Positions 1 through 37,292 of a DNA stretch of 37,292 nucleotides are shown one piece after another. The notes under the pieces were generated by a model. It saw nothing but the letters and a program-made list of their open reading frames with translations, did no database searches and was not told where the DNA came from. The position numbers and the translations under genes are program-made. Position 1 is the stretch's first letter. Each line of letters begins with the position of its first letter. This DNA is from a bacterium (GTDB lineage: Bacteria > Bacillota_I > Bacilli_A > RF39 > UBA660), in assembly GCA_030531425.1 (NCBI GenBank), contig JAUNNO010000005.1, forward strand, positions 4,711-42,002, written 5' to 3'.

Positions 1-404
1 TTTAAACAACATAATTCATAATTACTTAGATTTTCATTTAGTATTATATCTTCTATTGCATTTTTATCTTTTAAATTATCTTCTAAATTTTCATTTAAAT
101 CATCTTCGTATATTTCACCCAAATCACTAATCAATATACTTGGCTTTACATATGGAGCTATATTTCCATAAGAATCTATAACTGATATTATACTTCCTAA
201 ATACATTTCTTCTTTCTCACTTGCTAGAAAGTTAAAACTAACTCGCCTCAAATAAGGAAATAAATCTTTTAAATCTTGATGGCTTAATTTAGAATTATAT
301 ATGTTATAATCTTCCACCCCACAATAAACTCTTAAAAATTTTTTTATGCTGATAGATTTAGATTTCATATCATAGCCTAAATTTTTACTTTTTATTTTTC
401 TCAT
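1..404 (-). CDS. Unrecognised protein, N-terminal part only (runs off the window edge)
   Basis: An uninterrupted frame of 134 codons starts at the ATG at 404 and leaves the window at base 1, so the C-terminus is not seen. The start is supported by a GGGGGAT ribosome binding site about seven bases upstream. The visible protein begins MRKIKSKNLGYDMKSKS, is soluble-looking, and has an acidic Asn/Asp/Glu/Leu-rich stretch after about residue 100. It has no signal peptide or membrane segment. I do not recognise the family and it does not look like an aminoacyl-tRNA synthetase. It lies directly behind a T-box leader and terminator, so it is probably controlled by charging of one tRNA, most likely threonine. 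An amino-acid-related gene such as thrS could follow it in the same operon outside the window. Confidence 0.75.
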   Translation of the reverse strand, partial: MRKIKSKNLGYDMKSKSISIKKFLRVYCGVEDYNIYNSKLSHQDLKDLFPYLRRVSFNFLASEKEEMYLGSIISVIDSYGNIAPYVKPSILISDLGEIYEDDLNENLEDNLKDKNAIEDIILNENLSNYELCCL

Positions 405-419
405 ATCTAATCCCCCGAC

Positions 420-648
420 AAAAAAAGTCCTTACACAAAGGAGCGCAAGGACTTTTACGCGGTACCATCCTAATTTATACCTTAATTATAATAACGGAAT
501 TATCCGGTTTATCTTTCGATAACAGCTCATAGGTAGTAACTAATTATTTGCTTATTTATTTCCACCAAACATAAACTCTCTTTAAAGCTAATATAATTAA
601 TCTTGTCCTAATCATGGCTTTTTACACATTTAATAATTTGATACATAT
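420..648 (-). promoter_or_regulatory. T-box riboswitch leader, probable Thr (ACU) specifier
   Basis: The minus-strand leader carries the invariant T-box sequence AGGATGGTACCGCG (458-471). It is followed by a terminator whose stem is AAAAGTCCTT/AAGGACTTTT with a U-run (420-456). Upstream are the Stem I elements GATTAGGACAAGA, AGAGAG and TTGGTGGAA. The basal helix TAGG/CCTA and upper helix TAATTAT/ATAATTA enclose an internal loop whose 3' side reads GTTACTA. By the usual pattern of codon, then A, then CCU, the specifier is ACU (535-537), which is threonine. UAC (Tyr) overlaps it and is the main alternative. The leader ends just before the ribosome binding site of the gene starting at 404. Confidence 0.88.
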
Positions 649-677
649 AGTTTAACATAATTTGCTTTTTTTGTGAA
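649..677 (-). promoter_or_regulatory. Promoter of the T-box transcript
   Basis: TTCACA (672-677), a 17-base spacer, then TAAACT (649-654) on the minus strand. It lies just after the ezrA stop codon and just before the first T-box helix. The -10 matches only 4 of 6 consensus bases. Confidence 0.5.
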
Positions 678-680
678 TAC

Positions 681-2402
681 TTATTTTTCATTTGTATATA
701 AATTTAATATTTTATTATATACTTCAATATTTATTTTACGAAGTATATTTATTGTTAGTTCAAAGGATTTTTTGTATTCTCCCTTACTAAACAATTTTTC
801 TGATAAATTTAACTGTTCATTAAGTCCTTCATAACTACTTCTATATCTATTACTATAGATTATAGCATTTTCTGCAAAGAAAGCATTTCTCATTAAATTT
901 CTTGTTTTAGTGTAAAGCTTTAATACCAAGTCTCTTGCAGTATCTACTCTAGTATTTAAAACTTCTATAGTTATTGGTTTTTTATCCAATTCTTTTACAA
1001 TTTCTCTTATCGCACTACTAGCTTCATTAAGTTCCACATAATATGAATCTGGTATTATAGGAAGCCTATATTCTCTTATCTGTAATTTAGATTCTTTTAA
1101 AACTGTTTTTATCTCTTCTAATTGTTGTCTTGCCCTAATCTCATCATCATGCATACTTCCAAATACATTCAACAGTTGATCCAATTTTCCCTCTATATGT
1201 GATAAATTATTAGAAAGGCCTTCAATTTCTTTTATTAATTTTGAATAAGCAAAAGTATTATTGAAATTTGTATGATCCTGTAAAACTTTATAATTAGAAT
1301 TTGCATCATTAAGCTCACTTCTAATTTCATTTAATAATTTAAGATCAGTATCTTTTAAATTATATATATTTTTTACATCATCTATCTGATTATATATGTC
1401 ATCAACTATTTCATTCATTTTGTTTAATTTAGTACTGTAAGCTAAAAGAGTCTCTTCGTATGATTTCCTATCAACTTTTTCTTTTTCAAATTCTTTAAAT
1501 GCATTTTCAAAATATTCAGTTAAAATTTTAAGTTCTGACAAGCTTTTATTCATATCTAGCTTCTTAGTTCTTTCAACTATTTCATCTATTTTAGAATTTA
1601 TTTCATTTAAATTATATTCTACATTAAGATAATCTAATGGATATCCATCACTTACCATTTGCTTATATGTTTCTTCTACCTGTTTTATATTCTTAGGCAA
1701 AATATTTTCAACCATAAGAACTATTGAAGGGACTTCTTCTACTACTACAGCTAAATGTTCTAATAGTTCATCTATTTCAGCAAGAAGACTACCTACTTCA
1801 GTATATTCATTATTATCCATCATGCGTTCAAACTCTTCAAACTTTTTAGAGACAACATCAAACTCATTTCCAACAACAGTTTGAAATTGACCAAACTCTT
1901 GTTTAGTTTCTTCAAATTTTTGATATAAAGTTCTATACCTTGCTTTATATCCTGTAATAGTCGTTCTATTTCTCTCTTCACTGGATGTTAAATCCTTTAT
2001 CTCTCCAAATAGAAAATCCGAATTTGTTCTAACTTTATATAATTCCATTTCAAGTTTAGCTATCTTATACATTGTACTTTTATAATCCATTTGAGATAAA
2101 GTATATTCAGCGTCTAATATCATATCTGATAATTTTGGTATTTGAGTTTCTTTTATATCTTTTAATCTTTTACTCCAACCATCATATAACGTTTTTAATT
2201 TATCATTATTCAAAAAAGATTCTACTTTAGCAAGTTCTGGAACTATAGGAGAAGTAGCTAATTTGTTTTTCTCTATTTCTAGTTTTTCTAAAGTTCTCTT
2301 GATTCTTTTATTTTTCTTATTTTGTATAAAATTTAATATGCCTATAATAAGACCTGAGCATATTAAAAATAAAGTTAACATAATAAGTGTCAAATTATCC
2401 AT
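681..2402 (-). CDS. ezrA: Septation ring formation regulator EzrA
   Basis: EzrA is a membrane-anchored, spectrin-like regulator of FtsZ ring assembly in Bacilli. The 573-residue product has one N-terminal membrane segment (about residues 4-24). A short basic stretch and a long, almost wholly helical acidic cytoplasmic region of coiled-coil repeats follow. Near the C-terminus, MRNAFFAENAIIYSNRYRS resembles the conserved EzrA patch ending in NRYRS. The family is usually about 560-575 residues, so the gene is full length. I place the start at the ATG at 2402, five bases after AGGTGG. A GTG three codons earlier lies inside that ribosome binding site and is unlikely. In B. subtilis ezrA also lies near rpsD, so the neighbourhood is partly conserved. 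Confidence 0.93.
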   Translation of the reverse strand: MDNLTLIMLTLFLICSGLIIGILNFIQNKKNKRIKRTLEKLEIEKNKLATSPIVPELAKVESFLNNDKLKTLYDGWSKRLKDIKETQIPKLSDMILDAEYTLSQMDYKSTMYKIAKLEMELYKVRTNSDFLFGEIKDLTSSEERNRTTITGYKARYRTLYQKFEETKQEFGQFQTVVGNEFDVVSKKFEEFERMMDNNEYTEVGSLLAEIDELLEHLAVVVEEVPSIVLMVENILPKNIKQVEETYKQMVSDGYPLDYLNVEYNLNEINSKIDEIVERTKKLDMNKSLSELKILTEYFENAFKEFEKEKVDRKSYEETLLAYSTKLNKMNEIVDDIYNQIDDVKNIYNLKDTDLKLLNEIRSELNDANSNYKVLQDHTNFNNTFAYSKLIKEIEGLSNNLSHIEGKLDQLLNVFGSMHDDEIRARQQLEEIKTVLKESKLQIREYRLPIIPDSYYVELNEASSAIREIVKELDKKPITIEVLNTRVDTARDLVLKLYTKTRNLMRNAFFAENAIIYSNRYRSSYEGLNEQLNLSEKLFSKGEYKKSFELTINILRKINIEVYNKILNLYTNEK

Positions 2403-2419
2403 AGGCACCACCTATTATA

Positions 2420-2449
2420 ATTATAACACAAACAAACTAAATTCGACAA
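2420..2449 (-). promoter_or_regulatory. Promoter of ezrA
   Basis: Minus strand TTGTCG (2444-2449), 18-base spacer and TATAAT (2420-2425), with an upstream TG that makes an extended -10. It lies about 20 bases before the ezrA ribosome binding site. Confidence 0.55.
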
Positions 2450-2542
2450 TATTTTTTACACAAAAAAATAATATAATTATATTTTTTTTGTTAAAAGAAA
2501 TATTTATATTATTTTAAACTATTTATAAAAATATTTATTCAA

Positions 2543-3649
2543 TTATTGAGCAAGTGGAAATTTAATTTTTCCCATATGTTTATAATTTTTTACTTTTATA
2601 TCTTTTAATTCTTTTGAATTGTCATAATCATAAAAATTATCAATACCAGGATTTACCCATAAATATGGTTTTTCTGGTTCAATTAGCAAATCAAGTATTT
2701 TTATTAATGTTTCATTATCTACTAAAGCTTTTGGATCATAATCTTTATTTTCTAATAAATAATTTTTCATTCTTATTAAATTGTCTTTTGATGTTTGCAA
2801 ATAAGATTCATAACAAGATTGTCTATTTAATTGTTCTTTTACTCCATCTACTTGATTTACATATATATGAGCATCTTTAATAGACCAATCAAGTGTTCCA
2901 GGTTCTAAATTACTAACTTTAGCAAATAAAGTTAAAAGTGTTGCATATTGTGTTACATTAAATGGAAGTCCAAGTGGAACATCACAACTTCTTTGATGTA
3001 CCCAAGCATTCAACTTTCCATTTGTAACATCCCATTCACTAGACCATACGCAAGAAGGAAGCACTGCAGTTTTAAGCCATTCATTTTGCCATAATGACAT
3101 TATCATTCTTCTATCTGTTGGATTATTTTTTATTGCATCCAATAGTTGATCAGTTAACTTATATTTATTAACAATCCACCCATAAGCTGTTCCTATAGTA
3201 TCTATAAATTCATCGCCATAAAGTTTTGCATCTTTTATTTCTTTTTCACCATCTAAAGATTTTACTTTTACCTCATTATTATCTGAATATATAATATCAC
3301 CATTTAAATCTTTAAGTGGTACTTCCTTATTAAAATCTTTACCTTTTGGATCATATATTCTGTAAATACCATCCTTATCTACTTTCCATTCATCCCATAC
3401 ATGATTTGATCTTTCTTGTAACCAATTAACATTATTAGATTGTACTTGATAAATCCAAAGTATTTCCGTTATTGCGTTTCTAAAAAATAATTGCTTTGTT
3501 TGAAGTATTGGAAATTCCTTTTGCAAATCAAAGTGAAAATTATGACTTGGAACTTTTATTGTATTAATTCCTGTTCTATTTTCTACTTCTTCCCCTTCAG
3601 TTAATATCCTTTTACATAGTTCTAAATAATCTTTATCCCACTGTGTCAT
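2543..3649 (-). CDS. thyA: Thymidylate synthase (B. subtilis ThyA / phage phi3T type)
   Basis: ThyA makes dTMP from dUMP using methylene-tetrahydrofolate. The nucleophile is Cys200 in LPSCVWSSEWDV, followed by the substrate-binding segment QRSCDVPLGLPFN (219-231). Other family motifs are DRRMIMSLW (179-187) and the C-terminal NPGIDNFYDYD...NYKHMGK. These match the B. subtilis ThyA/phi3T branch better than the E. coli type. At 368 residues it is long. Extra sequence is visible at about residues 95-150 (Lys/Asp-rich, before GTAYGW) and at about residues 275-325, so both look like lineage-specific insertions. No dihydrofolate reductase gene follows. GGAGGG six bases before the ATG supports the start. 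The gene has its own promoter and appears monocistronic. Confidence 0.93.
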   Translation of the reverse strand: MTQWDKDYLELCKRILTEGEEVENRTGINTIKVPSHNFHFDLQKEFPILQTKQLFFRNAITEILWIYQVQSNNVNWLQERSNHVWDEWKVDKDGIYRIYDPKGKDFNKEVPLKDLNGDIIYSDNNEVKVKSLDGEKEIKDAKLYGDEFIDTIGTAYGWIVNKYKLTDQLLDAIKNNPTDRRMIMSLWQNEWLKTAVLPSCVWSSEWDVTNGKLNAWVHQRSCDVPLGLPFNVTQYATLLTLFAKVSNLEPGTLDWSIKDAHIYVNQVDGVKEQLNRQSCYESYLQTSKDNLIRMKNYLLENKDYDPKALVDNETLIKILDLLIEPEKPYLWVNPGIDNFYDYDNSKELKDIKVKNYKHMGKIKFPLAQ

Positions 3650-3669
3650 ATCATACCCTCCATATTAAT

Positions 3670-3697
3670 TTTATATTAAATTAATTATCAAAGTCAA
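3670..3697 (-). promoter_or_regulatory. Promoter of thyA
   Basis: Minus strand TTGACT (3692-3697), 16-base spacer, TATAAA (3670-3675), just upstream of the thyA ribosome binding site. Confidence 0.65.
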
Positions 3698-3735
3698 CAA
3701 TATTTGCTTTTTATGTATAAAAATGTATATTTTTC

Positions 3736-3764
3736 TTGACTTTATAATAAATTAATAATATAAT
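3736..3764 (+). promoter_or_regulatory. Promoter of rpsD
   Basis: TTGACT (3736-3741), a 17-base spacer and a perfect TATAAT (3759-3764). Transcription would begin near 3771, giving a leader of about 145 bases before the rpsD start codon. Confidence 0.8.
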
Positions 3765-3770
3765 TATAAC

Positions 3771-3911
3771 TGCGAAAAAAGCAATTTCTTGATTTTTATA
3801 ACGTGTTTATTGCTTTAGTTTTATTAGTAACTAACTAGCTTATTAGTGAAAATATTAAAACAAACACCCTATAATTAGGCAAGAAATCATCTTTTCGTAA
3901 GAAAGGAGAAT
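3771..3911 (+). promoter_or_regulatory. rpsD leader with pseudoknot-like fold (candidate S4 autoregulatory site)
   Basis: AAAGCAAT (3778-3785) pairs perfectly with ATTGCTTT (3809-3816). The loop segment ATTTCTTG (3784-3791) is perfectly complementary to CAAGAAAT (3880-3887), which lies about 16 bases before the AAGGAG ribosome binding site. Together these make a hairpin-loop/downstream pairing, that is, a pseudoknot; the two helices compete only over bases 3784-3785. A third helix, ACTAA/TTAGT (3830-3847), lies between them. Ribosomal protein S4 represses its own mRNA through structured leaders in both E. coli and Bacillus, so S4 binding here is likely but inferred. Confidence 0.6.
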
Positions 3912-3915
3912 AATT

Positions 3916-4521
3916 ATGTCAAGATACACAAAATCAAGTTATCGTATAAGCCGTAGATTAGGTTTCTCTACACTAGAAACAGGTCGTGAATTAGCTAAAA
4001 AGCCTTTTGCTCCAGGAGCACATGGAAATAAAAGAGCTAAAAAATTATCTAACTATGGTGTTCAATTACAAGAAAAGCAAAAAGTTAGATTTATGTATGG
4101 CCTAAACGAAAAACAATTTAGAAAAACTTTTGAAGATGCTGGTAAAATGAAAGGTGTTCACGGTGAAAACCTATTTAAATTACTTGAATCAAGATTAGAT
4201 AACTTAGTATATCGTATTGGATTTGCTACTACAAGACGTGGAGCTAGACAACTTGTTAATCACGGTCATATAACTGTTAATGGTAAAAAAGTTAATATAC
4301 CATCATATAGATGTAAACCAAATGATATTATTGCTATGAAAGAATCTGATAAAGAGTTAAAAATTGTTAAAGAATCACTTGAAAAATTAAGTAAACGTGT
4401 TGAATTCTTAACTTATGATGAAGCTAAAATGGCTGCAAAATATGTAAGATATCCAGAAAGAACTGAATTAAACGGTGAAATCAATGATTCATTAATAGTT
4501 GAATACTACAACAGAATCTAG
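3916..4521 (+). CDS. rpsD: Small ribosomal subunit protein S4
   Basis: S4 is a primary 16S rRNA binder that nucleates assembly of the 30S body. The 201-residue protein has the conserved N-terminal block with KPFAPGAHG, the S4 RNA-binding domain (about residues 92-155, with ESRLDNLVYRIGFATTRRGARQLVNHGHITVNG), and a C-terminal YPERTE motif. The N-terminal zinc cysteines found in some S4 proteins are absent, so this is the zinc-free form. Length is normal. AAGGAG lies eight bases before the ATG. The gene is monocistronic, with its own promoter, structured leader and strong terminator, as expected for an autoregulated ribosomal gene. Confidence 0.98.
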   Translation: MSRYTKSSYRISRRLGFSTLETGRELAKKPFAPGAHGNKRAKKLSNYGVQLQEKQKVRFMYGLNEKQFRKTFEDAGKMKGVHGENLFKLLESRLDNLVYRIGFATTRRGARQLVNHGHITVNGKKVNIPSYRCKPNDIIAMKESDKELKIVKESLEKLSKRVEFLTYDEAKMAAKYVRYPERTELNGEINDSLIVEYYNRI

Positions 4522-4552
4522 AAAAAAGTTCAATTATCTGAACTTTTTTTTT
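4522..4552 (+). terminator. rpsD terminator
   Basis: AAAAAAGTTCA, loop ATTATC, TGAACTTTTTT plus extra T residues, directly after the rpsD stop codon. Confidence 0.9.
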
Positions 4553-4564
4553 GAAGTTATAAAC

Positions 4565-4593
4565 TAGACAAACACTTAATTTAATAGTATAAT
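4565..4593 (+). promoter_or_regulatory. Promoter of rnjA
   Basis: TAGACA (4565-4570), 17-base spacer, TATAAT (4588-4593), about 20 bases before the GAAAGGAGG ribosome binding site of rnjA. Confidence 0.75.
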
Positions 4594-4626
4594 TGTATAG
4601 TCAAAAACTTTAGAAAGGAGGTAATT

Positions 4627-6312
4627 ATGAGAATCAAGAATAATGAAAATGATACAAAAATTTTTGCTTTAGGTGGGCTTGGTGAAGTTGGTAAAAATAT
4701 GTATTGCATAATGACAGATAGTGAATTAATAATTACTGATGTTGGAATTACTTTTCCATCTGATGAATTGCCAGGAATAGATTATATAATACCTGACTTT
4801 ACTTTTTTAAAAAAGAATGAGAAAAAAATAAAGGCTCTTTTTATAACTCATGGCCATGAAGATCATATAGGTGGTATTCCTTTTTTACTTCAAACTGTTA
4901 ATGTTCCTTCAATTTATGCGCCTAATCAAGCAATCGGACTTATAAGGAAAAAATTAAATGAAAAAGGTATAGAATTTAAGGGGTTACATGTTTATGATGA
5001 AAATACAAAAGTAAAATTTAAAACAATGTCAGTAGATTTTTTTAGAACTACCCACTCTATTCCAGATTCACATGGAATTGTAATTCATACTCCAGATGGT
5101 GTTATTGTTACAACAGGAGATTTTAAATTTGATCTTACACCTATTGGACCTATGGCAAATATACATAAAATGGCAAGTATTGGTTCTAAAGGAGTTTCAC
5201 TACTCTTAAGTGACAGTACTAATGCCCTAAATGAAGGTATGAGTACTAGTGAATCCAAAGTAGATAAAGCATTATCACATATATTTAGTCAAGAAGATAG
5301 TAGAATTATAATAGCTACATTTGCTTCTAATATTTATAGATTAAAACATATTGTAGACACTTGTAAAAGAAATAATAGAAAAATAGCAATATTTGGTAGA
5401 AGTATGGAAAATAATATAGAAATTTCTCTAGAATCAGGATACATAAAGCATAAAGAAATCTTTATCACCCCAGAAGAAGCAAATAATCTACCTAACAAAG
5501 AAGTATGCCTACTTTGTACTGGATCCCAAGGAGAACCACTTGCAGCTTTATCTAGAATTGCAAATGGATCACATCGTCAAATAAAATTACAAGATGATGA
5601 TGTTGTCATATTTTCATCATCAGCAATACCAGGTAATGCGCTTAGTATATCTAAAATAATTAATAAACTATATTTGCAGGGTGTAAAAGTTTATACCAAT
5701 ACTTCACTAAATGATGTTCATACATCAGGTCACGGTAACCAAGAAGAATTAAAACTTATGTTAAGACTTTTTAAGCCAAAATATTTTATGCCATTCCATG
5801 GCGAATATAGAATGTTAAAATGTCATGCAGATTTAGCTATAGAATGTGGTATTCCAAAAGAAAATACATTTATCCTAGAAAATGGTGATGTCCTATCTTT
5901 AAAAAAAGGTATTATAAAAAAAGATAAACCAATTCAAGCTGGAGATGTATATGTTGATGGAAACCGTATTGGAGAAATTGGTAATGCCGTAATGCGTGAG
6001 AGAAAAATAATGTCTAGCGATGGAATTGTTATTGTAATAGCAAATATAGATACACAATCAAAAAAATTAGTTACATCTGTTAATATAACCACAAGAGGAT
6101 TTGTTCTTATACAAGAAAGTTTAAGTCTATTAAAAGAAATAGAACAAGAAGCAAATAATATAATAAATAATCGTCTTAAAATCAATTGTATTTTTTCAGA
6201 TATAAAAAATGATATAATAACTAACTTATCACAATTTATACACGAAAAAACAGGAAGATATCCTATTATAGTTCCTATTATGAACGATGTAAAAAAAGCT
6301 ACTAAACAGTAG
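4627..6312 (+). CDS. rnjA: Ribonuclease J (RNase J1 type)
   Basis: RNase J is the metallo-beta-lactamase/beta-CASP 5' exonuclease and endonuclease of Gram-positive mRNA decay. The zinc motif HGHEDH is at residues 75-80. The further metal ligands are in TTHSIPDSHG and TGDFKFD, and the beta-CASP domain (about 200-370) has ATFASNI, FGRSMEN, TGSQGEP and SGHG. The C-terminal domain ends EKTGRYPIIVPIM. At 561 residues it is full length and follows B. subtilis RNase J1 over its whole length. The start has the strong site GAAAGGAGG. The 3' end overlaps the convergent thioester-protein gene by 11 bases, and its last codons form half of the shared terminator. Confidence 0.96.
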   Translation: MRIKNNENDTKIFALGGLGEVGKNMYCIMTDSELIITDVGITFPSDELPGIDYIIPDFTFLKKNEKKIKALFITHGHEDHIGGIPFLLQTVNVPSIYAPNQAIGLIRKKLNEKGIEFKGLHVYDENTKVKFKTMSVDFFRTTHSIPDSHGIVIHTPDGVIVTTGDFKFDLTPIGPMANIHKMASIGSKGVSLLLSDSTNALNEGMSTSESKVDKALSHIFSQEDSRIIIATFASNIYRLKHIVDTCKRNNRKIAIFGRSMENNIEISLESGYIKHKEIFITPEEANNLPNKEVCLLCTGSQGEPLAALSRIANGSHRQIKLQDDDVVIFSSSAIPGNALSISKIINKLYLQGVKVYTNTSLNDVHTSGHGNQEELKLMLRLFKPKYFMPFHGEYRMLKCHADLAIECGIPKENTFILENGDVLSLKKGIIKKDKPIQAGDVYVDGNRIGEIGNAVMRERKIMSSDGIVIVIANIDTQSKKLVTSVNITTRGFVLIQESLSLLKEIEQEANNIINNRLKINCIFSDIKNDIITNLSQFIHEKTGRYPIIVPIMNDVKKATKQ

Positions 6313-6320
6313 CTTTTTTT
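6291..6320. terminator. Bidirectional terminator shared by rnjA and the thioester protein gene
   Basis: AGCTACT (6297-6303), loop AAAC, AGTAGCT (6308-6314), flanked by seven A on the left and T residues on the right, so it works in both directions. Both stop codons (6310-6312 plus, 6302-6304 minus) lie inside the stem. Confidence 0.85.
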
Positions 6321-7735
6321 GATTTTATAACTAATATAAAACCTAATAATATTAAAATAATCCAAAAATAATTTTTATTTGTTTTAACTAAAGTATTTGG
6401 TACATCTACTACCATTACTTCTTTTGTATCATAAAGATTATATATATAGTCTTTTTTTTCTTTTAAATTTAAATACAATCTTTCTACAAAATTATATCCT
6501 TTTTTTCCACTTGTTTGTACTAAATAATAATCTCCATATTCAAGTTTATCATTTATTTTACCATTTTCTGTTATATATGTTTTTAAATAATTATTACTAG
6601 AATCATATAAATCAAATTTAGCTCCATCTTCTAACTTACATCTATCATCTTTTATATATTTATATATCACTAAATTATTTTCAATAACATTTTCCATAGA
6701 AGTTATACTAATATCTTTATTACTATAATTTAAGTCTATTTCATATACATTATTATCTAATAAATAACCTAAACTAGGACTTATTTCTTTAACATAATAA
6801 TTTCCTAATTTTATATTATCTATATAAGCTATTCCTTTATCATCAGTTTTTATTGTAGTTATTAATTTATCATTATCATAAATTCCATACTCTGCTCCTT
6901 CTAGATTAGCTTCTATTCTATTCTTATTTTCACTATCTAATTTATTTATAGTTATACTTCCACTTTCTACTTTTATATCTATAGTAAAGTATTGATCTTG
7001 TACTTTTCCTGGATGAAGTAATGGTTGATATCCATCAATATAATATATTATATAATCATCTTTTACAGGACTTTCTCTTTTAAACTTAATTTTATATGTA
7101 CCTTTATCTTTAGTATTAATATAAAGCTTATTTGATTCTATATAAGAATCTATATCAGATTCAACAATACTATAATTATTTAATACATTATTTAAATCCA
7201 CTACTTCATAATTACTATTTATAGTGTATTCAAACTCTCTATTTGCAAAACTAGGTTTTAAATAATAATTATTAACTAAACGATTTATCTCCTCTACTTC
7301 ACTTTGATATTGATTATTTTTTTCTAATGTATTTGTATCTACAAAATATATATTATCTACATTAGTCTGTTCCCAAATTAAAAATTGAGTTACACCATAC
7401 CATTTAATGTCAGTGTGATTTAAATAACCATATCCATAATAAGCTATTAAATTCATTCTATCTATTTTTTCATCTGAAAAATTAAATATAGGATTATTAT
7501 AATTATATCCTTCAACAAGACCCGTTGTATACACATCTAAAAATGGATTTAGGCAATATACAAAAGTATCATCACTTCTTTTTAACATATATGGCACCCC
7601 TGTATGTGTTTGATATAAATTATCTCTATAAACTTTCATATTAGGAACCTTTTCTCCAATATAAAAACTATCTAAAGCATAACTTGAACTAATAAACATA
7701 AAAATAGTTATTAAAATAAATATAAATTTTTTCAT
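6302..7735 (-). CDS. Secreted thioester-domain (TQXA) adhesin with two Cna-B/SpaA-like repeats
   Basis: Surface thioester proteins bind host or other targets covalently through a Cys-Gln thioester. The 477-residue product has a signal peptide (1-20). A TQXA-type domain follows, with the likely thioester Cys61 (FVYCLNP) and Gln117 (VTQFLIW), separated as in the family. After a beta-rich linker (about 165-265) come two SpaA/Cna-B-like beta domains: GSITINKLDSENKNR... (about 268-355) and NNLVIYKYIKDD... (about 358-435). The C-terminus has VPNTL (445-449), a hydrophobic segment and KSKK. This resembles a sortase signal, but the usual glycine of LPxTG is leucine. The start at 7735 has AAAGGAG eight bases upstream. 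The function is inferred from domains; no sortase gene is in the window. Confidence 0.82.
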   Translation of the reverse strand: MKKFIFILITIFMFISSSYALDSFYIGEKVPNMKVYRDNLYQTHTGVPYMLKRSDDTFVYCLNPFLDVYTTGLVEGYNYNNPIFNFSDEKIDRMNLIAYYGYGYLNHTDIKWYGVTQFLIWEQTNVDNIYFVDTNTLEKNNQYQSEVEEINRLVNNYYLKPSFANREFEYTINSNYEVVDLNNVLNNYSIVESDIDSYIESNKLYINTKDKGTYKIKFKRESPVKDDYIIYYIDGYQPLLHPGKVQDQYFTIDIKVESGSITINKLDSENKNRIEANLEGAEYGIYDNDKLITTIKTDDKGIAYIDNIKLGNYYVKEISPSLGYLLDNNVYEIDLNYSNKDISITSMENVIENNLVIYKYIKDDRCKLEDGAKFDLYDSSNNYLKTYITENGKINDKLEYGDYYLVQTSGKKGYNFVERLYLNLKEKKDYIYNLYDTKEVMVVDVPNTLVKTNKNYFWIILILLGFILVIKSKKATV

Positions 7736-7754
7736 AATGCCTCCTTTCAATATA

Positions 7755-7783
7755 TTTTTATCATTTTTTATTAAATATATCAA
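7755..7783 (-). promoter_or_regulatory. Putative promoter of the thioester protein gene
   Basis: Minus strand TTGATA (7778-7783), 17-base spacer and TAAAAA (7755-7760), close to the ribosome binding site. The -10 is imperfect. Confidence 0.4.
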
Positions 7784-7894
7784 AGGACAATTTTTTATTA
7801 TATGAAAATAAAATTAAACCAAATTTAAATAATATAAATGTATTTTCTAATTTCTACATTTTAAATTACTTAAAATTAATATTTTGCAAAAAAC

Positions 7895-7931
7895 AAAAAA
7901 ACAAGTAAATTTTTTAATCACTTGTTTTTTT
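7895..7931 (-). terminator. leuS terminator
   Basis: AAAAAACAAGT (7895-7905) pairs with ACTTGTTTTTT (7920-7931) just past the leuS stop. The A/T flanks would let it also act from the other strand. Confidence 0.8.
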
Positions 7932-7938
7932 ACATTTT

Positions 7939-10335
7939 TTATTTTACTACAATATTTACTAGTTTTTTAGGTACTATTATTACTTTTAATATTTCCTTAT
8001 CTTTTGTAAATGTACCTACATTTTCAATATTTAATGCTTTTTCTTTCATTTCTTCTTCTGAAGCATTCGAATCTACTTCTACTTTACCTCTTACTTTGCC
8101 ATTTACTTGAACTACTAATTCATATGTTTCATCAATTATTTTTGCATCATCATAACTAGGCCAGTCAGAATAAGCTATTGTATCTTTTTCTTTAAATACT
8201 TCACTCCAAATTTCTTCAGTAATATGCGGTGCTATTGGATTTAATAATTTTATTAATCCTTTAGCATATTCTTTATAAAAGTTATTTTCTTTATAGACAG
8301 CATTTATAAATATCATCATTTGACTAATAGCTGTATTAAAGTTTAATGATTCATAATCTTCAGTTACTTTCTTTACTGTTTTATTATAAATTTTATCTAA
8401 TTTACCATCATTTGTATCAGTTATTTTATTATCTTCAACATATAGTCTCCATACTCTATCCAAGAATTTTTTAGAACCTTCAACAGCATCATCATTCCAT
8501 GGTTTATCTGCTTCCAAAGGTCCCATAAACATTTCATAAAGCCTTAATGTATCAGCACCATAGTCTCTTACTATATCATTTGGATTTACTACATATTCAG
8601 GATATCTTTTACCCATTTTAATTCCATTAGAACCTAGTATCATACCTTGATGAACTAATTTTTTAAATGGTTCTTTTACTGGTACTATACCTTTATCATA
8701 TAAATAATTATTCCACATTCTAGAATATAATAAATGTCCTACTGCATGTTCTGGTCCACCTACATAAAGGTCTACTGGCATCCAGTGTTCCATAAGTTTT
8801 TTTGAAGCTATTTCTCTATCATTATTAGGATCTATATATCTTAAAAAATACCAACTAGATCCAGCACTTCCTGGCATTGTAGATGTTTCTCTTTTTCCTT
8901 TTATACCATCAATTTCTACATTTACCCAATCTTTTGCATTTTCAAGTGGAGACACTCCATTTTTACCTTTATAATCTTTTAACTCTGGTAAAATTAAAGG
9001 TAAGTCTTCATCACTTAATACTACATCCAAACCATTTTCTAAATGAACTATTGGAATTGGTTCTCCCCAATATCTTTGACGAGCAAATATCCATTCTCTT
9101 AATCTATAATTTATTTGTTTGTTTCCTAATTTTCTTTCTTCTAACCAAGAAATCATTTTATCTATTGCATCTTGTTTATTTAATCCATCTAAAAATTCTG
9201 AATTAATATGAACACCATCACCTGTATAAGCACACTCTAGAATACTATCTCCATCTATTACTTGAATAATTGGAATATTAAATTTTTTAGCAAATTCATA
9301 GTCTCTATCATCATGAGCTGGTACTGCCATAATAGCACCTGTACCATAACTTGCAAGTACATAATCACTTATCCAAATAGGTATTTCTTTATTATTTACT
9401 GGATTTATTGCATAAGCACCTGTAAATACACCTGTTTTTTCTTTATTAAGTTCTGTTCTTTCTAGGTCAGATTTAGTTGAACACTCTTTCTTATAATTAT
9501 CTACTTCTTCTTTTTTATCTTTAGTAGTTATTATATCTATTAAACTATGTTCTGGAGAAAGTACACAGTATTTGGCTCCAAATAAAGTATCACAGCGTGT
9601 TGTAAATACTTCAAAAGACTTATCAGTATCTTTAACTTTAAAAACAACTTTAGCACCTATACTTTTACCAATCCAATTTCTCTGCATCTCTTTAGTAGAT
9701 TCAGGCCAATCAACTTCATTTAACCCATCAAGTAACCTTTCAGCGTACGCTGGAATATCTATTACCCATTGCTTCATATTTTTACGAACAACAGGATATC
9801 CACCACGTTCTGATTTTCCATCTATTACTTCATCATTTGCAAGAACCGTACCAAGTTCTTCACACCAATTTACTGGCATATCTATACATTTAGCATATCC
9901 ATCTTCATATAGTTTTTTAAATATCCATTGTGTCCATTTATAATAACTTGGATCAGACGTGGAAATTTGTCTATCCCAATCATAAGAAAATCCAAGAAGT
10001 TTTAATTGTGATTTAAAAGTTTCTATATTTTTCAAGGTAAACCCTGCTGGATGGTTACCTGTATTTATCGCATATTGTTCTGCTGGAAGTCCAAATGAAT
10101 CAAATCCCATAGGATGTAGAACATTATACCCTTGCATTCTTTTCATACGACATACTATATCTGTTGCTGTATATCCTTCAGGATGTCCTGCATGAAGGCC
10201 TACACCAGACGGATATGGAAACATATCTAAAGCATAAAATTTAGGTTTACTAAAATCATTTATATCAGTTTTAAATGTTTCATTATCCTCCCAATATTTT
10301 TGCCACTTTTTTTCTATTTTCGAAAAATTATACAT
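7939..10335 (-). CDS. leuS: Leucyl-tRNA synthetase
   Basis: LeuS charges tRNA-Leu. The 798-residue protein has the class I signature [16 protein letters not shown] (HAGH at 48-51), the zinc/editing region beginning [24 protein letters not shown], the editing domain with [11 protein letters not shown], and the C-terminal anticodon and tail domains. The second class I motif reads KMGKR (573-577, in [17 protein letters not shown]) rather than the textbook KMSKS, so the loop serine is glycine; the second lysine is retained. The start is an ATG after GGAGGTAAAC. That ribosome binding site is inside the last codons of the upstream membrane-protein gene, which overlaps leuS by eight bases, so the two are translationally linked. 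No leucine T-box is seen upstream. Confidence 0.97.
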
Positions 10336-10681
10336 GTTTACCTCCTTGCTTTTTATTTAAATATTTACCTATAATATGATATATAACTAACAGTAAAACT
10401 ACTAAAGTTATAATACCAAAAATAAGTTCTAAAAATATATTTTTAAATCTAGTTACAACAAAAACCGTTGTAGATAATATAAATGAATTAGCTAAAAATA
10501 CACTGTTAGCTATACTTTTTAAATTTGAATCATTTACTTTTACATTATATTTATATTTTAAATATGTAATCTCTTTACCATCAGGAAACTTTTTTAGTAC
10601 ATTTTTCCTTGATAAAACAAATACTACATAAAATAAATAAATAAGTACAAATGTAATAATATATAAAATAATTTCTTCCAT
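10328..10681 (-). CDS. Small membrane protein of unknown function, coupled to leuS
   Basis: A 117-residue protein with an N-terminal membrane segment (about 3-23) and two closely spaced hydrophobic segments (about 62-80 and 86-107), separated by a basic cytoplasmic-looking stretch with [19 protein letters not shown]. Short proteins of this layout occur in low-GC Gram-positives, but I know of no assigned function. The start is supported by AGGAGG, seven bases upstream. Its stop codon overlaps the leuS start region by eight bases. A hairpin and a promoter lie just upstream, so it is probably the first gene of a two-gene transcript with leuS. Confidence 0.75.
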
Positions 10682-10692
10682 TAAATCCTCCT

Positions 10693-10719
10693 AAAAAATT
10701 CACTAAATAAGTGAATTTT
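10693..10719 (-). terminator. Hairpin with U-run just before the 10681 gene (GH31 terminator or attenuator)
   Basis: AAAATTCAC (10695-10703) pairs with GTGAATTTT (10711-10719), followed on the minus strand by a T-run (10693-10698) that touches the AGGAGG of the next gene. It most simply ends GH31 transcription. A promoter-like sequence at 10742-10770 lies upstream of the hairpin, so it could also attenuate the leuS transcript. Confidence 0.65.
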
Positions 10720-10741
10720 ACCTTGCTCATTTAATAGTAAT

Positions 10742-10770
10742 ATTATATTACACTTCACCAATATATTCAA
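10742..10770 (-). promoter_or_regulatory. Putative promoter of the membrane protein-leuS operon, inside the GH31 3' end
   Basis: Minus strand TTGAAT (10765-10770), 17-base spacer and TATAAT (10742-10747). The -35 and spacer are in the last GH31 codons and the -10 abuts its stop codon. Confidence 0.5.
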
Positions 10771-13111
10771 GCAATTTTAACATTAAACTTACATATTTAC
10801 TCTCTAAATATTCCTTTTCATGAGAAAGTTTTCTTATCTTTATTCTTTTTTTCTTTATATCAAATTCTTTAGAAAACATTATATCATTTACTTTTTGCTT
10901 TAAATTAGTTTTTATTGGAAGATCACTTATAATTGATGTTATATCATCCTTTATAATCTTAAAATAATCTATCTCCATACTATTATCCCCATTACAAGCT
11001 ATAGTAAACTGCTCTTCTGTAGATACATCTTTTACTTCTATTATTAAATCGGTATTTTGAGTATAAACTTTTCCATCTAATTTATTACTAGAAGAATACA
11101 TAGATACATCCTTTGGCATTTTTGTATTTCTAAATACTATTTTATAATCCCTAAGTTTTGGAATTATTCCCTTTTTACCACTTACCGGTAATATAGTTAA
11201 TCCATAATTATTTTTTCTATATACATATTCTATATTTGTTATTAAATAATCACCTTTTAAATAATTATTACTAACACCATCATCTTCATAAATACTATAA
11301 GTATTATTATCTCCAGGAAATACTTGTATTTCTAACTTTTTTGGAACTGCAACATCATTATAAGAATTTAAAGACATTGGTATAATAGAACCAGCTCTAA
11401 CAAATACTGGATATTCTTCTTCTTTATAAAAAGATACATATCTTTTTTCTCCTTTAAATACTTTACCTGTAAAAAAATCATACCAAACGCCTTCTGGAAT
11501 AAATATCTTCTCTATAACCCTATTCATTATATAATCTTTTCTTTTTGTTATAGGGCTTACTAAAAAACTAGTTCCAAGAAAGTATTCATCATTATACAAA
11601 GGATCATCATAAGCATTTGGATATTTATAATAAAGAGGTTCAATAAGTGGTTTACCAAATTTATAATATTTATATGATTCTGTATATAAATAAGGAATTA
11701 ATCTATATCTAAGTTTCAAAAAATCTGATGATATTTTAAAAGTTTTAAACCCCCACTTCCAAGGTTCCCTTTTATAATAATTACCTCCACTAGATCCTAA
11801 CATTGTTATTGGAGAAAAAACACCAAGTTGTACAAATCTATCAAAAAGTTCTCCTTCTTCTATACCATCTTTAGTTCCACCTACATCATAACAAAATAAA
11901 CTATTTCCAATATTACTAGAATCACAAAGAAACTTTGGAATTTGTTTTAATGTATCCCAACTAACCTTGGATTCTCCTATATATGATATAGAATACCTAT
12001 GTGAAGCTACACTAGTATTATATGATAACATTAAAGGTCTTTTATTTATATATTTATAATTATTATAGTATAAATAATGTTTTAAAAGATTATAAAAATT
12101 TAAATTTTTATTTTTTAAAAAATAAAAATCTACACCGATACTATCTAATGGATTAATAAGTATCTTTAGATATGCATCTATAGTTTTACAATCAAGTATA
12201 TTAAATGGAATATTATTATTTTTATCTCTATATAAATATTTAACTAGTTTTATATAATCTTGTGTACCATATTTATAATAATCAAATTCATTTAATGAAA
12301 GTCCAAATTTTATATTTAAGCCTTTAAACATAGATACTAATTCAGATGAATTATACTTACTAGAAAAATCATGACTTGATAAGTTATTCCAATTATTTAA
12401 AGTAAACAATGATATTGGTATATTATTATCTTTAAATTTTTTTACAACTTTCTTTAATTCTTCATCAGTATAGTTTTCATTTTTATTCCACCAATTACCA
12501 AATGCATAACGCGGTAATAAAGGAGGATTTCCTGTTAAATTAAAATAATCATTTAAACAATAATAAAAATCTTTATTATATAAAAATACATAAATATCTA
12601 TGCCATTATTATTATTTTGACTAAAACTACCATTTTCTAACATAATATAATTATTAGAATCATCAATAGATACAAATCCATCTTGTGAATACAAACTTTT
12701 TTGTAATTTTTTACCTTCAAAACCTGATACGTTCACTTTAAAATTTCTAACTTCAGGATGATTATAATACCAAGTCTTATCAGTATTTAATAATTTGATT
12801 TTTAAATTTTTCATAGGAGCTACTTTACTTCCTAAAAAACTTTTTTCTTTTAAATAAATTAACTCAAAATAATTTGTATTTATCTGTAACACATCATTAT
12901 TTTGATTAACTATAAATTTTGGTTTATCAAAATTTCTATTCATTACTAACTCAGTTAAGTTATCATTAAAAATGCCATTTGGATTATATTCAAGTCTTAA
13001 TAGTCTTTCAGTTAAAACTGTTATACGATAATACTTACCTTTAAATACACACTCACTATTAGCAAGTCCTTTGGATAAATTAATTTTAAACTGATTACCT
13101 AAATCATACAT
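10748..13111 (-). CDS. Glycoside hydrolase family 31 homologue with altered catalytic residues
   Basis: The 787-residue protein has the GH31 fold: an N-terminal beta-sandwich (about 10-190), a TIM barrel starting at LLPRYAFGNWWNKNENYT, the conserved segments GNSLFCYDVGG, LRYRLIPYLYTESY and FLGTSFLVSPI, and a C-terminal beta domain. The active site does not look normal. The segment that carries the nucleophile Asp in related enzymes (GVDFWWIDWQQ-like) reads GVDFYFLKNKN (326-336), with Lys at the Asp position. The acid/base SGDT segment reads IGES (378-381). The usual VIDMDWH reads LFTLNNWN. It may be a carbohydrate-binding pseudoenzyme or have changed chemistry. There is no signal peptide, so it is probably cytoplasmic. 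The ATG at 13111 is preferred over an upstream GTG because GGGGTG lies six bases before it. No sugar-transport genes are adjacent. Confidence 0.85.
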   Translation of the reverse strand: MYDLGNQFKINLSKGLANSECVFKGKYYRITVLTERLLRLEYNPNGIFNDNLTELVMNRNFDKPKFIVNQNNDVLQINTNYFELIYLKEKSFLGSKVAPMKNLKIKLLNTDKTWYYNHPEVRNFKVNVSGFEGKKLQKSLYSQDGFVSIDDSNNYIMLENGSFSQNNNNGIDIYVFLYNKDFYYCLNDYFNLTGNPPLLPRYAFGNWWNKNENYTDEELKKVVKKFKDNNIPISLFTLNNWNNLSSHDFSSKYNSSELVSMFKGLNIKFGLSLNEFDYYKYGTQDYIKLVKYLYRDKNNNIPFNILDCKTIDAYLKILINPLDSIGVDFYFLKNKNLNFYNLLKHYLYYNNYKYINKRPLMLSYNTSVASHRYSISYIGESKVSWDTLKQIPKFLCDSSNIGNSLFCYDVGGTKDGIEEGELFDRFVQLGVFSPITMLGSSGGNYYKREPWKWGFKTFKISSDFLKLRYRLIPYLYTESYKYYKFGKPLIEPLYYKYPNAYDDPLYNDEYFLGTSFLVSPITKRKDYIMNRVIEKIFIPEGVWYDFFTGKVFKGEKRYVSFYKEEEYPVFVRAGSIIPMSLNSYNDVAVPKKLEIQVFPGDNNTYSIYEDDGVSNNYLKGDYLITNIEYVYRKNNYGLTILPVSGKKGIIPKLRDYKIVFRNTKMPKDVSMYSSSNKLDGKVYTQNTDLIIEVKDVSTEEQFTIACNGDNSMEIDYFKIIKDDITSIISDLPIKTNLKQKVNDIMFSKEFDIKKKRIKIRKLSHEKEYLESKYVSLMLKLLEYIGEV

Positions 13112-13146
13112 AACTTCACCCCTTTCCACTATATTATTCTAAATAA

Positions 13147-13175
13147 ATTATACCACGTATTTTAATTTTTTCCAA
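13147..13175 (-). promoter_or_regulatory. Promoter of the GH31 gene
   Basis: Minus strand TTGGAA (13170-13175), 17-base spacer, TATAAT (13147-13152), with TG one base before the -10 (extended -10). Confidence 0.65.
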
Positions 13176-13188
13176 TATTTAAAACAAT

Positions 13189-13219
13189 AAAAAACATATA
13201 GATGTTCTATACGTCTTTT
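13189..13219 (-). terminator. Terminator of the first pilin-leader gene
   Basis: Minus strand AAAAGACGTATAG, loop AACAT, CTATATGTTTTTT: an eight-pair core with one G-T pair and a U-run, just after the stop at 13227. Confidence 0.65.
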
Positions 13220-13226
13220 ATGATTA

Positions 13227-14303
13227 TTATAAACCTAAATCACTTGGTTTTACTGTTATTACTGGGCGAATACCTAAACTAGAATTTATATTAGCATGAT
13301 CAGCCATAAAATTTTGCATTCCCATTGCACGTTTAGGCCCCCATGAAGCCTTATAAGAATCTGAAAACCAGTAATTACCCTCAAAATTACCTTCATAAGT
13401 CCGAGGTAATCTGGATTTCATATTTTCAAATGTCGCAGTAATAGATCCGTCCTTCATTGTTATTGTCGTAGTGGTACCAAGAGTTGTTATTGAACCATAT
13501 CCATTATAAGTTGATTGACCTATGCCTGTGAAATTACTATCATTATTTACTAAATCTATTAAATATAAATTGTTCCAAGAACTAGTAGCCTCATATAAAT
13601 ATTCCATCGCTGTTATTGGACCTTTATCATAATTTCCATCGGCCCCATAACCTTCACCTGTTCCAGGCGAAGAATTATAATCACTTTCTGATACCCACTG
13701 TGTTTTACATTCTCCTGTTAAATCTTCTGTTCCATCAATACATATATTTTTATCCATTATTAAATTATATGCAAATGGTACTTCATCATTATTTTGAGAA
13801 AACATATCTGAAATTTGTCCTTCCTCATTTATTTTGCTTAAAATATAAAATGTAAATGTATCCTTATCATTAACTTTACAAGTATATTTGGCTCCTACTT
13901 TTCCTTCTTCACCTTCATTTGCAAAAGTACATATTTGTTTAGATTTTCCATATGTATATTCTATACTTTTTCCTCCTACACTACATCCTGTTATATATAA
14001 AGAACCATCTTCATATATTTTTATCGTATCACAAGATACTTTTTCTCCATCATATTTAACATTAACTACATCAGAAAGTGTATCTGTTGTAAAACTACCT
14101 GTTATTCCTTTACTTCCATCTAGTTGTGATGATACTATTGCATTTTTTACTGCTTTAGTATAATTTTCTGCACTCCTCTTTTGTGCTTCTTTTTTTGAGT
14201 CTTCAATAATATCTATTATTATTGGGACCGCTATTAGAGCTATTATTGCTAGTATTACTATTACTGCTAAGAGCTCTATCAATGTAAAACCTTTTTCCTT
14301 CAT
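13227..14303 (-). CDS. Type IV pilin-leader surface protein with DUF6273-like C-terminal domain
   Basis: The 358-residue protein starts with a classical type IV prepilin leader (MKEKG/FTLIELLAVIVILAI): short basic leader, cleavage after Gly5, Phe and the conserved Glu at mature position 5. The long hydrophobic helix reaches about residue 32 and an amphipathic helix about residue 60. A small beta region (about 65-125) follows, then a C-terminal domain rich in Gly, Asn, Trp and Tyr that ends SSLGIRPVITVKPSDLGL. That ending resembles the DUF6273 domains common in gut Firmicutes surface proteins. Cysteines (C91, C106 and others) could form disulfides. GAGGAGG supports the start. No pilus assembly ATPase, platform protein or prepilin peptidase is in the window. 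The leader is nearly identical to that of the gene at 36155-37267. Confidence 0.8.
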   Translation of the reverse strand: MKEKGFTLIELLAVIVILAIIALIAVPIIIDIIEDSKKEAQKRSAENYTKAVKNAIVSSQLDGSKGITGSFTTDTLSDVVNVKYDGEKVSCDTIKIYEDGSLYITGCSVGGKSIEYTYGKSKQICTFANEGEEGKVGAKYTCKVNDKDTFTFYILSKINEEGQISDMFSQNNDEVPFAYNLIMDKNICIDGTEDLTGECKTQWVSESDYNSSPGTGEGYGADGNYDKGPITAMEYLYEATSSWNNLYLIDLVNNDSNFTGIGQSTYNGYGSITTLGTTTTITMKDGSITATFENMKSRLPRTYEGNFEGNYWFSDSYKASWGPKRAMGMQNFMADHANINSSLGIRPVITVKPSDLGL

Positions 14304-14329
14304 ATTTACCTCCTCTATCTTACATTATT

Positions 14330-14357
14330 ATTTTATCGCAAAAAAAAAAAAAAACAA
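14330..14357 (-). promoter_or_regulatory. Candidate promoter with a 15-T homopolymer in its spacer
   Basis: Minus strand TTGTTT (14352-14357), 16-base spacer, TAAAAT (14330-14335). Twelve of the 16 spacer bases are T, part of an unbroken run of 15 T (14340-14354). The -35 overlaps the dnaI terminator stem and U-run. Confidence 0.4.
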
Positions 14358-14390
14358 GTCATTTTTTCATAAATCATGAAAATTACTTGT
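14340..14390 (-). terminator. dnaI terminator
   Basis: Minus strand ACAAGTAATTTTCAT (14376-14390) pairs with ATGAAAAAATGACTTGT (14354-14370) and is followed by a run of 15 T. Confidence 0.85.
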
Positions 14391-14401
14391 TCTTTACAGT
14401 T

Positions 14402-15298
14402 TTATTTTCTTAAATTTTTGCTAACCATTTTTATATTATCAGTTAATTGATCTATTCTTGAAATTATTCTTTTAGCTTTTACTTCATCTAATCTATTTTT
14501 AGAATTAGATAAATGTATTTCTAATTCTTCTTTTGTTAAGTTAGATGTAAAAAATGTAGTTAAATTATTATCCATTCTATATTGAAGTAAAGGGCATAAT
14601 ATTTCATCTCTATTCCAAGCAGTTAGTCCTTCTGCTCCTATATCATCTATAAGTAATAATGGTATTTTTTTTACATATTCATATTTTTCATTGAAATCAT
14701 CATAAAATACTTGCCTTAAAAATTCTGGCCAAAATATAATACTACTTTTAAAGCCTTTTTTGGCTAATTCATTAAATATAGCTGCTATTAAATAAGTTTT
14801 ACCACATCCAAAATTTCCATTTAAATATAATCCTTTAACTTCTTTTTTTGATTCATAATTTCTTTTAAAATCCATTAACCATTTTATTGTTTCAAATCTT
14901 TCTTTATCTGTTTTATAAATACTATCTATACTAGCTTCTTTTACATATTCTGGAGTATTAAAATATTTTACATTATCTAAATGCTTCGTTTTTTTACTAA
15001 CCACTTCTTTATATTTACAAGGCTTATATGTAAAATTTATGGTATTATTTATATTTACAGGTAAATAACAATATCCTTCTAATTTATTTTTACAATCAAA
15101 TAAGTTTTTACAATTCTTACAATTCTCAAATTCACTACTACATTCTTCTAGGATAGATGTATATTTTTTTAAATAATCATCACTTAAATTTAAATGTTTT
15201 GTTATTTGTTTAAAACTAGATTTAGACTTTTCATACTCTTTATCTAAATCAATTTTAACGTTTTTTGTATCCTCTAAATTTTCAAGAACATTATGCAT
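14402..15298 (-). CDS. dnaI: Primosomal helicase loader DnaI
   Basis: DnaI is the AAA+ ATPase that loads the replicative helicase DnaC in Bacilli. The 298-residue protein has an N-terminal helicase-binding domain with a cysteine cluster (Cys60, 63, 69, 77, 94) matching the zinc-binding region of B. subtilis DnaI. The AAA+ domain has Walker A GNFGCGKT (161-168), Walker B LLLIDDIG, sensor 1 FFTSN and a C-terminal arginine-rich KAKRIISRI segment. Length is normal. The gene starts three bases after dnaB, and its ribosome binding site AGAGGATAA overlaps the last dnaB codons, so dnaB-dnaI are co-translated as in B. subtilis. Confidence 0.94.
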   Translation of the reverse strand: MHNVLENLEDTKNVKIDLDKEYEKSKSSFKQITKHLNLSDDYLKKYTSILEECSSEFENCKNCKNLFDCKNKLEGYCYLPVNINNTINFTYKPCKYKEVVSKKTKHLDNVKYFNTPEYVKEASIDSIYKTDKERFETIKWLMDFKRNYESKKEVKGLYLNGNFGCGKTYLIAAIFNELAKKGFKSSIIFWPEFLRQVFYDDFNEKYEYVKKIPLLLIDDIGAEGLTAWNRDEILCPLLQYRMDNNLTTFFTSNLTKEELEIHLSNSKNRLDEVKAKRIISRIDQLTDNIKMVSKNLRK

Positions 15299-15300
15299 AA

Positions 15301-16569
15301 TTATCCTCTTTTCATATACTCTTCTAATTCTTTTATTTCATCTAATGTAGCAGTGTTTTCTTTTATATCTTTATTAAACCAATCTGGATTTTTAGGAATA
15401 GTTTTTGCTTTCTCTTTGACTTTTCTTTTTTTCTTATACTCTTCTTCAGCAATATTCATAGCATCTTCTACGGTTTCAATATTACTTTTACTCCACTGTG
15501 ATGCGATAACTTCTACAAAATTTTTAACTAATTTATTATTATTTATTTTAAGAACATAATCAACTAATACATTAACTACCCCTGGTTTTAAATTTAAATC
15601 TATAAGTAAATAAGATATTATAGCAAGATCACTTGAAGTAGGATTTCCTGTTTTATATTTACTATTTATAAAATCATATGGACTTGTTGTTTCAAATAAA
15701 TGTATTATACGTGATCTATTTGATGTATCTGTTAACTCTTTTCTTAAATATTCTGGTTGATTTTTATAAATAATACTAGGTAGTTTATTCATATTATCAT
15801 ATCTATAATATTTATTAGCATTTTCTTGTAATAACTTTTTATCTATTGTATGTTTTTCTGTTAATGAATTTCTTATAAGTTCTATCATATCATCATTATC
15901 ATAATTATATATATAAGATATTTTATATAAAAAATCTTTAGTATCTTTTGTAAGTGACCTTTTATTTAACATATCATCACTTATTAAACTTAAAATTGTA
16001 TTTACATCTATTTTAGTTAATAGTTCTAATTTTCTATTAGTAGATTTTTTTATATCATATATTAGGTTATCATTAAGTTGTAAATTAGTAAATGCGAATA
16101 CATCACTAAATGATTTAGTAATATCTTCATACTCTTTTAAATTTATTTTAGGAATTTTAAAATAATTTATTATTCTTTCATATTCAAGTTTTCCTACTGC
16201 ACTAAATAGTCCAGTTGAAAGAAGTGGATTATTTATAAACTCTGATGCACTTAAAGGAGAATATAATTCATACACATAATTATTTATATTACCTGTTTTC
16301 TTGTATGCTTTTATAAGACCAATAGCTTCTAGTTTTTCTAAGGATTCTTGAAGTTCTGTATTATTTATTAGCATATCTCTTAATATGTGATGATGTGTCC
16401 ATTCATTAGATAATATTTCAGATTTATCTAAGTAAGACCACAAAGTATAATAAAGACTAATACTACTTGCACCTACTATAGGTTGGTAAAGAAGTGTTAG
16501 TATATTTCTATCTTTATCGCTTAACACAGTTTTATTAACTACAATGAATGTATCTGCAGGTAATATCAT
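15301..16569 (-). CDS. dnaB: Replication initiation and membrane attachment protein DnaB
   Basis: In Bacilli, DnaB (not the helicase) acts with DnaD and DnaI to load helicase at oriC and restart forks. The 422-residue protein begins with the typical segment ILPADTFIVVNK...LLYQPIVGASSISLYYTLWSYLD, a winged-helix DDBH1 region. It has a second DnaD/DnaB-like helical domain (about 290-380) containing YKTGNPTSSDLAIISYLLIDLNLKPGVVNVLVDYVL, and a charged C-terminal tail. I choose the ATG at 16569, after GGGGGAT; an upstream in-frame TTG overlaps that site. It is paired with dnaI and preceded by pflA at about 57 bases. Confidence 0.92.
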   Translation of the reverse strand: MILPADTFIVVNKTVLSDKDRNILTLLYQPIVGASSISLYYTLWSYLDKSEILSNEWTHHHILRDMLINNTELQESLEKLEAIGLIKAYKKTGNINNYVYELYSPLSASEFINNPLLSTGLFSAVGKLEYERIINYFKIPKINLKEYEDITKSFSDVFAFTNLQLNDNLIYDIKKSTNRKLELLTKIDVNTILSLISDDMLNKRSLTKDTKDFLYKISYIYNYDNDDMIELIRNSLTEKHTIDKKLLQENANKYYRYDNMNKLPSIIYKNQPEYLRKELTDTSNRSRIIHLFETTSPYDFINSKYKTGNPTSSDLAIISYLLIDLNLKPGVVNVLVDYVLKINNNKLVKNFVEVIASQWSKSNIETVEDAMNIAEEEYKKKRKVKEKAKTIPKNPDWFNKDIKENTATLDEIKELEEYMKRG

Positions 16570-16626
16570 AATATCCCCCAATCTATATATAGTTTAACAT
16601 ATTTAATTTATTTTTTATATAATATA

Positions 16627-17346
16627 TTAAAATTCTATTAATTTTTGTAACTTGTCTAACTTTTCTTTTTCCATATCAGGGGTACTTTCTAATCTATATT
16701 TAATATTAAGATTTTTATATTTTTCAACTCCTAAAGTACGATATGGCAATAATTCTACTTTTTCTATATTATTAAATTTTTTTAAATATTTATTTAATTT
16801 TAACATATATTCTTTATTATCATTTATACCAGGTATTATTACACATCTTATCCATAATTTATTATTATTTCTATTTAATTGTTCACTAAAATAATTAAAC
16901 ATATCAATACTTTTTCCTGTTATATTTTTATATTGTTCGTCATCAATAGCTTTAAAATCAAGTATTACTAAATCTGTGTATTTTAATATTTCATTTAAAT
17001 ATTTTTTATCATATCCAGTACCTGATGTGTCTATACAAGTATGTATTCCAGCTTTTTTACATAGCTTTAAACACTCTAACAAAAACTTGGATTGAACAAG
17101 CGGTTCACCCCCTGAAAATGTGACTCCACCACCAAGTTCAATATATGGTCTATATTTTCTAATCTCATCTACAACTTGCTTAGATGTCATTAAACTATCA
17201 GACTCTAATTTCCAAGTTTCTGGATTATGACAAAATATACATCTTAGCATACATCCTTGCATAAATATAACAATTCTTATACCAGGCCCATCTACAAGTC
17301 CCATTGTCTGAATTGAATTTATATAACCAGACTCAAATTTTTTCAT
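16627..17346 (-). CDS. pflA: Pyruvate formate-lyase activating enzyme
   Basis: This radical SAM enzyme installs the glycyl radical on PflB. The 239-residue protein has the iron-sulfur motif CMLRCIFC (Cys32, Cys36, Cys39) in [18 protein letters not shown], the SAM-binding [12 protein letters not shown], and conserved DTSGTG and LDFKAID segments. Length is typical for PflA. It starts inside the last codons of pflB (14-base overlap), so the enzyme and its substrate are translationally coupled. Specificity for PflB rather than another glycyl-radical enzyme follows from that pairing. Confidence 0.96.
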
Positions 17347-19558
17347 GGAATGTCCTTGATATTACTTCTTCTTTTTGCTCTTTAGTTAGTTTATTAAAGT
17401 TTACTGCATACCCAGATACTCTAATAGTTAGATTTGGGTATTTATTTGGATTATTCATAGCATCTATTAATAAATTTTTGTCCATTACATTTACATTCAA
17501 ATGATGCGCGCCACTACCAAAATATCCATCTAATATCTTAACTAAATTTTCTGTTCTTGCAACCTCATCATTACCTAGTGATGAAGGTACGATAGAAAAT
17601 GTATTAGAAATTCCATCTTGGCAACAATCTTTATATGGTATTTTAGCCACTGATGAAAGTGATGCAAGTGCGCCTGAAATGTCAGCTCCTTGTGTTGGAT
17701 TAGCACCAGGTGCGAAAGGTACCTTAGACTTTCTTCCATCAGGAGTTGCTCCAGTATGTTTTCCATATACAACATTACTTGTTATAGTTAACAAAGAAAG
17801 TGTTGGTATTGCATCTTTATATAAAGGATACTTCTTAAGTTCTTTATACACTCTTTTTACTAAATTAACTGCAACACTATCAACTCTATTATCATTGTTT
17901 CCATATCTAGGATAATCAAATTCTATATCAAAAGCATTTGTAATACCACGCTCATCTCTTTTTACCCTGACATGTCCATATTGTATTGCTGAAAATGAAT
18001 CAGCTACAATAGAAATTCCTGCAAGTCCAAATGCCATTAAATATTCTGGTTTTGTATCTATAAATGCCATTTGACTACTTTCATACGCATATTTGTCATG
18101 CATATAATGTATTATATTTAGGGAATCTACATATATTTTTACAGTTTTTTTAAGTACTTTTTCAAATTGTTTTAATACAGTCTCACAATCTAAGTATTCA
18201 CCTTCAATAGGATCTATTCCATCTATTACAAGTTCTCCTGTTAATTCATCTCTTCCTCCATTTAAAGCATAAAGTAAAACCTTTACAAAATTAATTCTAG
18301 CCCCAAAAAATTGTGATTGATGACCTTCTATTAGTGCTGATACACAACAAGATATAGCATAATCATTTCCATATAAAGGACGCATTATATCATCATTTTC
18401 AAATTGCAATGTATGAGTTTTTATTGACATTTTTGATGCAAATTTTTTAAAATTAACAGGCAAGTTTTTACTCCATAATACTGTTAGATTAGGTTCGGCT
18501 GCCTCGCCTATATTGTTTAGAGAATTTAAAATACGAAAACTTGTTTTAGTTACTAAAGATTTAGAAGAATCTAACATACCTCCAATAGATTCAGTAACCC
18601 AAGTTGGATCTCCTGCAAATAACTCATTATATTCAGGAGTTCTAAGATGACGAATAAGTCTTAATTTTATAACATATTGATCTATTAATTCTTGTGCTGC
18701 TTCTTCTGTTAGAATGCCTTTTTGTATATCATTTTCAATATATATATCAAAGAAAGTTGTATTTCTACCAATACTTGTTGCAGCTCCATTATTTTGTTTT
18801 GCTGCTGCAAGGTATGCAAAATAAGTCCATTGTATAGCTTCTTTAGCATTCATGGCTGGTTTAGATATATCATATCCATATCTTGAAGCCATCTTTTTTA
18901 TATCATTTAAAGCTTTTATTTGTTCTTTTATATCTTCTCTTAATTGGATAACATCTGTAGATGTAATATCAGTTAATTTATCTAAGTCTTCTTTCTTTTT
19001 ATCTATTAAAAAATCTATTCCATATAGGGCAAGACGTCTATAATCACCTATTATTCTACCTCTACCATAAGCATCTGGAAGTCCTGTGATTAAATGATTA
19101 TGACGAGCAAGTCTTATATCAGATGTATATGCATCAAAAACTCCATCATTATGAGTTTTTCTAAATTCTTTAAATTTATTTTCTAAGTCTTGATCTAAGT
19201 GATAGCCATAAGCTTCTAAAGACTTTTCAACCATTCTAAGTCCACCATATGGATTTACTATTCTTTTTAATGGTTCATCTGTTTGAAGGCCTACTATTAC
19301 TTCATCTTTTCTAGATATATATCCAGGATTAAAAGAATCAATACCACTCATATTAAATGTATCTACATCTAAAACCCCGCTTATAGCCTCCTTAGCTAAT
19401 AATTTTTTACATTTATCCCATACTTTAGATGTTTTTTTACTTATACCTTTTAAAAACGAATCATCATCTGTATATTCTTTATAATTGTTTTGAATAAAGT
19501 CTGAAACATCAATTTCTTTCTTCCATTTAGTTCCTTTAAAATTACTCCAAGCCTCCAT
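17333..19558 (-). CDS. pflB: Formate C-acetyltransferase (pyruvate formate-lyase)
   Basis: PflB cleaves pyruvate with CoA to acetyl-CoA and formate under anaerobic conditions. The 741-residue protein has the adjacent catalytic cysteines Cys404-Cys405 ([10 protein letters not shown]). Its glycyl-radical loop [10 protein letters not shown] has Gly716 as the radical site. The N-terminal [21 protein letters not shown] and [16 protein letters not shown] segments are canonical. It is full length and, unlike the NrdD in this window, keeps its radical domain in the same chain. GGAGGTAAAT precedes the ATG. The gene lies two bases after ligA and overlaps pflA. Confidence 0.97.
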
Positions 19559-19560
19559 AT

Positions 19561-21564
<2,004 letters not shown>

Positions 21565-21603
21565 TTATAACATATTTGTAAATACTTTAAAATAATAACA
21601 AAC

Positions 21604-21646
21604 AAAAAAGAGAATTTATATTCTCACTTTACAAAATAAGTGAGAA
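21604..21646 (-). terminator. Two overlapping hairpins between nrdG and ligA
   Basis: On the minus strand TTCTCACTT/AAGTGAGAA (21621-21646) is followed by GAGAAT/ATTCTC with TTTTTT (21604-21625). Both need the segment GAGAA at 21621-21625, so they are mutually exclusive. The second is a short intrinsic terminator; the first would block it. Confidence 0.6.
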
Positions 21647-21650
21647 AGCT

Positions 21651-22208
21651 CTAAATATATAGAGTCTCTCTTTTTTTTAAATTATTTTTATTTTTTTTAT
21701 TGTTTAATTCATATAAAACTACACTATGATTTTCTAATGATTTAGGTACATCTATTATTCTTTGGTTACTAGACCCTCTAAATTCTAAATCCATACTTTT
21801 TTTATACTTATCATATTTTCCATCTATGAGTACATCTATCTTGCTTAAAAAATCTAATATATCTTTTGTGCCAAGATTTAATAACTGTTCAAAAGTAAAA
21901 CCTGTATAAGCCCAAACGTTCAATCCTAAGTCATGACAGGCTGCAGCTAAAACTGCACACTCCCTTGGTTGAAACATAGGGTCTCCACCTGAGAAAGTAA
22001 CGCCATCTTGATCTTCCAATTTTTCTAACTTTTTAATTATATCTTCTACATCTACAAGCTCTCCACCAGCGAAATCATGCGTAGATGGATTATGGCACTC
22101 AGGGCATGCATGAGAACATCCTTGAGTCCAAATAACCGTCCTAATTCCTTTTCCATCAACTATACTATCTGGTTGTAAGTCTGCAGCTAGTCTAATCTTC
22201 ATACTCAT
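21651..22208 (-). CDS. nrdG: Anaerobic ribonucleotide reductase activating protein NrdG
   Basis: NrdG is the radical SAM activase that makes the glycyl radical on class III ribonucleotide reductase. The product (185 residues from the ATG at 22208) has CSHACPEC (Cys31, Cys35, Cys38) in WTQGCSHACPECHNP, and DGVTFSGGDPMFQ for SAM binding. The C-terminal tail after about residue 160 is lysine- and asparagine-rich. The start is uncertain: GTG 22211, ATG 22208 and ATG 22202 are all possible, and the ribosome binding site is weak. It lies 23 bases after the small glycyl-radical cistron, which should carry its target glycine. Confidence 0.94.
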   Translation of the reverse strand: MSMKIRLAADLQPDSIVDGKGIRTVIWTQGCSHACPECHNPSTHDFAGGELVDVEDIIKKLEKLEDQDGVTFSGGDPMFQPRECAVLAAACHDLGLNVWAYTGFTFEQLLNLGTKDILDFLSKIDVLIDGKYDKYKKSMDLEFRGSSNQRIIDVPKSLENHSVVLYELNNKKNKNNLKKRETLYI

Positions 22209-22231
22209 CACACTTTTCTTTTTTTATTTTA

Positions 22232-22405
22232 TTATTTACAAGAACATTTTTCTTCAGACATTACATCTTTAATTCCAGTGTGTTTTACACGATCTTTTTC
22301 TTCTGCACGCTTTCCATTATTAAAACGTTTTACATCTCCACTTAAATATCCTGTAACTCTTCTTATTCTTTCAAAACCTACACCTTCACCAACTAATTTT
22401 TCCAT
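22232..22405 (-). CDS. Stand-alone glycyl-radical domain of class III ribonucleotide reductase (split NrdD C-terminus)
   Basis: This 57-residue protein corresponds to the C-terminal end of ordinary NrdD. FERIRRVTGYL (11-21) is the glycyl-radical loop, with Gly19 as the predicted radical site, and RFNNGKRAEEKDRVKH (27-42) is the conserved tail. It then adds GIKDVMSEEKCSCK, a short tail ending Cys-x-Cys-Lys. The ATG at 22405 lies 13 bases after the nrdD stop, and this gap is AAGGGAGAAATTT, a good ribosome binding site. The frame differs from nrdD. About 18 residues of new sequence end the large chain and 10 begin the small one, so this is not a simple one-base frameshift. NrdG, encoded next, would be the activase. 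Confidence 0.88.
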   Translation of the reverse strand: MEKLVGEGVGFERIRRVTGYLSGDVKRFNNGKRAEEKDRVKHTGIKDVMSEEKCSCK

Positions 22406-22418
22406 AAATTTCTCCCTT

Positions 22419-24719
22419 CTAACATCCACATTGGAAGTTTTTAACTTCTTCTAGTGGTACTGATTCAAATTCCTTACGTCCACAACCAGGACACACATCA
22501 CCAATTACCCCAACATATCCACAAACAGGATCTCTATCAACAGGATGGTTAATAGCTCCATAACCAATTCCTAGTTCTTTCATCATTCTAATTACTGATT
22601 CAAATGCATCTACGTTCATAGCAGTATTTCCATCAAACTCTATATAAGAAATATGTCCTCCATTAGTTAAATTATGATATGGAGCCTCCACTTCTAATTT
22701 ATGTTTAATAGATGTTTGATAATATACTGGAACATGGAATGAATTTGTATAATAATCTCTATCGGTAACTCCTTTGATTTTTCCATAAATTGCTTTATCT
22801 ATATTTACAAATCTACCAGAAAGTCCTTCTGCTGGAGTTGCGATTAGTGTATAATTTAGATTTGCTTCTTTAGCAAACTCATTACATTTTTCTCTCATAA
22901 ATGAAATTATTTCAAGACCTAATTTTTGAGCTTTTTTAGATTCTCCGTGATGTTCCCCTATTAAAGCTTTTAATGTTTCAGCAAGTCCTATAAATCCTAT
23001 TGTAAGAGTACCATGTTTTAATATTTTTCTCATTCTATCTGTTGGTTTTAATTTATCACCATCAGTCCAAATGCCTTGTTCTATTAAGAATGGAAAATTA
23101 TAACATCTTTTATTACATTGAATTTCAAATCTTTCATATAATTGATCTTTTATAAGTTCCATTACTTCTCCAAGTTCTTTATAAAAACCAGCCATATCTG
23201 CTTTAGTTCTTTCACCTAGGCAAATACCATATTTAATTCCTAATCTTGGCAGGTTAAGTGATGTAAATGATAAATTACCACGTCCTCCTGTTGTTTCATT
23301 ATTCCTATCAGTAACATCTGCCATAACACGTGTACGGCATCCCATATATCCTACTTCAGTTCTATAATCTCCTGGTTTATAATATTCTATGTTAAATGGT
23401 GCATCTAGAAATGAGAAGTTTGGAAATAATCTTTTTGCAGACACTTCACAAGCTAGTCTAAACAAGTCATAATTAGGATCTTCTTTGTTATAATTTATTC
23501 CTTCTTTTACTTTAAATATTGATACAGGGAATATAGGAGTTTCCCCATGACCTAATCCAGCATCTGTAGCTTTTAAGAAGTTAGATATAATCATTCTTCC
23601 TTCTTTTGATATATCAGTACCAAAATTTATAGATGAAAATGGTACCTGCGCACCTGCTCTAGAATGCATTGTATTTAAATTATGTACAAAAGCTTCCATT
23701 GCTTGATATGTAATCCTATCTGTCTTAGCAATTGATTTTTCATATGCTTTTTCAAATAATCTTTTTATCTCATCACTTTCCTTATAGATAGGTTCAAATA
23801 TTTCTATACTAAAATCAATACTTTCTAATTTATCAATTTCACGAGCAATTCTTTCCATGCTTATATGGCTTAATAATCCTTCTAAGTCTAAGAAATCAGC
23901 AATTTGTTGTTTAAATTGTTTTTTAAATGTCATAAGTACTCCTGGTGCCATATAAAAATCAAATGCTGGAATACTTTGCCCTCCGTGTTGATCGTTTTGA
24001 TTTGCTTGAATAGCTATTGCAGCTAAAGCCCCAAATGATGTAATATCTTTTGGTGGTCTTAAATACCCATGACCTGTTGAAAATCCTTTTTTAAATAATC
24101 TATCAAGTTCTATTTGCATACAAGTTGTAGTACCCATAGGTAGAAAATCCATATCGTGAATATGAATATCACCATTATCGTGTGCATCTGCAAATCTTTT
24201 CTTCATTAAATATGATTTTGCAAATTCTTTTGATACTGTAGAACCATATTGAAGCATAGTTCCCATAGCAGTATCACCATCTACATTTGCATTTTCTCTT
24301 TTTGTATCATCTTCAGAAGCTGATTTTAATCCTAATCCTTCAATAGTTTTTAAGAATTTATGCATTCTTTTGTCATCAATAAACATTTCACGAGATTGAC
24401 TTCTTCTTTCCCTATATTCAGAAAATGATTTATATACCTCATCATACTTTTTTTTCTTTAAAGATTCTTCTATTAAATCCTGAATCTCTTCTATTTTTAT
24501 CTTTTCAGTATAATTTTTTTCTATCAATTTTATAACTTCATTATATACTTTAGTTATATCTTTATCATCATATTTAAATTTTCCTGACTCTTCATCTTGT
24601 TCGTTAACACTATCAAATCCTTTTTTAATAGCAAGCGCTATTTTAGCACCATCAAAATCAACTTTTTTACCATTTCTTTTGATAACTACTAAGTCAGTTT
24701 TCTCTTCTACACCTATCAT
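22419..24719 (-). CDS. nrdD: Anaerobic (class III) ribonucleoside-triphosphate reductase, large chain lacking the radical loop
   Basis: NrdD reduces ribonucleotides to deoxyribonucleotides without oxygen. The 766-residue chain has an N-terminal ATP-cone (about 9-105, VVIKRNGKKVDFDGAKIALAI) and the ten-stranded barrel with the likely active-site cysteines Cys200 (GTTTCMQIE) and Cys461 (GYMGCRTRV). It also has QNDQHGGQSIPAFD, and a C-terminal cysteine region CGYVGVIGDVCPGCGRKE (733-750). It then ends FESVPLEEVKNFQCGC. The expected ERIRRxTGYL radical loop is missing and is encoded by the next cistron. Only three cysteines of the expected CxxC...CxxC zinc site are present (733, 743, 746); the terminal Cys764 and Cys766 are unusual. 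AGGAG precedes the start and a strong promoter lies upstream. Confidence 0.93.
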   Translation of the reverse strand: MIGVEEKTDLVVIKRNGKKVDFDGAKIALAIKKGFDSVNEQDEESGKFKYDDKDITKVYNEVIKLIEKNYTEKIKIEEIQDLIEESLKKKKYDEVYKSFSEYRERRSQSREMFIDDKRMHKFLKTIEGLGLKSASEDDTKRENANVDGDTAMGTMLQYGSTVSKEFAKSYLMKKRFADAHDNGDIHIHDMDFLPMGTTTCMQIELDRLFKKGFSTGHGYLRPPKDITSFGALAAIAIQANQNDQHGGQSIPAFDFYMAPGVLMTFKKQFKQQIADFLDLEGLLSHISMERIAREIDKLESIDFSIEIFEPIYKESDEIKRLFEKAYEKSIAKTDRITYQAMEAFVHNLNTMHSRAGAQVPFSSINFGTDISKEGRMIISNFLKATDAGLGHGETPIFPVSIFKVKEGINYNKEDPNYDLFRLACEVSAKRLFPNFSFLDAPFNIEYYKPGDYRTEVGYMGCRTRVMADVTDRNNETTGGRGNLSFTSLNLPRLGIKYGICLGERTKADMAGFYKELGEVMELIKDQLYERFEIQCNKRCYNFPFLIEQGIWTDGDKLKPTDRMRKILKHGTLTIGFIGLAETLKALIGEHHGESKKAQKLGLEIISFMREKCNEFAKEANLNYTLIATPAEGLSGRFVNIDKAIYGKIKGVTDRDYYTNSFHVPVYYQTSIKHKLEVEAPYHNLTNGGHISYIEFDGNTAMNVDAFESVIRMMKELGIGYGAINHPVDRDPVCGYVGVIGDVCPGCGRKEFESVPLEEVKNFQCGC

Positions 24720-24748
24720 AATCTTACTCCTATCTTTAATACAATTTA

Positions 24749-24777
24749 AGTATACATTTTTTGAAAAGCAAAGTCAA
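24749..24777 (-). promoter_or_regulatory. Promoter of the nrdD operon
   Basis: Minus strand TTGACT (24772-24777), 17-base spacer, TATACT (24749-24754). About 55 bases further upstream is the dyad TTTGAAATTCAAA (24831-24843), a possible operator. I see no clear NrdR box. Confidence 0.75.
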
Positions 24778-24922
24778 TATTTTTAAAAAAATTTAAAAGT
24801 GTTTTTTTGAAAATTTACATTTTTTTAATATTTGAAATTCAAAACCCTTTGTTTTATAACGGTTTTATACTTTTGTAATGTCAAAAAAAGTATTTTTTAA
24901 AAAATGAGAAAATATTTTTTTA

Positions 24923-24960
24923 CAAAAAAAGCAAAATTTTTCTTAACTTAATTTTGCTTT
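24923..24960 (-). terminator. Histidine kinase gene terminator
   Basis: Minus strand AAAGCAAAATT and AATTTTGCTTTTTTT separated by a short loop, just after the kinase stop codon. Confidence 0.85.
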
Positions 24961-24967
24961 GTTATAA

Positions 24968-26344
24968 TTATTTTTTTATGTCAAAATAAAATTTAGTACC
25001 TTTTTTTGAAGTTTCTACCCCATAATTAAAATTATGTAGAATTAATATGTTTTTTACTATAGATAAACCAAGACCTGTTCCATATGTAACTCTTTTATAT
25101 TTTTTATCTACTTTATAATATTTATCCCATATATAACTTAGATCTTCTTTTTTTATTCCACTACCTGTATCTATTACCTCAACCCTAATAAAATCTTTAT
25201 TTTCTATTAAATTAACATATATTTTTTTATTATCACCAGTATAATTAATCGCATTATTTATTAAATTATATATAACTTGTTCAATTTTTTTCTTATCGGC
25301 TTTTACATCTAAATCAAACCCATTATAATCAATACTATACCCATCATTATCGCACAAAATTTTAAATCTTTTTATTATACTTTTTATTAATCTATTTAAA
25401 TTAAATTCACTAATTTCTAAATTTATTGAATTAGATTGCATTCTTGATAAATCTAATATATCTTCTACAAGTAAATTTAATCTATCAACCTCTTCTGTTA
25501 TAGTATCTAAATTATTATCTCTTTTTTCTTTATTTTTATAAGTTATATCTTTTACCATTTCTGCATTTGCTTTTATTATTGTTAAAGGAGTTTTTAAGTC
25601 ATGTGATACATTAGCTAAAAGTTCTCTTCTTAAATTTTCTGTTTTAGATAATTCTTTAGTTAAATTATTTAGTGTAGATTCAAGTTCACTTATTTCTTTT
25701 ATATCAGATTTACTTTTAAAATCAACCGTATAATCACCTTTAGAAAGTATTTTACTTAATTTATTTATATTCTCTAATGGTTTGGAAAACTTTTTAGATA
25801 GTATATAAGAAACAATAAAAGCAAGTATAAATATTATTATAGTTATAATTAATAATTGACGTTCCAAAAGCCTAGCTGTATAATTAGCAGGCTCTAAAGA
25901 AGTTGATATAAATACAAATTTACCATTATCTATTTTAACTCCATAAATTAAAAGTTTATTATCATAAATTGGATCATTTACCTTGTATGTCTTGGTATAT
26001 TCACCACTTAACATAAACTCAGTTTTTTTATTATTTATATCTTCAGAGCTATGAACAAAACATCCTCTACTTGCACTATCTGTAGAATACACTATATCTG
26101 ATTTTTCAGTTATTTCTATACATATGTCTTTTTCATAAGATAATTTATTTAATAAAACATCATAATCTTTTTTTAAATATAACATTTCTACTTCTGATGC
26201 TATATCTTTTATTTCACTCATCTTTACTAATTCATAATATAAATTACTTGAAATTACTTGAAGTAATAATATTCCAAATAATATAACTATAGAAAAAACA
26301 CTTAAATAAAGCCATATTTGGTTTTTAAAACTACTTTTCCTCAT
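24968..26344 (-). CDS. Sensor histidine kinase
   Basis: A 458-residue membrane kinase. It has membrane segment 1 (about 11-31), an extracytoplasmic sensor region (about 32-160), membrane segment 2 (about 163-183) and HAMP (about 184-236). HisKA follows with phospho-acceptor His248 in ELLANVSHDLKTPLT. The HATPase domain has the N box NLINNAINYT, G1 DTGSGI and G2 YGTGLGLSIVK. The sensor region is short and has one cysteine, Cys95; I cannot name its ligand. The gene overlaps the response-regulator gene by 14 bases, so the two form one unit. The layout resembles cell-envelope-stress or antimicrobial-peptide kinases, but the target genes are not identifiable here. Confidence 0.93.
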   Translation of the reverse strand: MRKSSFKNQIWLYLSVFSIVILFGILLLQVISSNLYYELVKMSEIKDIASEVEMLYLKKDYDVLLNKLSYEKDICIEITEKSDIVYSTDSASRGCFVHSSEDINNKKTEFMLSGEYTKTYKVNDPIYDNKLLIYGVKIDNGKFVFISTSLEPANYTARLLERQLLIITIIIFILAFIVSYILSKKFSKPLENINKLSKILSKGDYTVDFKSKSDIKEISELESTLNNLTKELSKTENLRRELLANVSHDLKTPLTIIKANAEMVKDITYKNKEKRDNNLDTITEEVDRLNLLVEDILDLSRMQSNSINLEISEFNLNRLIKSIIKRFKILCDNDGYSIDYNGFDLDVKADKKKIEQVIYNLINNAINYTGDNKKIYVNLIENKDFIRVEVIDTGSGIKKEDLSYIWDKYYKVDKKYKRVTYGTGLGLSIVKNILILHNFNYGVETSKKGTKFYFDIKK

Positions 26345-26990
26345 ATTTATATCCCATACTCCTTACGGTAGATATTAAATCTCTATACTCACCTAAACTA
26401 TTTCTAAGCATTTTTATATGAGTATCAACAGTTCTATCTTCTCCATAAAAATCATATCCCCATATATTACTTAATAAAGTTTCTCTTGATAATGCTATAC
26501 CTTTATTTTTAACGAAATAACAAAGCAATTCATACTCTTTAGGCGTTAATTTAATTTCATTATCATCAATAAATACATTATGTCCTAAATAATTTATTTT
26601 CAAAGTTTTATAAACATATTCTTTCTTTTCTATAATATTTCTATTAGTTATAGCCTTAATTCTAGCCATTAATTCCCTTGGAGAAAAAGGCTTAGTTACA
26701 TAATCATCTACTCCCATATTAAAACTTTGTAACTTATCATATTCATCTGATCTAGCTGATAACATAATAACCGGTACATCACAAATATTTTTGATCTCTT
26801 TTAAAGTTGTATATCCATCCATTTTAGGCATCATTATATCTAAAATAATTATATCAATATTATTATTTTTTATTTTATCAAGTGCCTCTATTCCATTTGA
26901 TGCTTCTTCTACTAAATAACCTTCATTGTTTGAATACTCTTTTATAACTTCTCTTATACTTATCTCATCATCTACTATTAATATCTTCAT
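26331..26990 (-). CDS. OmpR/PhoB-family response regulator
   Basis: The 219-residue protein has an N-terminal receiver domain with the acidic pair Asp8-Asp9, phospho-acceptor Asp51 (IIILDIMMPKMDG), a Ser/Thr switch in VIMLSARS and the conserved lysine in DDYVTKPFSPREL. The C-terminal winged-helix DNA-binding domain (about 125-219) has LTPKEYELLCYFVKNKG and the recognition helix EDRTVDTHIKMLRNSLG. It is the first gene of the kinase pair. A TATAAT lies just upstream (about 27010), but I see no good -35. The regulon cannot be told from the window. Confidence 0.94.
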   Translation of the reverse strand: MKILIVDDEISIREVIKEYSNNEGYLVEEASNGIEALDKIKNNNIDIIILDIMMPKMDGYTTLKEIKNICDVPVIMLSARSDEYDKLQSFNMGVDDYVTKPFSPRELMARIKAITNRNIIEKKEYVYKTLKINYLGHNVFIDDNEIKLTPKEYELLCYFVKNKGIALSRETLLSNIWGYDFYGEDRTVDTHIKMLRNSLGEYRDLISTVRSMGYKYEEK

Positions 26991-27044
26991 TTATATCACC
27001 TAATTATTATTATACAACATTTTATTAACATTTGAGAACAAAAG

Positions 27045-27271
27045 TCAAAAATATATTTTGAATGAATCTTCTAAATTAAATATACTACATCTAAATAGAT
27101 ATTTATCATTTTCACTTAACCAATTATTTTCTTTTAACATACTTGGTAATTCTTTTATTGCATTAAATAAATTTATATAATAATTATTCTATTATCATTT
27201 GGATACATTCTAAATACATAACATTCCATTATTTTAATGTCATCACAACCTTGTACTAAAAAGATAACAAT
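27045..27271 (-). pseudogene. Decayed protein-coding remnant of unknown family
   Basis: On the minus strand one frame reads IVIFLVQGCDDIKIMECYVF, then RMYPNDNRIIII and a stop. The adjacent frame continues coding-like sequence NLFNAIKELPSMLKENNW, then LSENDKYLFRCSIFNLEDSF and a stop at 27045. There is no start codon with a ribosome binding site. The amino-acid composition looks like protein and unlike random AT-rich sequence, which suggests a gene broken by a frameshift. I do not recognise the parent. It sits between the pyrophosphatase gene and the two-component operon. Confidence 0.45.
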
Positions 27272-27284
27272 TTACAAAGAAAAA

Positions 27285-27345
27285 GTTAAATACGGTGTTC
27301 GGCTATTTATTTTTTTTACCGAGCGCTTTCACGCTTTTATATTAT
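27285..27345. other. Locally G+C-richer, possibly structured element
   Basis: Within a nearly featureless AT-rich gap, CGGTGTTCGGCT (27293-27304), ACCGAGCGCT (27318-27327) and TCACGC stand out. On the minus strand AGCG/CGCT can close a six-base loop, and CTCGG can pair with CCGAA across an A/T-rich loop. It lies downstream of the ppaC terminator. I match it to no known riboswitch or small RNA. Confidence 0.25.
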
Positions 27346-27347
27346 AT

Positions 27348-27374
27348 AAAAAAAGATAATATTTTACATTATCT
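27348..27374 (-). terminator. ppaC terminator, overlapping its stop codon
   Basis: AGATAAT (27354-27360) pairs with ATTATCT (27368-27374), with a minus-strand U-run (27348-27354). The stop codon (27369-27371) lies within the stem. Confidence 0.8.
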
Positions 27375-28973
27375 TATTTCATTCATAATCATAGGTACTA
27401 ATTGTTTTTTTCTAGATAAGCATCCATTTATAAAACATCCTTCATAGGTAAATAAATCTGATATTAAATTTTTAGAGTTTTCATTAAAAAATATATATGA
27501 TCCTGATTTTATAATATCTGTTACACATAATATACATAAAGGATAATCTTTATTTTTTGACATCTCATTTAAATATTCTATATATTTATCTTTATTATTT
27601 ATTATTTGTTCTGAATTTAATGTTATTACTTGTGATATTGATATTTTACTATCCAAATAATCATATGTTTTAACATCATATTCTATTATTTCTTTTATAG
27701 TTTTATCTTTTAAATTAGTTCCTGCTTTAAACATTTCATTAGAATAACTATCTATATCTACACCTGCAGTATTTGCTAAATCAAAAGAAATAAATCTGTC
27801 ATAGTCTGTTGTAGTTGGACTTGTAAATTTTAATGTATCAGAGATTATTCCACTTAACATTAATCCTGCTATATGAGGAGGTATTTTTATATGATTTTCA
27901 CTAAATAATGAATAAATAATTGTATTAGTACTTCCTACTGTCATATTTCTAAAATTAATTGGCATATTAGTAGTTAATGCACCTATTTTATGATGATCTA
28001 TAATCTCTAGTATATTTGCCTCTTCTAACCCTTCCACGCTTTGACTCTCTTCATTATGATCTACTAATATTACTTGTTTTTTATTTAAATTTTTTATATC
28101 AGTTATTCTAACTAATCCTAAACACTTTAAATTGTTATCTACTACAGGAAAATTGTTAAACCCTAATTTAGAACAGATTTTTTTAAAATCATCATAATAA
28201 TCATTTTCATTAAAACTAACATTTCTTAAATTTTTTATTAAATTTTTACAATAATTAGATAGTCCAATAAGTTTACAAGTATGAAATGTATCATATGGAG
28301 TACTTATGATATTTACACTATTCTCTTTTGCAAGTAATAAATTTTTATCAGATATTTTCTTGTTTCCTACTATTACTAAAAGTTTTACACCCATATTTAT
28401 TGCTGAGGTAATAATACTTTCTCTATCTCCAACAATTAAAACAGTATTATTATCAAATCTTAAATCATTTAATATTGTTGTACTTTTATAAGAGGCAGCA
28501 AGTATATTACCTTTTATTTCATTATCAAACTTTAATATTTGGCTTCCATTTAAAGTCTCCAATATATTATCATATGAAGTATTAAGTTTATCAATATTAT
28601 TATTTATAAGTTCTGATATTATAATTTTAGATGTTAAAAGTCCTTTCAATTTTTGATTATTATCCACAACAGGAACACCTGTTATATTTTTTTTATTTAA
28701 ATATTCAAATACTTTATGAATTGAAGAATTTTCATTTACATAACAATTTTTATAATAATCTAAATCTTTTATTTGTAATTTAACATCTTCTAAATACTCA
28801 GGACAAGCTACATTAAAATAGTTTAAAACAAAGGAAGTTTCATCATTTATTTTATCTAGTATCATTGCCTTACTTTTTATACCTAAACTATTTTTTAAAT
28901 AAGCTAAAGCTATTGATGATGTTACTGAATCTGTATCAGGCTTTTTGTGTCCAAATATTAAAATATTTCCCAT
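27369..28973 (-). CDS. ppaC: Manganese-dependent inorganic pyrophosphatase with CBS-DRTGG regulatory insert
   Basis: Family II pyrophosphatases (DHH superfamily) hydrolyse PPi from biosynthesis. The 534-residue protein has the metal motif GHKKPDTDS (His9, Asp13, Asp15). It then has a large insert: CBS half (about 70-125), DRTGG domain (about 130-245) and a second CBS (about 250-295). The catalytic motifs continue with LVDHNE, EIIDHHKIG, the ISDTLKF segment and the C-terminal SRKKQLVP. This is the long regulated form; in characterised relatives the CBS domains bind adenine nucleotides and the DRTGG domain binds diadenosine polyphosphates. GAGGAT precedes the ATG. It is transcribed alone, divergent from lemA. 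Confidence 0.95.
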   Translation of the reverse strand: MGNILIFGHKKPDTDSVTSSIALAYLKNSLGIKSKAMILDKINDETSFVLNYFNVACPEYLEDVKLQIKDLDYYKNCYVNENSSIHKVFEYLNKKNITGVPVVDNNQKLKGLLTSKIIISELINNNIDKLNTSYDNILETLNGSQILKFDNEIKGNILAASYKSTTILNDLRFDNNTVLIVGDRESIITSAINMGVKLLVIVGNKKISDKNLLLAKENSVNIISTPYDTFHTCKLIGLSNYCKNLIKNLRNVSFNENDYYDDFKKICSKLGFNNFPVVDNNLKCLGLVRITDIKNLNKKQVILVDHNEESQSVEGLEEANILEIIDHHKIGALTTNMPINFRNMTVGSTNTIIYSLFSENHIKIPPHIAGLMLSGIISDTLKFTSPTTTDYDRFISFDLANTAGVDIDSYSNEMFKAGTNLKDKTIKEIIEYDVKTYDYLDSKISISQVITLNSEQIINNKDKYIEYLNEMSKNKDYPLCILCVTDIIKSGSYIFFNENSKNLISDLFTYEGCFINGCLSRKKQLVPMIMNEIR

Positions 28974-28985
28974 AATATATCCTCT

Positions 28986-29027
28986 ATTCTATAATAGAAT
29001 TATAACATCTATATACTTAAAAGTAAA
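28986..29027 (-). promoter_or_regulatory. ppaC promoter with a dyad overlapping the -10
   Basis: Minus strand TTTACT (29022-29027), 17-base spacer, TATAAT (28999-29004). The dyad ATTCTATAATAGAAT (28986-29000, perfect apart from its centre) overlaps the -10 and start site and could be an operator. Confidence 0.6.
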
Positions 29028-29098
29028 TAATTATATAAAATGATTATACAAAAATATCTAAATTTTAAACTTAAAATCTTTATGTTCAACATTATTCG

Positions 29099-29107
29099 TG
29101 ATATAAT
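29099..29107 (+). promoter_or_regulatory. Extended -10 promoter of lemA
   Basis: TGATATAAT: a perfect TATAAT (29102-29107) with the extended TGn, 24 bases before the lemA start. The -35 (TTTATG) is weak. Confidence 0.55.
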
Positions 29108-29131
29108 CAAATTAAAATAGGAGGTGAAATT

Positions 29132-29680
29132 ATGTGGATTTACGTTGTCATAGGAATTATAATTTTAATTATTATTTATGCTATTATTTTATATAATAGT
29201 TTTATAAAATTAAATAATAAAGTAACAGAAGCATTTTCTACTATGGATATTTATCTTAAGAAAAGATGGGATTTAATTCCTAATATTGTAGAAACAGTAA
29301 AAGGATATGCTAAACACGAAAAAGATACTTTAAAAGAGATTGTAGACTTGCGAAACAATGCTTATAATGAAATGTCTGATGAAGAAAAAATCAAAACAAA
29401 TGAACAACTATCTAGTAAAATTAATAAAATTATGGCATTAGCTGAGGCTTACCCTGATTTAAAATCAAATGAAAACTTCAAAGATTTAAGTAATCAATTA
29501 ACAAAAGTTGAAGATGATATTGCCAATTCCAGAAAATATTACAATGGAGTTGTTAGAACTTTTAATAATAAAGTTGAAATGTTTCCAAACAATATTTTTG
29601 CCAGATTATTTGGATACAAATCCAAAGCAATGTTTGAGGCAAGTGAAAATGAAAGAAAAAATATAAAAGTTGAATTATAA
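29132..29680 (+). CDS. lemA: LemA family membrane protein
   Basis: A 182-residue protein with one N-terminal membrane segment (about 3-23) and a helical domain. The LemA signatures are YNSFIKLNNKVTEAFSTMDIYLKKRWDLIPNIVETVKGYAKHE, IANSRKYYNGVVRTFNNKVEMFPNN and the C-terminal LFGYKSKAMFEASENERKNIKV. Length is typical. Its biochemical role is not established. LemA genes are very often next to a DUF2207 or TPM-domain membrane protein, as here. AGGAGGTGA precedes the ATG. With the next gene it forms a two-gene plus-strand operon. Confidence 0.95.
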   Translation: MWIYVVIGIIILIIIYAIILYNSFIKLNNKVTEAFSTMDIYLKKRWDLIPNIVETVKGYAKHEKDTLKEIVDLRNNAYNEMSDEEKIKTNEQLSSKINKIMALAEAYPDLKSNENFKDLSNQLTKVEDDIANSRKYYNGVVRTFNNKVEMFPNNIFARLFGYKSKAMFEASENERKNIKVEL

Positions 29681-29694
29681 TTTATGAGGTGAAT

Positions 29695-31986
29695 ATGAAA
29701 AAAAATATTAAGAAATTATCATTATTTATTGTAATTGTACTATCTTTAATATTTGCTTATTCATCAAATGCTTATGCTTTAACTAAAGAAACTTCTTATG
29801 TAAATATTAATGATACTCAGAATTTAGAAGTTGGTGATTTAGCTTTTTCTAATATCTTATTTAAAGATTATTCTTCTACATCTACCAAAGCATTTGGATT
29901 AACAGGTGATATTTTTAATAGTTTTAATGATACAATAAGTTATACATCAACAGTTTATTATTATGATTCAAACTATAATTTAATAACTCAAAGCTCTAAT
30001 TTAGAAACTGTTATGGAAGAAAACAGTTATTTTAATCAAATGTCAAACCTAAGTATTTTAGGTAGCCATAACATTAATGAAATAACTTATTATCGTTTAT
30101 CAATTGAAATATCTGATACTAACGTGTCTGAAACTAATTTAACTCCTAGTAAGAATAAGTATTATCAATTTCCATATAATTCTTATGACTATGTTATTGA
30201 TAAATATGATGTTAATATAAAAGTTAACGAAAATAATACTTTTGATATAACTGAAACAATTACTGCGTATTTTAATGTTCCAAAACATGGAATATTTAGA
30301 ACAATTCCATTAAAAAATAAAGTAACAAGATTAGATGGAACTACTTCTACTAATCGTACTCAAATAAAAAATGTTAGTGTTGATAATGAATATACAACAT
30401 CAAAAGAAAATGGTAATTATATATTAAAAATTGGATCTAAAAATAGTACTTTAACAGGTGAACAAACCTATGTCGTAAAATATACATACAACCTAGGTAA
30501 AGATCCTATAAAAAATTATGATGAACTATATTACAATATAATCGGGAATGAATGGGATACTGTAATTGGAAATATAACTTTCACAATTGCTATGCCTAAA
30601 GAATTTGATTCAAGTAAATTAGGCTTTTCATCAGGAAGAACAGGATCTACTGATAATAGTAAAATTAAATATAACATTAGTGGGAATAAGATTACAGGAA
30701 GTTATAATGATATCCTAAATATTGGTGAAGCACTTACAATAAGATGTGAATTACCTGAAGCATATTTTGTAGGGGCAAGACTTAGTATAAATATAACGGA
30801 TTATCTGCCAATATTGATTCCAATTATATTTTTGATGTTTTCAATATTATTGTGGCATAAATATGGTCGTAATGTCCATGTTATAGAAACTGTTGAATTT
30901 TATCCTCCCAAAGGATTAAATAGTTTGGATGTTGGCTTTTTATATAAAGGCAGAGCTGATGATAAAGATGTAACATCATTATTAATATTTTTAGCTAATA
31001 AAGGATATTTAGAAATTAGTAATAATAATATTGATTTAAAAGATAATAAATTCTTAATTAAGAAATTGAAAGATTATGATGGTACAGATATTAATGAGAA
31101 ACTATTTATGGAAGGCCTATTTAAATATAATAGAACAGAAGTTACAGATGAAATGTTATATGATAAATTTTATAAAACAAATGATAAAATATTGAGTAAT
31201 TTTAACAACAAAAAAAGCACAGATAAAATATTTGAAAATGTGACTTTTAAAAAGATTTTAATTTTTTTAATGATTATTACTACATATTATTTAATTACTA
31301 TACCACCAATGCTTAATTTTGAAGATATATCATCAATAATCCCTATATTACTTTTTGCTAGTGCTGGATTTTTAATTCTATTTATTACATTTCTAAAAAA
31401 ACTAGATAATGACGTTGGAATTACAAGTGGATTAGGTGCCATCATAATACCATCTTACATAGTATTAGTAGTATTAACCCAAAATATGATTCAACTAATA
31501 GATTATATTATTGGAATAATATGTGTTATGGGAATGCTTGTATGTGTAGCTCATTTCAAAAAAAGGACAAAATATGATAATGAAATGTTAGGGAAACTAA
31601 AAGGATTTAAAAATTTCTTAAAAATAGCAGAAAAAGATAAACTAGAAGCAATGGTTATGGATAATCCAAATTATTTTTATGATATTTTACCATTTGCTTA
31701 TGTTTTAGATGTCTCTGATAAATGGATTAAAAAGTTTGAATCTATATCATTACAGGCACCAACATGGTATGACAATACTAATACATTTGATATTTCCACT
31801 TTTGGAACTTTTGTAAATTCTACTATGAGTTCTGCGGAAAGTGCTATGTCATCGTCCCCTTCTAGTTACTCTGGAGGCTCATCTGGAGGCAGCTCATTTA
31901 GTAGTGGCTCTTCATCATCTGGAGGATCATCTGGAGGTGGTTCTTCTGGTGGAGGATCTGGCGGAGGCGGAGGCGGATCCTGGTAA
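29695..31986 (+). CDS. DUF2207 membrane protein with Gly/Ser-rich tail
   Basis: A 763-residue protein with a signal peptide (about 1-28), an extra exported beta-rich region (about 30-150), and then the DUF2207 domain, with YDVNIKVNENNTFDITETITAYFNVPKHGIFRTIPL. A membrane segment (about 357-377) and a cytoplasmic domain starting VIETVEFYPPKGLNSLDVGFLYKG follow. Further hydrophobic segments lie between about 515 and 615. The C-terminus ends in a low-complexity Gly/Ser run finishing GGGGGGSW, as in many family members. The function is unknown; the family is regularly partnered with LemA. The start chosen is the ATG at 29695, just after GAGGTG. Confidence 0.9.
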   Translation: MKKNIKKLSLFIVIVLSLIFAYSSNAYALTKETSYVNINDTQNLEVGDLAFSNILFKDYSSTSTKAFGLTGDIFNSFNDTISYTSTVYYYDSNYNLITQSSNLETVMEENSYFNQMSNLSILGSHNINEITYYRLSIEISDTNVSETNLTPSKNKYYQFPYNSYDYVIDKYDVNIKVNENNTFDITETITAYFNVPKHGIFRTIPLKNKVTRLDGTTSTNRTQIKNVSVDNEYTTSKENGNYILKIGSKNSTLTGEQTYVVKYTYNLGKDPIKNYDELYYNIIGNEWDTVIGNITFTIAMPKEFDSSKLGFSSGRTGSTDNSKIKYNISGNKITGSYNDILNIGEALTIRCELPEAYFVGARLSINITDYLPILIPIIFLMFSILLWHKYGRNVHVIETVEFYPPKGLNSLDVGFLYKGRADDKDVTSLLIFLANKGYLEISNNNIDLKDNKFLIKKLKDYDGTDINEKLFMEGLFKYNRTEVTDEMLYDKFYKTNDKILSNFNNKKSTDKIFENVTFKKILIFLMIITTYYLITIPPMLNFEDISSIIPILLFASAGFLILFITFLKKLDNDVGITSGLGAIIIPSYIVLVVLTQNMIQLIDYIIGIICVMGMLVCVAHFKKRTKYDNEMLGKLKGFKNFLKIAEKDKLEAMVMDNPNYFYDILPFAYVLDVSDKWIKKFESISLQAPTWYDNTNTFDISTFGTFVNSTMSSAESAMSSSPSSYSGGSSGGSSFSSGSSSSGGSSGGGSSGGGSGGGGGGSW

Positions 31987-32001
31987 AATAATGATTATAT
32001 T

Positions 32002-32039
32002 AAAAAGATAATTTATTTTACGATATATTATCTTTTTTT
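32002..32039 (+). terminator. Terminator of the lemA-DUF2207 operon
   Basis: AAAAAGATAAT (32002-32012) pairs with ATTATCTTTTTTT (32027-32039). Confidence 0.85.
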
Positions 32040-32310
32040 GTCTAAAAAAAATCAAACTTTCGTTGATTTAATCATTAACATTGTTTCGTGCAATGTCTAT
32101 TAATTATGATGTGATCTACAACTCAAAAGTATAAATGTTCAATAAATCGAATAACAATTTTGAAAATTTAAATTATTTACTAAAAGATTTATACTTTTTT
32201 TGCTTTGATTTTTATGTTTCAATAGCTTCAACTTCTTCCATCGTATTTATTAATCTTGCATTTAATACTTCCTCTGTTTATGCTAAAATATTTAACCCTT
32301 AGACTTTATG
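32040..32310. other. Non-coding gap between the DUF2207 and ssrA terminators
   Basis: No intact gene is seen. Two small perfect hairpins occur, AAATCAA/TTGATTT (about 32048-32067) and ACATTG/CAATGT (about 32079-32097). On the minus strand (about 32190-32263) a short frame reads TEEVLNARLINTMEEVEAIE before a stop. It looks protein-like and may be the end of a lost gene, but is too short to assign. Confidence 0.35.
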
Positions 32311-32343
32311 AAAAAGAAAAAATAATCATTTTTTAGATTATTT
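32311..32343 (-). terminator. ssrA terminator
   Basis: Minus strand AATAATC, loop TAAAAAAT, GATTATT and a U-rich tract, about 30 bases after the tmRNA CCA end. Confidence 0.75.
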
Positions 32344-32373
32344 ATATATTTAAAGTTCGAACAGATTTCCAAT

Positions 32374-32716
32374 TGGTGGAGCCGATGGGAATCGCACCCA
32401 TGTCCAAATATATTAACACAATAACATCTACAAGTTTAGTTAATTAATAAATTTCCTGTTAAATAAGTTAATTAACAAACAATTTAACAGTAAGCCTATA
32501 TTATTCATTATTACTTATAGACATCATAATAATATATCCTACTAAATGAACCTCATATAGACATCGCAGGAAAATATCTAATGAAGTGCTTCCTAATTAT
32601 ACTAAGCGAAAGCTAATTGATTTCTGTTTCCAGTTATTTTTATTTGGGATTTGACGCAATCACCTTTCGACTTGCAGTTAAAGCTCAAATATATCTGTCG
32701 AATCTAAGACGGCCCC
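32374..32716 (-). ncRNA. ssrA: tmRNA (transfer-messenger RNA), predicted tag GNRNQLAFA
   Basis: tmRNA rescues stalled ribosomes and tags their products for proteolysis. The minus-strand 5' end GGGGCCGTCTTAGATTCGAC and 3' end ATGGGTGCGATTCCCAT-CGGCTCCACCA form the tRNA-like part. The acceptor GGGGCCG pairs with CGGCTCC (one G-U pair), CCA is encoded, and the T-arm is ATGGG/CCCAT. A conserved 5' pseudoknot region is followed by TAACT and the tag frame GGA AAC AGA AAT CAA TTA GCT TTC GCT TAG (32602-32631), giving GNRNQLAFA. The resume codon GGA is inferred from the preceding TAACT. The C-terminal LAFA is typical of a protease-targeting degron. Length is about 343 bases, one piece. Confidence 0.95.
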
Positions 32717-32725
32717 GTAAGAAAG

Positions 32726-32754
32726 ATTATAACACTAAAAATACTAATAGTCAA
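32726..32754 (-). promoter_or_regulatory. Promoter of ssrA, -35 inside the veg C-terminal codons
   Basis: Minus strand TTGACT (32749-32754), 17-base spacer, perfect TATAAT (32726-32731), ten bases before the tmRNA 5' end. The -35 is within the last sense codons of veg (Ile-Asp-Tyr). Confidence 0.85.
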
Positions 32755-32953
32755 TTTTTATTGTTTTTGTTATTACATCAATATATGAAAATGATTTTGT
32801 ACCAAATTTTGTATCTAAAAGAAAAACATAATCATATAATTCTTTTATTTTAGCTTCATATTCTTCATATTTATTTCTACCTAGGCTATATTTAATTTTT
32901 ACTATATCTCCTAAGTGATCTAGTAAATCTTTTTTTACACTAGATATTGTCAT
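32744..32953 (-). CDS. veg: Veg family protein
   Basis: A 69-residue member of the Veg family (DUF1021), whose B. subtilis member affects biofilm gene expression through the Sin system. Family features seen are VKKDLLDHLGDIVKIKYSLGRNKYEEYEAKIKELYDYVFLL and FSYIDVITKTIKI. It is somewhat shorter than B. subtilis Veg (86 residues). The gene overlaps the end of yabG by four bases, and yabG-veg adjacency is conserved in spore-forming Firmicutes. There is no terminator before ssrA, whose promoter begins inside this gene. Confidence 0.88.
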   Translation of the reverse strand: MTISSVKKDLLDHLGDIVKIKYSLGRNKYEEYEAKIKELYDYVFLLDTKFGTKSFSYIDVITKTIKIDY

Positions 32954-33729
32954 CTTGGATACCCCATATACATTGTACCTTTTGTAATAATACCACCTAT
33001 CCCTTCTTTTCCATATTTTGTACTGGCTATAATATCTTTTAAATCGATATCTTTATTTATATCAGAAAGACTCATACGACTAGCAACTATAGCAGGATCA
33101 AGTGCGTGTATATTTATTCTTTTTGGGCTAGATGCAAAATTAGCTCCAGCTCTTATTAGATCCTCATAATCAGACTGACAAGCACCAGCTATTATTATTA
33201 ATTTATCATGACTTTTTTCATATTTTCTTGCTTCTTTTACAGCTTCAACAAAACTTTTACTATTCTTATATGAATTTATATCATTTACGCCTCCTTTCTT
33301 TTTATAATATGCATCATGACCTGTAATAACTAAAATATTAGGATTATACTCTTCTAAATAATTTTTTATTTTAGATGGAACAGTAGTTTCTTCTTCACAT
33401 ATACCCATAGCCATTATATTAATATTATTATAATATTTTAAACATCTATCTAAATATTCTCTATCTCCATCTATGTGCAAAATTTTACCTGGTAGATAAA
33501 AATAATCATCACGAGATAAATTAGTACAATCTTTTATTCTTTCTACAACTTCCTTATCATCACTTAATTTATATTCAACTTTAACTAAATCATCCATTTC
33601 ACTATCTGCATAAAGTCTTATATTGGCGCCTTTTAAGTAACAAATATCATCAGTTATATCTATAACTTTAAATACCATATCATTCTTATGAGATATTCTA
33701 GTTACATAATCCCCTATTTTTATATTCAT
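32950..33729 (-). CDS. yabG: Sporulation-specific protease YabG
   Basis: YabG processes spore coat and germination proteins and is restricted to endospore formers. The 259-residue protein has the N-terminal SH3-like segment IGDYVTRISHKNDMVFKVIDI and the conserved PGKILHIDGDREYLDRCLKYY block. It also has LVITGHDAYYKKKG (His138) and IIIAGACQSDYEDLIRAGANFASSPKRINIHALDP (Cys184). Those His and Cys match the catalytic pair reported for the B. subtilis cysteine protease. It ends TKGTMYMGYPR, as in the family. The start has GGTGATGAT upstream. A sporulation-type promoter is visible and veg overlaps its 3' end. Confidence 0.95.
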   Translation of the reverse strand: MNIKIGDYVTRISHKNDMVFKVIDITDDICYLKGANIRLYADSEMDDLVKVEYKLSDDKEVVERIKDCTNLSRDDYFYLPGKILHIDGDREYLDRCLKYYNNINIMAMGICEEETTVPSKIKNYLEEYNPNILVITGHDAYYKKKGGVNDINSYKNSKSFVEAVKEARKYEKSHDKLIIIAGACQSDYEDLIRAGANFASSPKRINIHALDPAIVASRMSLSDINKDIDLKDIIASTKYGKEGIGGIITKGTMYMGYPR

Positions 33730-33743
33730 ATCATCACCAATAA

Positions 33744-33772
33744 AGTTTATGCATAATTATAAAAAATATTTA
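33744..33772 (-). promoter_or_regulatory. Sporulation-type (sigma-E/K-like) promoter of yabG
   Basis: Minus strand TAAATATT (33765-33772), 13-base spacer, CATAAACT (33744-33751), resembling the sigma-E pattern ATATT then CATAnnnT. No vegetative TATAAT/TTGACA pair is seen here. Confidence 0.4.
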
Positions 33773-33821
33773 TATTTAGAATAATATTTATTTAAAAAAC
33801 TAAAATAATAATGGTGATACT

Positions 33822-34298
33822 ATGTTTATTTATATATCTATATTTTTATCTAAAATAATTGAAAATACACTAGCTACTTTAAGATTAATTGTAGTAGCAA
33901 ACGGTAAAAAAAAGTTAGGAGCAATCTTACAAGGTGTTGTAGCTATAGTATGGATATTTGTAACAGGTATAGTAATAATAGATATAAATAAAGACCCATT
34001 AAAAATAGTTTTCTTTTGTCTAGGAACCATAATAGGTTCATACTTAGGTAGTCTTATAGAAGAAAAAATAGCTTTAGGTAATATTCTTTTAATGTGTGTT
34101 ACTAAAAATAAATTTGAGCAAACTATAAAAGATAAATTAAATAATCTAAAAATAACTACTATATCTGAAAAAAATGATAAATACTCTGTTTTGTTAATAT
34201 TTCTAAAAAGAAAAGAAATCGCCAACATTTCAAAAATAATAAAAGATATAGATAATAATTCAACACTTATAAGTCAAAAAGCTAAATATATAGTCTAA
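33822..34298 (+). CDS. UPF0316 / DUF5698 membrane protein
   Basis: A 158-residue protein with three N-terminal membrane segments (about 3-22, 32-55 and 62-80) and a C-terminal DUF2179-like cytoplasmic domain. The N-terminus with SKIIENTLATLRLIVVANGKKKLGAILQGVVAIVWIFVTGIVI and GTIIGSYLGSLIEEKIALGNI matches the B. subtilis YebE-type UPF0316 family. The function is unknown. It is divergent from yabG. A short membrane-protein gene follows 50 bases later. Confidence 0.88.
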   Translation: MFIYISIFLSKIIENTLATLRLIVVANGKKKLGAILQGVVAIVWIFVTGIVIIDINKDPLKIVFFCLGTIIGSYLGSLIEEKIALGNILLMCVTKNKFEQTIKDKLNNLKITTISEKNDKYSVLLIFLKRKEIANISKIIKDIDNNSTLISQKAKYIV

Positions 34299-34348
34299 TA
34301 TAATTACAACATCTAATATAATAAAATAATATATATTAGGTGAAATAT

Positions 34349-34522
34349 ATGAATAAATGGTTTAGAGGAAGATGTATTTGGTGGATTATATTACTTTTTT
34401 TTAGTTTTCTTTTATTTTATCAACTAATTTTAACTATATTTATATTTACTAGATTTAATTTTTTCTTAATATTTTTATTTATGTTTTTTATATTTTTTTG
34501 TTTTTTTAGAATTTTATGGTAA
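34349..34522 (+). CDS. Small Phe/Leu-rich membrane protein, unknown
   Basis: A 57-residue protein, MNKWFRGRCIWWIILLFFSF and onward, with a basic N-terminus and then almost continuous Phe/Leu/Ile that could form two membrane helices. AGGTGA lies six bases before the ATG, and a TATAAT lies at 34317-34322. I recognise no family. The phenylalanine richness partly reflects the AT-rich DNA, so it may not be a conserved gene. Confidence 0.5.
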   Translation: MNKWFRGRCIWWIILLFFSFLLFYQLILTIFIFTRFNFFLIFLFMFFIFFCFFRILW

Positions 34523-34549
34523 AAAAATCTACATTTTCGTAGATTTTTT
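34521..34549. terminator. Bidirectional terminator between the small gene and the ysxE-like gene
   Basis: AAAAATCTAC (34523-34532), loop ATTTTC, GTAGATTTTT (34539-34548), with A/T tracts on both sides. The ysxE-like stop codon (34529-34531) is within the stem. Confidence 0.85.
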
Positions 34550-35413
34550 ATATTCATTAATTAATTTATATGAACTGTTTAATTTTTTTATTTCATTATT
34601 TATTTTTACACACATATTATATTCATTATCATCAAACTCTATTTTCCCTGGCATTATTATAAGTATAAAAAACAAATCTAATTCATACTTTTTTAAAGGA
34701 TATGCTTTTTCATATCTTTTTAATATTTCATAAAAATCAAAATCATTAAAATGATTATTATATAAATTATATAAATCAAATATAGGTATATCTATTTTAG
34801 ATTTATCCCAACTAAGTAAATATTCACTATCATTTCTAATGTAATGACTTATATCTAAATTATTGTGTACTACACTAACTCTCATCTTATCTAGGCCAGT
34901 TATATCATCTAACCATTCTTTAGTATACATTTTTCCATTTTCTATAGATGAGAATATATAACTTATATTTCTAGCTAATAAATATTCAGAAGGGCTCATG
35001 AAGACTTTTTCATCTATAATCTTTATTAAGTCATTGTAATATTCAGATAAATATAAAAAATTATTACTTAAATCTTCATATATTTTTTTATAATCATCTT
35101 CTGATACATTTTTATAATGAGTAGTTTTACTGTGTAATAAAGATGTTAAATCTACCAAATCCATTATTTTTTGTTCTTTAGGTATTTCATAATCACTTTC
35201 ATATTTTGAAACTATATAATCTTCTTTTTTTACAACATCTGGATAATAATTAAAATTTCTGGCATCTAAATAATTAAATATATAATCTTTATTTTTATTT
35301 TTTTTTATTACTAACTTTCCTATATTAGTATCTGCAATTATTACTTTTCCTTCCTTTTTATAACTTAAGGCCCTAATATCATTCTTATGAAGTAATTCAC
35401 TAATTTCCTTCAT
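34529..35413 (-). CDS. CotS/YsxE-like spore coat protein (kinase-like fold)
   Basis: The 294-residue protein has the arrangement of the CotS/YutH/YsxE family of kinase-like spore coat proteins. There is an N-terminal lobe with ADTNIGKLVIKKNKNKDYIFNYL, a middle region with LLHSKTTHYK, and a C-terminal lobe with VSVVHNNLDISHYI, where a phosphotransferase would have HGD. It then has LLSWDKSKIDIPIFDLYNLYNN, similar to the aminoglycoside phosphotransferase pattern. The Asp expected after VVHNN is not in the usual place, so enzyme activity is doubtful. It overlaps the spoVID-like gene by 14 bases. In B. subtilis spoVID and ysxE are an adjacent pair, which strengthens the assignment. The symbol ysxE is plausible but is left blank because sequence similarity is low. 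Confidence 0.75.
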   Translation of the reverse strand: MKEISELLHKNDIRALSYKKEGKVIIADTNIGKLVIKKNKNKDYIFNYLDARNFNYYPDVVKKEDYIVSKYESDYEIPKEQKIMDLVDLTSLLHSKTTHYKNVSEDDYKKIYEDLSNNFLYLSEYYNDLIKIIDEKVFMSPSEYLLARNISYIFSSIENGKMYTKEWLDDITGLDKMRVSVVHNNLDISHYIRNDSEYLLSWDKSKIDIPIFDLYNLYNNHFNDFDFYEILKRYEKAYPLKKYELDLFFILIIMPGKIEFDDNEYNMCVKINNEIKKLNSSYKLINEYKKSTKM

Positions 35414-36068
35414 AATCTAATTTTGTAGGAATTATTAATTTATCTCCTATTTGTAAATTTGATATATCATTATATTTTTTTAATTCTTCTACAGTTGTAT
35501 TATATTTTTCTATAATACTATCTATAGAGTCTCCATCACGAACTATAAATACATTATATGTAACATAAACTTCTTTATCAAAACTACTAGAATTAAAAAT
35601 TGAATTTATCTTTTCTTCTATATTTTCTCTTGAATCAGTTTCTAATTCAGATGCTTTTGATTCATTAATACATTCTGTATTATTATCTTCTATAACTTGT
35701 CTTACTGGTGTTACATCAACTATATCCTCTATTTCTACTGGTGGTCTTTCTTTTAAATGATCCAATAAAACATCTATAGATACACTAAGTACATTATTAT
35801 TTTTAATTTCATAATAAAAATCATCTATATCTACTATCGCATCATTTGAATCAAATCTTTCATCTATACATATTTCAAAAGGTAATTTAATTTCAAATGG
35901 TTCTGTTGTTGCGCTATTATCGTTCATTTTATATTCACCATTTATTATAAAATCACCACTTACTACATCACTTTTTATATTTAATGTATTTTCAAGTGAT
36001 ATACTTGTTATTTCACTTAAATTTGTTTTAAATATCACATCTTTTTTAAAAGGTATTATATTTTTCAT
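35400..36068 (-). CDS. spoVID: SpoVID-like spore coat morphogenetic protein with LysM domain
   Basis: SpoVID directs encasement of the forespore by coat proteins. The 222-residue protein starts with the SpoVID-type N-terminal domain (about 1-110, with FKKDVIFKTNLSEITSISLE and GDFIINGEYKMND, LPFEICI). An acidic linker (about 110-170) and a single C-terminal LysM domain (about 177-217, VRDGDSIDSIIEKYNTTVEE) follow. It lacks a signal peptide, as expected for a protein that acts in the mother cell. It is much shorter than B. subtilis SpoVID (575 residues) because the linker is reduced. The ATG at 36068 lies six bases after AGGAG; an ATG at 36074 is too close. The ysxE-like gene overlaps its 3' end. 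Confidence 0.83.
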   Translation of the reverse strand: MKNIIPFKKDVIFKTNLSEITSISLENTLNIKSDVVSGDFIINGEYKMNDNSATTEPFEIKLPFEICIDERFDSNDAIVDIDDFYYEIKNNNVLSVSIDVLLDHLKERPPVEIEDIVDVTPVRQVIEDNNTECINESKASELETDSRENIEEKINSIFNSSSFDKEVYVTYNVFIVRDGDSIDSIIEKYNTTVEELKKYNDISNLQIGDKLIIPTKLDYEGN

Positions 36069-36087
36069 AAACATCTCCTATCAATTA

Positions 36088-36116
36088 AGAATATGATGAA
36101 TATTTAAAAATATGAA
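36088..36116 (-). promoter_or_regulatory. Sigma-E-like sporulation promoter of the spoVID-like gene
   Basis: Minus strand TTCATATT (36109-36116), 13-base spacer, CATATTCT (36088-36095), close to the sigma-E consensus. B. subtilis spoVID is sigma-E dependent. Confidence 0.55.
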
Positions 36117-36147
36117 AAAAACAAATAAGTAAGTTACCTATTTGTTT
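36114..36147 (-). terminator. Terminator of the second pilin-leader gene
   Basis: Minus strand AAACAAATA (36139-36147) pairs with TATTTGTTT (36119-36127), followed by a U-run. Confidence 0.8.
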
Positions 36148-36154
36148 GTGTTTA

Positions 36155-37267
36155 TTAACCTAACCAGTTTACTGTAGCACTTGATCCCCAAGGTGAGCCT
36201 TCTATTGAACCAGATGGTTTATTTATATTTATTGTTGTGATAGATGAAAAACCAAATGCATCTTCTCCTATACTTATAACACTAGACGGAATTGTTATGT
36301 TACTTAAATTAGTACATCCCCAAAATACTTCATCGCCTATACTTGTTACGCCTTCTTCAATTGTTATTGTATTTAAACTAGTGCAACCATCAAATGCATA
36401 TTTACCTATACTTTTTACACTTGATGGAATTGTTATATTACTTAAATTAGTTTCCATAAATGCCCAACCTCCTATATTTACAACACTAGACGGAATTGTT
36501 ATGTTACTTAAATTAGTACAATACCAAAATGCTTCATCACCTATGCTTGTAATTGTATTTGGAATCTCTACGCTTGTTATATCAGCACAACAGCAAGTCG
36601 AATGAACAAATGCTGTATCTGCTATACTAGTTACTGTATATATATTATTATTAATTTTTACTCTAGAAGCTATCTTTATGTCACCAGTAGCCTGTGGATC
36701 ACCAACTGCTCTATCATAACTATTACTATAATCTATATCTCCTTTATATGATAAAACCATAGCCTCATTTGAGCCTTCTGGCACATAATATACTAGCTGG
36801 TTATCTACATTTATTGCTACTCCAGATGTCGTTTCAGGTATTATTACTCCTTCTGCTATTAATTCTTTTTTTGGTGCTTCTAATACCATTTTTCCTTCTT
36901 TATATGTTAGTGTTCCACTTTTGTATGTTAATGTTGTTAATGAAGTTTTTTCTATAGTACCATTAGAAAGTGTTATTGTTCCACTATCTGGTAGTTCTCC
37001 ATCTACTGAAACATTTAAAGTTTTTCCATCACATCTTGTTATTCCTGATTCTATAGTACAACTTGGTGGATTAAACTCTCCATTTAAGTTTTCTTTTGCA
37101 ATAGCTAATTCTACTGCTTTTAAATAATTTTCTGCGCTCCTTTTTAGTGCCTCTTTTTTTGAGTCTTCAATAATATCTATTATTATTGGAACTGCTATTA
37201 GAGCTATTATGGCTAATATTACTATTACGGCAAGTAGCTCTATCAATGTAAATCCATTTTTTCTCAT
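36155..37267 (-). CDS. Type IV pilin-leader surface protein with BspA-type leucine-rich repeats
   Basis: The 370-residue protein starts with a type IV prepilin leader (MRKNG/FTLIELLAVIVILAI), with the conserved Glu at mature position 5 and a hydrophobic helix to about residue 32. A small beta region follows (about 55-130, with NVSVDGELPDSGTITLSNGT). From about residue 205 there are BspA/LRR_5 repeats of the form ITSIGDEAFWYCTNLSNITI-P, about five copies, ending SATVNWLG. BspA-type repeats mediate adhesion in several gut and oral bacteria. The leader to residue 48 is almost identical to that of the gene at 13227-14303, but the rest is unrelated. AGGAGG precedes the ATG. No pilus assembly gene is visible, and its promoter is at or beyond the window edge. 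Confidence 0.85.
   Translation of the reverse strand: MRKNGFTLIELLAVIVILAIIALIAVPIIIDIIEDSKKEALKRSAENYLKAVELAIAKENLNGEFNPPSCTIESGITRCDGKTLNVSVDGELPDSGTITLSNGTIEKTSLTTLTYKSGTLTYKEGKMVLEAPKKELIAEGVIIPETTSGVAINVDNQLVYYVPEGSNEAMVLSYKGDIDYSNSYDRAVGDPQATGDIKIASRVKINNNIYTVTSIADTAFVHSTCCCADITSVEIPNTITSIGDEAFWYCTNLSNITIPSSVVNIGGWAFMETNLSNITIPSSVKSIGKYAFDGCTSLNTITIEEGVTSIGDEVFWGCTNLSNITIPSSVISIGEDAFGFSSITTININKPSGSIEGSPWGSSATVNWLG
36278..36346 (-). repeat. LRR-coding direct repeat, copy A
   Basis: A 69-base unit that matches copy B (36482-36550) at 63 positions. It encodes one leucine-rich repeat plus part of the next. A shorter, more diverged copy lies at about 36419-36452. Confidence 0.8.
36482..36550 (-). 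repeat. LRR-coding direct repeat, copy B
   Basis: The partner of copy A with the same reading phase, 204 bases apart (68 codons), so recombination between the copies would keep the frame and change repeat number. Confidence 0.8.
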
Positions 37268-37292
37268 ATTTTCCTCCTACTTTCTAGATTAC

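Follow-up and report, generated by a model that had tools for sequence, protein, structure and literature searches.

The window analysed here is a stretch of bacterial DNA of 37,292 nucleotides. On its minus strand a GH31-like gene was found within the order pilin-like gene, GH31-like gene, small membrane protein gene, and leuS. The main features are as follows.

436-624, minus strand: T-box leader (Rfam)
7939-10335, minus strand: leuS (leucyl-tRNA synthetase), the usual downstream neighbour, profile-checked in the window
10328-10681, minus strand: small membrane protein of 117 aa, a usual neighbour, overlapping leuS by 8 bases
10682-10747, minus strand: gap of 66 bases between the GH31-like gene and its next neighbour, in which an AT-rich hairpin is followed by T
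10748-13111, minus strand: GH31-like gene, 787 aa, intact, predicted from the sequence to be non-catalytic
13227-14303, minus strand: protein of 358 aa carrying the N-terminal methylation motif of type IV pilins, at the site held by pyk in many relatives
32374-32716, minus strand: tmRNA (Rfam)

The GH31-like frame opened at an ATG and ran over 787 codons without interruption, as the preliminary description of this DNA had stated; an alternative GTG start 18 bases further upstream would give a protein of 793 aa. The ribosome binding site claimed in that description was also found, as AAGGGGTGA directly 5' of the ATG. As to the promoter called good there, a 10/12 match with TG ahead of TATAAT was present at 13175-13147. 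Because 45 similar matches were observed in the gene region against 38 (sd 6) in shuffled sequences, the match was regarded as weak evidence. The hairpin in the gap had a fold z-score of -1.4 and was not called as a terminator. No second GH31 was found in the window's genome (1.32 Mb, 98 contigs, 94% complete).

Relationship to GH31 and the active site

The window protein matched all three Pfam GH31 domains far above the cut-off (E-values of 1.6e-34 for PF01055, 3.6e-18 for PF21365, and 2.8e-13 for PF17137). Its nearest solved relative by sequence was 7wj9, which is LlGH31_u1, the GH31 alpha-1,3-glucosidase of Lactococcus lactis with Asp341 as the nucleophile and Asp394 as the acid/base, as given in excerpts of PMC9061262. 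This structure and that of its D394A mutant, described in the same excerpts as inactive, were far ahead of the next solved chain (E of 2e-92 versus 1.3e-40). Judged by sequence, the window protein is closest to the u1 clade among the solved GH31 proteins.

An AlphaFold monomer model of the window protein (mean pLDDT 91.8, pTM 0.92) had 7wj9 as its top Foldseek match over nearly the whole length (E 6.3e-57, TM 0.81). VIA-align of the model gave 7k9n_C with a Z of 42.1, an rmsd of 3.2, and 642 aligned residues; 7wj9 was absent from the best 50 VIA-align entries although it ranked first in Foldseek, and we read nothing into this absence. The domain order was that of LlGH31_u1, including the extra C-terminal four-helix domain, and the window protein was the sole GH31 found in its genome, as LlGH31_u1 is in its own according to the excerpts of PMC9061262. 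These results agree with the previous assignment as a GH31 homologue that keeps the fold-defining segments, since all of the quoted segments were present and the Pfam and Foldseek results pointed the same way.

The altered active-site codons were located by alignment at the following positions.

11795-11797, minus strand: Gly439, in place of the active-site His of RLHS in GH31
11972-11974, minus strand: Glu380, at the acid/base position
12113-12115, minus strand: Lys333, in place of the nucleophile (codon position counted from the start at 13111)
12395-12397, minus strand: Asn239, in place of the first Asp of IDMDW in GH31

It had been proposed that the nucleophile Asp is replaced by Lys, that the acid/base SGD reads IGE, and that VIDMDW reads LFTLNNW. 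All three pairings were recovered in the alignment to 7wj9, in which the Asp of FWWID aligned with Lys333 (FYFLK) and that of SGDS with Glu380 (IGES). The pairwise alignment and an alignment of 203 proteins agreed with each other and placed Asp at neither catalytic position. In GH31 enzymes the nucleophile sits where a barrel strand ends on its C-terminal side, and inspection of the model placed Lys333 at such a strand end. Further replacements were Asp to Asn239, Arg to Tyr364, and His to Gly439, the RLHS His being one for which excerpts of PMC9061262 describe an active-site role; none of the five canonical residues was left. The equivalents of His280, His427, and Trp554 were also replaced, whereas Asp409 of SHDxGG and an aromatic residue at the Phe391 position were kept. 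LlGH31_u1, in contrast to the window protein with 5/5 replaced, retains its -1 pocket in full and can hydrolyse nigerose (PMC9061262, excerpts). The change from Asp to Glu at the acid/base position is conservative for the window protein alone; its close relatives have mostly Lys there, and also Arg, Asn, or Leu.

The suggestion of lost catalytic acids and a likely pseudoenzyme was strengthened by the 0/5 canonical residues and by the extension of the loss to the whole lineage. The sequence comparison supports the view that the window protein is a pseudoenzyme, that is, a member of an enzyme family without the conserved catalytic residues that is kept by selection. It is very probably not a glycosidase and would be unable to hydrolyse glycosides. 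Annotation by homology would likely name it an alpha-glucosidase or alpha-xylosidase, and a sugar-degrading capacity that is probably absent would then be credited to a large uncultured, mostly gut-associated lineage.

Distribution and loss of catalytic residues in the family

Within the GTDB-style taxonomic family of the window's organism (hereafter the family), a GH31-like homologue was found in 176 of the 193 sampled genomes (126/140 of the good ones), in 137 of 148 genera, and in 15/16 genomes of the window's genus. An order-wide draw of 146 genomes, all of which fell in the same family, gave 129 carriers. The gene was missing from 17/193 family genomes, indicating that it is dispensable. 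The carriers came mostly from animal-gut metagenomes and some from other habitats; when viral contigs were scanned once with the window protein, no relative turned up. Among the carriers of the disarmed protein was Candidatus Coprosoma intestinipullorum, whose genus is placed in the order RF39 in an excerpt of PMC8035907, and the family showing the loss is probably the order RF39.

The dN/dS ratio was 0.038-0.141 in the 25 closest pairs; it was 0.084 for a pair of the window's genus in which both proteins have Asn as the nucleophile (L006/L008), and 0.064 for the one canonical outgroup pair. Together with the presence in 176/193 genomes, these low ratios, which point to purifying selection, bear out the earlier statement that selection keeps the gene.

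The 203 distinct proteins compared, which remained of 222 after identical cores were merged, consisted of 18 from other families of the class (the outgroup, L176-L193), 171 from other genera of the family, and 14 from the window's genus. Duplicate or partial loci (L001, L002, L171-L175, L194, and L195) and proteins shorter than 550 aa were left out of the alignment. The counts below refer to the top-scoring loci of each search together with 40 further, mostly lower-scoring ones, and not to a random sample.

Acid/base Asp: 18/18 outgroup, 2/171 other genera, 0/14 window's genus
Nucleophile Asp: 18/18 outgroup, 157/171 other genera, 3/14 window's genus (lost in 11/14)
RLHS His: 18/18 outgroup, 32/171 other genera, 0/14 window's genus
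LSR Arg: 18/18 outgroup, 128/171 other genera, 2/14 window's genus
All five canonical residues, including the first Asp of IDMDW: 18/18 outgroup, 0/171 other genera, 0/14 window's genus (family total, 0/185)
All five except the acid/base: 32/171 other genera, 0/14 window's genus
Lys at the acid/base position: 75/171 other genera, 9/14 window's genus

In the window's genus, nine proteins including that of the window kept none of the five residues and five kept one. The GH31_u1-like outgroup proteins were similar in length to those of the family and 30-39% identical to two family proteins (tblastn, 12 loci), differing from the family in that all of them had the five residues.

On a FastTree tree built without the catalytic columns, the family separated from the outgroup as a single clade, inside which the window's genus was again a single clade. 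As parsimony minima, which by themselves give no direction of gain or loss, two changes were needed for the acid/base state and at least 15 for the nucleophile. The two family proteins with an acid/base Asp (L043 and L155) grouped together, and a long basal branch (L201) had Arg at this position with the other four residues kept. Because the Asp is present in all 18 outgroup proteins, the simplest reading is that the acid/base was lost early, at or close to the root of the family. Loss of the nucleophile came later and happened many times independently. This natural series from 4/5 to 0/5 residues across many genera shows an enzyme turning into something else, and makes it possible to test when along it binding, oligomer, and function are altered.

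One family genome (G075) had genes of both kinds: a disarmed gene (L203) and a canonical-looking GH31 piece at a contig end (L174/L256, G075:C16), in which IDMDW was kept and which was cut by the contig end.

New near-invariant residues were also found in the family, namely Y446, K447, W453, Y482, K755, R756, and Y783. Tyr446 was present in 185/185 family proteins, Trp453 in 182/185, and Tyr482 in 183/185; Tyr446 was not typical of the outgroup. Two of these residues lie in the following segment.

11753-11785, minus strand: GxYYKREPWxW segment, residues 443-453, following the lost His (alignment)

Because the near-invariant Tyr446 and Trp453 lie here, after the lost His, the segment seems to have been refitted and not just to have decayed, as far as the sequence can indicate.

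C-terminal helix domain

10751-10975, minus strand: C-terminal four-helix domain, residues 713-787 (model and alignment), highly conserved in the family

The four helices lay within residues 717-786 (model numbers plus 1). The mean majority share in the family was 0.694 for this domain versus 0.619 for the barrel; the domain was conserved like the best-kept ones in the family, whereas it was variable (0.36) in the outgroup. In LlGH31_u1, the extra C-terminal helix domain forms the hexamer together with barrel insertions and the N-domain, and insert 1 supplies part of the contact, according to excerpts of PMC9061262. In the window's genus the loop matching insert 1 was shorter by about 10 residues (median 21 versus 31-32), so that the oligomer of the window protein may differ from the LlGH31_u1 hexamer. 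By analogy with that hexamer of a single distant homologue, the window protein is probably still oligomeric.

The C-terminal module was also considered as a widespread adaptor and rejected as such, since a second match occurred in only 5/186 genomes and a broad network was not found. Separately, a membrane protein ending in the C-terminal module of the GH31-like gene was observed at three loci of different genera (L171, L172, and L173 in G084, G193, and G066). Their DNA was 99.6-99.7% identical over 1.5-2 kb, which reflects either recent transfer or bin contamination. A gene beside this membrane protein presumably encodes a beta-N-acetylhexosaminidase, and in L171 a further one presumably encodes an IstB-like ATPase, both judged from motifs.

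Gene neighbourhood and candidate roles

Among the flanks of 80 named loci, which were often limited by contig ends, leuS was found at 57, the small membrane protein at 56, and pyk, which we take to be such from reading its sequence, at 34. In the window, pyk was not the upstream neighbour. Nearby leuS was seen in the basal locus L257 and in L258, L259, and L261, and was absent near L260, L262, and L263. At all 12 outgroup loci examined, pyk, leuS, and the small membrane protein were absent nearby, and some outgroup copies adjoined sugar genes (glycogen phosphorylase and a GlgB-like gene at L252; GH36 at L244). The GH31_u1 genes described in excerpts of PMC9061262 likewise lie among genes for sugar uptake and utilisation, whereas that of the family is often beside leuS and sometimes beside pyk.

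The small membrane protein matched no Pfam or NCBIfam family at the cut-off. It was present in 174/186 family genomes, lies just upstream of leuS in the window, and is an unnamed conserved family. As an obligate partner of the GH31-like protein it was rejected, because it occurred in 13/17 genomes without the GH31-like gene as well as in 161/169 others; the co-occurrence (Fisher p 0.015) is confounded by gene absences in incomplete genomes. As frequent neighbours, pyk, the small membrane protein, and leuS are candidate partners as leads only.

We propose that the gene product is a cytosolic, non-catalytic descendant of the GH31_u1 alpha-1,3-glucosidases. As the LlGH31_u1 structure suggests, it would oligomerise through its C-terminal helices, and the remodelled barrel face with the invariant GxYYKREPWxW segment might bind a protein or small ligand, this being the least certain step. 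The oligomer would then serve some housekeeping function as its scaffold or regulator. For this statement as a whole, a non-catalytic GH31_u1-derived oligomeric scaffold or regulator with no partner named, we estimate a probability of about 0.6.

The preliminary description had suggested carbohydrate sensing or binding, in which case the old active site would bind sugar uncut and signal to the cell as a sensor or lectin. The retained GH31 fold, Asp409 of SHDxGG, and the aromatic residue at the Phe391 position fit this, and crystals of the LlGH31_u1 D394A mutant had its ligands bound (PMC9061262, excerpts). The suggestion is plausible for one branch of relatives, the 32/171 proteins that keep all but the acid/base and would hold sugar uncut. 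For the window protein it is weak, because the pocket Asp, Arg, and His, the nucleophile, and the equivalents of His280, His427, and Trp554 are all replaced and because its genome gave no match to GH13 (controls positive in 13/14) or glycogen phosphorylase (controls positive in 12/14); we consider it unlikely here. A scaffold or regulator is favoured because sugar sensing is weak for the window protein, with the choice of such a role over that of a sugar receptor standing at about even odds. A pure scaffold would have no need of the nucleophile Asp, which is kept in 157/171 proteins of other genera. The same retention would suit an enzyme of changed chemistry, using the nucleophile without an acid/base on donors with good leaving groups or with a new acid such as Lys (75/171 in other genera and 9/14 in the genus), the activity in the window's genus being secondarily lost or moved; migrated residues are mentioned for some pseudoenzymes in an excerpt of PMC10211241. 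The acid/base site takes 16 different residues among the other genera, with at least 54 changes on the tree, which favours no single new acid, and the nucleophile has been lost repeatedly and is Lys in the window protein, making this reading less likely still than sugar sensing.

A decaying gene without function would account for the decayed active site, the 17/193 genomes without the gene, and the stops in single matches among those listed (one TGA in G199 and two TAA in G253). Against the dN/dS far below 1, the conserved C-terminal domain and position, and the intact frames of nearly all matches listed at 44-62% identity, decay is very improbable. No more credible is an ordinary enzyme whose true catalytic Asp pair lies elsewhere and was misaligned: the short loop after Lys333 does align with gaps, but the pairwise, 203-protein, and model-based placements agree, adjacent motif residues are conserved (VDF, HRY, the D of SHDxGG, and REPW), and the other pocket residues were lost together.

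Returning to the scaffold or regulator, we tentatively suggest, at somewhat less than even odds, that a GH31_u1 glucosidase was disarmed at, or close to, the origin of the whole lineage, probably RF39, and was moved to a housekeeping neighbourhood beside leuS. There, with its pocket refitted, it would have become an oligomeric regulator or scaffold without catalysis, present in nearly all members. The ectodomains of rBAT and 4F2hc, termed 'fake or orphan' alpha-glucosidases in an excerpt of PMC8537225, resemble such a protein only in their way of working, as an alpha-glucosidase-like fold retained as a non-catalytic subunit. Unlike the window protein, they are animal, extracellular members of GH13 (the alpha-amylase family) tied to amino-acid transporters. 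If the proposal is true, the window protein would be a prokaryotic GH31-based counterpart of these GH13-derived subunits. The limited literature collection searched yielded no paper describing a disarmed GH31 from RF39.

Elsewhere in the window, at 6302-7783 on the minus strand, a surface-type protein with thioester (PF08341) and SpaA (PF17802) domains was observed, which is possibly a covalent adhesin.
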